This document shows positions 1-64,000 of a stretch of DNA of 64,000 nucleotides, one piece after another. Below the pieces are notes generated by a model, which was not told the DNA's origin, made no database searches, and was given only the letters and a program-made list of their open reading frames with translations. This DNA is from a virus: positions 27,362 through 91,361 of IMG/VR virus record IMGVR_UViG_3300031772_000009; one strand, written 5' to 3'. Both the position numbers and the translations under genes were made by a program. Numbering within the stretch: position 1 is the stretch's first letter; every line of letters starts with the position of its first letter.

Positions 1-9
1 ATTAAAAAC

Positions 10-303
10 ATGAAGTTTCAATGCCAAAATCCAGAATGTAAAAAAATATTCGTATACGCCGCAAAACGGACATCAACCGAATATAATCCCAACTACTCAG
101 TGAAAGACCTACTTGAAACACATGAATGTCCATTCTGTAAAAGTCCGAACTTTGAAGAGTATGCCGAACCTAAAGTCATCGAGAAGATTTCAAGTGTCAA
201 AAACGTGGAACTTGCCGAGGTTGACGGGTGGATAGCCCAAGGATACGAAGTTAAAGAATTATACGCAAAAACGGCAACAATGATAAAGAAGGAGAAAACA
301 TAA
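10..303 (+). CDS. zinc-ribbon small protein (97 aa)
   Basis: The protein carries a cysteine pair near each end of its first half (C5-x4-C10 and C40-x2-C43, the latter in HECPFC), which is the pattern of a treble-clef or zinc-ribbon fold. The rest is charged and has no recognisable catalytic motif. It starts at the first ATG in the window and ends one base before the ATPase gene at 305, so the two are probably translated together. Any promoter lies upstream of the window. A nucleic-acid or protein-binding adaptor role is only an inference. Confidence 0.75.
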   Translation: MKFQCQNPECKKIFVYAAKRTSTEYNPNYSVKDLLETHECPFCKSPNFEEYAEPKVIEKISSVKNVELAEVDGWIAQGYEVKELYAKTATMIKKEKT

Positions 304-304
304 T

Positions 305-1096
305 ATGCTTACAGCCGAGATTTTACAAGAGATACTCGATACTGGAATCGTTCTAGCTGGAGCTAAAAAGTGTGGAAAGAGTAATGCTTCTAAGGTTTTG
401 GCTAGTGAAATAATAAAGGAACATCCAAACATTCAAGTCCGAATCTTTGACACTTGCCAAAATTGGGTTCACGGTTTCGAACCCGTCCTATGCCAAAAGA
501 TAAACGATGAGACAAGATATTTATACACTGGAAAAAGAAACGTGTTGTACGACATTGAACTTATGGACATGGAAAAAATAATGGATGACATTGGAAAGAT
601 TGTTAGCCATGACTACAATGAACAGAGACTTTTGAAGACGCAAAACAAGATGGACAGATGGATAGTCTACTTTATTGAGGAAGCCCAGAACGTTCTTGGA
701 ACTTATAGTTTGTCACGGGAGTCTGGAAAACTCTGGATAAAAATGATTAGTGAAGGACGCAATTTCAATATGGCATTTGTCTTCATAGGTCAACGTCTTG
801 CAGACATATCTACAAAAGTAATAGAAAGAGCTAATGGCTACCTATTTGGAAGAACATTTGGAGATAATGATAAGAAGAAGATAACTAGAATAGTTGGAGA
901 TGCAATAATGGATAAGGGTCTGGGAGACAATGAAGACTATATAAAAATTACTGGAAATAAGATTGTTGAGGAAGTTTCTAAGCTGGAAACTGGAGAGTTT
1001 ATCTACTTTAACGGTAAAGTTGGGAGACATATAAAATTTCCATGCTATACTTCTGACTCAACTCCAATACCATTATCAATAGAAACGCTTAAATAG
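305..1096 (+). CDS. P-loop ATPase, HerA/FtsK-like
   Basis: The 263-residue protein has a Walker A motif at residues 19-26 (GAKKCGKS) and a Walker B-like segment (IVYFIEEAQN) near residue 120, where Glu-Glu after the hydrophobic strand fits the HerA/FtsK/DUF87 group of DNA-pumping ATPases. A GQR sequence after a further strand (FVFIGQR) resembles the sensor region of that group. It is short and lacks the N-terminal barrel of HerA, so it may be a compact viral form. A role in moving DNA is inferred from the fold. The terminase at 54.5 kb is the more likely packaging motor. Confidence 0.7.
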   Translation: MLTAEILQEILDTGIVLAGAKKCGKSNASKVLASEIIKEHPNIQVRIFDTCQNWVHGFEPVLCQKINDETRYLYTGKRNVLYDIELMDMEKIMDDIGKIVSHDYNEQRLLKTQNKMDRWIVYFIEEAQNVLGTYSLSRESGKLWIKMISEGRNFNMAFVFIGQRLADISTKVIERANGYLFGRTFGDNDKKKITRIVGDAIMDKGLGDNEDYIKITGNKIVEEVSKLETGEFIYFNGKVGRHIKFPCYTSDSTPIPLSIETLK

Positions 1097-1130
1097 TAGA
1101 GTTACTATAATAATTATAGGTGAAATTAGT

Positions 1131-1622
1131 TTGGTATTGACCGAAGAACAAAAAGAGAAGCAAAGGAAATATATGCGGGAATGGGCAAGAAAGGACAGAA
1201 CCAAAAGTCCAGAGAAATATAGACAAGCAAGTAAGCGATATAGAGAAAAACTTGGAAAAGAAGAATATAATCGAAGACAAAGGGAATGGAACAAAAGAAA
1301 CCCAGAAAAACAACTAGAACGTGATAGAAATTATAGAAACAAACACAGACAAAAATATAATGAGGCAAGACTAAATCAAATAAAAAGAAAATGGATTGAA
1401 GTTATGACTATTCTGGGAGATGTTTGTAGTATTTGTAAACATAAAGGCAAAAGAAGAGTATCTTGTCATGAAATTTATGGAAAACCTCATAAGGGGAATC
1501 CTTGGTACGTCCTTAAACATATTGAGAGGTTTATTCCTCTTTGTGATACATGTCATAAATCAGTTCACAGATACCATGAATATAAAAAGGAAATAGAAGA
1601 GTTAGAAAAGAAGATGATATAA
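1131..1622 (+). CDS. HNH homing-type endonuclease
   Basis: The 163-residue protein has the architecture shared by most HNH genes in this window: a long basic N-terminal half built of RxYRxK-type repeats (residues 10-90), then an HNH/zinc module with CSIC, a central His in SCHEIYG and a final LCDTCHKSVH. TTG is taken as the start because GGTGA lies seven bases upstream and no ATG is in frame nearby. It stands between an ATPase and a DnaJ-type zinc-finger gene. Its relative is the minus-strand HNH gene at 45.1-45.5 kb, which has the same HE-x-(Y/N)G variant. Confidence 0.85.
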   Translation: MVLTEEQKEKQRKYMREWARKDRTKSPEKYRQASKRYREKLGKEEYNRRQREWNKRNPEKQLERDRNYRNKHRQKYNEARLNQIKRKWIEVMTILGDVCSICKHKGKRRVSCHEIYGKPHKGNPWYVLKHIERFIPLCDTCHKSVHRYHEYKKEIEELEKKMI

Positions 1623-1624
1623 CC

Positions 1625-1792
1625 ATGCCAAGATTAGAATGTCCAGACTGTCTGGGAAAAGGATATGTGATAGTGAAAAGAATAAAACCACGTATTAGAG
1701 ACGGAATATTTCAACGTGTAATATGTCCAAAGTGTAATGGGACTGGTTTGCTTCCTTCAGTATTTACGGGTGTAAAATTTGAAAGTCTGTAA
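1625..1792 (+). CDS. DnaJ-type zinc finger microprotein (55 aa)
   Basis: Two CxxCxGxG motifs (CPDCLGKG near the N-terminus and CPKCNGTG near residue 38) make a minimal copy of the cysteine-rich zinc domain of DnaJ/Hsp40, with no J domain or substrate domain. It begins two bases after the preceding HNH stop codon. In the DnaJ family this domain binds zinc and unfolded polypeptide. Here a role as a small redox or RNA-binding knuckle is equally possible. Confidence 0.7.
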   Translation: MPRLECPDCLGKGYVIVKRIKPRIRDGIFQRVICPKCNGTGLLPSVFTGVKFESL

Positions 1793-1889
1793 AGGACATG
1801 TTAAAAGTCTACGAAGGGGCATGACATACCAAATAGTTAATAAGAAAGACTGTGAAATATGTAAGTTACTAGATAAACATGACTGGTGA
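1779..1889 (+). CDS. possible 36-aa cysteine microprotein
   Basis: A short frame overlapping the previous gene by 14 bases reads with TTG or an internal ATG start and contains C-x2-H early and CEIC later. The stop at 1887 overlaps the GGTGA that serves the next gene. The cysteine/histidine spacing is like that of its many small neighbours, but the length gives little statistical support. Confidence 0.35.
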   Translation: MKVCKGHVKSLRRGMTYQIVNKKDCEICKLLDKHDW

Positions 1890-1893
1890 AAAT

Positions 1894-2082
1894 ATGAATA
1901 GACTTTGGAGAATAAAGCATTGGTTCAAGTATGAACCTTCAATAGCTTTTGATTGGTTCATGGCTAAACTATTCCATATACTAGCTGAACTTACTGATAG
2001 AATAGGACGTTTAATATGTTGGCTTGGTAACTTGGATTGGGAGACTATTAAAAAAGAAGAGGAAGAAAAAGAAGATGAGTAA
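1894..2082 (+). CDS. small Trp-rich protein with acidic tail (62 aa)
   Basis: The first 45 residues are rich in Trp and Phe (LWRIKHWF, FDWFMAKLF, CWLGNLDW) and could form one or two amphipathic helices. The last 15 are almost all Glu and Lys. The ATG at 1894 is chosen because GGTGA lies six bases upstream. The 3' end overlaps the AAA+ ATPase gene, so the two are translationally coupled. It may be a membrane-surface or ATPase-partner peptide, but no family is recognised. Confidence 0.6.
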   Translation: MNRLWRIKHWFKYEPSIAFDWFMAKLFHILAELTDRIGRLICWLGNLDWETIKKEEEEKEDE

Positions 2083-3412
2083 AGAACCAAATCCAGAAGA
2101 AAATGGAGAAGTAAAAAGAGGAAGTGTCTCAACAGTCTATAACGAGAACATAGAGCATTTTGCTCAAACTTTACTGGAAGTTTTGGGCAAATTCAAAAGT
2201 CTGAGAGAACAACGTTACACGGAATTTTTTGCCACTGATGATAAAGATATGAGTCGTATCTATATTGAATATCCACCATATCAACGTGCAGAAGCCATTT
2301 ATGCCCATAACCGTTTCCTAGACGAACAAATAAAGTGTGGCAAAATTAAAGAGTCTGTAAGAATCGAAAATTATGATAGTGGCAAAGAAGTTTCTTCCTC
2401 ATATGAGACAATACGGATTTCACGGGAAAAATACGAGAACTTTTTGACTGAAGGATACCAATATTTCATTTGGGATGGCATAAGACTAACTCAAGAGATT
2501 TACTTTTCTGGAAGTAGCAGATATGTTCGTTTGTACTTTAGAAAAGCCGATACTGAAAAAGTAACAGAATTCATAACACAACTTCGCCTGTTCATGAAAA
2601 GCAATGCCTTGTTTAAAGGAGAAAAACTTCTGTTTACACGTAGAGGTTGGGTGGAAATGCTGGAATATCCAAAGTTGGACTGGAATGATGTTATTCTGTC
2701 TCCACAAATAAAAAGAGAATTCGAACTCAACTTACTCACTCCACTCAATGAAGGAGTAGACTGTATAGTAAAAGGCATTCCATGGAGAAGAGGACTATTG
2801 CTTGGTGGTTTGGCTGGAACTGGAAAAACGCAAGTTTGCAGAGTGCTTTGCAACCAATTAAAGGATGTGACGGTTCTTTGGGCGACACCTAAAGCCATTC
2901 AAGATGAAGATGATATAGCCATGCTTTTCGATGCGGCTAGACACTACTATCCAACACTGATAATAATTGAGGACATAGATTTTATAGGCGTAAGTAGAGA
3001 TTTCTCTCAAGACCCAAGTTTAGGAGAACTACTTAGCCAATTAGACGGTAACGACCCCAACTTTGGAATATTCGTTATTGCAACTACGAACAGACCAGAA
3101 ATGCTTGACTCTGCTCTTGCAAACCGTCCAAGCCGTTTTGACGTTTTGATAGAGTTCAAACTTCCAGACAAAGAATCTTGCAAGAACTTGATAAAACTGT
3201 TCAGTAAAAACATGGTGTTTGACAAAGAATTAGATTTGGAAAACTTGGCATTGTCAATGAGAGATTTGACTGGAGCACAAATCAAGGAGTCATTCGTGTA
3301 TGCTAGACTTGTAACAATATACAATAAAAAAGAGACGGTTGCAATTGAGGACGTTCTGAAGAGAGCGGAAAACTACAAATCAAAAAATGGTGCAGAGGCG
3401 TACAGAAAATAA
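2075..3412 (+). CDS. AAA+ ATPase, Cdc48/proteasomal-ATPase-like
   Basis: This 445-residue protein has one AAA module in its C-terminal half: Walker A GGLAGTGKT around residues 244-252, Walker B LIIIEDID, and the second region of homology ATTNRPEMLDSAL followed by paired arginines in RPSRF. The N-terminal 200 residues are unrelated to known unfoldase N-domains that I can recognise. It ends AYRK, not a clean hydrophobic-Tyr-X tail, so docking to a host proteasome is not supported. AAA proteins of this class remodel or unfold protein complexes using ATP. The start at 2075 overlaps the previous gene by eight bases. Confidence 0.85.
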   Translation: MSKEPNPEENGEVKRGSVSTVYNENIEHFAQTLLEVLGKFKSLREQRYTEFFATDDKDMSRIYIEYPPYQRAEAIYAHNRFLDEQIKCGKIKESVRIENYDSGKEVSSSYETIRISREKYENFLTEGYQYFIWDGIRLTQEIYFSGSSRYVRLYFRKADTEKVTEFITQLRLFMKSNALFKGEKLLFTRRGWVEMLEYPKLDWNDVILSPQIKREFELNLLTPLNEGVDCIVKGIPWRRGLLLGGLAGTGKTQVCRVLCNQLKDVTVLWATPKAIQDEDDIAMLFDAARHYYPTLIIIEDIDFIGVSRDFSQDPSLGELLSQLDGNDPNFGIFVIATTNRPEMLDSALANRPSRFDVLIEFKLPDKESCKNLIKLFSKNMVFDKELDLENLALSMRDLTGAQIKESFVYARLVTIYNKKETVAIEDVLKRAENYKSKNGAEAYRK

Positions 3413-3519
3413 TGGTTGACCATCCAATTCTGGAACGTCCATTCATAAATGACGATGAACGTCCTCAGAGACTAAACAGAAAGAACCCGTTTAATTTAGG
3501 CGGAGAAGAAAACGACTGA
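3412..3519 (+). CDS. 35-aa peptide coupled to AAA+ ATPase
   Basis: The ATG shares its A with the stop codon of the ATPase gene (TAATG), so ribosomes finishing the ATPase could reinitiate here. The peptide is acidic and rich in Pro, Arg and Asn (RPFINDDERPQRLNRKNPF) with no cysteines or membrane segment. The tight coupling suggests an accessory or substrate tag for the ATPase, which is inference. Confidence 0.5.
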   Translation: MVDHPILERPFINDDERPQRLNRKNPFNLGGEEND

Positions 3520-3524
3520 TAAAA

Positions 3525-3548
3525 CTTCATGAAGACTTAAATAATGGA
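3525..3548 (+). promoter_or_regulatory. archaeal TATA promoter, extended early type
   Basis: TTAAATA at 3537-3543 is preceded by CATGAAG and followed by ATGGAAG. This matches the extended element seen upstream of many genes in 3-19 kb. It would start transcription just ahead of the gene at 3565. Confidence 0.75.
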
Positions 3549-3564
3549 AGTGTGTAAGACAGTT

Positions 3565-3720
3565 ATGAAACAGAAAAATGAAAAACCGATAAGCTTTACA
3601 TCGTATGAGAAGACTTGTGAGTTTCATTTTGCAACAGTAACGAGAGTTTGTTATTGTGGCAAAACCGATGGGGCTTGCAGTAAGATAACATGTTGGAAGT
3701 TTAAAGAGAATGAAGAATGA
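3565..3720 (+). CDS. six-cysteine microprotein (51 aa)
   Basis: Six cysteines are spread over the last two thirds (TCEFHF, VCYCGK, ACSKITC), enough for one zinc site and perhaps a disulphide. It is the first gene after the promoter at 3537 and overlaps the phosphatase gene by 11 bases. No family is recognised. Confidence 0.6.
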   Translation: MKQKNEKPISFTSYEKTCEFHFATVTRVCYCGKTDGACSKITCWKFKENEE

Positions 3721-4138
3721 CGCAATAAAAAGGACGTTTGAGCTTCATGGAAATGATAAGATGAACAAGATAACGGAATATTTGGCTACTTGCGACATCG
3801 CCACTCTCACACATGAAGGGTGGGTGGTAGTTGACGTTCGTGATATAACAGACTTTGAGAAGGACGTTGAGAAGGTGAAGTATAAGATTCTTCTAGTTAC
3901 CAGACTAATAGCGATGGGAGCAAAAGTGTGTGTGAGATGTGCTTGCGGAATAAACAGAAGCAATGCCATAGCTCTTTCGGCAATGTGTTATCTCTGCAAC
4001 AAAAGCGAGTATCTGGACACTGATTGGGACAGACACTACAACTTCATTAAGAAAACTGTTCCAGCAATGCAGATACTTCCAGAACTGGAAGAAACAGTTA
4101 AGAAAGCACTTAAAGAACTTTACGCTGGATGGAAGTAA
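3710..4138 (+). CDS. protein phosphatase, dual-specificity/PTP type
   Basis: The 142-residue protein contains the phosphate-binding loop C-x5-R-S/T in the form CACGINRS near residue 85, following a hydrophobic strand, as in cysteine-based phosphatases. The usual preceding His is Arg here. An upstream Asp in VVDVRDITDF could be the general acid. Enzymes with this fold remove phosphate from Tyr/Ser/Thr residues or from RNA 5' ends and small molecules, and the sequence does not decide which. Its start overlaps the previous gene and its end overlaps the next one. Confidence 0.75.
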   Translation: MKNDAIKRTFELHGNDKMNKITEYLATCDIATLTHEGWVVVDVRDITDFEKDVEKVKYKILLVTRLIAMGAKVCVRCACGINRSNAIALSAMCYLCNKSEYLDTDWDRHYNFIKKTVPAMQILPELEETVKKALKELYAGWK

Positions 4139-4341
4139 AAAGAATGAAGATGACTAACAGAGAATATAAACTTGTTTGTAGAGAACTTACTGAAAGAATG
4201 AAGGATACTATCATTACATTTCCACGTAAAGATAATTTTGAAGGGTTGGATTTGGGTGATACTTCTACTATAAGTATTACTTTTGTTGGTGCGGATATAA
4301 TGCAGATATTAGGAAGAATAAGAAGAGGGAAACTAAAATGA
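4129..4341 (+). CDS. hypothetical protein (70 aa)
   Basis: A small basic protein with a predicted amphipathic N-terminal helix (MTNREYKLVCRELTERM) and a short beta-rich middle (TSTISITFVGAD). Both ends overlap neighbours by a few bases, which supports translation as part of the 3565-4643 operon. I recognise no family. Confidence 0.6.
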   Translation: MEVKRMKMTNREYKLVCRELTERMKDTIITFPRKDNFEGLDLGDTSTISITFVGADIMQILGRIRRGKLK

Positions 4342-4643
4342 ACTGTCCACACTGTAACTCTGAATTGGAACTGGACAAGACTGGAGCATTAGTTTGTCCG
4401 AAGTGTCACTGTGTCTTCCGAGTCTGTCTTGTTCGTTACGAACCAAAATGCTATGCCAAACAGTATCCACACTCATCTGTAAAACAAGAACAGAAAAAGA
4501 GAAAGAAACGTGGAAGACCTAAAGACCCGATAAAAGCATTGCATGAATCAATGGAAGAAAACAAAGAAGTGCTTGAAGCATTAAGTCATGGTCATCTTAA
4601 GAAGCGGGGGAGACCTAGAAAGATAAAGGAAAAGGTAAGTTAA
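4338..4643 (+). CDS. zinc ribbon protein with two AT-hooks
   Basis: Residues 3-26 form a zinc ribbon (CPHC ... CPKCHC). The C-terminal half carries two KKRGRP cores, one near residue 54 and one near residue 88, which are the minor-groove-binding AT-hook motif. The combination points to a small DNA-binding protein, possibly a transcription regulator or chromatin-like factor acting on AT-rich DNA. The ATG overlaps the previous stop by four bases. A similar KKGRPPK stretch occurs in the HNH protein at 34.98-35.48 kb. Confidence 0.75.
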   Translation: MNCPHCNSELELDKTGALVCPKCHCVFRVCLVRYEPKCYAKQYPHSSVKQEQKKRKKRGRPKDPIKALHESMEENKEVLEALSHGHLKKRGRPRKIKEKVS

Positions 4644-4674
4644 GATGTGCCAAATAAACAAGATGAAAATAACC

Positions 4675-4695
4675 ATAAAGTTTAAATAGTGGAAA
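4675..4695 (+). promoter_or_regulatory. archaeal TATA promoter, extended early type
   Basis: CATAAAG, TTTAAATA (4681-4688) and GTGGAAA form a near-consensus copy of the early promoter. It directs the HNH gene starting at 4723. Confidence 0.8.
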
Positions 4696-4722
4696 TGATT
4701 ATTATATGTCATGGTGAACAAA

Positions 4723-5232
4723 ATGAAGCGTATGACTTGCCAACATGGTATCTCACCTAAAAGTAAATGTAGAAAATGTCGTAGTGAATGGGAAAGAAAA
4801 TATTCAAATAAAAGATATAATGATGACCAGATTTATAGAGAAAGAAGATTGGAACAAAATAGACGATATGGAATGGAACATAGAGATAAACAGAAAATGA
4901 GAAAGAAAAATTATTATGAACATAATAAAGAGAAACTTTTACAAAAAAGAAAAGAACGCTATATAAGAGAAAGATTAGAATTAATGAGAAAATGGAAAGA
5001 AACAAAGAAAAAATTAGTTGGTTTGCTTGGTGGAAAATGTCAACAATGTGGTTATAGTAAATGTTTCTCAGCTTTAGATTTTCACCATATCAATCCCGAT
5101 GATAAAGAATGTAATGAAGAATGGGCTAGATATCCAGAAAAATTTATTCAAAAAATTAAGGATGGTAAGGTTCGATTGCTCTGCTCAAATTGCCATAGAG
5201 AAGTTCATCATCCAAATTATGGAGATAATTAA
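4723..5232 (+). CDS. HNH homing-type endonuclease
   Basis: The 169-residue protein begins with a small zinc site (CQHG...CRKC), continues with a highly basic Tyr/Arg repeat region and ends with an HNH domain (CQQC, FHHINPDDK, LLCSNCHREVH). ATG 4723 is preferred over 4711 because GGTGA sits five bases upstream of it. The gene has its own promoter and sits between an AT-hook protein and a small cysteine protein that begins one base after its stop, so it is an inserted stand-alone element. Confidence 0.85.
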   Translation: MKRMTCQHGISPKSKCRKCRSEWERKYSNKRYNDDQIYRERRLEQNRRYGMEHRDKQKMRKKNYYEHNKEKLLQKRKERYIRERLELMRKWKETKKKLVGLLGGKCQQCGYSKCFSALDFHHINPDDKECNEEWARYPEKFIQKIKDGKVRLLCSNCHREVHHPNYGDN

Positions 5233-5233
5233 T

Positions 5234-5518
5234 ATGTGTGATATTTCATCTATGAAAATCCATAGAAGGTGTAAAACACTATTAGAACCAATATTATTAT
5301 ATGTTCAATGGAAACCAGATTTAATGGTTGGTATATGTAAGTCGTGTTGGGAGAGGATTCCACCAGACTTAACATGGGGAGACGACAAGATTCCTACTAT
5401 GGAAGAGATTTTTGGTAGACGAATTAAAGAGGAGCAAGAAGCTACGGTTACGGAGTATCGTCTTAAAGATAAGAAAGGCGTAATTCAGAATGAGAGTGAA
5501 GAGGAAGACGTTGAGTAA
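5234..5518 (+). CDS. cysteine-pair protein with acidic tail (94 aa)
   Basis: The ATG lies one base after the stop of the HNH gene. A longer reading from 5099 would run through the HNH domain in another frame and is not credible. CK at residue 12 and CKSC near residue 36 make a plausible zinc site, and the protein ends in a run of Glu and Asp. No family is recognised. Confidence 0.6.
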   Translation: MCDISSMKIHRRCKTLLEPILLYVQWKPDLMVGICKSCWERIPPDLTWGDDKIPTMEEIFGRRIKEEQEATVTEYRLKDKKGVIQNESEEEDVE

Positions 5519-5524
5519 AAGCCC

Positions 5525-5546
5525 ATGAAGGTTTATATAGTAGAAA
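5525..5546 (+). promoter_or_regulatory. archaeal TATA promoter, extended early type
   Basis: CATGAAG is followed by TTTATATA at 5532-5539 and GTAGAAA. The core from GGTTTATATA to TAGAAA is identical to the promoter at 11.65 kb. It serves the operon beginning at 5574. Confidence 0.85.
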
Positions 5547-5573
5547 GAGAAATAGATAGGTAGGGAAAATAAA

Positions 5574-5825
5574 ATGGCTGAAATCGTACATAATACTATT
5601 AGAGCTTCTTATCCAATTTGGATAGTGTGTGATAAGTGTAATGAGAGAGTCGAACTTGTTAGAGCACGTTCATGTATTGAAAAAGGGGAATACATAACAG
5701 TAATAGATATAAACCATAAATGTAAGGAAAAGGAGAAGGCTTCTACAATTAAGGATAAAAAAAGAATTATAGAGGGATGTTCACGTATATATGAGAAACC
5801 AAAAAGAGAACCACCAACACCATAG
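5574..5825 (+). CDS. zinc-binding small protein (83 aa)
   Basis: CDKC near residue 19, CIEKG at residue 33 and a later HKCKEK could coordinate one zinc ion. The C-terminal third is Lys/Glu rich and ends in prolines. It opens the operon of tightly packed genes that runs to about 9.3 kb, and AGGTAGGG just upstream may act as ribosome site. Function unknown. Confidence 0.65.
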   Translation: MAEIVHNTIRASYPIWIVCDKCNERVELVRARSCIEKGEYITVIDINHKCKEKEKASTIKDKKRIIEGCSRIYEKPKREPPTP

Positions 5826-5837
5826 AAGGTTGAGTAA

Positions 5838-6050
5838 ATGACTAATCTGGGATTTGAAATAAGAGAAACAATGTGTATTCATGCGGAATATTCACGTTCT
5901 GCTACAGATAAAGTAATAGAAATACTTTATAATGGAAAACTGATTCAGACTTACAAGATGAACGTGACCGCTCCGTTTGAACTTACCGAGAAAGACTTGA
6001 TAGATTTACTATACAAAATCCACGGTGTAATAATAGGCAAAAAAGAGTGA
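5838..6050 (+). CDS. hypothetical protein (70 aa)
   Basis: A mixed alpha/beta small protein with one Cys-His pair (MCIHAEY). GGTTGAG precedes the ATG by four bases. No motif beyond that is seen. Gene spacing of 12 bases upstream and 3 bases downstream places it inside the 5574-9279 operon. Confidence 0.6.
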   Translation: MTNLGFEIRETMCIHAEYSRSATDKVIEILYNGKLIQTYKMNVTAPFELTEKDLIDLLYKIHGVIIGKKE

Positions 6051-6053
6051 TGA

Positions 6054-6290
6054 ATGATGAAAGCAGTTTTGATGTTTGGTGGACTTAAACAGTATATCGC
6101 CGTGAAACAGCCAATACCATCTAGACTTAAAATTTCAATAGGTGAACCATTAAGTAGTATGGAGTTGATTCACAACCCAGAAGCTACAGTAACTATGAAA
6201 ATATTAGAGTTTGAGTTTACTGGTAAATGGGAAGCATGTCCAATATGCGGTGAAATGTTACCGATATACGAGGTAGTTTCTAATGAATAA
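6054..6290 (+). CDS. hypothetical protein with C-terminal cysteine pair (78 aa)
   Basis: The last 15 residues contain CPICGEM, a single zinc knuckle, so metal binding would need a partner chain or the overlapping neighbour's product, which also starts with cysteines. The next gene's ATG lies inside its last codons. No family is recognised. Confidence 0.6.
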   Translation: MMKAVLMFGGLKQYIAVKQPIPSRLKISIGEPLSSMELIHNPEATVTMKILEFEFTGKWEACPICGEMLPIYEVVSNE

Positions 6291-6708
6291 AGAGGAAGAA
6301 ATTTGGAAATGTGGGTTTGGAAGTCAATGTTCCAAAGTAAGCAGAATGGGTATAGAATGTTGTCCATGTGCATATCTTACCGTAACTCCTAAAGTTGCCT
6401 CAACTTTGCTTTATCTGGAAACTTGTCTGGTAGACCAATATGGAAGAGTGGAAGGTAGAAGGATGAACAATGAAGATTTGGAAATAATAGAGAAACTTGT
6501 AAAGGACAAGTTCATACATTTTGGACGTTTATCTTTTAAAGCTATAAAGAGATGGAGAGACGCTAATATTGGAAAACTTTATACTTACTACGTTAGATTT
6601 ACTCCGCAAGCATGGCAATTAACTCATAGGTTTAGACGTGAAAGGTCTGAAAGGATGATTGGAAAACAAAACGCTGAGTTATTAGCAGAGATGAATAAAA
6701 ATGGATAA
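6283..6708 (+). CDS. hypothetical protein with N-terminal cysteine cluster
   Basis: Five cysteines occur within the first 30 residues (CGFGSQC, ECCPC), a pattern more like a metal cluster or zinc site than a simple ribbon. The remainder is helical and basic, with RRERSERMIGK near the end. It overlaps both neighbours by eight bases. No family is recognised. Confidence 0.6.
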   Translation: MNKEEEIWKCGFGSQCSKVSRMGIECCPCAYLTVTPKVASTLLYLETCLVDQYGRVEGRRMNNEDLEIIEKLVKDKFIHFGRLSFKAIKRWRDANIGKLYTYYVRFTPQAWQLTHRFRRERSERMIGKQNAELLAEMNKNG

Positions 6709-6892
6709 TAACAAACCAAGATTTAAAGTTGAAAAGGCTTTAAGGGATTCTATAGCTTCACAATTGCTTAATGATACAGTAGACTGTGTAATGCAGATAC
6801 TAGAGGATGAAAAACAAGACTCTTTTGATGAAGGATATAATCAAGGTAAGATAGACGGTGAAAAAGAAGCTAAGTCTGGAGTTGGTAATTAA
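6701..6892 (+). CDS. small helical protein with GKxDG tail (63 aa)
   Basis: The C-terminal segment reads DEGYNQGKIDGE. The next gene's product ends with DEAYEKGKEDGD, so the two adjacent genes look like diverged duplicates of the same tail module. The start overlaps the previous gene and the stop overlaps the following ATG (TAATG). Confidence 0.6.
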   Translation: MDNNKPRFKVEKALRDSIASQLLNDTVDCVMQILEDEKQDSFDEGYNQGKIDGEKEAKSGVGN

Positions 6893-7029
6893 TGGATAAA
6901 CTAAAAGCTTTAGAAGAAATATTGAAGGTTCTTAAAGACACAGAGAATAATATAGAATCCATACTAAATGAACTATGGGATGAAGCTTATGAGAAAGGAA
7001 AAGAAGATGGTGATTCTGGGGGTTGGTAG
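6892..7029 (+). CDS. 45-aa protein, paralogue of upstream neighbour
   Basis: It starts inside the stop codon of the preceding gene and consists of a coiled-coil-like helix (KALEEILKVLKDTENNIESIL) followed by the DExYxxGKxDG tail it shares with that neighbour. The product ends in GGW. Function is unknown. Confidence 0.55.
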   Translation: MDKLKALEEILKVLKDTENNIESILNELWDEAYEKGKEDGDSGGW

Positions 7030-7031
7030 GC

Positions 7032-7256
7032 ATGGATAAACTGGAAAATAGTGAACAAATGGCAAAGGCGATAGTAGAACACTTGATGGAATGTAATGTA
7101 ATAAGAATCTATGCAAAATTGAAACGTTATATTACGATGAATCCTTACATAACACAAGAAATGTTAGAGAAGTATGTTCGGGAATCAATCTTGAAGTATC
7201 TGTTGAAAGAGGAATTGGAATTGATAAAAGAATATTTCGATAAGGAACGTGAATAA
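7032..7256 (+). CDS. helical hypothetical protein (74 aa)
   Basis: ATG 7032 is chosen because it follows the previous stop by two bases and the shared start MDKL matches the preceding small gene. The product is predicted to be all helical, with charged heptads in the second half (LLKEELELIKEYFDKERE). No motif identifies it. Confidence 0.6.
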   Translation: MDKLENSEQMAKAIVEHLMECNVIRIYAKLKRYITMNPYITQEMLEKYVRESILKYLLKEELELIKEYFDKERE

Positions 7257-7258
7257 AA

Positions 7259-7474
7259 ATGGTGAAGATAGAGTTTAGACAGAAAAATCGTGATGGCACA
7301 GAAGCCATAGTGTACGACAACGAAGAGAACAAGTTGGAAGCCATAGTGTTTGTTGGTAAAGCACCGAGAATCAGCAAGATGTATGTTGTTCCTAAAGACA
7401 AGCTTAAAGAGGTTCTCCAGCAAATCTATGAATGTAAATCAATACTTAAATATGAGGAGAAGCCGAAACCATGA
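7259..7474 (+). CDS. hypothetical beta-rich protein (71 aa)
   Basis: Alternating hydrophobic residues (AIVYDNEENKLEAIVFVG) suggest a small beta sheet followed by one helix. Its stop overlaps the next ATG. I recognise no family. Confidence 0.55.
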   Translation: MVKIEFRQKNRDGTEAIVYDNEENKLEAIVFVGKAPRISKMYVVPKDKLKEVLQQIYECKSILKYEEKPKP

Positions 7475-7830
7475 AACCAATTACAGAAAAAGAACTACTT
7501 AAACTACTCCTAAAATGTTCACGTCACGATATGCATCCTAAAGTTTGCAAGGACTGTAATCAATCTCATCACCATGTTATTTGTATCTATGATTTGTTAA
7601 TGAGTTTGGATGGTGGGTTTAAACTTAACGAGAAATTTCAACAAATGCTGGCGGAGACGAAACATCCAATGAAAATCCTTGAGACAGCAATGAAGAAGCA
7701 TGATACTGTACTCAGAAGACTTGGCAACGGAAGCAGAATCGTGAAGAAATGTAGGTATTGTGGTAGTGAAAACATATTAGTTTCTAAAGACCATGCAGAC
7801 TACTGTATGGACTGTAGAAAGGTTCAGTAG
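7471..7830 (+). CDS. double zinc-site protein (119 aa)
   Basis: Two metal sites are visible: an N-terminal Cys/His cluster (CSRHDMH, CKDCNQSHHH) and a C-terminal zinc ribbon (CRYCGSENI ... CMDC). The ribbon is the type often used to contact nucleic acid. It overlaps the preceding gene by four bases. A regulator or RNA-binding role is an inference. Confidence 0.7.
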   Translation: MKPITEKELLKLLLKCSRHDMHPKVCKDCNQSHHHVICIYDLLMSLDGGFKLNEKFQQMLAETKHPMKILETAMKKHDTVLRRLGNGSRIVKKCRYCGSENILVSKDHADYCMDCRKVQ

Positions 7831-7842
7831 GTGATGGAATAG

Positions 7843-7917
7843 ATGCCACATTCAAGTAAGGGAATATTCAGTCTCAGAAATATCTGGAAAGCAATAAAGA
7901 AGTTGTTTAAACAATGA
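7843..7917 (+). CDS. 24-aa cationic amphipathic peptide
   Basis: After a short Ser/Gly lead, residues 8-24 would form an amphipathic helix with Phe, Leu, Ile and Trp on one face and Lys/Arg on the other. GTGATGG precedes the ATG by eight bases and the stop overlaps the next ATG, which supports translation. It resembles membrane-active peptides, but no activity can be claimed from sequence. Confidence 0.4.
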   Translation: MPHSSKGIFSLRNIWKAIKKLFKQ

Positions 7918-8048
7918 AAAAACTATATATATGTCCAGTTAGGGATAATTGTCCATATCATTATGATGCTTGCACAGACCCAACCAAATTCTGTAGAATA
8001 ATAGAAGATACACCAGAACACTTCCAAAAGGAGATAAACAAACAGTGA
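7914..8048 (+). CDS. four-cysteine microprotein (44 aa)
   Basis: Cysteines at CPVRDNC and, further on, DACTDPTKFC give a compact four-ligand site within 30 residues. It overlaps both neighbours by four bases, the usual sign of coupled translation in this operon. No family is recognised. Confidence 0.55.
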   Translation: MKKLYICPVRDNCPYHYDACTDPTKFCRIIEDTPEHFQKEINKQ

Positions 8049-8344
8049 CACCGTTAAAAAGATGTGAGGGTTTCGGAGTAAAATTTAGCGAGACAGACGA
8101 GATTTGCAAGCAATGTGATGATGCTATGGAGTGTATGCAAGAATTTCTGGACGAACAATTCAAAATTGGTAGTGGACAAAGATTTCCCGTTGAGACCGCA
8201 TTGAAGGTTAGAGAGAAGCCGCCAATCAGTATAATGTTTCCGAAGGTTGGAGACGACAACATAAGTTTTTCCATCTATTTTAACAAGGAATGGCTGAAGA
8301 AACAACTCTTCGGAGACCGAGATAACGATAAGAAGGAAGGTTAA
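8045..8344 (+). CDS. hypothetical protein with cysteine cluster (99 aa)
   Basis: A GTG start overlaps the previous stop. Four cysteines fall in the first 30 residues (RCEGF, CKQCDDAMEC), and the C-terminal half is beta-rich (ISIMFPKVGDDNISFSIYF). It may pair a zinc site with a small beta domain. Unknown function. Confidence 0.55.
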   Translation: MTPLKRCEGFGVKFSETDEICKQCDDAMECMQEFLDEQFKIGSGQRFPVETALKVREKPPISIMFPKVGDDNISFSIYFNKEWLKKQLFGDRDNDKKEG

Positions 8345-8529
8345 TGAAGATTAATCTGTGGATAGAACCAAAAGATGAGGAGCAATTCAGAGAAGACTTG
8401 AGAAAGTTCTTGAATGACCACGCTAAGAATTATGAAGAAACAATAGTCATAGATGGTAAGGCTGTAGTTCAAGAAACAAACGAATATAGTAAAGCTTGGT
8501 ACTATAAAATCGAGAAGGAAGAAAAATGA
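8344..8529 (+). CDS. hypothetical protein (61 aa)
   Basis: Small acidic protein that begins at the last base of the previous stop (TAATG) and has no cysteines. A helix in the first half and a beta hairpin in the second (TIVIDGKAVVQET) are likely. No family is recognised. Confidence 0.55.
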   Translation: MKINLWIEPKDEEQFREDLRKFLNDHAKNYEETIVIDGKAVVQETNEYSKAWYYKIEKEEK

Positions 8530-8696
8530 AGTTTGTGATTGGTAGAAAAAGTAAAAGTATCGAAAAGAGCATGGATATTATTGATGACTACCTATATGAC
8601 GAACATGGAAACGCTAAAGACCGAGAGTTTTACTTTACCATATTTCCTAGACCAGAAATAAATGATTACGCATTAAGCAAAAGGGTTGAAAGATAA
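8526..8696 (+). CDS. hypothetical protein (56 aa)
   Basis: A short charged protein (MKFVIGRKSKSIEKS...) whose start overlaps the previous gene and whose stop lies one base before the RNA ligase start. Position suggests co-translation with the ligase fragment. No motif seen. Confidence 0.5.
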   Translation: MKFVIGRKSKSIEKSMDIIDDYLYDEHGNAKDREFYFTIFPRPEINDYALSKRVER

Positions 8697-8697
8697 A

Positions 8698-9279
8698 ATG
8701 TCGAGAAAGAAAGAAATTCCATGGGAACGTTATTCTCATATACCAATCTTAGAGGGAAACAGAAGGTTGCAAAGACAATTGCTTGGTCTAAGATTACACT
8801 TCACGATTAAACATGACGGACAAAACGTTACTATTTGGCTGAGAAAAAAGAAATACTGCAAGAAGAAAACAGAGATAATAATTTCTAGTCACAACCAAGA
8901 AAACGCTTTCTCAGACATAGTGGCTTGTGTTCAAAAGACAGAAGAATACCAGAAGATTCTTGAACTCATAGCAGACAATCCAACTTTCAGAGTGGTTGCT
9001 GAAGAATGTGCTAAAGGAGCAAGCATCACGGGAATAAGGCAATATTCAAAGGCAACGTTAATCGTAGTTGACATCTTTGACACGGCAATAATGAACTACT
9101 TATCCTATACTCAAGTCTATCAATTCTGTTATCATTATCATATACCAATCGTTGAACTTTACGCTACGACAAGACACAGAACAATCAAGGACTTGATGAA
9201 GTTTTCACACCACGTTCTGGAATACTGTAATAAACCTAAATGTCAATGTCTTGATTGTGGTAAAATATTTGAAAACTAA
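8698..9279 (+). CDS. RNA ligase, N-terminal fragment (motifs I to IIIa)
   Basis: This 193-residue chain carries the front half of a covalent nucleotidyltransferase: motif I KHDG (the Lys would carry AMP) near residue 39, a motif Ia-like SSHNQE, motif III in FRVVAEECAKG, and motif IIIa in LIVVDIFD. These are hallmarks of ATP-dependent RNA ligases (Rnl2-like or archaeal type), which seal RNA through an enzyme-AMP intermediate. Motifs IV and V are missing. They lie in the reading frame at 9952, beyond an inserted HNH gene. The chain ends with CQCLDCGKIFE, which looks like the first knuckle of a zinc ribbon. ATG 8698 is preferred to the TTG at 8686. Confidence 0.8.
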   Translation: MSRKKEIPWERYSHIPILEGNRRLQRQLLGLRLHFTIKHDGQNVTIWLRKKKYCKKKTEIIISSHNQENAFSDIVACVQKTEEYQKILELIADNPTFRVVAEECAKGASITGIRQYSKATLIVVDIFDTAIMNYLSYTQVYQFCYHYHIPIVELYATTRHRTIKDLMKFSHHVLEYCNKPKCQCLDCGKIFEN

Positions 9280-9280
9280 C

Positions 9281-9300
9281 CAAAAGATTTAAATACATGG
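9281..9300 (+). promoter_or_regulatory. TATA promoter of the inserted HNH gene
   Basis: TTTAAATA at 9288-9295 starts nine bases after the stop of the ligase N-fragment, with CAAAAGA upstream. Its location means the HNH gene brings its own transcription start. Confidence 0.7.
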
Positions 9301-9334
9301 TTAATAATTATAATACTCAAAGAGATGATTAAAA

Positions 9335-9967
9335 ATGGGTTTGATATGCAATATATGCAATTTAGAAAAGTCACCCGAGGATTTTTATACTCTTTATAAA
9401 TATGTAAAGAAAAATGGGGAAGAAAGTATTTATAAAAATCTTGTTTGTAAAAAATGTATTCCACTCATTAGAAGAGAAAGATACTATAATGATGAAGTTT
9501 ATAGAACAAAGCGTTTATTGGAAAATAAACTTTGTAAAGAGAAAAAACGAGAAGAATATTTAAAGAAGAGAAGAGAATGGAGAGCAAGAAATAGGGATAA
9601 GATAAACAAAAAATTGAGAGATTTTCACGCTCAACATAAAAAGGAAAAATCGGAATATTATTTAAGGAAATTAAAATATAGTAAAGAATATGCAAAATCA
9701 CATAGAAGAGAAAAAAACGTTTGGCAACAAGATTATCATGAGAAATTGAGAAGAGAACTCGTCCAAAAATTAGGTGGAAAATGTATTAGATGTGAAGAGA
9801 AAGATGTTGATGTATTAGAATTCGACCATATTGAGCCAATATTACAGAGAGAACGTTCATTTTATGGAGTAAAACTTCATCCAGAATTATATCAGCTTCT
9901 TTGTGCTAATTGTCATTGTAAAAAAACAAGAGAAGATATGAAGGTGATATTATGTCAAAAACAATAA
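9335..9967 (+). CDS. HNH homing-type endonuclease splitting the RNA ligase
   Basis: The 210-residue protein has an N-terminal CNIC...CKKC zinc finger, a long basic Arg/Lys/Tyr region and a C-terminal HNH domain (CIRC, EFDHIEPI, LLCANCH). The finger at the start resembles those that add sequence recognition to homing enzymes. The gene lies precisely between the two parts of the RNA ligase and its last 16 bases overlap the start of the second part. GGTGAT within its 3' end serves as ribosome site for that part. Confidence 0.88.
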   Translation: MGLICNICNLEKSPEDFYTLYKYVKKNGEESIYKNLVCKKCIPLIRRERYYNDEVYRTKRLLENKLCKEKKREEYLKKRREWRARNRDKINKKLRDFHAQHKKEKSEYYLRKLKYSKEYAKSHRREKNVWQQDYHEKLRRELVQKLGGKCIRCEEKDVDVLEFDHIEPILQRERSFYGVKLHPELYQLLCANCHCKKTREDMKVILCQKQ

Positions 9968-10323
9968 AGAAATGTCCTTATTGTGGTAGTAAAAATATCT
10001 TCGAATACGGCAAGGATGAGGGCATGGTGATAAAGGCGTTCAATAAGGACGGAGAATACATCATGGCGAAAATAAAGCTGGATTTGCCACGCCCAATAGT
10101 TGAAAGGGTTAGAGAAGGACCGCCGAAACTTCCAGTGATTCCAGAGAGTGAGATTATGGGAGCGATAAGCCATGTGCAAGCAGACTTTGGACTCGATGGA
10201 ACTCCGTCTCATGACATGCCACTTATTGCGAAAGCAATTGCAGAGGAATGTAGGAAACATTTCTATTCTAGCCGTGGAAATCTATTCACGTATTACCAAA
10301 AATATCTGGAGAATCGAAAATGA
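9952..10323 (+). CDS. RNA ligase, C-terminal fragment (motifs IV and V)
   Basis: The 123-residue chain opens with a second zinc knuckle (CPYCGSKNIFE), followed at once by DEGMVIKAF, a clear nucleotidyltransferase motif IV (EGxVxK), and by AKIK, which fits motif V. It shares a reading frame register with the fragment at 8698, so it is the missing half of that ligase. It has its own ATG and GGTGAT ribosome site. The two chains could rejoin as a two-subunit enzyme, held by a zinc ribbon with one knuckle from each, or the gene may be inactivated. Confidence 0.8.
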   Translation: MSKTIKKCPYCGSKNIFEYGKDEGMVIKAFNKDGEYIMAKIKLDLPRPIVERVREGPPKLPVIPESEIMGAISHVQADFGLDGTPSHDMPLIAKAIAEECRKHFYSSRGNLFTYYQKYLENRK

Positions 10324-10547
10324 TTAAAGATGAAGAGAAGTTCCAAGTTGGTGATTATATAGGATTCAATATTTTCGGGACAGATTTAAGAGGAACTGGA
10401 GAAGTTCTTGGAAAGGCATTAGAAGGTATTTGTCCCATGTGGATAGTATTAATAGATGAGAGACCTACAGATACAATGCGAAAAATAAAAGAGAAAGCAC
10501 TTATAATTCAAGAGAACTTTATGACATTAATGGAGCGTAAAAAGTAA
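10320..10547 (+). CDS. hypothetical beta-barrel-like protein (75 aa)
   Basis: The pattern VGDYIGFNIFGTDLRGTGEVLG ... MWIVLID suggests a small SH3-like barrel. It overlaps the ligase fragment by four bases and abuts the NUDIX gene. No family name can be assigned. Confidence 0.6.
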   Translation: MIKDEEKFQVGDYIGFNIFGTDLRGTGEVLGKALEGICPMWIVLIDERPTDTMRKIKEKALIIQENFMTLMERKK

Positions 10548-11006
10548 ATGGAACTTGATAACATTAAAGTGAGTGCAACCGTGATAGTCATATCTAAAGA
10601 CAATAAGGCTCTTATAGTGCAGAGACCACCAGACAAAGCATTTCCGAATCTGTGGACGGTTGCGGGTGGCAAGATTCAAGACACTGATGGAATATTGGAA
10701 AGTGAGGGGTTTCGTTATTATTCAGTAGAAGAATGTGCAAGTCGTGAACTTTGGGAAGAAACTGGAATTACTGTTGAACTTGAGAAACTGAAATATCTTT
10801 GCTCAATTACTACGATATGGGGAAAGACAAGGCGTATTATCTTAAGTTTCTATATTGTTCTGAACGTGAATGCTAAAGATATAGACATAAGATTAACTGA
10901 ATGTCAAGCTTACAGATGGATACAAGAACATGAAATTCCACAATATGGATTCATTCCAGACATCGGTGGAGAAATCAGAGAAGTCTTCAAACGAATTAAG
11001 AAGTGA
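10548..11006 (+). CDS. NUDIX hydrolase
   Basis: The 152-residue protein has the NUDIX box with GGKIQD at its start and RELWEETGI at its catalytic end. The glycine-to-glutamate segment is stretched by an insertion (about ten residues longer than GX5EX7REUXEEXGU). NUDIX enzymes cleave nucleoside diphosphates linked to another group, such as damaged NTPs, capped RNA or dinucleotide cofactors, using divalent metal. Next to an RNA ligase and near a phosphatase it could act on RNA 5' ends or on NAD-like molecules, which is inference. Confidence 0.85.
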   Translation: MELDNIKVSATVIVISKDNKALIVQRPPDKAFPNLWTVAGGKIQDTDGILESEGFRYYSVEECASRELWEETGITVELEKLKYLCSITTIWGKTRRIILSFYIVLNVNAKDIDIRLTECQAYRWIQEHEIPQYGFIPDIGGEIREVFKRIKK

Positions 11007-11016
11007 GACAAAAAAG

Positions 11017-11643
11017 ATGAGTAAAACTATTATAGTTCTGATTATTCTAGCAATAATTATAGTGGGTTTCATTGGGTGGCAACTGTCTTTGCCTTTCAAC
11101 ACTCAAACATTTCACTACAAGCAGTTATACAACGAGATGAGTAAACCAGAATATCTTCAAAGTCTCAGAGAATTCTGTAAGAATGAACTTGGCGATTCTA
11201 TTGACGGCTTGAACTATTCTCAGCTAGTAACTTGGGAACGCAAATATCTAACGTACACACGAAATGAATTCACCAGACGAGAAATGCCAATTGACATTCT
11301 AAACTCCTACATTACTGATGGAGTGGCTTTCGGTAGGTGTGGAGAGTTTGCTTTGCTCTATACGGGACTGTGCCTTGCTAATAACATTCCAGTTAGATTA
11401 ATATTAGACGAATCAAGTTGGACAAACAAGAGCAAGACTGGCGGTGCTGGAGACCACGTTTGGAATCAGATATATGAGAATGACAGATGGATTACGGTAG
11501 ACCCCACCGAGCAACGGTTCGATGACCCAAAAATGTATGTCCGAGACTGGAATAAGGAAGTCAATAACGTGGTAGCCGTCTGGAAGGATGCTTCTGGAAA
11601 CATGGCTACTGAAGACGTTACGAAAGTCTACTGTGAGAAATAG
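11017..11643 (+). CDS. membrane-anchored transglutaminase-fold protein
   Basis: ATG 11017 gives a 208-residue protein that starts with MSKT and one hydrophobic segment (residues 5-22), a signal anchor. The rest matches the transglutaminase-like core: Cys in GRCGEFA, His in GDHVWNQ and Asp in TVDPTE form the catalytic triad in the right order. Proteins with this fold are cysteine proteases, amidases or crosslinking enzymes, and a pseudomurein endopeptidase of methanogen viruses uses the same triad. The anchor suggests action outside the membrane, for instance in exit or surface modification. It overlaps no gene downstream, and a new promoter follows. Confidence 0.8.
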   Translation: MSKTIIVLIILAIIIVGFIGWQLSLPFNTQTFHYKQLYNEMSKPEYLQSLREFCKNELGDSIDGLNYSQLVTWERKYLTYTRNEFTRREMPIDILNSYITDGVAFGRCGEFALLYTGLCLANNIPVRLILDESSWTNKSKTGGAGDHVWNQIYENDRWITVDPTEQRFDDPKMYVRDWNKEVNNVVAVWKDASGNMATEDVTKVYCEK

Positions 11644-11644
11644 T

Positions 11645-11670
11645 CCATAAAGGTTTATATAGTAGAAACG
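11645..11670 (+). promoter_or_regulatory. archaeal TATA promoter, extended early type
   Basis: CATAAAGG, TTTATATA (11654-11661) and GTAGAAACG form one of the best matches to the early consensus. It would transcribe a leader of roughly 130 bases before the gene at 11815. Confidence 0.85.
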
Positions 11671-11679
11671 TTATGGTGA

Positions 11680-11814
11680 AGATAGGAGTATTATAAAGCG
11701 GTGTTGAGTGGAGTTAAGTCAAGTGGTGTGGAGATAAGTGGAGTAAACTAAAGTAAACCACAGAACCTACCCACCCATTTCCCGAATAAAAATCTGGAAT
11801 GAGGTCTAAAAAAT
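11680..11814 (+). other. G-rich untranslated leader with direct repeat
   Basis: The stretch contains GAGTGGAGTTAA and, 30 bases on, AAGTGGAGTAAA, within a strand-biased G/A-rich sequence followed by a C-rich segment (CCTACCCACCCATTTCCC) that could pair with it. No reading frame is convincing. It is the leader of the small zinc protein gene. Confidence 0.45.
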
Positions 11815-11985
11815 ATGAGAGCTATTGAGACGGTAACAATCTTGGACAAATCTACTGGAGAACTTTTTTTAATCAGATGTGGAAGTTGTGGAAATCCGAT
11901 TTACCATATAATTTTCTTTGGATGTTCCGTTGATTATTGCCCAATTTGCCACCGAGCAAAAGGCAAAATTCTACACAATAATTGA
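11815..11985 (+). CDS. zinc ribbon microprotein (56 aa)
   Basis: CGSCG near residue 24 and CPICH near residue 43 form a classical zinc ribbon preceded by a beta hairpin. The ATG follows a run of A residues and no strong ribosome site is seen. It is the only coding frame after the promoter at 11654. Confidence 0.6.
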   Translation: MRAIETVTILDKSTGELFLIRCGSCGNPIYHIIFFGCSVDYCPICHRAKGKILHNN

Positions 11986-11992
11986 ACCTTCC

Positions 11993-12013
11993 AAAAAGTC
12001 GCCTATGTGCGAC
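11993..12013 (-). terminator. hairpin plus T-run terminator of the DUF4258 cassette
   Basis: Read on the minus strand, GTCGC-ACATAG-GCGAC is followed by five T residues. A second copy with a compensatory G-U pair occurs downstream of the other minus-strand cassette gene (18984-19006). Confidence 0.6.
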
Positions 12014-12019
12014 CCCACT

Positions 12020-12237
12020 TTTTCTTCTATTTTGGAGAGGGGGGCAAGTGCTTACCCCTCTCTTACATTCTTTCAGTGGTTGCACTACTGAACAGCCGTT
12101 CAGTTTTTAGAACGGTCTTCCTTTGCTCAGTACACTATTTAAATGCTCATCGCTATTGAGCATTCCCTTTTCTGGAAACTTAACTGTTTTCTAGCTTTTT
12201 TTCGGTGGAAAGTGGTCACATATCGGCGGGTCAAATT
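12020..12237. other. hairpin-rich noncoding segment
   Basis: Several inverted repeats are packed here: AGAGGGG/CCCCTCT, CTGAAC/GTTCAG and CCGTTC/GAACGG, which share the same GTTC and so exclude each other. AATGCTCA/TGAGCATT, with a seven-base loop, follows directly after a TATTTAAATG box. No open frame is seen. It is the 3' side of the minus-strand DUF4258 gene and may be transcribed as its trailer or from the TTTAAAT box on the plus strand. Confidence 0.5.
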
Positions 12238-12558
12238 TCACTGAGTTCTGAGGCGTTTCTGATATGGATTACTTGTTATATTGTGGCTTTCACCATGGTA
12301 AACAGAGACCACCATAACGCCTTTCTCATATGACTCACACCACACTACGGTTAGACCATTCCAGAAACTAGAATGATGTGGTTTCTTATTCCATGCCCTA
12401 GACTTGTCATTCTGATTAGAACGGTCAAATTTGGCAATTCCGTTCAGCAAGACCTCTTTCACTTCTTGTTCCGTGATGTTCTCCAGAGCCATCTTCTGTT
12501 TTGCATGTTGACTATAATACAAGCCATTTTCTACTAAAGTTTCCAATTGCATAACCAT
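12238..12558 (-). CDS. DUF4258 protein (RelE/ParE-like fold)
   Basis: The 106-residue product has the DUF4258 signature YSQHAKQKM at residues 15-23 followed by ITEQEVKEVLLNG, and a strand with TVVWCES then VVSVYHGE. This family is structurally related to toxins of the RelE/ParE group, although many members are not toxic, and no partner antitoxin gene lies next to it. It is a lone minus-strand gene between plus-strand operons with its own TATA box and terminator, so it looks like a moron-type cassette. The start ATG is 16 bases from the TATA box, giving an almost leaderless transcript. Confidence 0.7.
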   Translation of the reverse strand: MVMQLETLVENGLYYSQHAKQKMALENITEQEVKEVLLNGIAKFDRSNQNDKSRAWNKKPHHSSFWNGLTVVWCESYEKGVMVVSVYHGESHNITSNPYQKRLRTQ

Positions 12559-12573
12559 ATCTACACGGTTCGA

Positions 12574-12582
12574 CTATATAAA
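12574..12582 (-). promoter_or_regulatory. TATA box for the minus-strand DUF4258 gene
   Basis: On the minus strand the sequence reads AAGTTTATATAGTCG. It lies immediately upstream of the gene start. Confidence 0.7.
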
Positions 12583-12625
12583 CTTGGCATGGAGTTACAG
12601 ACACGTTTCAGAATTTCGGAATAAA

Positions 12626-12650
12626 ACCATTAAAGCTTAAATAGTGGAAG
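12626..12650 (+). promoter_or_regulatory. archaeal TATA promoter, extended early type
   Basis: ATTAAAG, CTTAAATA (12636-12643) and GTGGAAG match the early consensus. The HExxH gene at 12676 follows about 33 bases later. Confidence 0.75.
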
Positions 12651-12675
12651 CATAAGGATATATAAGTGATGTAAG

Positions 12676-12945
12676 ATGAGATTCAAATTTTACTTTCCTA
12701 GAATAACAGAATGTATTGTTGACGGATTAAAGATTAGAAGGCGTGTTTCACATGATATTTTTGTGAGATGTGACGGAATATTCGACATGGACAGTAAAGG
12801 AAGAGTAATATTCGTTTTTGGCAAAAGTCACACTTTCAAAAGCGTCATTGACACGATAAACCATGAAAGCCTACATTGGGTTCTGGACAAGATTGAGGGA
12901 TATGACGTTTCTCAAGCATTTGATAAGATAATTGGTTTTGAATAA
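12676..12945 (+). CDS. miniature HExxH protein (89 aa)
   Basis: One of six small proteins in this window built around a zincin helix. HESLH at residues 63-67 is followed by G at position +12, S at +16 and D at +20 from the first His. The N-terminal half is beta-rich. In zinc metallopeptidases the two His bind zinc, Glu activates water and a third ligand follows. The fixed-distance Asp is the natural candidate here. At 89 residues it is far shorter than normal zincins, so catalysis is uncertain. It is the first gene after the promoter at 12636 and is followed two bases later by an HNH gene. Confidence 0.7.
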   Translation: MRFKFYFPRITECIVDGLKIRRRVSHDIFVRCDGIFDMDSKGRVIFVFGKSHTFKSVIDTINHESLHWVLDKIEGYDVSQAFDKIIGFE

Positions 12946-12947
12946 AA

Positions 12948-13376
12948 ATGACAACAGAACAACGAAAAGAACAAATGAGAAAATATAATCGAGTATATCA
13001 TCAAGAACATAAAGAACAACTTAAAGAATACCGTAAACAATGGTATAAAAACCATCCAGAATACTTTAGAGAATATAACAAGAAATGGCATAAAGAACAT
13101 CCAGAACAATCTAAAGAATCTAAAAGAAAATATATTCGTAAACTTCACGATAGAGTTATTGATTTTCTTGGTGGAAAGTGTGTAAGTTGTGGAATAACCG
13201 ATAAACGAGTATTACAAGTAAACCATATCAATAATGATGGAACAGAGGAAATCAAAAAGATTGGTACAAGACCATTTTATTTTGCTATTCTCCAGAATAA
13301 AAGACCGATTAATGATTTAGATGTTAGATGTGCCAATTGTAATATTCTCTATAGATGGAAAGATAAGAAAAGATAA
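12948..13376 (+). CDS. HNH homing-type endonuclease
   Basis: The 142-residue protein has a basic N-terminus of repeated YRxxxxE/KEHPEQ units (residues 10-60) and an HNH domain with CVSCG, VNHINNDG and VRCANCN. It sits between two HExxH genes, as if it had entered a tandem pair. Start at the ATG two bases after the preceding stop. Confidence 0.85.
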   Translation: MTTEQRKEQMRKYNRVYHQEHKEQLKEYRKQWYKNHPEYFREYNKKWHKEHPEQSKESKRKYIRKLHDRVIDFLGGKCVSCGITDKRVLQVNHINNDGTEEIKKIGTRPFYFAILQNKRPINDLDVRCANCNILYRWKDKKR

Positions 13377-13392
13377 TTAAGGAATGATAAAA

Positions 13393-13698
13393 ATGAGTAA
13401 GGATAAGGAGATATTCGGTTTAACCATAGCGTCTTTTCAATGTAATGCATTACAATATGATGAGAAAACCAGAACAATTCGTTTGCCTAACTTGTCATGG
13501 GTTAAACGTAAATTTGGATATTTACCAAAAGAAAGTGAACTTGCGGGTATAAAACATCTTTGTCAATCTTTCACGCATGAATTCCTACATTTTTGGCTAC
13601 ATGAAAACATAGGTTATGGAGCCATGTATGAATGGGATAATATAGACAAAAACAGAGAAAACACGGAATATTTAATATCCTCTATAGGAAGTCTCTAA
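13393..13698 (+). CDS. miniature HExxH protein (101 aa)
   Basis: HEFLH in FTHEFLHFWLHENIG is followed by G at +12 and D at +20 from the first His, the same spacing as in its relatives, although the Ser at +16 is Met here. ATG 13393 is preferred to 13384 because AAGGA lies nine bases upstream of it. The N-terminal part is beta-rich. A zinc-dependent hydrolase or zinc-binding protein is suggested. Confidence 0.65.
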   Translation: MSKDKEIFGLTIASFQCNALQYDEKTRTIRLPNLSWVKRKFGYLPKESELAGIKHLCQSFTHEFLHFWLHENIGYGAMYEWDNIDKNRENTEYLISSIGSL

Positions 13699-13857
13699 AT
13701 GAGTAATTTCATAGATTCATGGTATATCGTAAAACGAATACAAGATAGAGGCAAAATCTTCAATGTGTTTCACAGAAGATTCTTTCACAGATTAATCTGT
13801 CCATATCTGGAAATCACACTGTATAGGTTGTGGAAAAATGGCTCTAAAGTGTTGTGA
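13699..13857 (+). CDS. basic microprotein (52 aa)
   Basis: The ATG directly follows the previous stop. The peptide is rich in Arg, Phe and His (VFHRRFFHRLICPYLEITLYRLW) and could lie on a membrane surface. It overlaps the next gene by 20 bases. No family is recognised. Confidence 0.45.
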   Translation: MSNFIDSWYIVKRIQDRGKIFNVFHRRFFHRLICPYLEITLYRLWKNGSKVL

Positions 13858-13996
13858 CAAATGCGGAAAACAAGTTTCTACGGATAAAATACGTCTGTAT
13901 CGGAATATAGAAGGGAAAAGAATGTCCATATCGTGGATTTGCGAAAGTTGCTGGAGAAAAGAAGAAAAGAATCGGAAAAACACCATAAAACTTTAA
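13838..13996 (+). CDS. zinc ribbon microprotein (52 aa)
   Basis: CCDKCG at residues 5-10 and CESCW near residue 36 make a zinc ribbon with a basic C-terminal tail. Its TAA stop is part of the TTTAAATA box of the next promoter, an example of how tightly the genome is packed. Confidence 0.6.
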   Translation: MALKCCDKCGKQVSTDKIRLYRNIEGKRMSISWICESCWRKEEKNRKNTIKL

Positions 13997-14006
13997 ATAG
14001 GTCGAA
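13983..14006 (+). promoter_or_regulatory. archaeal TATA promoter, extended early type
   Basis: CATAAAAC, TTTAAATA (13992-13999) and GGTCGAAA. It overlaps the end of the preceding gene and serves 14033 onward. Confidence 0.75.
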
Positions 14007-14032
14007 ATGGTGAATAGGGTAAGGTCGAAAAA

Positions 14033-14281
14033 ATGTCAAGAATCTTTAAAGTGAATGAAAACATAGAAATTGTCTGTGACTCTGTAGGCACAAGATACGG
14101 TTTTAGGCATGATGCAAGACTGTTCGTTAACGGATATGAGAAAGAAAAAGCGAAATGTTGTTACTATAATCGGACATGGGAAAGATTTGCATTTGAATCT
14201 GTCGTACTAAAACTGTTAGAACAAACAGAGCTTTTGACTGAATCTGAAAAAGAACAGTTTAAATCTACTCTTAGAGGTTGA
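14033..14281 (+). CDS. hypothetical protein (82 aa)
   Basis: First gene after the promoter at 13992. Two beta strands and an Arg/Tyr-rich middle are followed by a charged helix (LLTESEKEQFKSTL). No motif is recognised. Confidence 0.6.
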   Translation: MSRIFKVNENIEIVCDSVGTRYGFRHDARLFVNGYEKEKAKCCYYNRTWERFAFESVVLKLLEQTELLTESEKEQFKSTLRG

Positions 14282-14286
14282 AAAAC

Positions 14287-14664
14287 ATGAAGATACAAGA
14301 ACTGAAAGAAAAACTGAAGTCTGAAATAAAACCGTCTGATTCATGGTTACAGAATCAATTTCCAGCTAATCCAAACGAAAGATATTCGAAACTAACATAT
14401 AACAACTTCCAGAACATAGAAGACTGTTTCGGTAAAGAAGCAAGTAATGAACTAAAAGCTTTTCTTGCTAAAAATCCTACGAAAGCGGTAGTTGTGGCTG
14501 AACTCACAAAGAAGGGAAATGTAAAAAAGAGACCGAGACTATTTACAGATTTGGGTTCTGGTTATTGTCATTGGGCAACATACTACGGACAATATGAACT
14601 ATTTGCTTGTGCTACGCATATGGAAGGATTCATAGAAGTTTTCCAGAACATGGGAGAGAACTAA
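14287..14664 (+). CDS. hypothetical protein (125 aa)
   Basis: ATG 14287 follows GAGGTTGA at about nine bases and is preferred over an upstream TTG. The product has a helical N-terminus, a region with NPTKAVVVAEL and a His/Trp/Tyr-rich centre (GYCHWATYYGQYE). No family can be named. Confidence 0.6.
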   Translation: MKIQELKEKLKSEIKPSDSWLQNQFPANPNERYSKLTYNNFQNIEDCFGKEASNELKAFLAKNPTKAVVVAELTKKGNVKKRPRLFTDLGSGYCHWATYYGQYELFACATHMEGFIEVFQNMGEN

Positions 14665-14665
14665 A

Positions 14666-14884
14666 ATGTCTGTAAAAAATGACATAGTTGAAAAGATAAT
14701 GCGGTATGAAGATGGAAGAATGTCGAAAGAAGAAGTTCTGGAATTCTTTGCGGAATTAATAAAAGACGGAACATGTTGGCATTTACAGGGGTCCTATGGT
14801 CGTACTGCAAGAGATTTCATAGAGTCTGGATTTGTTGACTCAAACGGAAATATCTTACGTAGATATGGAGAGGAAGAGGGTTAA
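14666..14884 (+). CDS. hypothetical protein (72 aa)
   Basis: A small acidic helical protein. SKEEVLEFFAELI and ARDFIESGFVDSNGN suggest a short helical domain of the kind found in DNA-binding or partner proteins. It belongs to the operon from 14033. Confidence 0.55.
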   Translation: MSVKNDIVEKIMRYEDGRMSKEEVLEFFAELIKDGTCWHLQGSYGRTARDFIESGFVDSNGNILRRYGEEEG

Positions 14885-14885
14885 C

Positions 14886-15140
14886 ATGCCACCAATAAAA
14901 AACCTAATCATTGAGACATTGAAAGTAAAACTAACAGATGCACAGATAGAGGAAATAGAAGAGTCTGTTAGACAAGATATTTTTCACAGTACGTTAGATT
15001 GGCAAACTAGAAGCCAACTGAAAAGAGGAATTAGAGAAGCTTATCAGCTTCTCAAAAAATGTGGAAGTTTTCCAGAACATAAAGAACTTTCGGAAAATAC
15101 TCATGAAGACTTAAATACTAGAAAACGAGATAAGAGGTAA
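14886..15140 (+). CDS. hypothetical helical protein (84 aa)
   Basis: ATG 14886 follows the previous stop by one base. The product is helical (LTDAQIEEIEESVRQDIF) with a basic tail. The last codons contain the promoter of the next gene, so its C-terminal sequence is partly dictated by that element. Confidence 0.55.
   Translation: MPPIKNLIIETLKVKLTDAQIEEIEESVRQDIFHSTLDWQTRSQLKRGIREAYQLLKKCGSFPEHKELSENTHEDLNTRKRDKR
15102..15124 (+). promoter_or_regulatory. archaeal TATA promoter inside a coding sequence
   Basis: CATGAAGA, TTAAATA (15111-15117) and CTAGAAA match the early element. It lies inside the 3' end of the preceding gene and drives 15152 onward. Confidence 0.7.
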
Positions 15141-15151
15141 GGTTGAAAAAC

Positions 15152-16102
15152 ATGCGAATAAGCAATATTAAACCACAAGATAAGACCGCTCATTTAGAAC
15201 AAGAAATTGAGAGAGTTTTCCGAGACGTAATGAATGTCCAAATAAGTCGCATTGGTTCACAGCTTAGTCTCCAATTCAGACTTTTAGAACTTAAGCCAAA
15301 CAGAAGTCAATACGACTTATCAGAGAATTGGTATGTCGTTGAAAGAAGAGGGATATTCTATCCAAACAGTACACAGAAAAGACTAATCGCTAAGAATATT
15401 GCTCTAGGATGTGAAAATCCAATTAATAGAGCTAAGTTTCTGCAAGAAGAGGATTGGATTCTGGTAAACAAGACTCTGAATCGGATTTGTGACAAACTAG
15501 GAATATCTGCAACTATAAGAAGTTCTCTAATCAAAATCCGAGACGGAAAACAGAACGTGTGGCTCTCAAACTATCTGGAGTTGCTGAAAGACATAGTAGA
15601 AGTGAAAGGTGAAGACTACACCTACAGTAAAGCACTTAGGAAGACTATAGACGAATCTAAGATAGAAGACAAATACAAATTTGAAAGCGTCTTCTTGACT
15701 GAACCGTTTGAGGTTGACGAAAACACACGGATAACACAGAAGATATTCACAGACTATGACGAATTGGATGCTTTAGCGAAAACTCATGGTTACATTGATA
15801 AAGGCAATACATCCGAATATTGTGGATGGATAGCCACTATGGGAGACGAATTCCATAATCCGATAAGTATGCTTAGAGAGGCTATGCAGAAACTTAGAGA
15901 CACACAAAAGAAACATGGAGACGCAATAATGGGTTTCTGTCAAACGGGAAACTTCAGCATTGGCTATACGGTCTACACTAAGACACAAAAATCCGAAATT
16001 GAACTTACGACAAAACGTGTGCAAAGAGCTTATGAACTAGAAAAAGCTGGAGAAAAAGAGGAATTCCATTATCGTAATTCTCAGCCAGAAGTGGAGAAAT
16101 AA
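15152..16102 (+). CDS. hypothetical protein (316 aa)
   Basis: This is one of the larger unassigned proteins. ATG 15152 is preferred over an upstream TTG because AAGGTTGA lies about nine bases away. The sequence is soluble, with a helical first half and a segment near residue 225 rich in Gly and aromatic residues (EYCGWIATMGDEFHNP). No P-loop, metal or HTH motif is evident. It heads the operon of small proteins that follows to 18.2 kb. Confidence 0.65.
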   Translation: MRISNIKPQDKTAHLEQEIERVFRDVMNVQISRIGSQLSLQFRLLELKPNRSQYDLSENWYVVERRGIFYPNSTQKRLIAKNIALGCENPINRAKFLQEEDWILVNKTLNRICDKLGISATIRSSLIKIRDGKQNVWLSNYLELLKDIVEVKGEDYTYSKALRKTIDESKIEDKYKFESVFLTEPFEVDENTRITQKIFTDYDELDALAKTHGYIDKGNTSEYCGWIATMGDEFHNPISMLREAMQKLRDTQKKHGDAIMGFCQTGNFSIGYTVYTKTQKSEIELTTKRVQRAYELEKAGEKEEFHYRNSQPEVEK

Positions 16103-16104
16103 AC

Positions 16105-16320
16105 ATGCATCATACTATAGATAGAATAAGCGGAAAACCAGAAGACTATGTTATCTGTCAAGTATGCGGTTCATGGAATTGGTATGAAAACGAAAATTGT
16201 GTAAACTGTGATGTTCATTTAGATGGGAAATGTAGAAAAGCTACAGAGGAAGACGCTAAAAAGCTTGAGAGAACCTTTGACAAATATGATGTGAATGAAA
16301 GTATCGAATTGGATGTGTGA
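16105..16320 (+). CDS. RanBP2-like zinc finger protein (71 aa)
   Basis: CQVCGSWNW followed by CVNCD is close to the W-x-C-x2-C-x3-N-x6-C-x2-C pattern of RanBP2-type fingers, with tryptophans near the first pair. Such fingers bind single-stranded RNA or ubiquitin-like proteins in other systems. The remainder is acidic. Confidence 0.65.
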   Translation: MHHTIDRISGKPEDYVICQVCGSWNWYENENCVNCDVHLDGKCRKATEEDAKKLERTFDKYDVNESIELDV

Positions 16321-16322
16321 AT

Positions 16323-16850
16323 ATGCAGAAAGAACCTAGTAAGCTGGAATGCTTAGAAGCATATATAGAATACAACAAAAACAACTATTCAGCCTACACT
16401 AAAGTAGAAACAGCCAAGATTCTGATTGAGAGAGAACGGATAGCCATAAGAAAAGAAACAATGCTTAGACCTTCACATGAAGTTGTCTTAGAGGTTCACT
16501 TACCAGAAAAGGTTGACACTCCTAGAAAACTTAGAAATTATTTCCTAAAGCATTTCGGAATAGACATAGGAATAGAGGAAGACAATGAAGACAGTTACGA
16601 GAAACTGTTTTACAATGCAGACTTAAGAAGCTGGATGGGAGACGTTTGGGATTTATACGAGAATCCAATACGGATATGCTTCTTACCGAAATACTTCCTA
16701 GACTACAGAGACTATAAGGAATTTGAGGAAATAGACCTTAGTGGAAGCTACAGTAAAACATGGAGACAGATAGTTAGACAGAGTGACATACTAGACACGA
16801 CTTCCGAGAAAATAGTGAGTGAGGCTCTAGGAAAACCAATTAGGAAGTGA
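16323..16850 (+). CDS. hypothetical protein (175 aa)
   Basis: ATG 16323 begins two bases after the preceding stop. It is acidic and mostly helical, with an aromatic central part (DLRSWMGDVWDLYENPIR). No family recognised. Leucine codons CTA and TTA are used more here than in the first 12 kb. Confidence 0.6.
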   Translation: MQKEPSKLECLEAYIEYNKNNYSAYTKVETAKILIERERIAIRKETMLRPSHEVVLEVHLPEKVDTPRKLRNYFLKHFGIDIGIEEDNEDSYEKLFYNADLRSWMGDVWDLYENPIRICFLPKYFLDYRDYKEFEEIDLSGSYSKTWRQIVRQSDILDTTSEKIVSEALGKPIRK

Positions 16851-16855
16851 TTGAA

Positions 16856-17044
16856 ATGGCAAAAAACATGACTGATAAAGACCTTAAGAAACGGTATTTA
16901 GACCTTTACAGCCAAATCTATCAAGTCAAATGCTTTAGTGCAAAAGACGTTACAGAACTAAACGACATTGAAACCGAATTGATAGAAAGAGGTTACGACA
17001 TAACTGAAAACACAAAAATCGTGAAATGGAAAAACAATAAATAG
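16856..17044 (+). CDS. small helical protein (62 aa)
   Basis: A charged helical hairpin (DLKKRYLDLYSQIYQVK then VTELNDIETELIERG) resembles small partner or scaffold proteins. GTGATT lies three bases before the ATG. Function unknown. Confidence 0.55.
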   Translation: MAKNMTDKDLKKRYLDLYSQIYQVKCFSAKDVTELNDIETELIERGYDITENTKIVKWKNNK

Positions 17045-17055
17045 GAGATGAGAAA

Positions 17056-17289
17056 ATGGTAACTCTGATTAGGAGATATTCGACAAAGGACGGACACTTA
17101 CTTAAGAGACCAACAAAAACGTCTCTGTTCCGCTTTTTACACGACAACCAGATAGCTGATTCGCCTAGACTGAAGACACCAAAAACAAAAGACGAAAATT
17201 TTCCATGTGACGAATGCACAGAACCTTTACCGTGTGACGCTGAAAACTTAGAACAATGCAAAAAGAAAAGAGGCGTAGAAGAGGAATAA
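17056..17289 (+). CDS. cysteine-containing small protein (77 aa)
   Basis: Four cysteines in the last 30 residues (CDECTEPLPCDAENLEQC) could form a metal site. The first 45 residues are basic. AGGAGATGAG precedes the ATG. No family known. Confidence 0.55.
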   Translation: MVTLIRRYSTKDGHLLKRPTKTSLFRFLHDNQIADSPRLKTPKTKDENFPCDECTEPLPCDAENLEQCKKKRGVEEE

Positions 17290-17291
17290 AA

Positions 17292-17471
17292 ATGAAGTGT
17301 AGAGCTTGTGGAGTAAGAATTATCATTTTTTCAGATGGTTGGACTCCACATGTGTTAGAGATTCCTAGTTATGGTTATACTGAATATCACAGATGTAAAG
17401 CTCTAGGCATTAATGCGAAAATGCTTCCCAAATCAGTCTGCAAACAATTCGGAATAGAACCAGAGGAATAG
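17292..17471 (+). CDS. zinc-binding microprotein (59 aa)
   Basis: CRACG at the N-terminus, HRC in the middle and a further Cys near the C-terminus are plausible ligands. It follows the previous gene by two bases. Confidence 0.55.
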   Translation: MKCRACGVRIIIFSDGWTPHVLEIPSYGYTEYHRCKALGINAKMLPKSVCKQFGIEPEE

Positions 17472-17475
17472 AAAC

Positions 17476-17676
17476 ATGAGCATGAAAATAGAACATGATA
17501 GAAATGGTGACTACTCAATCAAACTTGCTGGAATGCGAAAACGGTTTACAGCTAAAACCACTGAAGAATTAACGCTTGCCATAGAACATTATTTTGGCAA
17601 AACTGCACATTTCACTAGAGAAAACAATTGGAAGGGTTTAACAGACTGTCCACTATGCAGAAAATATGAGGAATAG
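17476..17676 (+). CDS. hypothetical protein with C-terminal CxxC (66 aa)
   Basis: A small beta-rich domain (IEHDRNGDYSIKL) is followed by a helix and CPLC near the end. The single knuckle suggests pairing with another chain. No family is recognised. Confidence 0.5.
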   Translation: MSMKIEHDRNGDYSIKLAGMRKRFTAKTTEELTLAIEHYFGKTAHFTRENNWKGLTDCPLCRKYEE

Positions 17677-17680
17677 AAAA

Positions 17681-17842
17681 ATGGAAGATTTGTTACCAAA
17701 TCAAGAAGAAAAATGTCCTAGATGTCATGGAGTTAGTTATTGGTTTGCAACTTCAGAAACCGATGAGCCTATTTATTTCTGTAATCGCTGTAAACGTCAA
17801 TTTAAGATTGATAGAAAACAACAAATGAGGCTGAGTAAATGA
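17681..17842 (+). CDS. zinc ribbon microprotein (53 aa)
   Basis: CPRCHG near residue 13 and CNRCKRQF near residue 35 form a complete ribbon, with a basic tail. Overlaps the next start by four bases. Confidence 0.6.
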   Translation: MEDLLPNQEEKCPRCHGVSYWFATSETDEPIYFCNRCKRQFKIDRKQQMRLSK

Positions 17843-17973
17843 AAGCTGAAAAAATGAAAATGAAGACTGAAACATTGAAATATGGAACGTGTCAACATTG
17901 TAACCGTCTAGTCGAATCAACAAGAAATGCCATAATTGTATGTCTCCAAGAAGGTGATAGAAATGAAGTTTAA
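17839..17973 (+). CDS. zinc-binding microprotein (44 aa)
   Basis: A Lys/Met-rich N-terminus is followed by CQHCNRL and a single later Cys. The 3' end overlaps the next gene and contains its GGTGAT ribosome site, so the two are coupled. Confidence 0.5.
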   Translation: MKAEKMKMKTETLKYGTCQHCNRLVESTRNAIIVCLQEGDRNEV

Positions 17974-18211
17974 AAACTTGATGGGGATATTCGGGTTACT
18001 GTTTGCTCTATGGGGTTTCTTGTGGATAGTCTTAATGCCTAATTACACATATTCTTTCGTTGAATATACCACGCTTAGAGATGAGACCGTAACAACAATC
18101 GTAAGAAGTCTCAACATGCCATACGCTTTTGCATTGATAGTCATTGGCGTTCTTTTCGCCATTGTTGGGCTGTTCATTCCAGAAAACATTGTAATAGCCT
18201 CAGAAGACTAA
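17963..18211 (+). CDS. two-helix membrane protein (82 aa)
   Basis: ATG 17963 has GGTGATAG six bases upstream. Two membrane helices (about residues 8-26 and 53-73) flank a Tyr/Thr-rich loop. The end GLFIPEN resembles GLAIPKR in the protein at 21453, which has the same layout, so the two are probably paralogues. A small pore or holin-like role is possible but not shown. Confidence 0.65.
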   Translation: MKFKNLMGIFGLLFALWGFLWIVLMPNYTYSFVEYTTLRDETVTTIVRSLNMPYAFALIVIGVLFAIVGLFIPENIVIASED

Positions 18212-18240
18212 TCTTCCTCTTTTTCTTTTCGTAATTTCTC

Positions 18241-18260
18241 CATAAAAGCTTATATACTTG
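18241..18260 (+). promoter_or_regulatory. TATA promoter of a structured RNA
   Basis: CATAAAAG followed by TTATATA at 18250-18256. No gene follows in frame. The start of transcription would fall near 18280, just ahead of three hairpins. Confidence 0.7.
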
Positions 18261-18279
18261 ATTGTGTACTGTATTATTG

Positions 18280-18425
18280 CACACAAGTTAGAGAAAGGCT
18301 GTACCAGAAAGAAGGACTGTACCAGAAAACCTTTCTCCCATAGCATAAAACTCTATTGTGTGTGAGTGGCTATGGACTAAAGATTCGGTTTGGGGAGACC
18401 GTTAATACTCCCCTCTCTTTCTCAT
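18280..18425 (+). ncRNA. candidate structured RNA with tandem repeat
   Basis: Three strong hairpins follow the TATA box: GAGAAAGG (18291) with CCTTTCTC (18330), CCATAGC (18338) with GCTATGG (18369), and GGGGAG (18392) with CTCCCC (18408). The last is followed by a pyrimidine run suited to termination. The loop of the first holds two copies of CTGTACCAGAAA 18 bases apart. No plus-strand reading frame explains this. It does not match a known riboswitch, tRNA or box C/D pattern that I can see. Confidence 0.6.
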
Positions 18426-18537
18426 ATTGACCTAATTCTTTCTCATGTCGTTCCCTATATCTTTTATTCGCTTGTTTTCTTCTTTCTTTGAAATTTCCTT
18501 CATAGATTGTTTTTCTCTCGTAAATTCCTTTCGGCAT
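18370..18537 (-). pseudogene. truncated HNH-type basic domain (55 aa)
   Basis: The minus strand encodes a Met-initiated frame rich in Arg, Lys, Tyr and Glu (KERRKQANKRYRERHEKELGQ) that looks like the N-terminal repeat region of the HNH proteins, but it stops before any cysteine or HNH motif. It is best read as the remnant of an HNH gene, although a GGTGT ribosome-site-like sequence precedes it. It overlaps the 3' end of the structured RNA candidate. Confidence 0.45.
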
Positions 18538-18548
18538 TGTGTTTACAC

Positions 18549-18568
18549 CATAAAGACTTATATAGGAG
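18549..18568 (+). promoter_or_regulatory. archaeal TATA promoter, early type
   Basis: CATAAAGA and TTATATA (18558-18564) followed by GGAG. Transcription would enter the noncoding stretch starting near 18588. Confidence 0.7.
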
Positions 18569-18584
18569 TATGCTATAGTATTCT

Positions 18585-19101
18585 ATTAAGAGTACGTCTG
18601 GATAGGAACGTAAGCCGAATCCAGCAAAGACACCACTACCATACTAAGAAGCCAAACAATAGGCAAACAGCGACAATTAATAATTTAAAAGGATATTTGA
18701 TATTTGCAGAGAAAGAGGGGAAAGATGCTCTCAATGTCATGCATATCTCTAAATAAGTCTCCCACCTAGAAAGAGCAACATTACTTTTTATAAGGCTCAA
18801 AAAAAACTAACTTTCCTCTAGGATTACCCTTATCAAAGTTTCTGGAATCCTTACTAAACTCTGAAAAAAATGTTAAGAAAATCAACTAAAAACATAATGG
18901 AAAAACCGTTTCATAAAATTGAAATACTTATAAGCCAATTCAATCCTATGAAAAGCTGTTTCAGAAACCAAAATTGGAAACCCAAAAAAAGTCGCCTATG
19001 TGCAACCTCTCCCCTCTCTAGTTTAACTTTCAGTTTAACTTTGGCTGGTTAAACTGAATAGAGACATATGACAGTTTAACCGTTGAATGTCATGATTTGG
19101 T
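18585..19101. other. noncoding stretch with hairpins, no convincing gene
   Basis: After the TATA box come a CTGGAT/ATCCAG hairpin (18598-18624) and a CCTAG/CTAGG pair spanning 18765-18822. A nine-base perfect inverted repeat follows, CAGTTTAAC/GTTAAACTG (19031-19056). GTTTAAC recurs several times from here to 19.7 kb. Frames of up to 100 codons exist, but they lack ribosome sites and normal composition. This may be RNA-encoding or regulatory. Confidence 0.5.
18984..19006 (-). terminator. hairpin plus T-run terminator of the minus-strand nuclease-like gene
   Basis: On the minus strand GTTGC-ACATAG-GCGAC precedes seven T residues. It is the second copy of the element at 11993 and keeps the stem through a G-U pair. 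Confidence 0.6.
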
Positions 19102-19446
19102 TTAACTCAGATTTTCTACAATTCCATGAATTTTTATCGTTGTTCCCATTGTACTAAATTCGATTATATTATTCGGTTTTTTATTTTGGTGTTTTCGTGA
19201 TGCTTTTATGAAAAGAACCTTTTTAAAGTCTGATTTTCGATATTTGGGCTTTTTCTGGAGTCGTTCATTATGGAAGGAACATTCAACGGAAATAACCTCT
19301 TTTCGCTTAAAGTCAACGATTATGAGGTCTGGAATCGGTCTAACCTCAAATATCTGCATGTCTTCTGAATGTCCTAGTTTAAAGATTCTTTTTGTCTTTT
19401 CGATTAATTTCTGATGTTCTCTTATTTTCTTTTGGAATATAGACAC
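19102..19446 (-). CDS. PD-(D/E)XK-like nuclease candidate (114 aa)
   Basis: The core IPDLIIVDFKRKEVISVECSF has the Pro-Asp, beta hairpin and acidic residue of a restriction-endonuclease-like fold, although the usual Lys two residues after the acid is Ser. Basic helices flank it on both sides. The GTG start is supported by GGGAGATGA upstream. It is a lone minus-strand gene with its own terminator, like the DUF4258 cassette. A DNA or RNA nuclease, or a catalytically altered relative, are both possible. Confidence 0.5.
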   Translation of the reverse strand: MSIFQKKIREHQKLIEKTKRIFKLGHSEDMQIFEVRPIPDLIIVDFKRKEVISVECSFHNERLQKKPKYRKSDFKKVLFIKASRKHQNKKPNNIIEFSTMGTTIKIHGIVENLS

Positions 19447-20024
19447 TTTTCTATCATCTCCCTATTTCTCGTTAAGTTTTCTAGCGTAGACCTAGACAGC
19501 AACAGAGACCGAAAGCCTAGTTTCTAGGTCTTCCATATTCAGAAACAATGATAGAAACATGACTACTTAAAGGCTTATGGTCTTTTTCCGAAAGCCTTTT
19601 CCATGACTATATAAGAATCCATGACTATAGGTTTAACTCTCTCTTGCCCGCCAAATTCTCCATGATTATTTAAAGCATAGAGAATTTTAGGTTTAACTTT
19701 AGATAATAATGAAAAATGTAACATATCATGTTTACCATGCTTTTAACATTCACGACATGATATGTATGCTTAAGTAGTGGTTTTCCCATGTACCCATAAG
19801 GAAAAAAAAACTACCATGACAACGAGAAAAGAAAAGAATGCGATAACGCTTAACCGTCTCTTGTGCGGTTTAAGGTTATGAATGCGGTCTTTTCTTGTTA
19901 GAGCTTTCGGAAATGCCTTAACAAAAGCATACACAGATAAGACATAAGTTTCAATCCTTTTTTTGTTTGATAGAGTTAGAGCAGAAACTCTAACTCCAAA
20001 TTAATAAAAAAGAAGGTATGAAAA
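19447..20024. other. noncoding stretch with long inverted repeats
   Basis: This holds a GACCTAG/CTAGGTC pair around 19490-19535 enclosing CAACAGAGACCG, an element repeated in the 26 kb origin candidate. It also holds AAGGCTT/AAGCCTT near 19570-19600 and an 11-base perfect inverted repeat ACATATCATGT/ACATGATATGT (19721-19765). A long imperfect hairpin spans about 19820-19905, and a nine-base perfect hairpin GAGTTAGAG/CTCTAACTC (19973-19996) lies in the leader of the next gene. Two GGTTTAACT motifs also lie here. No gene is credible. Confidence 0.55.
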
Positions 20025-20378
20025 ATGAAGGTGTTATTTGGTAACTCAGCTAATAGAAAAGAAGACTATTCAGCTATAGAGATAAGAGACTGTGAAGCAT
20101 ACGGAAAATTTGAACCGTTAACACAGTCAATCATTCTTAATTTGCCAAAAGATATGATAGAGAATGAGACCGTAAAAGCCTATAGTAACGAAAGAAAAAC
20201 TTTAGAGTTTTACGACATGTTAACCTTAACGCTAGAGCTATTAGACCATGAGACGCTACATAAGATAATAGCTGATATAGAAGGAATTTTAACCTCAGCA
20301 AAATTGGATAACACAAACATAGAAGAACTAGAAGATAACCTCTTTAATAATGAACCCTTAAGAGGTAATGAAGAATGA
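20025..20378 (+). CDS. miniature HExxH protein (117 aa)
   Basis: HETLH in LLDHETLHKIIADIEG is followed by G at +12, S at +16 and D at +20 from the first His, the family spacing. The N-terminal part is beta-rich and includes an asparagine-rich start, while the C-terminal tail is acidic. GAAGG lies ten bases before the ATG, and a nine-base hairpin sits 28 bases upstream in the leader. Heads the operon that continues to 20.9 kb. Confidence 0.7.
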   Translation: MKVLFGNSANRKEDYSAIEIRDCEAYGKFEPLTQSIILNLPKDMIENETVKAYSNERKTLEFYDMLTLTLELLDHETLHKIIADIEGILTSAKLDNTNIEELEDNLFNNEPLRGNEE

Positions 20379-20620
20379 ACAATGAGAATCTTAAAGCCTA
20401 TTACGAATTACAAGAACGTCTTAAGCAATACGAAAAAGAAGACAGAGAAAAGAAAAGGCTAAAGGCAAAAACCTTAAGGCTATTGCGAAAGAAACGAAAG
20501 CTGGAGAGACAGCTAAAAGCAACAGAAAAGGAATATGTAGACTTGCTTTATAACGATAAGGTCTTTTCCTATTTCGAAAGACGTAGATTCTTAGAGAAAC
20601 ATAATAAAGAAGGTGATTGA
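20375..20620 (+). CDS. basic coiled-coil protein (81 aa)
   Basis: Nearly every residue belongs to a long charged helix (QERLKQYEKEDREKKRLKAK...), predicted to form a coiled coil with strong positive charge in its middle. It starts within the stop of the HExxH gene, so the two may form a pair. DNA binding or scaffolding is inferred only from charge. Confidence 0.6.
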   Translation: MNNENLKAYYELQERLKQYEKEDREKKRLKAKTLRLLRKKRKLERQLKATEKEYVDLLYNDKVFSYFERRRFLEKHNKEGD

Positions 20621-20764
20621 ATGCCAACATGTGAAATATGCGGAAAAGAAACAAGTAGCGTTAAGCTCTCCAGAATTAGCCTAACGACTTATGGCAATAC
20701 CTCACAAGTCGAAAGGTTAATGTGTAAGTCATGCAGAGACCTAGAGAAAAAGGGTTTACTCTAA
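20621..20764 (+). CDS. zinc ribbon microprotein (47 aa)
   Basis: CEICGK at residues 4-9 and CKSCRDL near residue 35 form a ribbon around a beta hairpin. GGTGAT lies five bases before the ATG. Confidence 0.6.
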   Translation: MPTCEICGKETSSVKLSRISLTTYGNTSQVERLMCKSCRDLEKKGLL

Positions 20765-20777
20765 AGAGGTTTTGAGA

Positions 20778-20939
20778 ATGTCGAAATATGACTTAGAAAA
20801 GCCTAAACGCTACAGAGTAAAAGCGAAACATGGAATAAACACAGAAAAGAGTAACTCAGTAAACTTAAGCCATATGAAACTAAAAGAAATATACGCTCTG
20901 TTTCACTATAAAAATCTTGTCCGTTCTACAGTGAAATAA
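20778..20939 (+). CDS. hypothetical basic protein (53 aa)
   Basis: Lys/Arg-rich N-terminal half followed by a helix (LSHMKLKEIYALFHYKNLV). GAGGTTTTGAGA precedes the ATG. No family recognised. Confidence 0.45.
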   Translation: MSKYDLEKPKRYRVKAKHGINTEKSNSVNLSHMKLKEIYALFHYKNLVRSTVK

Positions 20940-20981
20940 AACGGAAAAGACTTTTAACTGTCAAACATATAATAGTCTATC

Positions 20982-21368
20982 ATGTTTGACAGAAAAACCT
21001 ATCAGAGAAAATGGAGACAAGAACATCCAAAACAAAAGAGAGAATATGATAGAAAATACCGTGAAAGACATATAGGACTATATCAAAAACATAAAGAGAA
21101 AATCAAATTCGAAAGGCAAAATATGAGACGTAAAGTTTTTGAACATTTAGGAAATAAATGTGTTTCTTGTGGTGAATCTGATTTTAGATGTCTACAGATA
21201 GACCACGTTCACGGACACGGAGTTAAAGAGATTAGAAAACTATGCGGAAACAGTAAAGCCTATTACGACAAAATTCTTAACGATACTAACGGAAACTATC
21301 AATTGCTCTGTGCAAATTGTAATTGGAAAAAACGATACGATAATAAGGAATATTCGAAATATCCTTAA
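20982..21368 (+). CDS. HNH homing-type endonuclease
   Basis: A compact 128-residue member: basic Tyr/Arg repeats to residue 55, then CVSCG, QIDHVHGHG and LLCANCNWKK. It is an inserted single gene between two small operons. The HNH part is closest to that of the gene at 12.95 kb. Confidence 0.85.
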   Translation: MFDRKTYQRKWRQEHPKQKREYDRKYRERHIGLYQKHKEKIKFERQNMRRKVFEHLGNKCVSCGESDFRCLQIDHVHGHGVKEIRKLCGNSKAYYDKILNDTNGNYQLLCANCNWKKRYDNKEYSKYP

Positions 21369-21452
21369 AAATCTACAATTCTAATTTTTCTTAGAATTGA
21401 ACAAGTTTTATTCTTCTTAGAACGGAAAAAGTAAAAAAAGAAGTGTTGAAAA

Positions 21453-21689
21453 ATGAACAGAAAAATAATAGTGTTGGGTTTAACAATATGCGTTATTGGC
21501 ATTCTGCTTTATAACGCATATGAAACCATAACGATAAGGCGGAGAGGTGGAAATAATCCAGATGGAACAACTTACCATTATTCAACATATGAGACAGTAT
21601 ATCCATATCGTTACAATAGCTTAATAGTTGTTCTTTTGGGTATTGTAACTTTCCTTATCGGTTTGGCAATTCCTAAAAGGAAAGTGTGA
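21453..21689 (+). CDS. two-helix membrane protein (78 aa)
   Basis: Hydrophobic helices at residues 5-22 and 54-72 bracket a loop containing RRRGG and many Tyr/Thr. The layout and ending match the protein at 17963. Possibly a small membrane pore or anchor. Confidence 0.6.
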   Translation: MNRKIIVLGLTICVIGILLYNAYETITIRRRGGNNPDGTTYHYSTYETVYPYRYNSLIVVLLGIVTFLIGLAIPKRKV

Positions 21690-21692
21690 AAA

Positions 21693-21791
21693 ATGGATAA
21701 TCAAGATTTAGGTAAACTGTACCTAATAGCCTTACTGAAACGTGAAGGAAAAACAGAAATAGAAATAAGCAAAATCTTAAAGGATGTGTGA
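21693..21791 (+). CDS. 32-aa helical peptide
   Basis: A short frame (LGKLYLIALLKREGKTEIEIS) that looks like part of a helix-turn-helix or a small helical adaptor. It overlaps no known motif, starts three bases after the previous stop and ends inside the next gene's ribosome site region. Confidence 0.4.
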   Translation: MDNQDLGKLYLIALLKREGKTEIEISKILKDV

Positions 21792-21793
21792 AT

Positions 21794-22090
21794 ATGGAAG
21801 ATAAAGACCTTAGACAAGAACATGAAGCTTATCTTAAAGTTATGGAAGGATACAGAAATTTTGACAAGACCGTTAAATGTTTACACAGAAAAGCTAAGAC
21901 TCAAACAGCGTTTAAACAGCTAGAAGACAGTAACTTAGAAATAGCTGAAGTGATGTGCTTAGAGTGTCAACAGTTTATAGGTTTTGTCTACAGAAAAATA
22001 AAGACTGTACGACAAGAAAAGATAATTGCTAAGTTTCTAGTTTACGCTGTAGACAAGAACGAATATACAACAGAAAAACGGAGAGTCTAA
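21794..22090 (+). CDS. zinc-binding protein (98 aa)
   Basis: A helical start is followed by CLHRK and, 32 residues later, CLECQQF, a likely zinc site split by a helix. ATG 21794 was chosen over the GTG two codons upstream. No family known. Confidence 0.55.
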   Translation: MEDKDLRQEHEAYLKVMEGYRNFDKTVKCLHRKAKTQTAFKQLEDSNLEIAEVMCLECQQFIGFVYRKIKTVRQEKIIAKFLVYAVDKNEYTTEKRRV

Positions 22091-22093
22091 AGA

Positions 22094-22804
22094 ATGACTT
22101 ACCTTAAATTCTACGGATACGAAAAAGAAAAATTCCCTAACCAAAACAAGACGCATATACCAGATAAGAACGTTTCAAAATTCGCTCAGAAAATAGCTAA
22201 ACACTTTAAAGTTTCTCTAAGAGCAGTAAGACTAAGATGTTATAGAAATAGCGGAATTGCTCATTGTGGAATATGCGAAATAGGTTTAAGCCATAATCCA
22301 ACAGTCTTGTTAATCATTCATGAGATAGGACACTTATTCACATACCAAAAACTGAATGAAGCTAAACATAACAAGAACTTAATGCTTTTCATAAAGAGAG
22401 CATGTAGATATGCAGAAAAAATGGGATATTGGAGTTTAGAAGCTTCTGAAACTGAAAAATTTGAGCGGAAAAAGCCTAAACAATTCCTAGTTTATAGTAA
22501 GTGTCCAAATTGCGGTTTTGTGAATGATTGGGTAATGCCAAAAGAACACAGAGCATTTTATAAGACTCACTATGCGGTTAATACGGTTCACGATATGACT
22601 TGTTCACAATGCAGAGTAAGAACGAAACACACGATAACACAACAGAAACTTATCACTTTCGAAAATAGATTAGCTGAACAGCTAGAGAGACGTAGAAACT
22701 TCAGCAACTACGCTTTAATGATTATTCCAGAAACAGAAAAGGCTTTAGCTATTCCAGAAACTAAAGCAATAACGGTCTATAAAATACCTCTAGGATGTGT
22801 CTAA
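22094..22804 (+). CDS. SprT-like zinc metallopeptidase
   Basis: The 236-residue protein has HEIGH near residue 77 in a hydrophobic context (LLIIHEIGHLF) and a His 13 residues further on as third-ligand candidate. A C-terminal zinc ribbon (CPNCGFV ... CSQCRVRTKH) follows. The order HExxH then ribbon is that of SprT/Spartan proteases, which in cells digest proteins crosslinked to DNA. A viral copy could clear such crosslinks or attack a host protein. It lies immediately before two of the miniature HExxH genes, which may derive from the same stock. Confidence 0.65.
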   Translation: MTYLKFYGYEKEKFPNQNKTHIPDKNVSKFAQKIAKHFKVSLRAVRLRCYRNSGIAHCGICEIGLSHNPTVLLIIHEIGHLFTYQKLNEAKHNKNLMLFIKRACRYAEKMGYWSLEASETEKFERKKPKQFLVYSKCPNCGFVNDWVMPKEHRAFYKTHYAVNTVHDMTCSQCRVRTKHTITQQKLITFENRLAEQLERRRNFSNYALMIIPETEKALAIPETKAITVYKIPLGCV

Positions 22805-22807
22805 AAC

Positions 22808-23128
22808 ATGGAAAATATACGGATAAGCAATAAAGATACTGCTTTAGCTTTTGTTTCACCTTACAACAAAACCACCATATTTCTCAATATTCCAAAACAT
22901 CTTTTCCTAGATTCAGAAACAATAAAAGTATATCATATGAGAGAGAAACAATGGGTAAAGAAAAAATTGATAAATGAGATTTTTTCACTATTAGAACATG
23001 AATCTTTACACATTGTCTTAGACAAAACCGTAAGTGCAGAAGCTAGCGAAAAACTAGACAATCCTATTGATAATGAAACTTTAGAAACTATACTATATCG
23101 TGAACAATGGCTAAATTATGAGGTTTAA
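22808..23128 (+). CDS. miniature HExxH protein (106 aa)
   Basis: HESLH in LLEHESLHIVLDK, with S at +16 and D at +20 from the first His. Gly at +12 is Ser here. The N-terminal half has beta strands including TTIFLNIPK, a segment resembling IILNLPK of the protein at 20025. It follows the SprT-like gene by three bases and precedes another family member, so these three form an operon. Confidence 0.7.
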   Translation: MENIRISNKDTALAFVSPYNKTTIFLNIPKHLFLDSETIKVYHMREKQWVKKKLINEIFSLLEHESLHIVLDKTVSAEASEKLDNPIDNETLETILYREQWLNYEV

Positions 23129-23132
23129 GAAT

Positions 23133-23438
23133 ATGACAGAAGATAACTATAAACTAGAGTTTAGGACCGCACAGAGACGGACAACTTTAACCTTTATTAA
23201 TCCTAAAGTTTCAACGGACACGATTTTCATAAACGATAATGCACTAGAAGAAAATCTTTATCTTTTCGAAAAATATATAGAGGAATTGCTAGAGCATGAG
23301 AGTATCCATCTAGCCATTTTATACGCTGTTGGAAAGAGTGAGAGCAGAGCATATGATAAGATGTATATGTTTATGGACCGTGTTTTAGTAATAATGAGGT
23401 CTCAAAATGACAAGAAACAAGAAACTCAGAAAATATAA
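23133..23438 (+). CDS. miniature HExxH protein (101 aa)
   Basis: HESIH in LLEHESIHLAILYAVG, with G at +12, S at +16 and D at +20 from the first His. ATG 23133 has GAGGT upstream. ATG 23118 is an alternative that would overlap the previous gene. The paired organisation with 22808 suggests a tandem duplication. Confidence 0.7.
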   Translation: MTEDNYKLEFRTAQRRTTLTFINPKVSTDTIFINDNALEENLYLFEKYIEELLEHESIHLAILYAVGKSESRAYDKMYMFMDRVLVIMRSQNDKKQETQKI

Positions 23439-23559
23439 GAAACATCTATCAAGTAAAAAGTTTAAGCTTCTGATAGAGGTTTTGCTGATAGATGTAGAAA
23501 AACCTACAGTGTCTTTTAAGTCACTGTCAAAAGTAGAAACGATAAGAATAAAACAATAA
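23407..23559 (+). CDS. basic microprotein (50 aa)
   Basis: The first 22 residues are almost all Lys, Arg and Ser, followed by two strands (LLIEVLLIDVEKPTVSF). It overlaps the HExxH gene by 32 bases. Nucleic-acid binding is possible from charge alone. Confidence 0.45.
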   Translation: MTRNKKLRKYKKHLSSKKFKLLIEVLLIDVEKPTVSFKSLSKVETIRIKQ

Positions 23560-23576
23560 TGGAGAGTGATAAGAGA

Positions 23577-23684
23577 ATGAAGATAGAAAAGGTTAAGATA
23601 TTCCTAAAGTCTAAACATTGTTTTGTCTATACGGACAAACAGAGTTTTGAGGTAGCTTTCGAAAAAGTCGAAATAATCGAATAA
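23577..23684 (+). CDS. 35-aa beta-rich peptide
   Basis: GGAGAGTGAT lies upstream of the ATG. The peptide alternates hydrophobic and polar residues (KVKIFLKSKHCFVYTDKQSFEVAF), as in a small sheet. Function unknown. Confidence 0.4.
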   Translation: MKIEKVKIFLKSKHCFVYTDKQSFEVAFEKVEIIE

Positions 23685-23710
23685 AACAAAATGGGAGAGT
23701 GAAAAGAAAA

Positions 23711-23914
23711 ATGGAAATAGACAACAGAGAGCAATACCTAATAATAGGTTGTCTTAATACGGTTAGGTTGTTAGCTGAAAAGAACGTACAAGATTTAGAA
23801 CAAGAACAACATAAGAGACCGTTAAGGGAATTTGAGAGATTAGCCTTATTAAGACTCAAAAGTGAAGTAGAAGACATAAAGAAACTACATGATAAAATAG
23901 TTTGTGGAAGGTGA
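23711..23914 (+). CDS. helical microprotein (67 aa)
   Basis: Charged helices with a hydrophobic ridge (YLIIGCLNTVRLLAEKNVQDLE, REFERLALLRLKSEVEDIK) suggest a helical hairpin. ATG 23711 or the GTG at 23699 could start it. Confidence 0.55.
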   Translation: MEIDNREQYLIIGCLNTVRLLAEKNVQDLEQEQHKRPLREFERLALLRLKSEVEDIKKLHDKIVCGR

Positions 23915-23922
23915 AAAAGAGA

Positions 23923-24441
23923 ATGAATAAAACACAGAAAAGAATATTGGAGAGACTGTTTAAACGGTCTCTGAAAGACCTAGAGAAACTTAGTGTTTTC
24001 GCAAAATCCAAAACTGAAAAGGCTTTAGCGAATAGACTTCTTAAGCTGTTCTATAAGAAACAGAGAAACTATAAGGTTAGTTATTGGTTAGCTGAACCTT
24101 ATAGTTTTGGAGAGCTTAGGGAAGAAACAACGATAAGAGCTTTTAGCCTAAACCATGCAATACACATAACGCTTAATGAACAGATAAGACCAATAATGCG
24201 GAAATATTGCGATATACAAGACAATACCATAACCTACATAAAGAGTTATGACAGAAACGATTTCTCAGAGAATTATCTATCTGAATCTTTCGTTGTGGAA
24301 GACCTAGAAGACCTTAAGGATATTTGCATGACAGCTAATGCTTTAATCCTAGTGCATAGAACAAACCGTAAGAATCCTTACTATACTAGATTGTGGAAGA
24401 CCTTAAGACAAAACAAGAATCCAATAATAAAGAAGGCTTAA
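23923..24441 (+). CDS. hypothetical protein (172 aa)
   Basis: AAGGTGA lies 11 bases before the ATG. The protein is basic at its N-terminus and mixed alpha/beta later (SLNHAIHITLNEQIRPI, ENYLSESFVVEDLEDL). It has no HExxH or cysteine motif. The largest unassigned product of this operon. Confidence 0.6.
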   Translation: MNKTQKRILERLFKRSLKDLEKLSVFAKSKTEKALANRLLKLFYKKQRNYKVSYWLAEPYSFGELREETTIRAFSLNHAIHITLNEQIRPIMRKYCDIQDNTITYIKSYDRNDFSENYLSESFVVEDLEDLKDICMTANALILVHRTNRKNPYYTRLWKTLRQNKNPIIKKA

Positions 24442-24444
24442 AGC

Positions 24445-24546
24445 ATGGAAAAAGCAAAATGTAAAACATGTTATCCAATATTCGGAAATTGTCCATTTTT
24501 CTTATGGATTCAAAAATGTAAACCAAAAGAAAAGAAGGTGATATGA
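24445..24546 (+). CDS. four-cysteine microprotein (33 aa)
   Basis: CKTCYPIFGNC and a later Cys within 33 residues could hold one zinc or a small disulphide-bonded knot. It contains the ribosome site of the next gene at its end. Confidence 0.5.
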   Translation: MEKAKCKTCYPIFGNCPFFLWIQKCKPKEKKVI

Positions 24547-24723
24547 ATGTTTACGAAACAACACTATATAGCTATTGCAAAAATGGTTAGTGATGTAAAA
24601 ACTGAACATGGAGATAACATAACGCTACAGCAATTAGAATATAAACTTAGAGAATATTTCTCAGAAGACAATCCCAATTTTGATAGAGTAAGATTCTCTG
24701 AAGCATGTAAATCTAGGATGTGA
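24547..24723 (+). CDS. hypothetical helical protein (58 aa)
   Basis: The ATG follows the previous stop directly. Helical, with the pattern TLQQLEYKLREYFSEDNPNFDRVRFSEAC, reminiscent of small winged-helix fragments that begin with an alpha-helical pair. Not assignable. Confidence 0.5.
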   Translation: MFTKQHYIAIAKMVSDVKTEHGDNITLQQLEYKLREYFSEDNPNFDRVRFSEACKSRM

Positions 24724-24727
24724 AACA

Positions 24728-24904
24728 ATGAAACAATTAACTAGGGAAGGAATAATAGAACTAAAGAGACAATATGAAGAAAAGTGCAGAGCATGTTATA
24801 AGAGACATAAAGGTAAAACCTTTAACTGTAGAACGTGCTACTTAAGATTAATGCAAGAAGACTTAAACAAAATACCAAAAACACCAATAAGAAGGTATAG
24901 ATAA
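24728..24904 (+). CDS. zinc-binding microprotein (58 aa)
   Basis: CRACYKRHKG and CRTCYLRL form two knuckles 13 residues apart in a strongly basic protein. The stop is adjacent to the next ATG. Confidence 0.55.
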   Translation: MKQLTREGIIELKRQYEEKCRACYKRHKGKTFNCRTCYLRLMQEDLNKIPKTPIRRYR

Positions 24905-25204
24905 ATGACACAAATAAAAATCTATATTCCTTCAGTCTTTCGACACTCTAAAGCAGTAAACGACTTCATAAACACAATGCTTAAAGAGTTTAACGGTTTG
25001 ACTGTCTACGATTGTTTAGGATATTGGGTTAATCCAGAAAATCAAATAGAAACAGAGACCGTTAAAGTCTATGAATTCTTAACGCTATATTCAAACATGG
25101 AAGATATAGACTCTATAGTTTCTACTGAATGCAAAAAGCTTAAGCTGTTGCTGAACCAAAACAGCGTTTTGTATGCTATAGACAATAAACCCTTTTTCGT
25201 TTAG
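24905..25204 (+). CDS. hypothetical protein (99 aa)
   Basis: A soluble alpha/beta protein with ETETVKVYEF near its centre, a phrase also seen as ETVKAYS and ETIKVYH in two of the HExxH proteins. It lacks the HExxH helix, having STECKK where the helix would fall, and could be a relative that lost the zinc site. Confidence 0.5.
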   Translation: MTQIKIYIPSVFRHSKAVNDFINTMLKEFNGLTVYDCLGYWVNPENQIETETVKVYEFLTLYSNMEDIDSIVSTECKKLKLLLNQNSVLYAIDNKPFFV

Positions 25205-25215
25205 AAGGTGAAATA

Positions 25216-25326
25216 ATGACAGAATGCGAAACTTGTAAACTGAAAAGCAATTGCACACAAACCGATAAAGACTTATGCATAGACTTTTTTTTCAATCATG
25301 TAAAAACTAGGATGGTGATAACGTGA
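25216..25326 (+). CDS. four-cysteine microprotein (36 aa)
   Basis: CETCKLKSNCTQTDKDLC is a compact metal or disulphide motif. GGTGA lies five bases before the ATG and the stop overlaps the next start. Confidence 0.5.
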   Translation: MTECETCKLKSNCTQTDKDLCIDFFFNHVKTRMVIT

Positions 25327-25757
25327 AAAGAGAAAAAGAAAAACCTTTAAAATTTGGATTCTGTTTTAACTGTGATGAGCATAGAATCTTAAACGAAAAT
25401 AATTTATGCTCTGAGTGTACTGAACAAAAGGACCAAAAAGAATATTCCGAAAAAGAAGGTTTAGCTGAGACAGTCTTAAACGAATTAGCTAAGACACACA
25501 ACGACTTTAAGACAGTACAAGACAGAAAATATACAGTCTACACAATATTTCGTTATCACAACACACCTTTTAAGGTTGAAAAGATGGTAGGTTCAAATCA
25601 AGTCTTACTTTATGACAATGAAGACAAGACCATATATGACAGTGATAATGAGACGCAAGAACAGAGAAACGACTTTAGAAGGTGGCTAGAGAAACAGATT
25701 ATTTGTTTACTGTTGTGTGTCTTACCTAATGGTTTAAACGACACAATAGGAACATAA
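25323..25757 (+). CDS. zinc finger protein (144 aa)
   Basis: GTG start overlapping the previous stop, with GGTGAT upstream. CFNCDEHRI followed by CSEC near residue 35 is a zinc knuckle pair. The rest is charged with a YTIFRYHNTPF strand. No family is recognised. Confidence 0.6.
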   Translation: MKREKEKPLKFGFCFNCDEHRILNENNLCSECTEQKDQKEYSEKEGLAETVLNELAKTHNDFKTVQDRKYTVYTIFRYHNTPFKVEKMVGSNQVLLYDNEDKTIYDSDNETQEQRNDFRRWLEKQIICLLLCVLPNGLNDTIGT

Positions 25758-25770
25758 AGAAGGTGAACAC

Positions 25771-25929
25771 ATGGGAAAAATAAGAATTATAGACAAGAAA
25801 CAGAAAAGAGAATTGATAGCTAAAGCCCATTTTTGGTTTGGTTCAACAGAAGACATATTTAGAGACGGTCTAATAATTGAGCATGACACAGAGAGAGCTT
25901 TAACTTACGTCTTTAAGCCTATTCCCTAA
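25771..25929 (+). CDS. hypothetical protein (52 aa)
   Basis: Last gene before the 1.1 kb gene desert. AAGGTGAA lies four bases before the ATG. The product is short, basic then acidic, with no motif. Confidence 0.5.
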   Translation: MGKIRIIDKKQKRELIAKAHFWFGSTEDIFRDGLIIEHDTERALTYVFKPIP

Positions 25930-27077
25930 ACAATGTTAAGGCATTTCCGAAAGTTCTATCTTTTTCTATATTCGGTTTTGTTTCGCCGTAAAATCATTTT
26001 AAGGGTAAGAAGACCGAAAATAACGACTTGTTTTAAGCTTCTTTTGCCAAATAAAGCCCAATAATTATAGGTTCAACCAATCGCTTAATATTCGGACACC
26101 ATGAAAAGCATGGATAAAAACCGAAATAGAAACGTAAGCCTTTTCTTGTGGTCTCTGCATTTAGTCTAAGTTTCTATCTAAGTTTCTGTCTCTGTCTTTC
26201 CGCTCTGTTTGGTCTAGGCTAAACACTCAAACACTAGAGGTCTTACTATACTATCACAACACACAAGACCGAGACGTTAACGCTTAGACAACAGAGACGG
26301 ATAACGCTTTAGTTTCACTGTCATTCTAGGCTTACGGTCTAGTATCTGGACAACAGAGACCGTATAGACCGAGACCGTATAGACTAGACCTCTATACTAT
26401 CAACATATCACTACATATTCATTAAGCCTCTAAACATATTACCCAATAGACACACACCACCATTAACTAGCTTACCATATGGTTCAATAGTGTTATGCGT
26501 CTCTGTTGTCATGGATGTTAATAGGTTATTACTATTGTTATATAACTATTGTCATAACAAGCCACTGCATACCCTAATGTCTACCACTCCACCACCCATT
26601 AAGAAATAGACCATAACAACGTTAAAACGTATAGGTGTCGTATGTTGGACGGGCAGTTTGGGTGGATGGTGGGTCTATGTGGTGCTGGAACGTAGTGGAT
26701 TATTCTAAGTTATTCTGTGGGATTCGGCGTTCTTCTCAGTTATACATTTGCTATTCTATGGTATTATGATAAGATAGTAGGTCGTTCTGGTTGTCCAAGA
26801 TATAAAAACAGAAGGTGTATATGAGGGGTATGTACTATTGATTAATAATAAAAAAAACCAGAGAGGACGTTACTACTCCCCCCATATACACGTATCGTTT
26901 TTAAATGTTTGTGGTTATGCGTTTGTGGCAATAAACACTGAATATTGACAAAAGTGTATTGTCGCCACTGAGAGATAGAGAGAAGAGAATGTTTTCACAG
27001 TTCGGTGAAACTATATAAATAGGAGTGAAAGTTACTCCACTGTGGCGGTGGAGAGAAAGAAAAATAGGTTAAGTCGC
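25930..27077. repeat. repeat-rich gene desert, replication origin candidate
   Basis: About 1.15 kb without a credible gene. GACAACAGAGAC occurs at 26287 and 26349 and inverted at 26499-26510. GAGACCGTATAGAC is repeated in tandem at 26356 and 26371 with 15-base spacing. Related pieces (CAACAGAGACCG) recur at 19501. Stretches of CTATACTATCA, TTGTTATATAACTATTG and TATTATGATAAG are AT-rich and easy to melt. Direct and inverted short repeats in a gene-free, AT-rich zone are typical of archaeal viral origins, but no initiator gene is known here. Confidence 0.5.
27009..27060 (+). promoter_or_regulatory. TATA box with downstream GGAGT/ACTCC hairpin
   Basis: TATATAAATA at 27013-27022 followed by GGAGT-gaaagtt-ACTCC and CCAC/GTGG pairs. 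It points at the 3' end of a minus-strand gene, so it would give a short antisense or terminator RNA. Confidence 0.45.
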
Positions 27078-27287
27078 TTAAACGGTTGGAATGATGTATG
27101 TTATGATGACAGTGACTTTTCCTTGGCTACTAACTTCGCTTGCGAGACCCCTTATTTCTACTGGACCATAAGATAGTCGTCTAAGACGAATTTCATCAAC
27201 GATTTCTTGAGACGTTCCAACGAGAATTTCAATCGTGTTGCCCTTGCTGTCTTCACTGCAATGTGATACATAACTTGCTACAGCCAT
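27078..27287 (-). CDS. hypothetical protein (69 aa)
   Basis: A minus-strand frame with normal codon use, an N-terminal MAVASYVSHC and beta strands (NTIEILVGTS, KVTVIITYIIP). A TATAAAC-like box lies about 20 bases upstream of the ATG. It separates the gene desert from the tRNA-like locus. Function unknown. Confidence 0.5.
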   Translation of the reverse strand: MAVASYVSHCSEDSKGNTIEILVGTSQEIVDEIRLRRLSYGPVEIRGLASEVSSQGKVTVIITYIIPTV

Positions 27288-27345
27288 TTTAATTCACGTT
27301 TATACAATGGAGAAACATTGTTAAAAGCTTTTTGTCAAGGCAACG

Positions 27346-27353
27346 TTTATATA
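27346..27353 (+). promoter_or_regulatory. TATA box for the tRNA-like RNA
   Basis: TTTATATA placed 25 to 30 bases ahead of the first base of the cloverleaf, which would put the transcript start at or next to its 5' end. Confidence 0.75.
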
Positions 27354-27377
27354 TGCCGTTTGCACTAGGTATTAAAT

Positions 27378-27457
27378 GCGGAGATAGTTCAAAAGTCCAG
27401 AACGGTTGGCATCCCGCCAACAGATGACAGACAACGGAATCTAGTCTCTCCGCACCA
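27378..27457 (+). ncRNA. tRNA-like cloverleaf RNA
   Basis: GCGGAGA (27378-27384) pairs with TCTCCGC (27447-27453), followed by A and CCA as in a tRNA with an encoded 3' end. Inside are a 4-bp arm (GTTC/GAAC), a 5-bp arm with a 7-base loop (GTTGG-CATCCCG-CCAAC) and a third arm (GACAGA/TCT-A-GTC) with one bulge. The D-loop GG, T33 and the TTC loop of a functional tRNA are absent, so translation use is doubtful. It lies four bases before the start codon of the next gene. A processing signal, tRNA mimic or decayed tRNA are the options. Confidence 0.6.
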
Positions 27458-27461
27458 AAAA

Positions 27462-27833
27462 GTGATTGACTTGACGACTGAACAATTGAGGGAACTTCGA
27501 GAGAAACTTGAGAAGTGTTGGTGTAAAGAAACAATTTGGCATAAAAATACTTGGAATCCAGACAAACTTTCTAAGGGTCAATGTTACGTTACCGCATTAC
27601 TAATTCAAAATATTTTGGGTGGAAGAATTTTTCATGGTACTGTTGAGAATGAAAATCATTACTGGAATGAACTTCCAGACGGGACAGAAGTAGATTTGAC
27701 TTCAGACCAATTTGACGATGGAGACGGAATTCATGTTCATCTAAAACATTTCTTTTTGAGTGTTGTCACTCCTAATAAAAGAAACAAACGTTACTTAATA
27801 TTGAAGGAGAAATATCTTGCCGTCAATAAGTAA
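27462..27833 (+). CDS. YunG-like protein (123 aa)
   Basis: The motif KGQCYVTALLIQNILGG, then HYWNELPDGTEVDLTSDQF, is the signature of the YunG-like family of uncharacterised proteins, in which Gln-Cys, His and Asp could form a papain-type triad. GTG is the first start after the tRNA-like element, so processing of the RNA would leave a nearly leaderless message. It overlaps the next gene by 17 bases. Confidence 0.6.
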   Translation: MIDLTTEQLRELREKLEKCWCKETIWHKNTWNPDKLSKGQCYVTALLIQNILGGRIFHGTVENENHYWNELPDGTEVDLTSDQFDDGDGIHVHLKHFFLSVVTPNKRNKRYLILKEKYLAVNK

Positions 27834-28548
27834 AAGGACAGAACCATGTTTCGTCTGTGGAAAACAAGGTAAATATGGCGTGTTCGGAAGATATTACTGT
27901 GAAGAATGTTATGCTAAACGTCCCCACCGTGGTCATGGAAGCGGCGGCATGATTGCACTTTCAGAAGAGGAACTCCAATATGAACTCAACAAGGACATTT
28001 CATACCACGGCAAACCGTATTTTTTGAAAGTTCCTAAAGGACACAAAGTTTTTGCTAGTCTGTTTCTTTCACATTATCCAGAGAGTAAAGGCATAGTTGG
28101 AAGAAGCATAAACTATCTGATTCTATACGGAAATAGAATAGTTGGAATAATAGGACTGATGAATCCGCCTTACGCCATAGAATCAATAGACGACTATTTT
28201 GGAATAAACAAAGACAATCGTAATGCCAAAAACTTAGAGATAGCAAATAATCATGTGTTCAGACTGGTAAGCAACGAACCTAACCTTGCAAGCCGATGTT
28301 TGCGACTGTTAAGAAAGGTTGGAGTCAAGGATTGGCAAGACAAATACGGCGTGGTTCTGAAAGGTCTACTCACGTTTGTTGAGCCGCCGAGAAACGGAAT
28401 TTGTTATTTGGCTGACAACTGGAAATATCTTGGCATGACTAAAGGTTTCGGGACTACTCAACGTTCAAACAGATGGGAAAATAGAAAGTGGGTTAAGAAG
28501 TCTAAAAAACATATATTTGTTATCAAACTGGTCGTAGGTGTTCAATAA
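27817..28548 (+). CDS. DUF4338 (DruA-type) protein with N-terminal zinc finger
   Basis: TTG is the start, with AAGGAG seven bases upstream. Residues 11-33 form a finger (CFVCGKQG ... CEECYAK). The core follows the DUF4338 pattern: GNRIVGIIGL, NNHVFRL, PNLASRCLRLL, then DWQDKYGV, a TFVEPP strand, GICYLADNW and a TKGFG end. DUF4338 is the domain of DruA in Druantia anti-phage systems and also occurs in phages and mobile elements. Its chemistry is not settled. A virus-borne copy could be a modification enzyme or a counter-defence protein. Confidence 0.7.
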   Translation: MPSISKRTEPCFVCGKQGKYGVFGRYYCEECYAKRPHRGHGSGGMIALSEEELQYELNKDISYHGKPYFLKVPKGHKVFASLFLSHYPESKGIVGRSINYLILYGNRIVGIIGLMNPPYAIESIDDYFGINKDNRNAKNLEIANNHVFRLVSNEPNLASRCLRLLRKVGVKDWQDKYGVVLKGLLTFVEPPRNGICYLADNWKYLGMTKGFGTTQRSNRWENRKWVKKSKKHIFVIKLVVGVQ

Positions 28549-28550
28549 AA

Positions 28551-28640
28551 ATGAACATATTGGAGTTTATTGAACACTGTAAGAAGTGTCCGAGACGAAG
28601 TAAATGTCATTTCATGGGTTGTATATTGGATGAAAGGTAA
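28551..28640 (+). CDS. four-cysteine microprotein (29 aa)
   Basis: CKKCPRRSKCHFMGC in 29 residues is a dense metal-binding pattern. The ATG lies two bases after the DUF4338 stop and the frame overlaps the next gene. Confidence 0.45.
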   Translation: MNILEFIEHCKKCPRRSKCHFMGCILDER

Positions 28641-28782
28641 CATAGGTATCGGAATAATCGTCAAATGTCAACGATGTGGCAAGTTGGGCGATGACCGTGA
28701 CATTTCAACCATATTATTTCCAGATGGAAGCGAGAAAACTCTATGTGAAGAATGTTTCCAAAAGGAGACTAAACAGAAATGA
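28630..28782 (+). CDS. zinc ribbon microprotein (50 aa)
   Basis: CQRCGKLGD and CEECFQK flank a short sheet (STILFPDGSEKTL), a full ribbon. ATG 28630 is inside the previous frame. Its stop overlaps the HNH start. Confidence 0.6.
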   Translation: MKGNIGIGIIVKCQRCGKLGDDRDISTILFPDGSEKTLCEECFQKETKQK

Positions 28783-29087
28783 AATGGGGATATATTGGAA
28801 GAAAACAAAGAAAGAGAGTTTTAGAGAGGGATGAACATAAATGTTTTATTTGTTGGCGAAAATATCAATTGACAATCCATCATCATTATGATTTTACTGG
28901 AAAGATTCTTCCTAAACGTGAAAATGTTTTATGTAATCTACCATACCATGAACCAAGAGATTGTGATTTAGTTACACTGTGTAAAGTTTGTCATGGAAAA
29001 ATCCAAGTTTGTGAGAAGGGAAGTCCTCTATATAGATTAGTTACTGAATATCTTGCCAACTTGAGTTTAAAGGAGAACCAAAAATGA
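28779..29087 (+). CDS. HNH endonuclease, short type
   Basis: A 102-residue HNH domain with CFIC, TIHHHYDF and LCKVCHGKI, preceded by RKRVLERDEHKC, the form found in many phage HNH proteins. It lacks the long basic repeat region of its relatives here, so it may act with packaging or as a minimal homing enzyme. Confidence 0.8.
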   Translation: MKWGYIGRKQRKRVLERDEHKCFICWRKYQLTIHHHYDFTGKILPKRENVLCNLPYHEPRDCDLVTLCKVCHGKIQVCEKGSPLYRLVTEYLANLSLKENQK

Positions 29088-29209
29088 CTTGTATCAAATG
29101 TTTGATTCCCTATCTAGTATTCAAGATTGTTCCATTTGATTTTGGTTATTGGGTTGCCACTGAGATTTTCGTAAAACTCCATAATGGAAAAGATTCGTGT
29201 ATTGGATGA
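29084..29209 (+). CDS. hydrophobic microprotein (41 aa)
   Basis: CIKCLIPYLVFKIVPFDFGYWVA is hydrophobic enough to be membrane-associated, with one CxxC at its start. It overlaps both neighbours by four bases. Confidence 0.45.
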   Translation: MTCIKCLIPYLVFKIVPFDFGYWVATEIFVKLHNGKDSCIG

Positions 29210-29358
29210 GAAAGCCAACCGAGACTGAACTTGGAATTTACTATGGTCACGAACTCTATGCTAGACTGAACGGGAAAGAAACGTGTATGTGTGAACAATG
29301 CTCCGAGATTAGACCAAAGATTGAGTATATGCTCTGGAAACAAAACCAAAAGGTTTAA
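29206..29358 (+). CDS. microprotein with CxCxxC (50 aa)
   Basis: A basic N-terminus, then CMCEQCSEI. The TAA stop overlaps the next TATA box (TTTAAATA). No family recognised. Confidence 0.5.
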   Translation: MRKPTETELGIYYGHELYARLNGKETCMCEQCSEIRPKIEYMLWKQNQKV

Positions 29359-29367
29359 ATAGGAGAT
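29349..29367 (+). promoter_or_regulatory. TATA promoter of a structured RNA
   Basis: CAAAAGG, TTTAAATA (29354-29361) and GGAG. The expected transcript start near 29385 coincides with the outer stem of the following RNA. Confidence 0.7.
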
Positions 29368-29384
29368 TGTATATTATATTTAGT

Positions 29385-29530
29385 ACCGATACCGAACCTT
29401 ACCACGGCAAACCATGTTGCTCTGGAGAGAGGGTGCTACTCTCATGGAAGGTCTTTGAACGAAGACTGGGAGTGTGCAATACTGTTCCAATGTTCATGGA
29501 ATAAGCAATCGGGTCGGCAACTCTTTTTAT
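29385..29530 (+). ncRNA. candidate structured RNA A
   Basis: An outer stem of CCGA and CCGA (29386-29389, 29392-29395) pairs with TCGG and TCGG (29509-29517). It encloses ACCTT/AAGGT, CCATG/CATGG, GAGAG/CTCT, TCTT/AAGA and TTCCA/TGGAA hairpins, and a T-run (CTCTTTTTATTT) follows the outer stem. No frame longer than a few codons fits. The branched closed form and flanking promoter and terminator argue for an independent RNA. Confidence 0.55.
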
Positions 29531-29541
29531 TTGTAACAAAC

Positions 29542-29549
29542 TTTATATA
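29542..29549 (+). promoter_or_regulatory. TATA box for RNA B
   Basis: TTTATATA, followed 45 bases later by a strong hairpin. Confidence 0.6.
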
Positions 29550-29571
29550 TCGGATTTTACATAGTGTTTCT

Positions 29572-29640
29572 TAGCGAACTAGAAAAACACTGGATGGCAA
29601 CTTCAAGTGTGGTTGCCACCACGTTGTTTGCTATTTTCTC
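29572..29640 (+). ncRNA. candidate structured RNA B
   Basis: TGGCAAC (29595) pairs with GTTGCCA (29612) over a ten-base loop, followed by a T-rich run (GTTGTTTGCTATTTTC). It lies directly after the preceding TATA box and holds no coding frame. Confidence 0.45.
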
Positions 29641-29669
29641 GAAACCTTTATTAGTCGCCTAGACCATAT

Positions 29670-29767
29670 CATGTTTTAGTCCGTAAGGAGCAACCCGAAA
29701 GGGTGGGATACGCTCCCCAAGGCTATTAATGGCGGAAGCCATCCGAAAGAAAGAATGAAAGAAGGTG
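29670..29767 (+). ncRNA. structured leader with two GNRA hairpins
   Basis: GGAGC (29687) and GCTCC (29712) enclose ACCC-GAAA-GGGT, and ATGGC-GGAA-GCCAT follows at 29729-29742. Both loops are GNRA tetraloops. The element ends 25 bases before the ATG of the next gene, as a riboswitch or regulated leader would. It does not match known archaeal riboswitch classes that I can recall. Confidence 0.5.
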
Positions 29768-30121
29768 ATGGATACGAAAAAGAACGATTCGGTCTTGATG
29801 CAGAAACGCCTAATTTTGGAGTATGTAGACGAAAAAGGAAACTATACAAAGTCTGAAGGTAGAGAAATTGAACAACTCGGATTCTACATTCGTATGATGC
29901 ACACAGATTTTATTCCATGTGAATGTTGCCAAAGACGTTTAATAAAAGAAATGATGAAATCAAAACAGTGGAGTATAGGAAACAAAGAAACCGAACCACC
30001 AGTGGAACTTTGGAGAAAATTTGAAATTGAAGATAGTTCTTGGAAAGAATTGGAGAAACGTAAGGCAACAAAAGAAGACAAAGAAAGACTAGGCGATTTC
30101 GGCATAACAACCTATGAATAA
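29768..30121 (+). CDS. hypothetical protein (117 aa)
   Basis: GAAGGTG overlaps the start region, and ATG 29768 is preferred to GTG 29765. The protein has CECCQRRL in the middle and a charged helical end. The structured leader in front of it suggests control at the RNA level. Function unknown. Confidence 0.6.
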   Translation: MDTKKNDSVLMQKRLILEYVDEKGNYTKSEGREIEQLGFYIRMMHTDFIPCECCQRRLIKEMMKSKQWSIGNKETEPPVELWRKFEIEDSSWKELEKRKATKEDKERLGDFGITTYE

Positions 30122-30122
30122 A

Positions 30123-30142
30123 CCATAACACTTAAATATCTC
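30123..30142 (+). promoter_or_regulatory. TATA promoter
   Basis: CATAACAC and TTAAATA (30132-30138). Leads into the gene at 30171. Confidence 0.65.
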
Positions 30143-30170
30143 TTTTCCATATTTCTTTACAGTGATTAAA

Positions 30171-30395
30171 ATGAGAAAACGTATTTCAGACGAATTTGAA
30201 ATAAGGATTGGTGAAGATTGGAGAACACGGTCTGGCTTCATTTGTGATTCTAAAAGAAAAGGTGCAAAACTTCCAGAACCTTTTGAAGACCATAGAATAG
30301 ACAATTGGATTATAGGAGAATTTCAGTTAAAGCATTTCAATAATTATCGTGTAAAAGTAACAGTAACTCTACTTGAGAAGAAGGAGAAAACATGA
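30171..30395 (+). CDS. hypothetical protein (74 aa)
   Basis: AGTGATT lies four bases before ATG 30171, which begins MRKRISDEFEIRIG. Basic and beta-rich with a single Cys. No family known. Followed by two zinc microproteins in the same operon. Confidence 0.55.
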   Translation: MRKRISDEFEIRIGEDWRTRSGFICDSKRKGAKLPEPFEDHRIDNWIIGEFQLKHFNNYRVKVTVTLLEKKEKT

Positions 30396-30481
30396 GTTGG
30401 ACTTGTCCTAATTGTGGAGCAAATGTTTGTGACTGTAGCAAATCATGTCCCAAATGCAGAACTCCTAAACCAGTGAGTTGA
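30392..30481 (+). CDS. zinc microprotein (29 aa)
   Basis: CPNCGANVCDCSKSCPKC contains six cysteines in 18 residues, enough for a full zinc site in a 29-residue product. AAGGAG precedes the ATG. Its neighbour has the same arrangement. Confidence 0.5.
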   Translation: MSWTCPNCGANVCDCSKSCPKCRTPKPVS

Positions 30482-30485
30482 TATT

Positions 30486-30593
30486 ATGTTAAGATGGAAA
30501 TGTGAATGTGGCGAAACAAACTGTTCATGCCGCCGAACTTGCAAGAAATGTAATAAACATAGACCAGAACATCCAGAATGGATAATGAAGTAA
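30486..30593 (+). CDS. zinc microprotein, paralogue of neighbour (35 aa)
   Basis: CECGETNCSCRRTCKKC mirrors the six-cysteine pattern of the gene at 30392 (C-x-C-G ... C-x-C-x3-C-x2-C), so the two are a tandem duplicate. Confidence 0.5.
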   Translation: MLRWKCECGETNCSCRRTCKKCNKHRPEHPEWIMK

Positions 30594-30597
30594 CAGA

Positions 30598-30612
30598 AAC
30601 CCTTAAATATGA
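30598..30612 (+). promoter_or_regulatory. TATA promoter
   Basis: AACCC-TTAAATA (30603-30609) upstream of the membrane protein gene at 30646. Confidence 0.6.
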
Positions 30613-30645
30613 CGTTAACCATTTTACTTTCAAAGTGAATAAGAC

Positions 30646-31029
30646 ATGATAGAAGAAATAGTTAAGAATATAGCTTTGGGAGCATTCTATGGCACACAAG
30701 CGGCTCTGTTCGGATACATGAAGGACGAAAACTTACCGTTAAGTTGGACGGCTGTTTTCACAAAGAAATTCTGGGAAACCTTTAGTCCAGTTAAAGCGTT
30801 CAAGACAATTGTTTTGGGTGCTTTCATGGGAGCATTCGGAACATTCAGCGTATTAAACATTGAGAATAAATGGCTTGACCCAACAGAAACACTCATCGTC
30901 TACAACTTTGCTTACTCGGCAATAGTTATGGGTGTTGACCAATTCATAAAGTTAGTTGTGCGTAGAACACCAATAGTACGTGCTTGGAATTACCTCAAGG
31001 CAAAATGGAATTCTCTACCAATACAGTAA
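30646..31029 (+). CDS. membrane protein, holin-like candidate (127 aa)
   Basis: Hydrophobic segments near residues 8-24, 52-70 and 83-100, with a basic C-terminus (RRTPIVRAW). Small size, multiple helices and a place at the border of the structural gene block fit a holin or membrane pore, but equally a membrane protein of the virion. No specific family recognised. Confidence 0.55.
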   Translation: MIEEIVKNIALGAFYGTQAALFGYMKDENLPLSWTAVFTKKFWETFSPVKAFKTIVLGAFMGAFGTFSVLNIENKWLDPTETLIVYNFAYSAIVMGVDQFIKLVVRRTPIVRAWNYLKAKWNSLPIQ

Positions 31030-31069
31030 AGTCACGTTTTAATTGTGACTTCTAACGCCTTTCTTTTTA

Positions 31070-31088
31070 GCATAACACTTATAACCAT
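31070..31088 (+). promoter_or_regulatory. late-type promoter (CTTATAACC)
   Basis: CATAACACTTATAACC belongs to the second promoter class, shared with structural genes, and drives 31118 onward. Confidence 0.55.
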
Positions 31089-31117
31089 CTTTTGCAATAC
31101 TAATTATAGTGAAACAT

Positions 31118-31519
31118 ATGAAATTTGACGAATCAGTATTAAAAGCAATGGTTGAATTGGAAGGGTACAGTTTCGAGGAAGCCCAACTGTCATATGCTAA
31201 ACGAGAGAATCTACCAGACTCGGCGTTTTGTGGTCCACATAGGACTTATCCAGCCCATGATGCGGCTCATGTTAGAAACGGTCTAGCACGTCTTGGAACT
31301 TTCGGTCATAGACTTTCTCCAGCAGTGAGAGCAACTATTTTGCGTTGTCTAAAGGCAAGAGCGAAACGTTTCGGAATAGAAGTTTCCGAGACAAATGAAG
31401 GAAAACTTTGTTTGGCAAAATATGACGAGGAATTGGATAGTAAGACAAGACAGAAGTGGCTTATAGAAATCGAAGAAACTCGTAAGTGGTACGAAGAGAC
31501 CGTATCCAAAAAGGAATGA
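31118..31519 (+). CDS. DUF6582-like phage protein (133 aa)
   Basis: The stretch LPDSAFCGPHRTYPAHD followed by AHVRNGLARL and a helix with RAKRFGIE is the characteristic segment of DUF6582-like phage proteins, which are usually found with capsid maturation genes. That fits its place just upstream of the prohead protease. Biochemical role unknown. Confidence 0.6.
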   Translation: MKFDESVLKAMVELEGYSFEEAQLSYAKRENLPDSAFCGPHRTYPAHDAAHVRNGLARLGTFGHRLSPAVRATILRCLKARAKRFGIEVSETNEGKLCLAKYDEELDSKTRQKWLIEIEETRKWYEETVSKKE

Positions 31520-31755
31520 TGGATATGGAAAAAGCATCAGAACCGCCACAATATGCAACCCCATCCGATATTCGTTGGTTACAACAGCAAATAGAACGTG
31601 CTGAACGAAGAACACGAATACTCCTAGACATGTTAGTAGCAAAGAAAATCATTACTGAAGCCGAAGCCAAAATCTTCAATGAAACAAAAACAAATTCCGA
31701 AGAAATACTCGAATGGTATCTCGCTGAACTGAAAAAGAAAGAATCAACTAAGTAG
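31516..31755 (+). CDS. coiled-coil protein ending in TAG (79 aa)
   Basis: ATG 31516 overlaps the preceding stop. The middle (DIRWLQQQIERAERRTRIL) is a strong coiled coil. The frame ends in TAG and then stays open in the same register through the HNH gene, so translation could continue by readthrough. No such event is proven. Possible scaffold or tail accessory. Confidence 0.55.
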   Translation: MMDMEKASEPPQYATPSDIRWLQQQIERAERRTRILLDMLVAKKIITEAEAKIFNETKTNSEEILEWYLAELKKKESTK

Positions 31756-31767
31756 GGGGTTTTCCCT

Positions 31768-32313
31768 ATTCCAATAAACGTTTCGTGGAAATCTATTTAT
31801 GATGACGTTTTATCAGAACTATATCTGAATTTTGGAATAACCGCTCAAAAATTAGAACCTATATTTGGAGTTTGCTCATATACTCTACGGAAACAACTTA
31901 AACGATTGGGTATATTGAGAACAAGGTCTGATTGTCTCAAACTTATGTGGAAATCTGGAAATATAACATTTAATTATGATAAATCTGGATTTAAGAAAGG
32001 AAACAATCACCCAGACTGGAAAGGTGGAAAACATAAAGATTCTAAAGGATATAATATTATTCTTGCTCCAGAAAATCCATTTTCAGCAAATGATGGATAT
32101 ATTTTAGAGCATAGATTGATTTGGTTTTCTATTCATCCAGAAACCCCGAAAGATTGGATAATTCATCATTTAAATGGTATAAGAGATGACAACAGAATTG
32201 AAAATCTCTTTGCTTGTTCAAGGAGAAGACATATAAAGGAGTTTCCTAATACTTATATCAAAGCATTACAAAATAGCATAAGAGAATTAGAAGGTGAATT
32301 AATACGCCAATAA
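31768..32313 (+). CDS. HNH_3-type homing endonuclease with captured 5' end
   Basis: The C-terminal domain (ILEHRLIWF, IIHHLNGIRDDNRIENL) is HNH_3, preceded by a helix-turn-helix segment (ITAQKLEPIFGVCSYTLRKQL). The open frame has no ATG, GTG or TTG before residue 47 of this reading. It begins with PINVSWKS, which is repeated at the start of the next gene. Translation may start at ATT or ATA behind GGGGGT, or come from readthrough of the upstream TAG. The given start is provisional. A TTG at 31906 would remove the helix-turn-helix. Confidence 0.65.
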   Translation: MPINVSWKSIYDDVLSELYLNFGITAQKLEPIFGVCSYTLRKQLKRLGILRTRSDCLKLMWKSGNITFNYDKSGFKKGNNHPDWKGGKHKDSKGYNIILAPENPFSANDGYILEHRLIWFSIHPETPKDWIIHHLNGIRDDNRIENLFACSRRRHIKEFPNTYIKALQNSIRELEGELIRQ

Positions 32314-32315
32314 AT

Positions 32316-32591
32316 GTGAGTTGGAAATCAATGATTCAAGGAATGGCTAAACAGTATAAGACTGGAAAAGTTACGTGTAGAGATTTTTCTGACGGTTCTA
32401 CGTCTTGTGCTTCTAGTCAAGCATGGAGCGTATTTTTTGCTACTCTCCGAAAACATGGATGGGACGAAAAAAGTTCTCGTCCAAATTCTGTTACTGAAAC
32501 CGTTTTTACTGGAGCGGTAGAAGAGACAATGAAAGACATTGTTGATTGGTTTGCAGAAAGTGTTGGATATTGTGGAGAATGTAACAAATGA
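32316..32591 (+). CDS. hypothetical phage protein (91 aa), HNH target
   Basis: A GTG start is assumed, but codons for PIN upstream of it match the start of the HNH gene, so the true start may be a non-standard codon at 32298-32310. The protein has a Ser-Thr rich N-terminus and CGEC at the end. It sits between the DUF6582 region and the protease, so it is probably a capsid or maturation component. Confidence 0.55.
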   Translation: MSWKSMIQGMAKQYKTGKVTCRDFSDGSTSCASSQAWSVFFATLRKHGWDEKSSRPNSVTETVFTGAVEETMKDIVDWFAESVGYCGECNK

Positions 32592-33244
32592 CAGAAGAAA
32601 ACATTTCATTCTTTTTCATAACGAAAGAAGTCACATTTCAAGAAACCAAATCAACAGATAAATATGCAATTATTGAAGCTACAGTTATGGAACTTGATAA
32701 GATAAGTGAAGGAAACAACAGAGTTTATCAGTTTGAAGAAGGAGACGAAATAGCAAAAAGTCTAATCGGAAAACCAGTTTACTATGGAATAAATCTCTTT
32801 GGAAAACATGAAAATCCATTAGTATCTGGAAAGAATGTAGACCCAGTAGGAATCGTAGAATTTGCAGAAGTTGTTGGAAAAAAGATTAAAGCCACAATTA
32901 AAATCATAAGTGCGTCACTGATTGAAACGTTGAAGAGAGGAACGAAATATCTTTTCAGTGTAGGCGGAAATGCAATAACGGACACAATGAAAAAGATAGG
33001 AGAAAAAGTTATTCATGTCCTTTCTGGAGCAAGATGTAATCATTTACAAATCGTTGATGTTGAGACTCAAGTTGGATTTCCAGACGCTAAAATGGAGAAA
33101 CTTATCGAGATTCAAGAAACCGTTATGATTTGTGAGGGCGGAGTATGCCACTGTCCACAACCAGAAGAGACAAAGCGAAAGCCTAAAATATCAGAGGAAA
33201 CAATTGAATATAGTAACGGCGTTAACCTTGAATATGAAGAGTAA
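32588..33244 (+). CDS. prohead protease, serine type candidate
   Basis: The 218-residue protein follows the layout of caudovirus prohead proteases: a strand and glycine-rich region with GKPVYYG, a His in GKHENPL followed by DPVGIVEFAEV, a Ser in YLFSVGG, and the end segment LQIVDVETQVGFPDA. His near 73 and Ser near 122 are the likely catalytic pair. These enzymes cut scaffold and capsid protein termini during head maturation. Unusually it lies 25 kb from the capsid gene. A Cys/His tail (CEGGVCHC) is extra. Confidence 0.6.
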   Translation: MTEENISFFFITKEVTFQETKSTDKYAIIEATVMELDKISEGNNRVYQFEEGDEIAKSLIGKPVYYGINLFGKHENPLVSGKNVDPVGIVEFAEVVGKKIKATIKIISASLIETLKRGTKYLFSVGGNAITDTMKKIGEKVIHVLSGARCNHLQIVDVETQVGFPDAKMEKLIEIQETVMICEGGVCHCPQPEETKRKPKISEETIEYSNGVNLEYEE

Positions 33245-33473
33245 CAAACCACCAAAACCAGAACATCGTAATCTTCGCATTCCAAAACGTTTAGACGACA
33301 TGATTGTTGATGTTCAACAGTTACTCAACTCTAATTCTTACACTGAATCTCTTTTATGGATTCTTATAGACTGGGAGAAATATAGGTATCTGGAAGAGAA
33401 GAAACGTCTACTAGAACTTCATGCTATACAATATCAACTTCTCCAGAATGAACTGGAACGCAAAAAACAATAA
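33234..33473 (+). CDS. ribbon-helix-helix regulator candidate (79 aa)
   Basis: RNLRIPKRLDDMIVDVQQLLNSNSYTES is a good ribbon-helix-helix: a basic beta strand, first helix, turn with asparagines and second helix. A long charged helix follows (LEEKKRLLELHAIQYQLL). Such proteins bind DNA as dimers and often repress. It could control the tail operon promoter that follows. Confidence 0.6.
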   Translation: MKSNKPPKPEHRNLRIPKRLDDMIVDVQQLLNSNSYTESLLWILIDWEKYRYLEEKKRLLELHAIQYQLLQNELERKKQ

Positions 33474-33487
33474 TACTTATAACCACG
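33470..33487 (+). promoter_or_regulatory. late-type promoter (ATAATACTTATAACCACG)
   Basis: An 18-base sequence around CTTATAAC identical to the promoter of the minus-strand gene at 54.07 kb. It precedes the tail tube gene. Confidence 0.7.
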
Positions 33488-33523
33488 TTTCATGTCTATA
33501 TCACATAGTATGAGGTAGATGAT

Positions 33524-33928
33524 ATGGCTGGTCCGTATAAATGTAAACGGATGCGTATCGTTGTAGGCACGACCACGTTAGGCGTTGTTGAAGCCTTCGA
33601 TATAGAGTTGATTAGGGAAGGTGGAGTAACTCCACACTACGATAGTGAAACTGGAAAACATGCTGTTGGAACTAGACATGCAACTTTCAGACTTAGACGT
33701 TGGTTCTATGCTGACGCTGGAGAAGAGAATTTAATCTACGACTTGTTCCAAGGTGACGGAGTAGACCCAGACCACTTTGACATGAGTGGAGAATTGTCTG
33801 GTGTCGCTGGAAGCAGAATAACATTGATAAGTTGTTGCATCTATAGTTATGCACCGAGAACTGGTGGAGCAAATGACATCGTAGCAGAAGAAGCCCGTGG
33901 CGAAGCTATAGACTGGTTTAAAACCTAA
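33524..33928 (+). CDS. tail tube protein candidate (134 aa)
   Basis: A compact all-beta protein (MRIVVGTTTLGVVEAFDIEL, GKHAVGTRHATFRLRRWFY) with long strands and a helix (GEENLIYDLFQ), the layout of siphovirus tail tube proteins. It is first in the tail operon and followed, after a minus-strand insert, by chaperone, connector and tape measure. The alternative is a decoration or tail completion protein. Confidence 0.6.
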   Translation: MAGPYKCKRMRIVVGTTTLGVVEAFDIELIREGGVTPHYDSETGKHAVGTRHATFRLRRWFYADAGEENLIYDLFQGDGVDPDHFDMSGELSGVAGSRITLISCCIYSYAPRTGGANDIVAEEARGEAIDWFKT

Positions 33929-33964
33929 ACTCTAAACGCATCTTTTATCTATCTAAACAAAACG

Positions 33965-34264
33965 TTACGTTGGAGTCTGAAAGAATATTTTATCAGACTT
34001 CTTGCCAACAAACACTATTCTGTAACCTTGACAGATTTTTGTCCACTTGGCTAAATTGTCAATAGTGTATGCGATTATCTCGTCTTTGAATAGATTGTAA
34101 ATTGCAATATGGATTGATTCATGTACTAAAATTTCTTCTATGAGGTCTTCAATTGGTTGACCCCTAAAAGTCTTTCTCTCCCTCAAGATTATCTCGTTGT
34201 TGACTGAAGTAACCATTGTCCCCTTGATATATGGTTCTGTCCTCTTCGCCACCCTAACTTTCAT
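33965..34264 (-). CDS. miniature HExxH protein, minus strand (99 aa)
   Basis: HESIH in ILVHESIHIAIYNLF, followed by Asp at +21 from the first His (one residue later than in its relatives). ATG 34264 overlaps the previous stop by 11 bases. It is the only family member outside the 12-24 kb block and sits in a small minus-strand operon inserted between tail genes. Confidence 0.6.
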   Translation of the reverse strand: MKVRVAKRTEPYIKGTMVTSVNNEIILRERKTFRGQPIEDLIEEILVHESIHIAIYNLFKDEIIAYTIDNLAKWTKICQGYRIVFVGKKSDKIFFQTPT

Positions 34265-34622
34265 TTTTATACTCCTTGTTAACAATTTCAAAATAGTATT
34301 TTGGATAAAGTTGAGAAAGTTTCTTTAAAGCGTCTGGTAACGATAACTTATCCAGTTCTATTGACGGGTCAATCTTTGTCGCAACGTAAGCCAACACTCT
34401 AAATCTTCGGTATCTTTCCAATTGTGGATTGTTAATTTCGGCTTCTTCATCCTTGAATATGTCTGGACAGTTTTCTAACATCCAAATCAAATTGACGAGG
34501 TTTCTGTCTATATGTTTTTGGATTCTACCCATCATTGCACTATAACGTCTGGGGTTATCTTCTTTGGTAACTTCTCCAGTCAAAACTTGTTCCAGAAATT
34601 TCCGTTCTATATTAGTTATCAC
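34254..34622 (-). CDS. hypothetical protein (122 aa)
   Basis: Mostly helical and acidic (MLENCPDIFKDEEAEINNP) with no motif. It overlaps both operon neighbours, DUF488 and the HExxH gene. Function unknown. Confidence 0.55.
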   Translation of the reverse strand: MITNIERKFLEQVLTGEVTKEDNPRRYSAMMGRIQKHIDRNLVNLIWMLENCPDIFKDEEAEINNPQLERYRRFRVLAYVATKIDPSIELDKLSLPDALKKLSQLYPKYYFEIVNKEYKNES

Positions 34623-34957
34623 GGTTCAGTCCCCAGAATCATTCTCAATAGAATAAATCTGTGGCAAGGTGGATTCTTCTCATAGCAGATAAGTCTAACA
34701 TTGGTTTTTTCAGAAAGAGATTTTATTTTCAACATTGTCCTAATAGCTTTTGGGTTAGCCATCTCGTTTATGTAACGTCTTTCGTATCCAGTCCAATCTA
34801 TTTTTCCAGACTGGTAATCATTGAGAAGTTCCCATGATGGTGCAAGAATAGAACCAGTCGTTCTAGTAACATATATCTTTATCTCGTCTTTCGGGTAGTT
34901 CTTCAAGTTAGCCAAATATCCTTCAAGTAACATATCAATCAGTTCAGTAGTAGTCAA
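34619..34957 (-). CDS. DUF488-like protein
   Basis: The end RLICYEKNPPCHRFILLRMI is the DUF488 signature (C-E-x-P-x-CHR), a family of unknown function. No ATG is in frame near the start. TTG 34957 is the best available, and the longer reading runs into the HNH gene and is not credible. As at 31.8 kb, the HNH gene directly upstream may have replaced the normal start. Confidence 0.6.
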   Translation of the reverse strand: MTTTELIDMLLEGYLANLKNYPKDEIKIYVTRTTGSILAPSWELLNDYQSGKIDWTGYERRYINEMANPKAIRTMLKIKSLSEKTNVRLICYEKNPPCHRFILLRMILGTEP

Positions 34958-34982
34958 ACCGATTAATAAACATTCCTCTTTT

Positions 34983-35477
34983 TTAAAGGGTCTTTCTCTT
35001 TTTTTCGATGTATTTATGTAAATACATATGACAAGAACCACAAAGAGTTATTGTCTCTTCTGGATAATATCGAACATGATGAAGTAATAAAGTGACTATG
35101 TTTTCTTCCCTCTCTTTTCCACAAACCTCACATTTATTACCTATTTTCATATTACGAATATTTATTCTGGATTGTTGTCTTTTAGCTATTTCCATAATTA
35201 GATTTCTTCTCTCATCTGGAAGTTCATTAAATAATGGCTTGTCTTTTATTATGCATTTTGGGTCTTTTGGCGGTCTTCCCTTTTTAGTATTCTGTGGAAA
35301 TTTTCTCATTCGTTCCTTCATTTTTTCATATTGAGACGGATTGTTTTTCCAATAATCAATCATGTATTTTTTCATATATTTTTTAGTGGCTTGTCTATAA
35401 CAATTGCTTGAACAATATTTTTGATTTGGATAGGATGTTTCGAATAGATTTCCACAAACTAAACATGTTTTTCTCAT
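34983..35477 (-). CDS. HNH homing-type endonuclease, minus strand
   Basis: The 164-residue protein starts with a zinc finger of the FCS type (CLVCGNLF ... KYCSSNC), contains a basic linker with KKGRPPKD (AT-hook-like) and ends with CEVCG, LLHHVRYYP and LCGSCHMYLHK. It heads the minus-strand operon, with a TTATAAAT box upstream on that strand. Confidence 0.85.
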   Translation of the reverse strand: MRKTCLVCGNLFETSYPNQKYCSSNCYRQATKKYMKKYMIDYWKNNPSQYEKMKERMRKFPQNTKKGRPPKDPKCIIKDKPLFNELPDERRNLIMEIAKRQQSRINIRNMKIGNKCEVCGKEREENIVTLLLHHVRYYPEETITLCGSCHMYLHKYIEKKRKTL

Positions 35478-35574
35478 AATACTTATAAATGGTACTTATG
35501 CTTATAAATCTTTCTATTTAGTTCCAAAAGGTATTTAAATCAAGTAATGAATAATTTGTTTAAGGTAAAACAAT

Positions 35575-36045
35575 ATGCCAAGCATTGATGAATTGGTCAA
35601 GAAATACGCTAATAAAACCCCAGAAGAAATGGAGTTGGAACAAGACAAAATTGAACAAGACTATATGGTACAGAGTAGAGCGTTAGAACAGAAAATCCTA
35701 GAGGCTTCAAGTAAGATTGACGAAATGAAAATTGGTGAAGAAACTGTTGCCCGTGTGAAACGTCCAACTAAGGAACAAATGAATCGGATTCTTCCACCCG
35801 AACTTGCTAAGTATAGGAAGAACCCCGAAGAAGTCCCATATGAAGTTGCAAAGAAATATGAGACTGAAATGTATCAGTTGATGGAAGAGTTAATCGTGAT
35901 GCCGAAACATGATTCCGAATGGTGGATTAAAAACACTGGAGACGATTTCATGGCGGCTTTTCAAGCCCATATAGCCAACACGCAATCTCAGATACAAAAA
36001 GACACTGAACGTTTTTTACGACAGACCTCGGATACGCCAAGTTAG
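35575..36045 (+). CDS. tail assembly chaperone, short form (gpG-like)
   Basis: The 156-residue acidic helical product lies between tail tube and tape measure, where tailed phages place the tail assembly chaperone. It ends in TAG at 36045, but codons TTT-TTA at 36013-36018 preceded by T allow a -1 slip. In phages the short form guards the tape measure during tail assembly. The sequence itself has no named motif, so the assignment rests on position and the frameshift. Confidence 0.7.
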   Translation: MPSIDELVKKYANKTPEEMELEQDKIEQDYMVQSRALEQKILEASSKIDEMKIGEETVARVKRPTKEQMNRILPPELAKYRKNPEEVPYEVAKKYETEMYQLMEELIVMPKHDSEWWIKNTGDDFMAAFQAHIANTQSQIQKDTERFLRQTSDTPS

Positions 36046-36176
36046 CCGTATGTGAGTTTCTAGGTTGTACTCTAAGCGAATTGCCGTCAAGATGTCCACA
36101 ATTGACCGATGAACAACTAATAATCACTTATATCGCAAGAAAAGCAGAACTTGAAAGTCAAGCAATAAAGAAGTGA
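35575..36176 (+). CDS. tail assembly chaperone, -1 frameshift fusion (gpGT-like)
   Basis: If ribosomes slip back one base at T-TTT-TTA (36012-36018), the first 148 residues are joined to 52 residues read from 36018 to the TGA at 36174. This second frame has no ATG and no ribosome site and begins TTDLGYAKLAVCEFLG, so it can only be made by the slip or from a rare TTG. Lambda-type tail chaperones make a minor fusion in this way. The fusion would be 200 residues. Confidence 0.7.
36012..36018 (+). promoter_or_regulatory. -1 ribosomal slippery heptamer TTTTTTA
   Basis: The X-XXY-YYZ heptamer is in the right phase (CGT TTT TTA in the zero frame). A weak hairpin (ATACG/CGTAT, 36032-36051) lies 13 bases downstream. 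The zero frame ends nine codons later. Confidence 0.7.
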
Positions 36177-36180
36177 GAAA

Positions 36181-36669
36181 ATGAGTAATCAATTCATAGA
36201 TATTACCGAAACTGATTACGGAAGCAAAGCTAGGGCTAAAGTTGCATGTCAAAGGTTTCCTAAAGAACTTACCGCTAATGCAAGATGGAAGTTGGTGTAT
36301 TGGTGGCAAGAAGTTTTGGAAACTGCTAGAGCTTTATGTCCAGTGGATACTGGAACTTTACAAGCTACTGGACGAATAACAGAGACAGACCCAAGCATTG
36401 GTGGATTGTTTGAGGTTGGAATGACTCTTGAGAATACAAACATAATTAGTAAGATGATTGAGTTTGGTGGTTTATTGGTTAATCCTAAAAGTGGAAGAAT
36501 ATGCGATTATGCCCAAGCCGTTCATGATGGACATTTCACTCGGAGTGGAAGATGGATGCCACCGAATCCGTTTATTGAGATGGCTATACAAATACACATG
36601 CAAGAACTTGACACTATCTTGGGCAAATCAATAGATGAAGTAGCAAATACTGTTTGGGTTGGAGAGTAA
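36181..36669 (+). CDS. HK97 gp10-like head-tail or tail protein
   Basis: The segment ALCPVDTGTLQATGRITE, followed by FGGLLVNPKSGRICDYAQAVHDG and RWMPPNPFIEMA, is the pattern of the HK97 gp10 family (PVDTG ... YA.yvE.GT ... PFl.pa). These proteins complete the head or tail interface. 162 residues is slightly longer than usual. It lies between chaperone and tape measure. Confidence 0.75.
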   Translation: MSNQFIDITETDYGSKARAKVACQRFPKELTANARWKLVYWWQEVLETARALCPVDTGTLQATGRITETDPSIGGLFEVGMTLENTNIISKMIEFGGLLVNPKSGRICDYAQAVHDGHFTRSGRWMPPNPFIEMAIQIHMQELDTILGKSIDEVANTVWVGE

Positions 36670-36671
36670 AT

Positions 36672-37673
36672 ATGAGTTTCATGAGAACAATTTGGGTTGC
36701 GGTTCGTGCAATAAACTATACTGACCAAGCCACAAAACAAGTTGGAGACAACATAAGTAAACTGGAAAAGGCACAGCAAGCGTTAAGGACTGAAGCAGTG
36801 AAAATGGTGATGGCTGGTGTGATGTGGGTAACTTTTGCCGCTTTAGCAACTATGGCAATATCCAACATAATGAGGAAGTCTGCTGAAGGAAGTCGTGCCA
36901 TCGCTCAATTTGAACGAAGCATGAATGGCATGTTAGTTACATTGGGAGCAAGTTTTACTACAATGTTAGGTCCAGCAATGAAAATGATGAGTTCATTTTT
37001 TGATTTAGTTGCAAAGAATCCAGCATTAGCAAACCTTATTGCCATATTATCAGTGTTGCTTCTTACTTTCATAGCGTTAAAAGGAGTAATGATGATTGCT
37101 TCTGGAGCAATGACCATGTTTGGCATTACAACTCAACTTGAAACTATAATTGTGGGTTTAGCAGAAAAAGGACATTATGGTTTAGCCACATCTCTATCAG
37201 TAGTTCAACAATGTTTGGGACCAGTAATGATAGGTTTCACTCTTATGTTTACAATATGCCAACGTTTGCCCCCAGTAATAGCACTTGTAGTTGGAGCAGT
37301 ATTGGCTTTAGTTGCGGCAATAATACTTTTGAGAACTGCTATGGGAGACATGACATGGATGGCTGGAATAGCTGTGGCGGGAGCGGCGGCTGGAGCTATA
37401 GCGGCTGGAGTGTGGAATATGACACAGCCACAACAAACATATCAGACTGGAATATACTCAGTCCGAAAGACTGGTCCAGCAATAGTTCATGAAGGAGAAG
37501 AAATCCGTTCTAAACGAAACGTCATGTATGGGCAAGGAACTGAAAGACAGAGACCAGAAACAAGATATGTTAACATTATATTTAGTGGCGACATTCACAC
37601 TAAAGCAGACAAGGAAGGGTTAAAACCGTTAATACTTAAAACTGTAAGAGAAGCAATGGACAACAAGGCGTAG
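36672..37673 (+). CDS. short tape measure protein (333 aa)
   Basis: ATG 36672 begins MSFMRTIW. The product is helical with long hydrophobic stretches (SNLIAILSVLLLTFIALKGV, IALVVGAVLALVAAIIL) and Gly/Ala-rich segments, then a basic end. That is how tape measure proteins look, and it directly follows the chaperone and gp10-like genes. It is short: by the usual relation of about 1.5 Angstrom of tail per residue the tail would be near 50 nm. A membrane protein is the alternative but less likely here. Confidence 0.65.
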   Translation: MSFMRTIWVAVRAINYTDQATKQVGDNISKLEKAQQALRTEAVKMVMAGVMWVTFAALATMAISNIMRKSAEGSRAIAQFERSMNGMLVTLGASFTTMLGPAMKMMSSFFDLVAKNPALANLIAILSVLLLTFIALKGVMMIASGAMTMFGITTQLETIIVGLAEKGHYGLATSLSVVQQCLGPVMIGFTLMFTICQRLPPVIALVVGAVLALVAAIILLRTAMGDMTWMAGIAVAGAAAGAIAAGVWNMTQPQQTYQTGIYSVRKTGPAIVHEGEEIRSKRNVMYGQGTERQRPETRYVNIIFSGDIHTKADKEGLKPLILKTVREAMDNKA

Positions 37674-37681
37674 GTGTTCAT

Positions 37682-39736
37682 ATGACTTGGTATGAACTTT
37701 TAAGTGGATTTGAAAACGTAACATTTGCGGCTGACGACTGGTATGCAGATGTGGGTACGGGAGATTGGGGATTCGATATTGTTACCACTCAATTTAAAAG
37801 TGGGACTCATTCAGCCGAACCACATGTTGATTTACAAGGCGGATTAATGCATGATTTAGATTGCACTCCAACTGGATATTATGCTCTTAGACTCTGGTTC
37901 AAAATAGTTGGAACTGTTCCAACTGAAGTTAGTGGTGGCATTTTTGTTAGATTATTTATGACTGATTATGATGAAGTTCAAATTTATATTGAAACTGGAA
38001 ACTTGGGCAATCCAGCAACTCCAAAATTAAGAGTGGATTTTAAAGGCACTACTATTCGTGGAACGACTTCTATTACTCTGGATGAATGGCATTGTCTACA
38101 TATTCATCAAGAAGTTCTTAATGCAACTGCTAAGACATATGTTTACCTTGACGACCTTGTAACTCCAGAAATTACCATTACAAAGAACTTGACTGGAATA
38201 AATGTGACAACAATAGAAGTAGAACCACATGCGTGGGGTACTCCCAATACTGGAAAAGTTTATATAGATAATGTTATTGGAGCTTGTGATGGTGAAGGTG
38301 ATTTTCCAGAAGTAGTAACAAATCTACCCCCATCTTGTGTTGACTCAATATTCAAACTTTACATACCAGAAACCACTGAAAGATACTACATGAATATTCA
38401 TTATACTAAAAGTCATCCTAACCAAGACCCAGACACGTTTGAAATTACTGTTGACCCAGACGTGGGGAGTCTAATCAATTATTTTGATTCTGTAAAAATA
38501 ACGAAATATGACATAACAGAATTTTACGGTTTCGTAGAAGAAATCACGCCAACAGTTGGAGAAGACGGTTTAGAATACCGTTTAACTGGAAGATGTTGGA
38601 AACTCATAACATGGAAAAAGTGGACTGAACGTTTCCAAGAAAGCCGAGAAATCGGACCAGTAGACAGTGAAGGAAATATTGAGTCTGGATTTTTCGGTCA
38701 AGTAAAACCAGAAGAATTACTAAAGTTCGTTTTGCGTTGTCCAACGTCTGAACATCCTAAAGGAAAAGTTAGACATAAAATCGGGTGGGGAATACCCAGT
38801 GACCTTTGGACTTGTTGTGCAAACGTAACAGCCGAATGTCGTTATGCGGATTGGGTTGGATTACGTTATGCTGGTTTAGCATGGAGAGGTAGAGGTACGG
38901 TAGATACTCTTGTAGATTACACGTTAGACGTAGATGCGTTTGTAAATACTATTCAAGAATGGTTCACAGACGGTGTAAGTCCATGGATAGACAGTGACGG
39001 CGGCGGATTTATACATACCGATGCTGGAACTGGAAGTCAATATAGGATGAGTTATTTCACTTTTGAAAACTTCGGAGTAGACCCTCAAACAATAACTAAC
39101 GTTTACTTGAACCTTGACATGTTTGGAGAATATTGGGGCGGAAGAATAGAAGTTTATCTTTGGGATGGAGCATGGCAATATCTCGGCAAATACCAAGTAG
39201 GTGGAGCTAATTATAGTCACAACTTAACAACAATTGACGTTACTCAATATTTGGACACGGTTGCCAAAGTCAATGCCGCTAGAGTTTATTTCAAGAGGTT
39301 TGATAGACTTTGGATGGCAATTGACCATTGTTATTTAACCGTGAAAGGAAGTCTAGCGGCTGACCCTGCTGACCAAAGAATTGGAGATTATTTCATTGTT
39401 AACCTTGGCAAATCATATGATGACGTGACAGCCATATTAATAGAATGTAGAAACAATCCAACAATGTATGCTAGAAACTACAACATTCAATATGCCATTA
39501 TCAGTGATTGTTGTGCTGAAGGCGGAAATGATGCTCAATGGACTGATTTTGACCCGCCAATAAACGAAACAAACAATGATGCTAGAGACATATTGCATAG
39601 TTGGAAACCACAAGATGACGTACACTGTATAAGAATCAAAATAACTGGGAATGTTGATTTTGCATGGGAGATAAGCCAAATCTATATTTGGCAATCAGAC
39701 GCTTATAAATATAGAGTGTTAAACGAGGGAGACTAA
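37682..39736 (+). CDS. distal tail/hub protein with lectin-like domains (684 aa)
   Basis: The N-terminal 200 residues form a LamG/concanavalin-like jelly roll (ends GKVYIDNVIG). Residues 220-330 resemble a baseplate hub (FYGFVEEITPTVGEDGLEYRL, TGRCWKLITWKKW). The C-terminal half has tyrosine- and aspartate-rich beta repeats that could be a discoidin-like sugar-binding domain. It follows the tape measure by eight bases. The hub signature is not complete: the second part appears in the protein at 41616. Confidence 0.6.
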   Translation: MTWYELLSGFENVTFAADDWYADVGTGDWGFDIVTTQFKSGTHSAEPHVDLQGGLMHDLDCTPTGYYALRLWFKIVGTVPTEVSGGIFVRLFMTDYDEVQIYIETGNLGNPATPKLRVDFKGTTIRGTTSITLDEWHCLHIHQEVLNATAKTYVYLDDLVTPEITITKNLTGINVTTIEVEPHAWGTPNTGKVYIDNVIGACDGEGDFPEVVTNLPPSCVDSIFKLYIPETTERYYMNIHYTKSHPNQDPDTFEITVDPDVGSLINYFDSVKITKYDITEFYGFVEEITPTVGEDGLEYRLTGRCWKLITWKKWTERFQESREIGPVDSEGNIESGFFGQVKPEELLKFVLRCPTSEHPKGKVRHKIGWGIPSDLWTCCANVTAECRYADWVGLRYAGLAWRGRGTVDTLVDYTLDVDAFVNTIQEWFTDGVSPWIDSDGGGFIHTDAGTGSQYRMSYFTFENFGVDPQTITNVYLNLDMFGEYWGGRIEVYLWDGAWQYLGKYQVGGANYSHNLTTIDVTQYLDTVAKVNAARVYFKRFDRLWMAIDHCYLTVKGSLAADPADQRIGDYFIVNLGKSYDDVTAILIECRNNPTMYARNYNIQYAIISDCCAEGGNDAQWTDFDPPINETNNDARDILHSWKPQDDVHCIRIKITGNVDFAWEISQIYIWQSDAYKYRVLNEGD

Positions 39737-39738
39737 AA

Positions 39739-41616
39739 ATGACGCATAATTATGATATAAAACAAAATGGACGTTATTACTTTGCAATCAATAGAGATAC
39801 TGGACAAATTGATTATGGTAGTTTAGAAAATATTGGTGGAGTTAACGGTAAAAACAGAAAAACAGTAGTTCAAAAAGCCATTGATATGGTAGAAAAACCA
39901 GCAATTATTTATCTCTGGTATATTTCATGGACTGAATTGAAAAATGAAGGACTTTCTAAACCATCAGACGTAACTATTATCCAATATTCAAGAGAGATAG
40001 GAGAGATAGAACATAATTCTGATTTGAGACACGACCACCATAAATTTGATATTCCAGACTTTTTCGGAACACCGTTTTGGATAAATATTCCAGATAAACC
40101 ATCCGATTTTATACCATCAGAACATGGTAATGAAGCACATAATCCAGATTTTTCAATAGTTGGACATGAACATTATAGAACCAGTATCGTAGATTTCTTT
40201 GGTTCTCCTTTCTGGGCGAATATTCCAGATAAACCATCAACTTACACACCGTCTCCACATACTCACACTGAATCCGAAATTACAGATTTAATTCATGATG
40301 CCCAAAAGATAAAAGGAAAAGAAGTGGATGATTCCGCTATCGGAGACAATAAATTTCTCAAATATAACGAATCAACTGGTAAAATTGAATATGTGTCTGG
40401 TGGAACTGGTGGAATGGAAATTCATGGTAATGAATATCACGACCCAGACTTTCTTACAGAAGAAGTTGACCCAACTATTGATTCTTCATTGAAGGGAGTA
40501 ACCAAATTACAAGTGCAAAATCATCCGCCACAATCTCATTCACATTCAGAATCCGAAGTTACTGGATTAATTACTGATTTAGCCTCTAAAGAAACACCTT
40601 CTGGTTCACAAGAAAAAGTGGATGCTCATAAAGATTTAACTACTGGAGTTCACGGTGTTGGAACTGGAACAATTGCCAAAATTAGTGATATAGCAGACGA
40701 TACTAAATTGTCTACAAACGCTCAAGATGCAGTATCAAAAAGACACTCACATTCTAATCAAACTTTACTTGATTCATATACTCAGACTGAAGTAAATTTA
40801 GCGGATGCTGTATCTAAGAAACACGCTCAAGTTCATGGAAGTGGAGACCATACTGGAATAATTGGAACTCCAACACAAGTTAGTCTTGCAAACGTGACTA
40901 ACGATGCCCAGTTAAAAAGAGCAGATGGAGACATTAATTCTCTTACTCTTAAAGCCACTCCAGTTAGTGCGGATATTCTTCTAATAGAGGATAGTGCCGC
41001 TTCGTTTGCCAAAAAGAAAATTACAATTGGAACTTTGCCAACTGGTGGTAGTGGTGAAACTATTGATGAAAATATTAGAAAGATAGGAACTACCCAATAT
41101 GAATCATGGTACACACCTATTTGTAGTACTACTGCGTTGACGACTGGTGCATTGACAGCAAATCGTTTTTATGCTTTTCCATTTATTGTTCCAAAGACAA
41201 TGACTTTAGATAGAATAGCAATAAATGTTACTACTGCTGGAACTGGAAACGCAAGACTGGGTATATACACCAGTAGTGTAAGTCTTGGATTATTTCCAGA
41301 CCAAAAAATTCTTGATGCTGGTGAAATCTCTATTGCTTCCACTGGTATAAAATCTATAACCATAAGTCAACAATTAACTGCTGGAATGTACTTTTTGGTT
41401 ATAGTCTCTAACGGAACGCCAACTATAAGATGTCATGCATTGATTGGTATAATGCCATTGTTAGGTTATACAAGTTCATTGGGTGCAGAGGTCGCCGCCG
41501 TAGGATTATATGTCTCATTCACTTATGCGGCATTACCAACGACATTTCCAACTACTACAACAACAAAGATTACAGCCGTTCCAATACCAGCAATATTTGT
41601 GAGGGTGTCGGCATAA
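39739..41616 (+). CDS. tail fibre protein (625 aa)
   Basis: The middle has repeated fibre motifs of the form HTHTESEITDL and HSHSESEVTGLI, along with EHGNEAHNPDF and IHGNEYHDPDF repeats, typical of trimeric phage fibres. The C-terminal 150 residues are a Thr/Ala/Gly-rich beta domain (LTAGMYFLVIVSNG) suited to receptor binding. It begins two bases after the hub gene. The receptor cannot be predicted. Confidence 0.75.
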   Translation: MTHNYDIKQNGRYYFAINRDTGQIDYGSLENIGGVNGKNRKTVVQKAIDMVEKPAIIYLWYISWTELKNEGLSKPSDVTIIQYSREIGEIEHNSDLRHDHHKFDIPDFFGTPFWINIPDKPSDFIPSEHGNEAHNPDFSIVGHEHYRTSIVDFFGSPFWANIPDKPSTYTPSPHTHTESEITDLIHDAQKIKGKEVDDSAIGDNKFLKYNESTGKIEYVSGGTGGMEIHGNEYHDPDFLTEEVDPTIDSSLKGVTKLQVQNHPPQSHSHSESEVTGLITDLASKETPSGSQEKVDAHKDLTTGVHGVGTGTIAKISDIADDTKLSTNAQDAVSKRHSHSNQTLLDSYTQTEVNLADAVSKKHAQVHGSGDHTGIIGTPTQVSLANVTNDAQLKRADGDINSLTLKATPVSADILLIEDSAASFAKKKITIGTLPTGGSGETIDENIRKIGTTQYESWYTPICSTTALTTGALTANRFYAFPFIVPKTMTLDRIAINVTTAGTGNARLGIYTSSVSLGLFPDQKILDAGEISIASTGIKSITISQQLTAGMYFLVIVSNGTPTIRCHALIGIMPLLGYTSSLGAEVAAVGLYVSFTYAALPTTFPTTTTTKITAVPIPAIFVRVSA

Positions 41617-43115
41617 TGGTCTACAGTGGTGGTCCATTTATAAGTCTCGGAACGTTTGGTAGTTACGGCGATTCAATAGGTCCAATAAACTTGCCATATG
41701 CTAGAGTTTCAGACAATATACAAACAATAATTGAAAAAACTATTACAGCCTTATTTGTTCCGTGGGAATGGTGGCTTGACTATACTGGAGCATTTCAAGT
41801 TGCTGAAGAAAGAGGAACAGACAAATCTGGAACGATTAATTTAGAAGCGGCTATACATATCGGTGAATCCACAAATGAACGAAGTAGTAAACAGACAAAA
41901 CAGAGAATAAGAGTTGTTGGAAGAGGAGAAAGTGCAGACCAAGACGAAAACACAAGTGACTGGCAAGAAGACACAACTGAAATGGCTACCATAAACAGTT
42001 TTTACGAATATGTTCAAGGAGAAAAAACAATATCAAGTAAATCAGAAGCCGATATATGGTCACAAGTTTTGCTTACTCTCGAAGCTTCAGTCAATCAAGA
42101 AATTACTATTCGTTTAGAAAACAATCCATACACTACCAACGATTTTGATGTTGGAGACTATATAACTGCAACTGACCCCGCCACTCTCATAAGCGGAAAA
42201 ATGAGAATCAAGACGATAGAAACAAACGTTGATGGGGACGGTGGAGAAGTAAACATTATAACATGTACTAAGCGGCGTACTGACATAAGTGACAGATTGG
42301 CTGACATATACAAAACCTTAGAAAAATTAATGTTGTCAAGCACTTACATAGATGCGATGTATGCGGAAGGTGGAAGCCAAACCAAAGTTTCTGCTAACAT
42401 TGTAGAAGATGTTTGGGAACAAACCGCAAGCAATAAATGGAATATTTATTTACCAGAAGAGGAAACAGTAACCGCCGAGATAACAGAATGTGATTATGGG
42501 ACTACTATAAATTATTGGTGTGATAAAGACATATTCGACATGGAATGTGGTGCAGACTCTTTCGGTATCATTATGTTAGACCAACCACGATTAAAGTTTA
42601 GTCGAGACCCAAGATTCACTTGTGAGTTCGAAATAGACACTGACACTGGCAATGCGTGGGAAGACGGTGATTTCGCATATATTAGAATTTGGCAAGTGGA
42701 TGACGCTGGTGGACTTTGTTCTGTTCCTTACGGAACTGCTGGTTTCGGATTCTTTATAGGTAAATCTTCTGGAACATATGTATTAAAAAGTTATCTTGCT
42801 GATGGAACTGGTACGACTGTTGAAATCAAAATTGCTAACATAACTACAGACATAAAATATATCGTGGAAGCAAGACTTCAATGGAAAGAAAAAATAATGA
42901 TGTTTTACTTTGGAAAAGCGGATGTTGACAAGGACGACCCAGACTACGGATTTAGATTGCGGGGAATTGCTCCAATGTCATTGGAAAGTGAAGATGAAGA
43001 TAACTTAGTTCCATTCCACATTGCAATTGATAGTCGTCATGGAGTAAAAACTCAAAAATGTGTTATTCTAATTTACAGATGGAAGACGCAAGCAGTAAGA
43101 GCCGTGAAAGGATAA
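41616..43115 (+). CDS. tail hub/baseplate protein (499 aa)
   Basis: ATG 41616 overlaps the fibre stop. The N-terminal 220 residues contain EWWLDYTGAFQVAEERGTDKSG and later NDFDVGDYITATDPATLISGKMRI. These are elements of the siphovirus Gp37-like hub whose earlier part seems to be in the 37682 protein. The C-terminal half is a second LamG-like domain (FTCEFEID, AYIRIWQVDD). A role at the tail tip in host contact is inferred. Confidence 0.6.
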   Translation: MVYSGGPFISLGTFGSYGDSIGPINLPYARVSDNIQTIIEKTITALFVPWEWWLDYTGAFQVAEERGTDKSGTINLEAAIHIGESTNERSSKQTKQRIRVVGRGESADQDENTSDWQEDTTEMATINSFYEYVQGEKTISSKSEADIWSQVLLTLEASVNQEITIRLENNPYTTNDFDVGDYITATDPATLISGKMRIKTIETNVDGDGGEVNIITCTKRRTDISDRLADIYKTLEKLMLSSTYIDAMYAEGGSQTKVSANIVEDVWEQTASNKWNIYLPEEETVTAEITECDYGTTINYWCDKDIFDMECGADSFGIIMLDQPRLKFSRDPRFTCEFEIDTDTGNAWEDGDFAYIRIWQVDDAGGLCSVPYGTAGFGFFIGKSSGTYVLKSYLADGTGTTVEIKIANITTDIKYIVEARLQWKEKIMMFYFGKADVDKDDPDYGFRLRGIAPMSLESEDEDNLVPFHIAIDSRHGVKTQKCVILIYRWKTQAVRAVKG

Positions 43116-43120
43116 TGCGT

Positions 43121-43128
43121 ATAAATAG
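43121..43128 (+). promoter_or_regulatory. TATA box
   Basis: TATAAATAGG just after the hub gene, 28 bases before the next gene, which would give a nearly leaderless transcript. Confidence 0.55.
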
Positions 43129-43155
43129 GTATAATGTATATAATGGTGATGAATC

Positions 43156-43506
43156 ATGACGGTATCAATTGGGACAGTAAACCTTGACACTGTACTAGCT
43201 TGGGAAGAAGATGAAGAGATGACCATGCCAAAAAAGAGAATAGTTAGAAAGCCAACCCCAACTTCTCAAGCCGCATATTTCATACGTATGCCAAGACAAA
43301 TAGTTATTACTGCAAAAATGGACAAAACTGTAAAAGCGTCTCTTAGAGCATTAAAAAATCAAGGTTGTTGGCAACCACTATATGATTACGATGATTCATT
43401 TGTTGATTATGTGTGGATAGAGAAAATCCATACACAATGGCAAAAAGAGAAAGACCACAATTTACCATGGGTCTACGACATAACATTAACGTGTAGTTCT
43501 ACTTAG
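43156..43506 (+). CDS. hypothetical tail-associated protein (116 aa)
   Basis: A beta-rich basic protein (PRQIVITAKMDKTVKASL, WIEKIHTQW) with TATA-driven leaderless start. It closes the tail operon and converges with the helicase gene, sharing four terminal bases. Possibly a tail tip component. No family named. Confidence 0.5.
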   Translation: MTVSIGTVNLDTVLAWEEDEEMTMPKKRIVRKPTPTSQAAYFIRMPRQIVITAKMDKTVKASLRALKNQGCWQPLYDYDDSFVDYVWIEKIHTQWQKEKDHNLPWVYDITLTCSST

Positions 43507-45023
43507 ACCAATTTCCAATGGTTATTGTCTGGTTGACAGATTCTTGCTTCATCATATAACTTCTGAAGCAATTTTGGAACTTCTTCTTTCGGAATAAAAC
43601 CGTTTGTACTATTAGTAATCTCTTCTAACGTCATTGGATTTGTCTTACTTGTCACTAACACATTTAAAAGAATACTTATTCTGTCCGTTTGAGATTTTGG
43701 TTGATTAAACTGTTCAAGTCCGATTACGGTATTTTTATGTTCGGAATCTTGGTTGACGACAGACCATTTGTGAGGTTTCTTACTTGTGTCTTTACTGATT
43801 AAACCTATGGTTTCAAGATTTTTTAGCATTCCGTAAAGTCTATAATCGCTACACGGTCTATGATTAACCGTGAAGTATTGCTTAGAAATATCCATTTTGG
43901 TTGTTCCAATACAATTATTTGCTATTGAATAGACTACTTTCTCATAAAAGTCTAAACATTCTGGAGTCAACCCCAACTCATTGCTTTTATAGATTTTCTC
44001 GTAAATTTTCTCTGCAATCTCAATATCTGTTTGGTTACAATAAAGAGTTTTGCCATCTTCACTCTTTCTTCTATTCATGTGATTGTATAATGTCCATCCC
44101 TTAGCAATTGAGATTAGTCTTGGAAAATCACGCATTTCCTTTGGTTTCCAAGTCGTGGTCTTTTCAAGAAACCAATTTTTTAATTGTTCCATTAACTCTA
44201 TTGGAATAAAAATTGAAGAGATTTCCAAATGTTGAATATCTTCTACCCGCTTTTTTAAAGCCAATCTTGAAACTTCAGTTTCACGCCAAGCCGTATAGTT
44301 TTCATCACTGTTCTTCCTAGCGATTAAATCTAACGCATCCTTAATTTTTTCTTCACTGAATTCTGGTGTCAAAAGAAAGAATCTTGTCATTTCTTGTTCA
44401 TCAATCTCCGTGGATGCCGTACAGTAAATAGGAGTGAAGAATCCATCAATGATGACTTTTTTGGTTTTTAGGTCTTTACTACGAGTAATGGTGTAGATTG
44501 CTCTCTTTTTGGAATGGTCTGTCAAAGTTCTCATGGTTGCTAACAATTTCGTATCGGGCATATCTGGAAGCACGATAATCATTCTTGAATAGTCCAGATA
44601 AAATGCTTTATTTCTGAGTTTGTTTTGCCAATCAACATAATCTTGTGCCGTAGAATTCTTCTCTTTAGACGGAGCATCATCATATGAAATCGGAGTTAAA
44701 TCTCTACCATCAACCAAAATTGCCGTATTTTCATGTATAAAACTTGTTTTGCTTGCCCCGTCAAACGATAAAATCTTCGGAAAATACCATGCGACTTCGT
44801 TGATAATGTAAGTTTTTCCTTTACTTGATTCTCCACTTAGAATAATGTTAATTTGTTCAGACTCAGTATAAGTTAGTAGGCAAGCCAAAAACAAAATAAC
44901 TTTTGCATCATCATCTCGTTTTATCGTGGTTGAAAGAACTTGATTAAGTTCTTCAATTGTCATTTCTCTCTTGTTGATTTCTAATGCTTTCTCAAGAGAA
45001 TCTTGTCTCTGTTCTTCTGTCAT
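43503..45023 (-). CDS. AAA+ replicative helicase candidate (506 aa)
   Basis: The N-terminal half is a P-loop domain with GESSKGKT as Walker A and a preceding strand LSGE, in the form typical of viral and plasmid helicases. A strand RMIIVLPDMPDT may hold the acidic residue, and ITRSKD and related Arg/Lys follow. The C-terminal part is a winged-helix (LTPECLDFYEKVVYSI, ISKDTSKKPHKW). ATG 45023 is chosen because TTTATATC, 45 bases upstream on this strand, would be the promoter. The primase is divergent upstream, so this is probably its replication partner. MCM identity is not supported. Confidence 0.6.
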   Translation of the reverse strand: MTEEQRQDSLEKALEINKREMTIEELNQVLSTTIKRDDDAKVILFLACLLTYTESEQINIILSGESSKGKTYIINEVAWYFPKILSFDGASKTSFIHENTAILVDGRDLTPISYDDAPSKEKNSTAQDYVDWQNKLRNKAFYLDYSRMIIVLPDMPDTKLLATMRTLTDHSKKRAIYTITRSKDLKTKKVIIDGFFTPIYCTASTEIDEQEMTRFFLLTPEFSEEKIKDALDLIARKNSDENYTAWRETEVSRLALKKRVEDIQHLEISSIFIPIELMEQLKNWFLEKTTTWKPKEMRDFPRLISIAKGWTLYNHMNRRKSEDGKTLYCNQTDIEIAEKIYEKIYKSNELGLTPECLDFYEKVVYSIANNCIGTTKMDISKQYFTVNHRPCSDYRLYGMLKNLETIGLISKDTSKKPHKWSVVNQDSEHKNTVIGLEQFNQPKSQTDRISILLNVLVTSKTNPMTLEEITNSTNGFIPKEEVPKLLQKLYDEARICQPDNNHWKLV

Positions 45024-45125
45024 TAAACCACAACTGGATGTAACTGTCCATCGTCTATTTGATATAAACATTGCCAATCTGACTAATAAAGGTTTGGTGA
45101 TACAACCGTTTATTTTATCTGTTGG

Positions 45126-45530
45126 TTATAAGCATTTCTCTTTAAGACTTAAAATTTGTTGCCATGTTAATCTTAACATATTCATACAAAAGTGTAATCC
45201 TCTATGGCATCTGTAACAAACCAAAACAAAATCTTTTGGATGTTTTCTTATATAATAAGGAGTAGAATTACCAATCGGATGTTTATTTCCGTTGACTTCA
45301 TGAAATGAAAGTTTCTTCTCATATTTACATAAAAAACACTTATTGCCAAATTCTAAACGAAGTTTGTTTTTTAATTCTTTACAATGTTCATTACTATGGT
45401 TATCTTTTCTCAATCTTTGTTTTTTTCTTACATAGTCTTTATGTCTTTGATATTTTTCTGGGTATTTTTTCCAATACTCTCGATAGTATTCTCTCATATA
45501 TTTACGTTTTTTCTCATCCATTCTAATCAT
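45126..45530 (-). CDS. HNH homing-type endonuclease, minus strand
   Basis: The 134-residue protein (MIRMDEKKRK start) has the basic Tyr/Lys repeat region, then CFLCKYEKK, SFHEVNGNKH and VCYRCHRGLHF. It has its own TTTATATAG box just upstream and lies between the helicase and primase genes, apparently inserted into their shared intergenic space. Closest relative in the window is the gene at 1131. Confidence 0.85.
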   Translation of the reverse strand: MIRMDEKKRKYMREYYREYWKKYPEKYQRHKDYVRKKQRLRKDNHSNEHCKELKNKLRLEFGNKCFLCKYEKKLSFHEVNGNKHPIGNSTPYYIRKHPKDFVLVCYRCHRGLHFCMNMLRLTWQQILSLKEKCL

Positions 45531-45614
45531 CAGATATAGTACACAAACAACTATATAAACATTACGATGAATTGTTTTTATATAATACAATAAACCTTTA
45601 TATATCAGAAAACG

Positions 45615-45632
45615 TAATACTTATAACAGACC
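45615..45632 (+). promoter_or_regulatory. late-type promoter (AATACTTATAACAG)
   Basis: Directly in front of the primase gene. The transcript would be leaderless or nearly so. Confidence 0.6.
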
Positions 45633-45636
45633 TAAA

Positions 45637-46755
45637 ATGTCTGAGAAAATATCCTTTCATGGTGACTTAACTCTTAACAAATTCTGGGTAACGTGGTTTG
45701 GAATCCAAGGTAGAGAATTAGGTTCGACTGTTCCACATAGTTTTGGAACTCATCCTAAAGACTACAAAGAAAGCCATAGAATGTTCACTAATGACCCGAA
45801 AGTTTATCTCCAGTTTATTGACTGGTGTATAGAAAACAAAAATGCGTGTTGGATTACCAGTCAACCAATGAGAGCCTATAACACTCCGTTTGGACTGGAG
45901 AAACTGTTCTTTGACTTCGACTATCACCTTAAAGAAAACGAAGTTATGACTCCAGCCAAAAGAGAAAAAGTTGGTTCTATGGTAACAAAGTTCGTAGAGG
46001 AACTTGAAGTAGAGCCGCTTATCGTGGGTACACGAAAAGGATTTCACGTTTACGTTTTTCTAAGAAAAGTATATGAAGTTGAAGAAAGAAATATTGAGTT
46101 TGCCAAAGAAGTCTTCGGAGTTCTCTGTCTGTCCCAAATCAAAATTAACAAGTTATATCAAGAACTTTCAGAGGAAGACAGAGAGAAATGGAAGTATCTG
46201 GATTTCAGTCCTCTCGGAGACATAATGCGTATGGCAAGAGTTCCGTTGACTCCACATGAAAAGACTGGGGCAATATGCCAAATTCTGGATGGAAACTTGA
46301 AACCAACAAAAGTTAGAGATTTAGACCTATATAAAGGTTACGGTTTGCGGGAAGACGCTATAAGGGAAGCCGTTGAAACGGTTAAGGCTTATCATAAAAG
46401 GAAAATTGTTAAGGAGTGGGGACAAATTGACCGTGGAGCAAAATCCCTCTATAAAACAAACGGAGAATTTAAAGGGCAATTGAGACCGTGTTTTACTGAA
46501 CGATTGAAACTTGGGGAAATGCAACATCAACAACGGTTGGCATTATTAACGGAGATGTGGTGGAGTGGCTACAAAACAAAAGAGGTAATGTTGCAAATCT
46601 GTAGACAATTTAAAGATTTCACTGAAAAAGAAAGTATGAACCAAATAAACGACTTCTTCAAACATGAAAGATGGAAGTTCAAACCTTATCGCTGTGACAC
46701 GATAAAAAGTCACGGCTGGTGCATCAAAAGTGAATGTCAAATGTTTAGGGAGTAA
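45637..46755 (+). CDS. DNA primase, archaeo-eukaryotic (AEP) type
   Basis: The 372-residue protein shows the AEP signatures: DxD in LFFDFDYHL near residue 90, the TRKGFHVYVF strand with His near 139, and RMARVPLTPHEKTG with a conserved basic pair. These residues bind metal and nucleotide in the small primase subunit. The C-terminal part has four cysteines (RPC, RC, WC, EC) that could hold an iron-sulphur or zinc site, as in fused viral primases. It makes RNA or DNA primers for the virus with the adjacent helicase. Confidence 0.8.
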   Translation: MSEKISFHGDLTLNKFWVTWFGIQGRELGSTVPHSFGTHPKDYKESHRMFTNDPKVYLQFIDWCIENKNACWITSQPMRAYNTPFGLEKLFFDFDYHLKENEVMTPAKREKVGSMVTKFVEELEVEPLIVGTRKGFHVYVFLRKVYEVEERNIEFAKEVFGVLCLSQIKINKLYQELSEEDREKWKYLDFSPLGDIMRMARVPLTPHEKTGAICQILDGNLKPTKVRDLDLYKGYGLREDAIREAVETVKAYHKRKIVKEWGQIDRGAKSLYKTNGEFKGQLRPCFTERLKLGEMQHQQRLALLTEMWWSGYKTKEVMLQICRQFKDFTEKESMNQINDFFKHERWKFKPYRCDTIKSHGWCIKSECQMFRE

Positions 46756-46800
46756 GAACGCTTTTATACTTCCTCATCCATAATACCTATTGTGGTCTAA

Positions 46801-47127
46801 ATGATAAGTGAGATAATATTGGGAATTGTTTGGGCAATATTTCTGCTATACCTAACTCTTAACATTTATCTCATTAAGAAATCCAGAGAACGTGTTTATG
46901 ACCCATTCGGCTTCGGACAGATAGTAACATGTATATTGTTATGTGAAAACTGTGGGGCTAATGGAGCAAAACTTTTTGAAAGGGGGGACTTCATATTCAA
47001 ACCAGTATATGAATGTCCAACATGTAAAAAAGGAAACGTGATGATAACCGAGATTCTTTGCCTTGAAACGAAAATCAAAACCAAAGACGAACTCAAATAC
47101 GAGAAACTTGTCGAAAAATGGAAATAA
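46801..47127 (+). CDS. membrane-anchored zinc ribbon protein (108 aa)
   Basis: One membrane helix at residues 5-24 is followed by CENCG and CPTCKKG knuckles (near residues 42 and 71) and a charged tail. TTTTATAC lies about 30 bases upstream of the ATG, so the message is leaderless. Function unknown. A membrane-tethered adaptor is suggested. Confidence 0.6.
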   Translation: MISEIILGIVWAIFLLYLTLNIYLIKKSRERVYDPFGFGQIVTCILLCENCGANGAKLFERGDFIFKPVYECPTCKKGNVMITEILCLETKIKTKDELKYEKLVEKWK

Positions 47128-47175
47128 AGAAAACCTTTATAACCATCTGACCATATAATATAGTATGGCGATTGT

Positions 47176-47421
47176 ATGAGACGAAAAACCAAAGTTTCTG
47201 AAACCATTGAAGCTTTATCTAAACTCAAGGATTGTCCAGAAGAATTAGTTAAATTGGCTAACACGAATTTTGAGAAAGCATGTGTTATTGAACTTATCGA
47301 ATTCAGCAAAAAGATGGAAGGTCTAAAAAAGGACATTTCATGGCTCAAGTATCTTGTTAAGGCAATATTTACTGTTACAATTGTTTCAGTTGTAGCCCAG
47401 ATTCTATTAAAGGTGATTTAG
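47176..47421 (+). CDS. coiled-coil protein with C-terminal membrane helix (81 aa)
   Basis: A charged helical stretch (SKKMEGLKKDISWLKYLV) leads to a hydrophobic end (KAIFTVTIVSVVAQILL), a tail anchor. CTTTATAACC upstream belongs to the late class. It shares a base with the next start. Spanin- or holin-associated roles are guesses. Confidence 0.55.
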   Translation: MRRKTKVSETIEALSKLKDCPEELVKLANTNFEKACVIELIEFSKKMEGLKKDISWLKYLVKAIFTVTIVSVVAQILLKVI

Positions 47422-47774
47422 TGACCGAAGAAGAAGAAGTTGAAACTGGGAAATCTTATCTTAAAGCCATGGAATACAACTTGAAATTAATGGAAGATGC
47501 CAAACCGAAAGACAGACTGGAATACGCTAAAGAATTATTGCGGTGTATGCAAATCTTAACGTTGAGTGTAAAAGGTTGGCGGAGTTGGCTTGCCAATTAT
47601 GAGATTGTTGACAATATAACTTTGGAAGAGTTCCAAGAAATCTATCCTAAAATGAGGCAACTCATTACTGATTTCATAAAGTTAGACCTCGAAATAACCA
47701 AAAAGAAGTTTGCTGAAGAGGAAAAGAAAACACCGTCTAAGACTATTCCTAAGAAAGAAAAGTATATTTCTTAA
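47421..47774 (+). CDS. hypothetical helical protein (117 aa)
   Basis: GTG start preceded by AAAGGTGATTTA. An acidic helical protein with a Lys/Pro-rich end (PSKTIPKKEKYIS). No motif. Coupled to the tail-anchored protein gene. Confidence 0.5.
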   Translation: MTEEEEVETGKSYLKAMEYNLKLMEDAKPKDRLEYAKELLRCMQILTLSVKGWRSWLANYEIVDNITLEEFQEIYPKMRQLITDFIKLDLEITKKKFAEEEKKTPSKTIPKKEKYIS

Positions 47775-47837
47775 CCCATTTTTTAGAAACCCTTATATAA
47801 CACATTTCTTATTAGATAGTATCATAAGGTGAAATAT

Positions 47838-48629
47838 GTGAGTAGTGAAAATGATAAAGAAACTTCTTTTGCAGACCCTAGCAAAATAGATGGAAAAGAA
47901 GACCTTCAAAAGAAACAACCACAAGGCGAATATCCGTTATTCAAGAAGTTGGACGCTATTGTGGAAGCAATAAAAGAACAGACAAAGGCTGATATTGCAC
48001 TTAAAGATGCTATGAATGCTCTGTTAACGTCTTTCATTGTGAAAAGCAACAAGGTAGAACCGAAACCCCCAGTTCAAGTATCGAAAGAAGCCGAGAAGAA
48101 GTCAAGTCCAGCAGAGTTGCCATATGACATTGTTAAGATAACGTGGACTCCATGCAATAACGGAAGAATGGCTTATCCAGACGCTCCAGCAAATAAAGAG
48201 AATAAAGACTTCAAGGCAATGCAAACGTTTCTGCAAGAAGTTGGCGGTTCAACGAGTAGTAAAGGCGGATTATGGTATAAGATTTTTGATAATGGAGCAA
48301 TATTTGAGAAGAGTCTCAAAAAGGAAGAGACAAATCAAACTCAACAACCGTTACCATTACCGAAATCAAACGATTCCAAACTTGAGCAAGCTTTAGGACA
48401 TACTCCACCACCACAACCCAATTCTAAAGTAGACCAAATAAAAATATTGTTTCCAGAAGATTTAGAGAATATGTTGATGTTTTCTGAGGAAGGTGATGGA
48501 GTAACTATTAAGCCTAGACAATTCTTGGGTTCGGAGAACTTTGCGAAGATAGCTTCTGTAGTTCGTGGTGCTGGCGGAGAATATGTTAGTGCTGGCAAAG
48601 CGAGTCATTTCAAAATAAAACTGAAGTGA
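47838..48629 (+). CDS. protein with duplicated small domain (263 aa)
   Basis: GTG 47838 has GGTGAA five bases upstream and is preferred to 47829. A helical start (KLDAIVEAIKEQTKAD) is followed by two similar 60-residue units ending FLQEVGGSTSSKGGLWYKIF and VVRGAGGEYVSAGKASHFKI. They are joined by a Gln/Pro-rich linker. The second unit may be a DNA-binding duplicate, such as a single-stranded DNA-binding protein, given its place beside replication genes. No family recognised. Confidence 0.55.
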   Translation: MSSENDKETSFADPSKIDGKEDLQKKQPQGEYPLFKKLDAIVEAIKEQTKADIALKDAMNALLTSFIVKSNKVEPKPPVQVSKEAEKKSSPAELPYDIVKITWTPCNNGRMAYPDAPANKENKDFKAMQTFLQEVGGSTSSKGGLWYKIFDNGAIFEKSLKKEETNQTQQPLPLPKSNDSKLEQALGHTPPPQPNSKVDQIKILFPEDLENMLMFSEEGDGVTIKPRQFLGSENFAKIASVVRGAGGEYVSAGKASHFKIKLK

Positions 48630-48633
48630 TAAG

Positions 48634-48825
48634 ATGATTAAGAAATGTAAGAATCCAACATGTCAAAAAGAATTCAAGACTTACAACAGTAAACGAAAGT
48701 TCTGTTCCAGAAAATGTTTCTATGAATGGCTAAAGAAAGTTTCAATGGATAGTGAACCTAACCATCCAGAACTATTGGAGACACGGGTGGATACTGGAAC
48801 AAATATAGATACTGGAGATAAATAA
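48634..48825 (+). CDS. FCS-like zinc finger protein (63 aa)
   Basis: CKNPTCQKEF followed by KFCSRKCFYEW is a classic FCS finger, also found at the start of the HNH protein at 34.98-35.48 kb, and the rest is acidic. It probably binds nucleic acid. Confidence 0.65.
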   Translation: MIKKCKNPTCQKEFKTYNSKRKFCSRKCFYEWLKKVSMDSEPNHPELLETRVDTGTNIDTGDK

Positions 48826-48827
48826 AA

Positions 48828-49772
48828 ATGCCAATCACACTTGATTATGATTCAACTGAAGTTAAAGTTCTAACAGTGAAACCTAAAGGCAAAGACGAAT
48901 TCATGTATCTGGTCTTCTTAGGCGACATTCATCTTGGACATACTGATTGTTCATTGAGTTATTTACAGAAAGCCGTAACATTGATTAAACGTCTATCAGA
49001 AAAACATGCAGTAGTTGTAATCTTGATGGGAGACTTGATTGAGACAGACAAAGACTATGCGGCTGAATTCATGATTGAAGACGTTATTGAGAGGACACAA
49101 GAACAATTCGTAACAGCAATGCAATATCTTGACCCAATAAAGCATCTTTGCAAGTTTGCTGTTTGGGGAAACCATGAAGAACGACTGATAAGAGATACTA
49201 AAAGCAAACGGATATTGGAAATGGTTGACATAACCAATCTATATGAAGTAATATTGAAGAAACTCAATCCAGAAATATATGTTGCCGCTCCCCAACGTGG
49301 AATTCTGCTTCAGTTGACTTGTGGAAAACAAAGTTACGACATACGATTTGCTCACGGAGCTTACGGTGGTTATAAACGTCCAGAACTTCAATGTGAACGT
49401 GAAAGCAACAACTATCCAATGGCGGCACTAATCGCTATGGGACATCATCACCAGAAATTCTGGAATGAACGAGTCAAAATGGGCTTGGAAAAGTCTCAAC
49501 GTGCCATATACCTTCAATATTGGCTTGGAACTGGAACATTCTTGAAATATCCGTCATATGCTGAACGAAAAAGTTACCCGATAAACGTGATGGGATGCCC
49601 AATAATCAAGGTATATGCAAACGTGCAACATCTCGAATATCTGAATAGTCCAGAGTTTCAACCACGGTTCATAAAGTCTGCTGGTGGACTACCGTTAATA
49701 CCCAGAGTATCTTTAAACGAGATGTTTAAAAGAAGGTATGGTGTCCACAAACTATGCCTCTACGAGAAATAA
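48828..49772 (+). CDS. calcineurin-like metallophosphoesterase (314 aa)
   Basis: All blocks of the fold are present in order: GDIH near residue 32, GDLIETD near 66, GNHEE near 110, an AHG strand and GHHH near 206. Members include SbcD/Mre11 nucleases, phosphatases and nucleotide hydrolases. No capping or Rad50-like partner gene is adjacent, so phosphatase or DNA nuclease both remain open. It shares the region with primase and Cas4-like nuclease, favouring a role in DNA metabolism. Confidence 0.85.
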   Translation: MPITLDYDSTEVKVLTVKPKGKDEFMYLVFLGDIHLGHTDCSLSYLQKAVTLIKRLSEKHAVVVILMGDLIETDKDYAAEFMIEDVIERTQEQFVTAMQYLDPIKHLCKFAVWGNHEERLIRDTKSKRILEMVDITNLYEVILKKLNPEIYVAAPQRGILLQLTCGKQSYDIRFAHGAYGGYKRPELQCERESNNYPMAALIAMGHHHQKFWNERVKMGLEKSQRAIYLQYWLGTGTFLKYPSYAERKSYPINVMGCPIIKVYANVQHLEYLNSPEFQPRFIKSAGGLPLIPRVSLNEMFKRRYGVHKLCLYEK

Positions 49773-50065
49773 AGCAATCAACTGGTTTTATCAGAATAAA
49801 GACGGAAGGAAAAGTAACCGTCTCATCTTCTCTTATTCCTAAGTTTTTTAATGGAAAACGATTCGTGAAAATATTTCACGATGAAGAAAAGAAATTGATA
49901 GGATTTGAGCCGTCTGATACTGGATACAAATTAATGTTCTATAATAGACATTATTCTTTGACATGTCATTTCTTATCCCGTATAGTTCAAGGTGAATTCT
50001 ACCCATCTTGGTCTAAAAAACACAACATGTTGGTGTTTTCATATGAAGCAAAACTGGGAAATTGA
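49754..50065 (+). CDS. hypothetical protein (103 aa)
   Basis: Reads TEGKVTVSSSLIPKFFNGKRFVKIF near the N-terminus, which resembles a swapped-hairpin AbrB-type strand pair, but the match is weak. It overlaps the phosphoesterase gene by 19 bases and the next one by 23. Confidence 0.5.
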   Translation: MPLREIKQSTGFIRIKTEGKVTVSSSLIPKFFNGKRFVKIFHDEEKKLIGFEPSDTGYKLMFYNRHYSLTCHFLSRIVQGEFYPSWSKKHNMLVFSYEAKLGN

Positions 50066-50246
50066 AACTTATTGGAGTTTTTCTACTCCACTCACAGTAA
50101 AACTTCCGTCATGGAAACATTATCCGCTAGATTTATATCTTGCGGAGTATATAGTTACTCTTAGGATGCGTGATTACATGATTAATGAGGACTATAAAAT
50201 TCATTCTACAATGATTGATAATGGGAGTGTGATTATGACGGCATGA
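50043..50246 (+). CDS. hypothetical protein (67 aa)
   Basis: Tryptophan and tyrosine rich (NWEIETYWSFSTPL) and beta-like. ATG 50043 starts inside the previous gene and the stop overlaps the Lon start. Function unknown. Confidence 0.45.
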   Translation: MKQNWEIETYWSFSTPLTVKLPSWKHYPLDLYLAEYIVTLRMRDYMINEDYKIHSTMIDNGSVIMTA

Positions 50247-52420
50247 CACACGAATGGGATTGGAATAGTTGGATTAGACGAAAGAAACCAGTACCTAAAA
50301 TCGAACCAGAAATAGTAACAAAAGTAACAGAAGTAACAAAAGAATGGGATTGGAATAACTGGACTACAACAGAAGGGTTTCCAGTTTCAACCGAACTTAT
50401 GGATTGGGTGATTGGACAAGATAGAGCCATTGAAGAAACCAAATTATGCATAGATGAATGGATAAACAAACTGTCATGGTTAAAAAAGAAAGAATGGTGG
50501 AAGGATTTTGAAGACCCTAAAGCACAAAAACCTCAACCTAAAGACTGGCTTCCAGTTGGACCTTACCTACTTTTGCTTGGAGATGCTGGAACTGGAAAAA
50601 GCCTTTTGGGAAGGGCAATGTCTAGTTACATGACGAAACTCTACAAGGAAAAGGGACTGAAACTCTACGATGTGTTGTCGTGGAAAAACCCAACTTTACC
50701 GTCTGAACCTAAAATTAGCATTCATCCGTCTGGAACTGGAAAATCAGTAATATTCAATTCCACGTTAAAGAACAGAAAGAAATCATTCTTTTCAAGATGG
50801 GGAATGAAACTTTTTGTAGGATTCATGGTTGGGATGGGTATGTTAATACTTGGTTTAGGATTCTATTTTACATCGTTATTAATGCGAGAAGGCATACCAT
50901 TCCAATATGCATTAAGTCCATATATCCAGTATATGGTTGCTGGTGGCGGGTTAATGTTTAGTGGTATATTTATACGTTTCTTTAGTCGAGTAGTGGGAAA
51001 CATGGGAAGTGGAACTCAAGGAATCGGCGGAGCAACATCGTCAAATTGTCCAAAATTACTCATTGACAATTCATCTGAAAAAACACCTTTCATAGACGCA
51101 ACTGGTCACGGTTCAGCCCAACTATTCGGCTCAATTGCTTGGGACCCATATCAGACTGGCGGGTTGGGAACTCCAGAACATCAGAGAGTTACTGCTGGAG
51201 ACGTTCATAGAGCACATTTGGGAATTCTTTACATTGACGAACTCAAAAATTTAACTGGGCAAGAAGCAATTACTTTGTTAACTGTTCTTGAGGATGCTCA
51301 ACTTCCAATAGCGTTAAGAAGTCTAGTTCATGGCGGCGACACGGCGGCAATGTCTGTTTCTACAGAACCAATTCCGTCCATGGTATTCTTTATAGGTGCT
51401 GGAAATTTGGACAGTCTTCAACATATTCATCAAGCGTTACTTGACCGTATCCAAGGTTATGGCAAAGTTGTTTATATGAACAATGACATGTCAAACACGG
51501 AAGAAAACAGACGGAAAGTGATACAATTTATAGCTCAAGAAATCAAGAGATTCAACCTTTTGCCCTTTGACAGAGAAGCATGTGAAGAAATAATTGCTGA
51601 GTTCAGAAGAAAAAGTGGTTTCAAAAACAAGTTGACAACGAAGTTTAGACCAATGATTAGTATAATTAAAACTGCAAGTACATTAACTACGAATGAAGGT
51701 TTATCTATAGTCAAAAAGAAACACGTTGATGAAGCAGTAAAAGTCCACTGTAAAAACATTGGGATGCAGATATTGGAAAGACAAGTCGAAAAACAAAAAC
51801 TATACAATGTGATTACACCGTCTTCTAAACCAAAGAAAGGACAAATATTTGGTTTAGCCGTTTTAACTTCAGATAATGAAGACGTTATGGTTGGTTCAGT
51901 TTTGCCAATACGTGCTTCAATGATAAAATGTGAACTTGTGAAACTTGGGGAACTCGTCACTCAAGAAGAGGGGTATTTCCACGTTACTGGAGTAGAAACA
52001 GTAAACCTAAACAGTTGGGTACAACACAGTATTTCAAAAGTGGTACATGTCTTCGCTCAGAAATACAAAATAAACTTGAGTAAATATAAGACACATATTG
52101 ATTTTGCACAGAGTATTGGCATTGACGGTCCAAGTGCTGGAGTCACAATGGCATTGGCTTTAATATCAATATACAAAAACAAAAAGATAAGACAAGACGT
52201 TGCGGTTACTGGAGAAATCAACATTGGCATTGATGGAAAAGTAGAGATAACTCCAATCGGTGGAGTTCATGAGAAAATTATGGCGGCTCAAGAAATCGGA
52301 ATCAAAAAGGTTCTGATTCCAAAAAGAAACTATGAAGTAAATATTAATCCAGCAGACTATACGATTGAGGTTGTTGGATGTGAAACGTTAGAGGATTATA
52401 TGAGGGAAATTCTTGTCTAA
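50243..52420 (+). CDS. lonB: membrane-bound Lon protease, archaeal LonB type
   Basis: The 725-residue protein has an AAA+ module with Walker A GDAGTGKS near residue 113, interrupted by a region with two membrane helices (about residues 186-210 and 222-250), as in archaeal LonB. Walker B ILYIDELKN follows. The C-terminal protease domain has the Ser of DGPSAGV near residue 640 and the Lys of GGVHEKI near 684. LonB degrades unfolded proteins at the membrane using ATP. The N-terminus carries EWDWNSW and EWDWNNW repeats not usual in the family. In a virus it may remove host or virion proteins. Confidence 0.9.
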   Translation: MTHEWDWNSWIRRKKPVPKIEPEIVTKVTEVTKEWDWNNWTTTEGFPVSTELMDWVIGQDRAIEETKLCIDEWINKLSWLKKKEWWKDFEDPKAQKPQPKDWLPVGPYLLLLGDAGTGKSLLGRAMSSYMTKLYKEKGLKLYDVLSWKNPTLPSEPKISIHPSGTGKSVIFNSTLKNRKKSFFSRWGMKLFVGFMVGMGMLILGLGFYFTSLLMREGIPFQYALSPYIQYMVAGGGLMFSGIFIRFFSRVVGNMGSGTQGIGGATSSNCPKLLIDNSSEKTPFIDATGHGSAQLFGSIAWDPYQTGGLGTPEHQRVTAGDVHRAHLGILYIDELKNLTGQEAITLLTVLEDAQLPIALRSLVHGGDTAAMSVSTEPIPSMVFFIGAGNLDSLQHIHQALLDRIQGYGKVVYMNNDMSNTEENRRKVIQFIAQEIKRFNLLPFDREACEEIIAEFRRKSGFKNKLTTKFRPMISIIKTASTLTTNEGLSIVKKKHVDEAVKVHCKNIGMQILERQVEKQKLYNVITPSSKPKKGQIFGLAVLTSDNEDVMVGSVLPIRASMIKCELVKLGELVTQEEGYFHVTGVETVNLNSWVQHSISKVVHVFAQKYKINLSKYKTHIDFAQSIGIDGPSAGVTMALALISIYKNKKIRQDVAVTGEINIGIDGKVEITPIGGVHEKIMAAQEIGIKKVLIPKRNYEVNINPADYTIEVVGCETLEDYMREILV

Positions 52421-53108
52421 CCTCAAGATTTACTATGACGCTGAAAAGACTAAAGAGATAGAAAATAAAATCTTGGCTGAATATGGAGACAGAAAGAAGG
52501 ATTGGGCTAAAACTGGTTATAACGTAAGCGAATGTTCCAACTGTGAAATGAAAACGTTCAATCGGAGAACTGGAGTTACAGAAACAAAAACCAAGCAAAA
52601 CATCGGGTTTATGGTTTTCGGAATTATAGCAGAAATAGTCATGACAAGCATTTATCCAGAAAACCAGAGACAATACGAAGCAAACTTGAACGAATTGATT
52701 TGGGGACATATGGACGTTTACGAAAACTTGGAATTTCCGATTGAAGGAAAGGCAACAGCCAAACGTATTTTCAAAGCCAAAGATTTACCGATAAACTGGG
52801 TGATGCAACTCGTTAACTATTTGACTATGAGTAAAGGAAACAAAGGTTGGCTGGTGATATTGGATATTTTCACCAGAAGTATTTCAGTATTTTGTGTGGA
52901 ACTTCCAGCCGAAGACAAACTTAGCCAAATAGAAGTTTTGATGGATAAAGTGTCACGTTTCGACAAGGCAATACTGGCAAAAGACACAACTGGTCTTTCG
53001 GTTTCTCTTTCAATTTCTCCAGAAGAATATGAACTGTGCAATTTTAAACATGACTGTTCAAGAAGACTAGAATGTAAAGCCAAATATGCAGAACTGAAGA
53101 AGAAGTAA
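52413..53108 (+). CDS. Cas4-like PD-(D/E)XK nuclease with iron-sulphur cysteines
   Basis: Starting at TTG 52413 with GAGGGAAA upstream, the protein has an early CSNCEMK, a RecB-type active site (WGHMDVYEN then FPIEGKAT), QLVNY matching the QxxxY motif, and a C-terminal CNFKHDCSRRLEC. Four cysteines around a nuclease core are the hallmark of Cas4 and AddB-like 4Fe-4S nucleases. These cut single-stranded DNA ends in repair or recombination. There is no CRISPR array nearby, so a role in virus DNA processing is preferred. Confidence 0.75.
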   Translation: MSNLKIYYDAEKTKEIENKILAEYGDRKKDWAKTGYNVSECSNCEMKTFNRRTGVTETKTKQNIGFMVFGIIAEIVMTSIYPENQRQYEANLNELIWGHMDVYENLEFPIEGKATAKRIFKAKDLPINWVMQLVNYLTMSKGNKGWLVILDIFTRSISVFCVELPAEDKLSQIEVLMDKVSRFDKAILAKDTTGLSVSLSISPEEYELCNFKHDCSRRLECKAKYAELKKK

Positions 53109-53250
53109 TTTGAATCTGATAATCTATTATTTTGCCCAATTAATGTATAGGACTTACAAACTTCTCTGCAACTACATTCCAGAAGGGTCAAAAAGCCATA
53201 GTGGAAAACCCAATCTGATTCTGGACGGTTTCAGAACAATATTTTATTTC
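53109..53250. other. short gap between convergent genes
   Basis: The 142 bases between the end of the Cas4-like gene and the convergent minus-strand gene hold no frame, promoter or strong hairpin that I can support. It presumably carries the terminators. Confidence 0.4.
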
Positions 53251-53619
53251 TTAGGACGCTTTATAGATTAGAATCTTAACATGAAGAGAAACCACATGAT
53301 GGTCTAAATATGTTGCAAGTCTTTCGAAAGGACTTTTATTACTTGGATACCTTTCAGTTCTAGGAATCAATTCAAATGATGTTGGCAAATCCGCACAATA
53401 ATAAGTCATTGTGGGGTCGCCTTGAAAAGCAATAATAAACGGTAAACCAATCATACAATCTCTTTTCCGTCTATCCTTATGTTTATCATGGAGATTACGA
53501 TATTTATGTCTCTCAACAAGTCTTTGATGTTGATAAACTCTTTCCCGTTCTATAGTCCGTTTTCTTTCTTTCTCTTTTCGTTCTTTCTCTCTTTTTTTTC
53601 TGTCTTCTTCATCAGTCAT
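53251..53619 (-). CDS. basic coiled-coil protein (122 aa)
   Basis: ATG 53619, with GAGAGG nine bases upstream, gives a protein whose first 55 residues are Arg, Lys, Glu and Gln (EDRKKREKERKEKERKR), a single highly charged helix. It is followed by a small folded part with AFQGDPTMTYYCADLP. Part of the minus-strand head operon; no known family. Confidence 0.6.
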   Translation of the reverse strand: MTDEEDRKKREKERKEKERKRTIERERVYQHQRLVERHKYRNLHDKHKDRRKRDCMIGLPFIIAFQGDPTMTYYCADLPTSFELIPRTERYPSNKSPFERLATYLDHHVVSLHVKILIYKAS

Positions 53620-53620
53620 A

Positions 53621-54073
53621 TTACATTCCTCTCTCATCCCGTTCATGGTAACTTTGTTGTGTTTCTTCAGTATCTTTCTCTTCTAATTTCGCTTTTTCCT
53701 CTTCAACGAGTTCATCTAATATTTCAGCCGCTCTTAACTTGTTTTTATTTCTAAGATGAACAATGTATTTTTCACGGATTTCTTCACGTCCTTCTTCTCT
53801 AAGTCTCTCTTCCATTTTTTTCCTATCAGCCTCTTCTTTCTCCGCTTCAGCTTTCAACTCTGCAATACTACCAATTTTGCTTTTAGGAATAAACTTTGCT
53901 CTTTCAAGCAAATCCATGATTTCTTCACCGTAAGGACATGTGGCAAGTTCTTTTGCAAGGTCTTTAGCATTATCGGCTTCACACTCAATTTCAACCGTGT
54001 AAGCCTCTTCATCTTCTCCAGTCATTGGATTCTTGTCTTTCATTATCTTAATAATACGAATACTTGCTGGCAT
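53621..54073 (-). CDS. acidic coiled-coil protein (150 aa)
   Basis: An N-terminal small domain (SIRIIKIMKDKNP, YTVEIECEADNAKDLAKELA) is followed by a long coiled coil rich in Glu and Lys. It may be a scaffold or assembly factor, but the name is uncertain. It has the late-type promoter directly upstream. Confidence 0.55.
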   Translation of the reverse strand: MPASIRIIKIMKDKNPMTGEDEEAYTVEIECEADNAKDLAKELATCPYGEEIMDLLERAKFIPKSKIGSIAELKAEAEKEEADRKKMEERLREEGREEIREKYIVHLRNKNKLRAAEILDELVEEEKAKLEEKDTEETQQSYHERDERGM

Positions 54074-54102
54074 GGAATAGTCACTATAAATATATGACCG
54101 TT

Positions 54103-54120
54103 CCGTGGTTATAAGTATTA
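54103..54120 (-). promoter_or_regulatory. late-type promoter (ATAATACTTATAACCACG)
   Basis: On the minus strand this is the same 18-base sequence as at 33470. It precedes the gene ending at 53621. Confidence 0.7.
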
Positions 54121-54122
54121 TG

Positions 54123-54368
54123 TTACTCGGAAAGCAAATCCATCAAATGTTCCAAGAACTCTTGAAGTTCTTTTTTATTCATTTTCTTGATTTCGTCTCT
54201 CTCGGCACAAACAACCCTATATATCTCACGTAGTTGTCTTCTTGCTTCCATATTGTTAAGAGTGGCATTAGTGTGTTTTCTTTCTATCCATGTCCTAATT
54301 ATTAGAACTACAAACATGCCAACCGTGACAATTAAATTTAGAAGGTAGAGTTCTTCAATTCCAATCAT
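54123..54368 (-). CDS. membrane anchor with helical tail (81 aa)
   Basis: One membrane helix at residues 8-26 followed by a long charged coiled coil (IYRVVCAERDEIKKMNKKELQEF), a type often associated with lysis accessory or spanin-like proteins. No specific identity. Confidence 0.55.
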   Translation of the reverse strand: MIGIEELYLLNLIVTVGMFVVLIIRTWIERKHTNATLNNMEARRQLREIYRVVCAERDEIKKMNKKELQEFLEHLMDLLSE

Positions 54369-54496
54369 TGGTTATTCGCCAATTCATTAAAGAGTCTGTG
54401 CCATCTGCAATGAAAACATTCGTCAATGGTCTTTTTACCGTTTCTCTCTTCGCATCGCCTACAAAATTCAGTATGGATACGTTTTAATGCTTCCAT
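54365..54496 (-). CDS. zinc-binding microprotein (43 aa)
   Basis: CRRCEERNG and CFHCRWH form two knuckles 14 residues apart. The stop overlaps the start of the following gene on this strand. Confidence 0.55.
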   Translation of the reverse strand: MEALKRIHTEFCRRCEERNGKKTIDECFHCRWHRLFNELANNQ

Positions 54497-54544
54497 TGAA
54501 ACGACTCCAGATATTGTATAGTGAATTGTCCCTAATAAACTTTG

Positions 54545-56251
54545 TCATTTCCATTCTACTCCCTTAAAGAAATCGTCCTCTTTAATCTGTGTTTTAGATT
54601 GAGTTTGAAACTTGAGAAACTCCTCAAATATGCTTTCTCCACTTTCCTCAACTTCGAAACCATCCATGGAATAACATAACGAGTCGAAACTGTGGTCGTC
54701 AATCTTTCTTATCTTTCCATTTTTGTCCCATGCCAACTTTCTCAATGAAGCAGTAAGATACCAGAAAGCTTTTGGCACAATAATTTTGTGTCTCTCAACA
54801 AAATTGATGGTTCTATATACCCGTTCCGATTTCTCTTGTTCCGCTATAATATACACGGCGTATCCCTTCTCTTCTAACGGTTCATTCAAATGTTTTCCAG
54901 CCGCATTTGGGTCTGGAATAAACGTGTAAGTTTTATATTGCTTGCAAATTTCGTCTATCCAATCTGGTTTTTCCGTGTCCTTCATGCCTAATTGTTCATC
55001 GTTGAACAGAACGAAAACTACGTCTTTCTTTCTTCCGATAATAGTTAATGAACACGGAGCGTCTGAATATCCATAATCAAATCCCGCTTGCCTATCTATT
55101 ATATATTTCGTTGGGTCTTCTTCTGTGCCGAGTTCTCCAAGTTTCACAAGTTTACATTCTTTCCAATTGTAAGGTTCACAATTTTCACAGAGACTACATA
55201 TACAAACGTCTAAATCACCCTTTTTGAATACTGCTCCAGAAGCCATACTTGCTCCACCTAAAGCTTCACAGAGCCATTCTTCATCACTTTTGCTTTTTCG
55301 TTTATCACTTATTTCTTTTCGTGTCACCCACCATACATTGGGAATCCAATGGGTTGGGTCTTTATCAGTGTAAACTTTGTATGGGTCTGTTTCTCCATTA
55401 ATGTGTTTTGCTATAGACCATCTGTAAACTTTCTGGAAACCATACTTTTCTGGATTCTTCATGTAATCATAAAACTTTCCAAATATATAATGAACTGTGG
55501 AACTCAAAAGTAATACACTACATCTTTTTCCAGTAAGTTGCCACTGGACAGCCGCAACTGCTTTAGCACCATCTTCACTTTTTGATTCTGCTTCACATGC
55601 TTCGTCTATTTCCACAATGTTAACATGTGGTCCCCTTGCGGCTGTGGTACTACATGGTGGAAACTTTATTAGACTTCTCCCTAATGTTTTAGCGTAACGT
55701 CTTATTCCCTTCAACGACTTATAAATGATTTTTCCAATCATTGGAATATCCATTCTCCAATCATCAATATAATCTTGTATTAACTCTGACTGTTCACCAG
55801 AACCACCCATACAAGTTATTGAGATGTGGTCTTCCGTTGTTGTTTTCCAACAGTTGAATATTCCAAAAATAAAGGTTTTTCCAGCCCCTCTAGCCGCCGC
55901 CAATATAGCCGTAGTAATATTGTTTTTCCATAAATCAATTAGAAACTCTTTTTGTTCTTCAGACAAAATGAGATGGTAAGGAATACCATTGTCTCTGAAT
56001 TTAGGATGTTCTGTTCCTATAGAACAATCATCGTTACATGGTAAAATTGGATTATTATTCGGGTCATAATCTGGATGTATTGGAACGTCCATTGGACAAG
56101 TAAGCAAGTGTTCAGCAAACTCTACTGGTCCACGGTCTCTCCAACGTTTTTGCCAATCTTCTATTTCTTGTTTACTTAAATCTTTCTTATCAGTATGTCT
56201 ACGGAGTAGTTCTTTTCTTGCTCGGCTGTAATCATCTCTGGACGACATCAC
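54545..56251 (-). CDS. terL: terminase large subunit
   Basis: The 568-residue protein carries the packaging ATPase signature AAARGAGKT near residue 122, with a preceding TTAIL strand, and Walker B VEIDEACE. It also carries a nuclease domain in the C-terminal third: GFDYGYSDAPCSLT near residue 390, PDPNAAGKH, and DDHSFDSLCYS near 540. TerL pumps DNA into proheads and cuts concatemers. Start ATGATG at 56251. It is read from the minus strand, opposite to the capsid gene, and the next gene upstream overlaps its start. Confidence 0.93.
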   Translation of the reverse strand: MMSSRDDYSRARKELLRRHTDKKDLSKQEIEDWQKRWRDRGPVEFAEHLLTCPMDVPIHPDYDPNNNPILPCNDDCSIGTEHPKFRDNGIPYHLILSEEQKEFLIDLWKNNITTAILAAARGAGKTFIFGIFNCWKTTTEDHISITCMGGSGEQSELIQDYIDDWRMDIPMIGKIIYKSLKGIRRYAKTLGRSLIKFPPCSTTAARGPHVNIVEIDEACEAESKSEDGAKAVAAVQWQLTGKRCSVLLLSSTVHYIFGKFYDYMKNPEKYGFQKVYRWSIAKHINGETDPYKVYTDKDPTHWIPNVWWVTRKEISDKRKSKSDEEWLCEALGGASMASGAVFKKGDLDVCICSLCENCEPYNWKECKLVKLGELGTEEDPTKYIIDRQAGFDYGYSDAPCSLTIIGRKKDVVFVLFNDEQLGMKDTEKPDWIDEICKQYKTYTFIPDPNAAGKHLNEPLEEKGYAVYIIAEQEKSERVYRTINFVERHKIIVPKAFWYLTASLRKLAWDKNGKIRKIDDHSFDSLCYSMDGFEVEESGESIFEEFLKFQTQSKTQIKEDDFFKGVEWK

Positions 56252-56550
56252 TTACTCAACTTTAACAGTTCAAACTCTATGCGTCCCTCTTCTTTAGTAA
56301 GGAATCCCAATGCTAGACGACACTCTCTAAGTATTCCTCTTTTCGCATCTATGGCTTTGATTAATACGGAAGCAACTTTAAAGTCTATTTTTCCACTTTT
56401 AAGGTCATCACTTATTTCATCTAGTTTCTTATCAAATTCCTTACCCCTTTCTTCTACTCCTTCAATAGTCAAGAGTTTCTTCATTCTCAACTCTTGAATC
56501 TTATTCTTTAATTCTTGAATTTTTTCTTTATCCGTTTTAGGTTCAGACAT
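56248..56550 (-). CDS. small helical protein, terminase small subunit candidate
   Basis: A charged helical 100-residue protein directly upstream of the large terminase and overlapping it by four bases. Position suits a small subunit, but no helix-turn-helix is clear (a coiled-coil region EKIQELKNKIQELRMKK dominates). Confidence 0.5.
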   Translation of the reverse strand: MSEPKTDKEKIQELKNKIQELRMKKLLTIEGVEERGKEFDKKLDEISDDLKSGKIDFKVASVLIKAIDAKRGILRECRLALGFLTKEEGRIEFELLKLSK

Positions 56551-56589
56551 AACTTATCACTTTGAAATGTAAAAAAAGAAAAGGTTGGT

Positions 56590-57015
56590 TTATTTAGTGG
56601 TTGAAGGTCTACGCCGTTTTCCAGCAGTTTTTTCGGCAAACTCACTTTGGTAAGCTTGTATGAGTTCTTTTGGTGGTGTTTGGTTTGTCTCTCTACAGAT
56701 TGCAAGGGCTTCAGACGCTCCGATGATAGACTCTTTATGTTTTTGTCCAACTTCAAAGGATATTGGTCCATTAGCTATTCTATGTCTGAAACAACACCAG
56801 AATAGTTTTCCAGTAATACATGTTACCCATGTATGGTCTGTTCCGCATTTAGGACCAGATGCCCCGCCTTCTTTTATACTACACGGCATTTTATCTGCAA
56901 AGAAATCCCACTCTTCACAGAAGATTACGCCCTTCTTGATTTCAATGTGCTTTATTGTTAGGTCTCTACTCCAACCGTGACCTTCCATATCTTTCTCGTC
57001 TTTTGGTATTGGCAT
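56590..57015 (-). CDS. hypothetical cysteine-rich protein (141 aa)
   Basis: Six or more cysteines (FCEEWDF, MPCSIK, KCGTDHTWVTC, WCCFRHR) point to a metal-binding domain, and the C-terminal end is very basic (GKRRRPSTTK). It lies in the head operon between terminase and scaffold-like genes; function unknown. Confidence 0.55.
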   Translation of the reverse strand: MPIPKDEKDMEGHGWSRDLTIKHIEIKKGVIFCEEWDFFADKMPCSIKEGGASGPKCGTDHTWVTCITGKLFWCCFRHRIANGPISFEVGQKHKESIIGASEALAICRETNQTPPKELIQAYQSEFAEKTAGKRRRPSTTK

Positions 57016-57017
57016 GT

Positions 57018-57806
57018 TTATCTATCTCCTCTATCCCCAGTTTTAGTGAAGTTGAAGTGACAGTATGGACATTTTTCTGGAACTTCTCCAACTATTGTTC
57101 CACGGCATTTTGGACATTCCATCATTTTGAATGCTGGAAGTCTTTCTCCCTCTTGCATTTGTTTCCAAGACTTGCCGCCAATCATTGAGCGAAGCAAAGT
57201 TTCAATTTTCTTTTTAGCGTCTTCCACTTGTTCTTTAGTGTATTGGTTAGGGAAATAATAAGCACGTCTATACAATTCGTCTACCATTGCTTGTTTAGTC
57301 TCAAACCCTTCTCCAGCCTCTCCACTTGGCGGTGGCGTAATTGGAGCTTTACCACTCGGAATTTCTTTCTTTTTGTCGGGTGGTGTTTCCTTCGTACTTG
57401 AAGCAAGCATGGTTATCAAGTCTTTTACGATTCCAACACTCTTTGGGTCTTCAAGTTTCTTCTCAATGTCACTTATTTGTTCATCAGACAACTTGCTTTT
57501 CTTTGCAAGTTCCATAATGCTATTTCTTTCCTCTTCCAATTGTTTCAAAGCTTGTGCCTCAAGAATTGCTCTCTTCTCTTTTAATTCGTCCTCAATCCGT
57601 TTCTTATCGTCCTCAAGTACCTTCTTCTCGTCTACACTAAGTTTCTTTGAAGCATCTAATTCTGCTCTTGCTTTTGCTAGGTCTTGCTGTAATGAGTCAA
57701 TCTCTGGTTGTCTACTAATCTCGACACGGTGAACGACCTTTTTCTCATCTGATTGTTCCGTAGATTCATCCACTTTCGGTTTCTTTTCTTTTCCATCTTC
57801 AGACAT
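57018..57806 (-). CDS. scaffold-like coiled-coil protein with zinc ribbon end
   Basis: The 262-residue product is a long coiled coil (residues 30-120), a Pro-rich linker and a C-terminal zinc ribbon (CPKCRGTIV ... CPYCHFN). Proteins made mostly of coiled coil next to the capsid gene are usually scaffolds for head assembly. The ribbon is unusual for a scaffold and could contact nucleic acid. ATG 57806 is preferred over an upstream alternative. Confidence 0.5.
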   Translation of the reverse strand: MSEDGKEKKPKVDESTEQSDEKKVVHRVEISRQPEIDSLQQDLAKARAELDASKKLSVDEKKVLEDDKKRIEDELKEKRAILEAQALKQLEEERNSIMELAKKSKLSDEQISDIEKKLEDPKSVGIVKDLITMLASSTKETPPDKKKEIPSGKAPITPPPSGEAGEGFETKQAMVDELYRRAYYFPNQYTKEQVEDAKKKIETLLRSMIGGKSWKQMQEGERLPAFKMMECPKCRGTIVGEVPEKCPYCHFNFTKTGDRGDR

Positions 57807-57816
57807 TTTATTCACT

Positions 57817-57834
57817 AACCATAGAAATATGGTT
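57817..57834. other. inverted repeat in divergent promoter region
   Basis: AACCATA-GAAA-TATGGTT forms a seven-base stem with a GAAA loop between the minus-strand scaffold-like gene and the capsid gene. It may be an operator or leader hairpin for one of them. Confidence 0.5.
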
Positions 57835-57884
57835 ACTCCTTAATAAACCCTTGTATTACAATATCCTTTTTTATATTGGCACAT

Positions 57885-57892
57885 TGTATATA
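57885..57892 (+). promoter_or_regulatory. TATA box of the capsid gene
   Basis: TTGTATATAAACTCG, about 50 bases upstream of the capsid ATG, with TAGGAG closer to the start. Confidence 0.65.
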
Positions 57893-57939
57893 AACTCGTT
57901 TTATCATAACAATATCACGAAAAATAGGAGTAAAGAAAA

Positions 57940-58848
57940 ATGATAAACTTTGAAGAAACGAACTATACCCTAATGACTAGCGATTTGACGGACACTTGCG
58001 ACTTAATTCCAATCATAATCTGGAAGGAAATAAATCTCGGTGCAACATACAAGTTCGTTTTCATGCAAGCCGTAGAGATAACCGATATTCTCGTAGGCGT
58101 TGATGGAAACAGCATTTGTGTGCCATATCTTGACCGAGACGAATTTACTGCTAGAAGCATAACTGAAGCCGCATTGGACAGTGGTGGATATGTCAAGGAC
58201 ATACTAGCACCAGAAACCATACTGATAGAGATTGGCGACATAATTTACAATGCCACAAGAATTTCTGATGTGGTCATGGAAGATTCACCTAGCCTCGGTT
58301 GGGTAAGAGCTTCACTTCAGAAGATGGGACAAGCCATCGCTCTGAGAATTGACGAAGACATCAGAGATGCCCTAGTTGCGGGTGCGGGAGCATTCGCCGC
58401 CGCCATAACTATAGGCACACTCTCATATGATGACGTTGTAGATGCAGTTGCCTCACTAAAAGGTGCTGGTTACTGGGCTGAAGACGGAGCATATCTGCTC
58501 TTTGTCAATGCCGCACAAGAAGCAGACCTTGTTAAAGACACAAGGTTCACTGACACAGCAAGATACAGTTCAGCAAACATTCCACTGCAAGGTGAGACTG
58601 GAAAATTTGCGTCATGTAAATGTTTGGTAACAGACATTACCATGGCTTGGGGAGCAGTTGCCTACGCATTGGTAGTTGCACCGCCAACCAACAAATATGG
58701 TCCAGCCGCAATGTTCGCATGGAAACGCCACGTAAAGCAAGAAGCATGGCGTGACGCACAAGAAGGTAGAGATGTCTATCTGCTTTCGTGTCGCTACGGT
58801 GTAGAGGTAAAGTTCGCTGACGCAATAGCGTTAATTAGCGATTGCTAG
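57940..58848 (+). CDS. major capsid protein, HK97 fold
   Basis: The 302-residue product shows the order of an HK97-type capsid protein. It has an N-terminal arm, a strand with YKFVFMQAVEI, an Ala-rich spine helix (VRASLQKMGQAIALRIDEDIRDALVAGAGAFAAA), a P-domain-like GTLSYDDVVDAVASLKG and a beta core ending AWGAVAYALVVAP, KYGVEVKFADAIALI. It has its own promoter and TAGGAG ribosome site, as a highly expressed gene would. Length is typical. Assigned by pattern, not search. Confidence 0.75.
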   Translation: MINFEETNYTLMTSDLTDTCDLIPIIIWKEINLGATYKFVFMQAVEITDILVGVDGNSICVPYLDRDEFTARSITEAALDSGGYVKDILAPETILIEIGDIIYNATRISDVVMEDSPSLGWVRASLQKMGQAIALRIDEDIRDALVAGAGAFAAAITIGTLSYDDVVDAVASLKGAGYWAEDGAYLLFVNAAQEADLVKDTRFTDTARYSSANIPLQGETGKFASCKCLVTDITMAWGAVAYALVVAPPTNKYGPAAMFAWKRHVKQEAWRDAQEGRDVYLLSCRYGVEVKFADAIALISDC

Positions 58849-58951
58849 TTAACGTTACCTCAATTCTTTTTTCTGTCTAGTTAGATATGAGACTGAAAAG
58901 CATAAAGCTTATAGGTCTCGTTGTCTATTAGATAGATAAGGAAGTGGTAAC

Positions 58952-59662
58952 ATGGCGTACTGTACCTATCAAGATGTATTAGACATTACTGGTCTATCGG
59001 ATACTAGAATCTCTACTATTCATAACGGTGATTTGTCTCCCGCTCAAATTGATACTATGATAACTAGTTTTATTGCTGAAGCAGACCAACAAATAAAAGA
59101 CCTTCTTCTCATCCCCATTATTATACATGACGAGATTCATGTAATAGACGAAGACGTTAGTGTAACCAAGATTTATTTGGGAAGTTACGATGATTCTTCT
59201 CCAGTAAAGTTTCTTGAAACTTGGCAAGGAATACAACCGATAAACGTTCAAGGATTAGTTCAAGATATTCTTTGTGTTTGTTTAAACGGAGCAAGAGTTA
59301 AAACTACAGACGATAATTATCCGTGGACGTGGACTCATGCGGTTGGAAAAGACTATATTACCTTTACTAACGATTTGGGTGACGGAGACGTAATCTTAAT
59401 AAGATATTCTTATGACCCATACGCTATAAGTGTTCCGTTAAACGTGAAGAAAGCAAGTATGTGCATGGCTGGAAAAGCCTTAATAGAACATCTTATCGGA
59501 CTTAGACAGAGCATAACGGCTTTTGAGGCTGAAGGAGATAGTGCAGAAAGAATTCCAGACAAGGAAGCCCTTTTCAATACTAGAAGTATGTTGCAGAAGA
59601 TGGCTGACGATGCCCTAAACAGTGTTGGTTACGGTTTTGGCTTTGAGCCAATAAGGGGTTAA
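58952..59662 (+). CDS. head-tail connector candidate (236 aa)
   Basis: Starts MAYCTYQDVLDITGL with FIAEADQQIKDLLL, the pattern of gp6/gp15-like connector proteins that sit at the portal ring. The remainder contains an OB-like sheet (YITFTNDLGDGDVILIRY). It is the first gene after the capsid gene, as in most tailed viruses. Confidence 0.6.
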   Translation: MAYCTYQDVLDITGLSDTRISTIHNGDLSPAQIDTMITSFIAEADQQIKDLLLIPIIIHDEIHVIDEDVSVTKIYLGSYDDSSPVKFLETWQGIQPINVQGLVQDILCVCLNGARVKTTDDNYPWTWTHAVGKDYITFTNDLGDGDVILIRYSYDPYAISVPLNVKKASMCMAGKALIEHLIGLRQSITAFEAEGDSAERIPDKEALFNTRSMLQKMADDALNSVGYGFGFEPIRG

Positions 59663-59719
59663 CCCTTTTTTTAAGAAAACTTTATATACTTCTTTACCTA
59701 TTCTATTTTAGGGAATCCT

Positions 59720-60160
59720 TTGACTGGCAAATTTAATGAAACAAAAAAAGCCCTTATAGCACAAATACAATCCGCCATTCCAGAAGCTACTGTAGAAGGA
59801 AACTGGAGAGAAGGTATAGGAGACATAGTTAGAAATTTACCATTCATAACTGTCCGATTGAAAGACGTTTTAGCAGACGTTTATGACCGAAATATTGGTG
59901 AAACCTCAGACGGATGTATAGCTCACTATCCCTTTTCACTATTCATTTTCCATAGTAATTGTTTAGAGAGTGGAGAAGAAAAAGGGAAATATGCTCAAGA
60001 CGTTGCAGACCGAGTAATGAGTGGTCTTGCTCCTCAACCAAGTTCAATCGGCTACGACATTGGAGAAATGAGTGCTAGAGAATCAGAACCAGAACGTGGA
60101 GCACACCGTATTAGCCGAGTAATCGTTGAAGGTTCTATCCATATCAAGAGAATTGATTGA
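59720..60160 (+). CDS. tail completion/terminator candidate (146 aa)
   Basis: TTG start, late-type ACTTTATATACTTC box upstream. The pattern KKALIAQIQSAIPEA, FITVRLKDVLADVY, YPFSLFIFHSNCLESGEEKGKYAQDVADRV matches tail completion proteins that follow connectors. Identity is by position and fold pattern. Confidence 0.5.
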   Translation: MTGKFNETKKALIAQIQSAIPEATVEGNWREGIGDIVRNLPFITVRLKDVLADVYDRNIGETSDGCIAHYPFSLFIFHSNCLESGEEKGKYAQDVADRVMSGLAPQPSSIGYDIGEMSARESEPERGAHRISRVIVEGSIHIKRID

Positions 60161-60161
60161 T

Positions 60162-60575
60162 GTGGTTTACGAAGGATATAGAGATAAAGATAAACGAAAA
60201 GAATATATGAAAGAATGGGCAAGAAAACAACGTGTGTTATATCCAAAGAAGTGTAGAGGATATAGAAGAGAATATGACCAAAATCATAAAGAACAAATTG
60301 CAGAACGTGAAAGGGAATGGCGTAGAGAGAATCCAGATTACAAATTAAGAAATAGAGAATATAACAAACGTAATCCAGAGAAAGTCAAAGCACATAATCT
60401 TGTTCATGATAAAAGAATTTCCACGTTTATTCCTTTAGGTTTGAAATGTGAACTGTGTCCAGAAGACGATAAAAGAACAGAGAAGTTAGAACGTCATCAT
60501 CCAGACTATGATTATCCAGAAATAATAGTTACTTGTTGTAAAGAGTGTCATGAGAATATAATCCAAAACGGATAG
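60162..60575 (+). CDS. HNH homing-type endonuclease
   Basis: GTG 60162 starts one base after the previous stop. The 137-residue product has the basic Tyr/Arg repeats, then CELCPEDDKR, ERHHPDYDYP and CCKECHEN. It is the tenth HNH gene and interrupts the head-tail gene cluster. Confidence 0.85.
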   Translation: MVYEGYRDKDKRKEYMKEWARKQRVLYPKKCRGYRREYDQNHKEQIAEREREWRRENPDYKLRNREYNKRNPEKVKAHNLVHDKRISTFIPLGLKCELCPEDDKRTEKLERHHPDYDYPEIIVTCCKECHENIIQNG

Positions 60576-60604
60576 ACTAATTTTCTCACTTATAAACTTT
60601 TTGC

Positions 60605-60625
60605 ATGTGTATTTATATACTTGTT
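60605..60625 (+). promoter_or_regulatory. TATA promoter
   Basis: TGTATTTATATACTTG lies about 35 bases upstream of the glycosyltransferase start. Confidence 0.6.
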
Positions 60626-60650
60626 TATATCTATTATTCTTAGATAAAAA

Positions 60651-61913
60651 ATGAAACGTTATCTAATGGCTATATCAGATGGTCCATTTAGCGGGACTGG
60701 ATTTTCTGAGCAGATGAGACATATTCTTTTTGGTTTGGCTCAGACTGGACAGTTCGATATTAGTTGGCAATGTCTACAACATATGGGTTATCCCTACGAA
60801 CTTCCAGACTCGATATTTCCAGACATTCCACATAAGGGAACATCAGTTAAGGTTTACGGAACTTACGGAGACCCATTCCATTTCGGAGCAGATGCTTTCC
60901 TAAAGAATTATAGAGACATCAATCCAGAAATGGTATTGTTTATGGGAGACCCAAGAAACATTATGCCGTATATCGGATACAAAACTAAACTTGGCTTTCC
61001 ACTCATATTTTACGTTACGCTTGACGGATTGCCAATTCATCCCCAGTGGATTGACCCACTCAAATACGTCAATTTGCTTATTGCAATGACGAATTGGGCG
61101 GCTGAAGAATACTACAAAGTTGGTTTCAGTCCAGCGTGGCTTCATCATGGAATAAACAGTAAATGGTGGAAACTGGATTCTAATAAACTGGAGAAATATT
61201 CAGTTAGACACAAGTATGGAATAAAAGACGACACTGTAGTTTTTGTTAACTGGGACATTCCACAACACCGAAAAAGAACCGATGCTTTGTTACGTTGTTG
61301 GAAAGATTTTCATCCAGAAAAGAAAAACGCTGTTCTGATTCTTTACACGGATTGGAATCTTGAACGGAGTCTCGGATGGAATGTTGAAGACTTAATCAAA
61401 CAGTATGGCGTTCCCCGCAAAACAATATTGAGTCCAACCGAACTTCAAGGAACACCCAAGTTTTATGATAGTGCAGAAAGACCAGAACGACTGAAAGATT
61501 TTGCTTGTATGGGAGACATTTACCCAAGCACTACAAGCGGCGAAGGATTCGGAATGTGTGGACTTGAAGCAATGGCAATGGGGATTCCAGTCATAATAAC
61601 GGATTATGCGGCAAGTTCGGAAGTTCACAAAAAAGGAAGTATTCTAATTCCAACTTACGAGGGAAGGACTGGACGATTCAGACTTGACGACAGACGAAGA
61701 AGCGTTGAGGCTGGAATAGTTGACGAGGCAAAGTTTACGGCGGCATTACAATATCTTTACGAGAACAAAGAAGCTAGATTGAAACTTGGAGAAGAAGCGT
61801 TGCGATGGAGTAGACGGTTCGATTTCCAGAAACAGATTATTCCGAAATGGCAATCACTTCTAGGTGGTCTAAATACGGATTTGATAACGGCTAAAGAGTT
61901 GCTGAACATATGA
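60651..61913 (+). CDS. glycosyltransferase, GT-B fold (GT4-like)
   Basis: The 420-residue protein has the C-terminal signature GEGFGMCGLEAMAMGIPVIITDYAASSE, the E-x7-E nucleotide-sugar motif region, and an N-terminal GPFSGTGFSEQM that resembles the glycine loop of glycosyltransferase family 4. A stretch QHRKRTDALLRCW and SPTELQGTP precede it. Such enzymes move sugars from NDP-sugars. In viruses they often modify DNA bases, capsid proteins or host polymers. The substrate cannot be predicted. Confidence 0.8.
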   Translation: MKRYLMAISDGPFSGTGFSEQMRHILFGLAQTGQFDISWQCLQHMGYPYELPDSIFPDIPHKGTSVKVYGTYGDPFHFGADAFLKNYRDINPEMVLFMGDPRNIMPYIGYKTKLGFPLIFYVTLDGLPIHPQWIDPLKYVNLLIAMTNWAAEEYYKVGFSPAWLHHGINSKWWKLDSNKLEKYSVRHKYGIKDDTVVFVNWDIPQHRKRTDALLRCWKDFHPEKKNAVLILYTDWNLERSLGWNVEDLIKQYGVPRKTILSPTELQGTPKFYDSAERPERLKDFACMGDIYPSTTSGEGFGMCGLEAMAMGIPVIITDYAASSEVHKKGSILIPTYEGRTGRFRLDDRRRSVEAGIVDEAKFTAALQYLYENKEARLKLGEEALRWSRRFDFQKQIIPKWQSLLGGLNTDLITAKELLNI

Positions 61914-61918
61914 ATTTG

Positions 61919-61935
61919 AAGAAAGGTTTAAATAA
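61919..61935 (+). promoter_or_regulatory. TATA promoter, early type
   Basis: AAAGGTTTAAATAATTC lies 40 bases before the gene at 61974. Confidence 0.65.
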
Positions 61936-61973
61936 TTCAACTTGTATTGTATTACAAAAGAGTTGTTGAATAT

Positions 61974-62228
61974 ATGAACAGAATAGAAAAGTGTTTAAGG
62001 CGGATATTCAAGTCAACCAAGATTGGTTATCCTTTAGGGTACGAAACTCCATTATTTACCATGAATGAATTGGAAAATATGATACGAGGAATAAACTATG
62101 GTTGCTCCAAATGTGGTTCTCACATGTTGTTTGTTGGTATGAAACATAATTCAATCGGAATTAATGTCTGGATTCTTTGCAAATCTTGTGGGTATAAAGA
62201 AGACATAGCAGATTATGGAAGTTGGTAA
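61974..62228 (+). CDS. zinc ribbon protein (84 aa)
   Basis: ATG 61974 (MNRIEKCLRR) is the first start after the TATA box at the expected leader length. CSKCGSHML and CKSCGYK make a zinc ribbon separated by a beta hairpin. Likely nucleic-acid binding. First gene of the RadA operon. Confidence 0.6.
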   Translation: MNRIEKCLRRIFKSTKIGYPLGYETPLFTMNELENMIRGINYGCSKCGSHMLFVGMKHNSIGINVWILCKSCGYKEDIADYGSW

Positions 62229-62230
62229 AC

Positions 62231-62503
62231 ATGAGTGAACAACCTAAACAAGAAGAACCGTACCCAGTACATGAAACAGTGAAAGTGTTGAAGGGCAAAA
62301 CAATCTATAAGAACAAGAAGTGGTGGTATGCGGTACTGTTGACTGAAGAGTTTGGACATAAGAAAGTCAAGGTTTACATGTGGTCTTGGAACGACAAAAA
62401 GAATGGTTGGACACGTAAACAACACATTGGAATCAACTTTAGAAAGAACTGGGAAGACATGAAAGTGATAATAGAAGAATATATGAAGGAGATTGAGAAC
62501 TAA
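62231..62503 (+). CDS. hypothetical protein (90 aa)
   Basis: Aromatic-rich beta protein (KKWWYAVLLTEEF, VYMWSWNDKKNGW) resembling a small OB or SH3-like barrel. ATG 62231 is preferred over TTG 62222. It shares one base with the RadA start. Confidence 0.55.
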   Translation: MSEQPKQEEPYPVHETVKVLKGKTIYKNKKWWYAVLLTEEFGHKKVKVYMWSWNDKKNGWTRKQHIGINFRKNWEDMKVIIEEYMKEIEN

Positions 62504-63507
62504 TGTCTGAAGAAAAAGGTAAGAAACCAGAATCAAAAGAAAAGAAAACGGTAGAAGATAAGATACGAGATTTCTATTCTACTGTTGAGATGAAAGAAAT
62601 AACTGGTAAATTGGAAAAGTTGATAATGAAACCAGTTGAAGAACCACGAAAATCTTTGAGTAGCGAAAACAGTCCTAAACTGTTAACTGGAACAGTCCTT
62701 GACGACATTCTTGGTCGTGGTGGCATTTGTGCTGGAAGACTAATAGAGGTTTACGGAGAATATGGAAGTGGAAAAACACAGATTGCCAAAACATTGGCGG
62801 CTGAAGCAAGTCAACAAGGAACAGTCATCTACATTGACGCTGAATACACGTTTAGTCCAGAAAGACAAGAACAGATTTTGAAAGCCCGTGGATTAGACAT
62901 AGAGAAATTCTGGAAAAACCTTATTATATATCAACCTAAAGACTGGATGTATCAATTGGCGGCTATTCAACAGATTCCGTCCCAAATAGACTTGGACAAG
63001 GAAGGAAGAGAACCAATCAAACTCATAATAGTTGACTCGTTACTCGCATTGATAGACACATCAGAAGACTTTGAGGGAAGACAGAACCTTCCAGTCCGAA
63101 GCCGAGTGATAAGAACTCAAATGCTCGGAAAACTTAGGCAACTTGCCCGAACACATAACTGTGTAGTCTTCTTTACCAACCAAATCCAAGATGTTCCAGA
63201 AGCCCAAAAGTGGACTCCAATGTATATGAAACAGAAGGGCAAAGGTGGTCCAACAGTTAGTCATGTTCCAGACATAATACTATATCTTAGGAAAGCGGCT
63301 GGAGACACTAGACTTGCAAGACTGATGGATAGTTCAGAACTTCCAGTTGGAGAAAGAGTCTATATTATTAACGAGAAGGGAATAGACGATGTTCCACCAT
63401 CAGTGAAGGAAAAGATAGAGAAAGCATCTAAGAAAGAAGAAGAGAAGGAACTGGACAAAATAGACGAAGAAGCAGAAACTAAGAAATCAGATAGTGAACA
63501 AGAATGA
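62503..63507 (+). CDS. radA: RadA/Rad51-family recombinase
   Basis: The 334-residue protein has Walker A GEYGSGKT near residue 86, a Walker B LIIVDSLLAL, the RSRVIRTQMLGKLRQLA helix, and a Gln-Ile strand (FFTNQIQDV). It lacks the N-terminal helix-hairpin-helix domain of cellular RadA and ends in a very acidic tail. It polymerises on single-stranded DNA and pairs homologous strands. In viruses it supports recombination-dependent replication. Archaeal-type sequence is the main evidence for the host domain. Confidence 0.85.
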   Translation: MSEEKGKKPESKEKKTVEDKIRDFYSTVEMKEITGKLEKLIMKPVEEPRKSLSSENSPKLLTGTVLDDILGRGGICAGRLIEVYGEYGSGKTQIAKTLAAEASQQGTVIYIDAEYTFSPERQEQILKARGLDIEKFWKNLIIYQPKDWMYQLAAIQQIPSQIDLDKEGREPIKLIIVDSLLALIDTSEDFEGRQNLPVRSRVIRTQMLGKLRQLARTHNCVVFFTNQIQDVPEAQKWTPMYMKQKGKGGPTVSHVPDIILYLRKAAGDTRLARLMDSSELPVGERVYIINEKGIDDVPPSVKEKIEKASKKEEEKELDKIDEEAETKKSDSEQE

Positions 63508-63740
63508 AAGACTGTAAACTTATGCTGATGGGACACTACACTTTAAGCGAGAAAATGAGTAAAATCCTCAAGTCGAGAGGCATAATACTCATTTGTAAAA
63601 TTTGTTGTTGTCCAATATTGGTTGGAGACGAAGTAGAAAGTAAACAGCAACGAAGAGGAAAAACAAAGTTATATCACAAGAAATGCTATGAAGATTCTCA
63701 CTACGATGTTCCAGACAACGGAGACAATGAGGAAGAATAA
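63504..63740 (+). CDS. zinc finger protein (78 aa)
   Basis: CKICCCPIL near residue 31 and HKKCYED near 58 form a cysteine-rich metal site. The ATG overlaps the RadA stop by four bases. The tail is acidic. No family recognised. Confidence 0.6.
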   Translation: MKDCKLMLMGHYTLSEKMSKILKSRGIILICKICCCPILVGDEVESKQQRRGKTKLYHKKCYEDSHYDVPDNGDNEEE

Positions 63741-64000
63741 TGAAAACAATAGTTTATAGTGATGACAAAAATTACTATTACGTTAAGGAACTTGCTATGG
63801 GAAGAGATTTCTGGTTAAGTGTAGAAAAACATATAAAACAACCCGAACCAACTGGATGGGTTTCAGATGTAATGCAATTCGACAATTCCTATTATAGAGT
63901 CATTCTATATTTTACATTCTGGAAAGTACGAAGTTATATGAAGATAGAAGAACAAGTTGAAGACACCAATGAACTCGTAAAAGATTATCAAGACGTTCAA
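63740..64000 (+). CDS. hypothetical protein, truncated by window end
   Basis: The ATG overlaps the previous stop (TAATG) and the frame is open to the last base, so at least 87 residues. It is beta-rich with aromatic residues (YYYVKELAMGRDFWLSV) followed by a charged region. The C-terminus lies outside the window. Confidence 0.55.
   Translation, partial: MKTIVYSDDKNYYYVKELAMGRDFWLSVEKHIKQPEPTGWVSDVMQFDNSYYRVILYFTFWKVRSYMKIEEQVEDTNELVKDYQDVQ

Follow-up and report, generated by a model that had tools for sequence, protein, structure and literature searches.

Viral inhibitors of the host Lon protease have been described in bacteriophages, T4 PinA and T7 gp4.5 being named as such in the available part of PMC10286901. 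Proteins of the Lon family are also encoded by bacterial phages themselves (PHROG 15585, a family with no function assigned, which is LonA-like in our own reading). These share the presence of a Lon-type protease domain in a virus with the protein described below; however, all 11 matching phage records show <60% identity and none extends over >80% of the query. In archaeal viruses, "Lon protease" ATPases have been listed for rudiviruses, fuselloviruses and lipothrixviruses, among them ORF436 (gp18) of SIRV2. They are AAA+ ATPases of archaeal viruses like the present protein, but they are short and, in the available part of the source, were grouped largely by similarity of their ATPase part (PMC4124505). 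Among cellular enzymes, the LonB of Thermococcus onnurineus (PDB 3K1J, 4ZPX) joins AAA+ and Ser-Lys protease in one chain, and a chromosomal LonB is present in Ca. Bathyarchaeum tardum (L057), a member of the Bathyarchaeia. Bathyarchaeia are archaea counted among the most abundant groups on Earth (PMC10848311, available part), and tailed viruses of Bathyarchaeia with Cas4-like proteins were reported in the same article (Duan et al., 2024), in the available portion of whose main text "Lon" and "protease" have 0 occurrences. "Lon" and "LonB" likewise have 0 occurrences in the available portion of PMC11705971. Among the titles listed in our literature searches, which covered work outside subscription papers and supplements, none was on a LonB of a Bathyarchaeia virus; the sole match for Lon protease and Bathyarchaeota was about another archaeon, and the sole match for viral-genome Lon and auxiliary metabolic genes was about giant viruses of haptophytes.

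In this study, we analysed a window of 64,000 nucleotides from an IMG/VR virus record of 91,361 bases (IMGVR_UViG_3300031772_000009, positions 27,362 to 91,361). The plus-strand ORF at 50243-52420 encodes a protein of 725 aa, which was assigned to the Bathyarchaeia type of LonB by profile matches, its relatives and predicted fold. A preliminary description had called it a virus-encoded archaeal LonB, and this was borne out: Lon_C (PF05362, E 3e-24) and LonB_AAA-LID (PF20436, E 1e-8) both matched above the Pfam cut-offs, and the TIGR00764 model of LonB matched at E 7.5e-115. Its score of 384.8 bits is below the NCBIfam equivalog cut-off of 516.6 bits. Such a low score need not mean decay, because the chromosomal LonB of B. 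tardum misses the cut-off too (364.6 bits), and it would fit a divergent branch of LonB. We take GDAGTGKS (50579-50602; residues 113-120, with Lys119) to be the Walker A motif and ILYIDE (51224-51241; residues 328-333, with Asp332-Glu333) to be the Walker B motif, while the catalytic residues are Ser631 in GPSAG (52133-52135) and Lys678 in GGVHEKI (52274-52276), all on the plus strand. The Ser/Lys pair, which the preliminary description had also noted as kept, was invariant together with Lys119 and Asp332-Glu333 in 12 aligned viral copies, and S631 and K678 were invariant across a 52-row alignment as well. The AlphaFold2 model, a monomer built with 52 sequences, had a mean pLDDT of 86.0 with residues 1-32 below 50, and its top fold match in the PDB was Thermococcus LonB 3k1j_A (TM 0.87 by target length, 0.68 by query length). 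The viral protein differs from that enzyme in sequence (29% identity in the Foldseek alignment) and at the active site, where the PDB chain reads GDAAS and the virus GPSAG. With the B. tardum LonB it shares the domain layout, a W-x-W-x-x-F segment, the GPSAG site, an insert before Walker A and the membrane hairpin region; however, the two are 51% identical, and the window copy is without the FG box of its relatives and has a second WDW copy. We confirmed that the ORF is a complete LonB: its Walker and Ser-Lys residues are intact, a membrane hairpin is predicted and the predicted fold is that of 3K1J.

The hairpin corresponds to a two-helix insert that the model predicts between Walker A and Walker B. 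It had been claimed that both membrane helices are kept, and this stood clearly for the first. Helix 1 (50798-50884, plus strand; about residues 186-214, within a predicted long helix 165-215) reaches a Kyte-Doolittle peak of 2.05 at residue 190, whereas helix 2 (50900-50992, plus strand; predicted helix residues 220-250) does not exceed 1.31 (at residue 230), which is below the 1.50 reached elsewhere in LonB. Helix 2 was assigned from homology and from the long helix pair 165-215/220-250 that the model predicts.

The preliminary description further regarded two motifs, EWDWNSW and EWDWNNW, as additions made by the virus at the N-terminus, with a possible role in binding partners or substrates. 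The first (residues 4-10, DNA 50252-50272) and the second (residues 34-40, DNA 50342-50362) are encoded within the two plus-strand copies, 50246-50276 and 50336-50366, of a 31-nt direct repeat with 84% identity and a spacing of 90. A 21-nt pattern of the repeat, with <=3 mismatches allowed, occurred at just 2 sites in the 64 kb, with 0.00 expected from 100 shuffles. When LonBs with a covered N-terminus were compared (4 Bathyarchaeia rows, L064 and 3 other archaeal rows fell outside this count), all viral relatives (17/17) and all Bathyarchaeia LonBs (59/59) proved to have W-x-W-x-x-[FW], compared with 0/6 other archaeal LonBs. It occurs exactly once in each of these 76 relatives and twice in the window LonB, whose family motif is the second copy (W35, W37 and W40), just ahead of the AAA+ domain. 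The W motif was thus rejected as a viral novelty for copy 2, since all 76 N-termini contain it. Judged by these alignments, EWDWNNW is an ordinary family trait and no viral addition, and the aromatic segment before the AAA+ domain is a family part of LonB that probably packs on this domain. What held of the claim concerns the first copy: only EWDWNSW is peculiar to the window virus, having arisen by local duplication within a tail for which disorder is predicted, and its pattern was found in 0 other IMG/VR contigs, a count from which records very near the window's own may be excluded.

In the relatives compared (17/17 viral, 59/59 Bathyarchaeia), the N-terminus carries an [YFLHPV]FG box ahead of the W motif, a box that was absent from the N-terminus of the window LonB; there the second aromatic element, EWDWNSW, occupies its place. 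With a conserved box replaced in this manner, the paired motifs could act as a functional two-site docking tail. We regard this as improbable, however, for the pair is a single instance seen in 0/76 relatives, the pattern of its first copy recurs in 0 other IMG/VR contigs within the count given above, residues 1-32 have pLDDT values below 50, and a neutral slip duplication accounts for the 31-nt repeat.

The LonB gene belongs to a same-strand run (45637-53108) in which the gaps between successive ORFs range from +54 to -74 nt; it overlaps the preceding ORF by 4 nt and the following gene by 8 nt. All features of this run are on the plus strand. Its first gene, as we have drawn it, encodes a primase-like protein (45637-46755) common to the related contigs L003 and L010, with weak matches only (PriL E 1.5e-5, PriS 0.0038, both far below cut-off). 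Further on are an archaeal DUF2153 protein (47421-47774), with a homologue near LonB in 8/17 viral loci as counted within the fetched flanks of LonB, and a metallophosphoesterase/exonuclease-like protein identified by profile matches (48828-49772). DUF2153 recurs near LonB even in some viral loci whose terminase is only ~22% identical. The end of an 84-aa ORF (49992-50246) overlaps the start of LonB by 4 nt; it is unsure as a gene because it overlaps 49754-50065 in another frame. The gene that overlaps the end of LonB by 8 nt (52413-53108) may encode a Cas4-like nuclease, as its motif order alone suggests: C44, G98xxD101, E111xK113, Q132xxxY136 and C209, C215, C221 follow the order of Cys, GxxD, ExK, QxxxY and three C-terminal Cys that we assume to be Cas4-type. 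This protein is conserved in L003 and L010 at 62-65% identity, and the 3 rows of its alignment agree at C44, D101, K113 and the last three Cys. Searches against Pfam, PHROGs and PDB sequences gave no match to a Cas4, PD-(D/E)XK or other nuclease profile, so its Cas4 identity is unconfirmed by profiles, and the structural model was too poor (pLDDT 38.5) for this purpose. As to the earlier statement that LonB is expressed with replication genes, the same-strand run with primase-like and nuclease-like genes was found; co-expression with replication and nuclease genes we infer from gene order alone.

The overlap of LonB with the Cas4-like gene, downstream of primase-like and exonuclease-like genes, resembles the arrangement in SIRV2, where the ATPase gene ORF436 adjoins and also overlaps ORF207. 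ORF207 is presumably a Cas4-like nuclease, and the ORF436-ORF207 pair reportedly has a role in DNA replication/recombination. By analogy, the AAA+ module of the window LonB could serve DNA replication/recombination together with the adjoining nuclease, with proteolysis being secondary. This appears quite improbable to us. Profile comparison of LonB and the nuclease (the latter a profile of 3 rows) gave no match to SIRV2 ORF436 or ORF207, and homology of the two gene pairs found no support; furthermore, all 12 aligned viral copies keep the protease residues unchanged.

Terminase and major head protein families are present in the window, the head protein at 57940-58848, and terminase homologues were found in 8/17 viral LonB loci (E 1e-5). 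The L003 and L010 contigs carry the same block including LonB. The DNA at 48429-48612 resembles sites in many Bathyarchaeia genomes, for example with 83% identity over 93 bases, which supports a putative host among the Bathyarchaeia; the same link is drawn from 63/73 genome-contig relatives that are titled accordingly. A terminase profile, run without a positive control, matched 0/256 Bathyarchaeia genomes and gave no provirus as a tie to this host, an empty result that carries no weight on its own, and a search with one 20-kb piece gave no short near-perfect, CRISPR-spacer-like match among the matches listed. The virus is head-tailed and probably infects sediment archaea of the Bathyarchaeia. 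The segment 48429-48612 encodes the C-terminal part of the ORF at 47829-48629 and is possibly a domain exchanged with hosts. Elsewhere in the window, a RadA/UvsX-like recombinase is encoded at 62503-63507 (PHROG 97, E 5e-29), which was not found in the compared stretches of L003 and L010, and the small proteins at 12942-13373 and 20976-21365 match the same places in L002, L005, L010 and L013-L015 and look like paralogues.

A tailed virus with a major head protein, in which no dedicated maturation protease was recognised (the scanned proteins being part of the window's ORFs), might employ LonB for head maturation. We hold this to be very improbable, given that LonB has a predicted membrane hairpin, that it lies in a plus-strand run ahead of a terminase gene located on the minus strand, and that its homologues sit on host chromosomes.

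LonB had been considered rare in viruses, a view which needs qualifying for the Bathyarchaeia type. The search for viral relatives, which the preliminary description had recommended, yielded first 14 loci and then 17 IMG/VR contigs in total, with 48-63% identity to the window LonB over the best segment, and near-copies are included among them (L005/L006/L015 and L013/L014). GTDB genome contigs contained 73 LonB loci, 63 of them titled Bathyarchaeota, Bathyarchaeia or Bathyarchaeum, and some Bathyarchaeia LonBs are on 1-2 Mb contigs called chromosomes. When 300 Thermoproteota genomes were searched (E 1e-20), 24 had a match. Of these, 18 were full-type (>=870 bits) and the other 6 showed nothing beyond weak matches; all 18 full-type genomes fall in class Bathyarchaeia. 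Within the Bathyarchaeia, host LonB was detected in 77/256 genomes (E 1e-60). The LonBs of two other sampled archaeal phyla reached <=359 bits, whereas complete copies of the Bathyarchaeia type scored 1012-1299 bits. Holliday-junction resolvase-like genes were seen by eye right after the host LonB in L020 (12249-12668) and L026 (12241-12696), and resolvase-related genes lie upstream of LonB in the host contigs L047 and L062.

For phylogeny, we used a 48-row tree with 18 viral rows, 19 hand-picked out of 57 Bathyarchaeia-side rows and 11 outgroup rows (25 loci named, 12 recovered, 11 kept, two of them identical), and an 81-row quick tree that excludes 1 identical row and 9 rows with too little of the query covered. 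In the former, the window LonB groups with L002, L003 and L064 (support 95/89), deeper branches being not settled. L064 (1-4366) is a LonB fragment on a "Thermoprotei" MAG contig; behind it we noted by eye a ligase-like gene and two glycosyltransferase-like genes, and it is probably a viral fragment. These relationships bear on whether the virus recently captured a host housekeeping LonB by accident, without any viral role. The domain layout and the W-x-W motif are indeed the same as in host LonB. However, the window LonB is 48-56% identical to 56 Bathyarchaeia LonBs, compared with 63% to L002 and L003 and 64% to the fragment L064, and close identity to a host LonB, which the preliminary description would have read as recent gain, was not found. 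Evolutionary rates argue in the same direction. Three viral pairs were informative in the NG86 calculation, with dN/dS of 0.089/0.477 (L008/L009), 0.0035/0.075 (L005/L015) and 0.265/1.90 (L010/L013), while dS was 0 for L005/L006 and L013/L014 and no dS could be obtained for L090/L091; the calculation also included the host pair L047/L048. With dN well below dS, the three informative pairs show purifying selection on viral LonB. In addition, LonB occupies a single locus in three related viruses. Recent capture from a host is therefore hardly credible and was ruled out by identity and tree on present data; the window LonB is, as the sequence comparisons indicate, from an old virus-borne lineage.

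The history of this lineage appears to have involved exchange among viruses. Besides LonB, the window, L003 and L010 have 10 genes in common, and L003-L010 is the closest pair in 9/10 of them. The identities between L003 and L010 were 63% for the primase-like protein, 56% for DUF2153, 67% for the Cas4-like protein, 69% for the terminase and 75% for the major head protein, and 55, 44, 50 and 48% for the genes at 56590, 57018, 58952 and 43503, respectively. The exception is the gene at 59720 (window-L003 56%, L003-L010 52%). For LonB, identity was 61-63% between the window and L003, 52% between L003 and L010, and 51% between the window and L010, whose LonB (9926-12148) groups with L013/L014 (99/96, 48-row tree). 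Because LonB is discordant with 9/10 of the other shared genes as regards L003 and L010, the simplest reading which these data suggest is that LonB may have been replaced in place between related viruses. Holding the LonBs of the window, L003 and L010 together was rejected (lnL 234 lower, p 5e-54), as was a single clade of the 18 viral rows (AU p 0.003, 48-row tree), while the viral clade with L064 added (p 0.20) and a single clade of the 18 host rows (p 0.19) were not rejected; the clade groups and the LonB trio were partly chosen after viewing the trees, and these p-values lean for that reason. The 81-row tree, rooted with the outgroup, places several viral branches outside the host clades, the host rows L061 and L063 among viral ones, and the viral rows L090 and L091 with a host clade.

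A broader scenario would be that LonB circulates and swaps in place among viruses of Bathyarchaeia and that the chromosomal LonB of Bathyarchaeia came from this viral pool. The match in 77/256 genomes, the restriction of the 18 full-type Thermoproteota genomes to Bathyarchaeia, the viral branches outside the host clades and the greater diversity of viral copies (mean pairwise identity 59.4% in 18 viral rows vs 71.1% in 56 host rows) are in line with it. We nevertheless put it forward tentatively, as rather unlikely, since a very long branch carries the root, the viral genes might just be evolving faster and many of the genomes are incomplete.

From sequence and model together, we consider it fairly probable that this head-tailed virus, whose hosts are most likely Bathyarchaeia, has in its Bathyarchaeia-type LonB a functional Ser-Lys protease that is ATP-dependent and anchored in the membrane. 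LonB would be made together with the replication and nuclease genes and would assemble into a hexamer on the inner side of the cell membrane, where its AAA+ ring may unfold, and the protease degrade, chosen host or viral proteins. A LonB of its own would give the virus its own control over substrates and could make infection possible where the host has none or regulates LonB against the virus. For the family, W-x-W-x-x-F and GPSAG provide a signature for a branch of LonB whose scores under the curated LonB model fall short of the cut-off. Viruses equipped with a complete LonB, which they seemingly swap at one locus, point to proteolysis under virus control, in contrast to the inhibition of host Lon.
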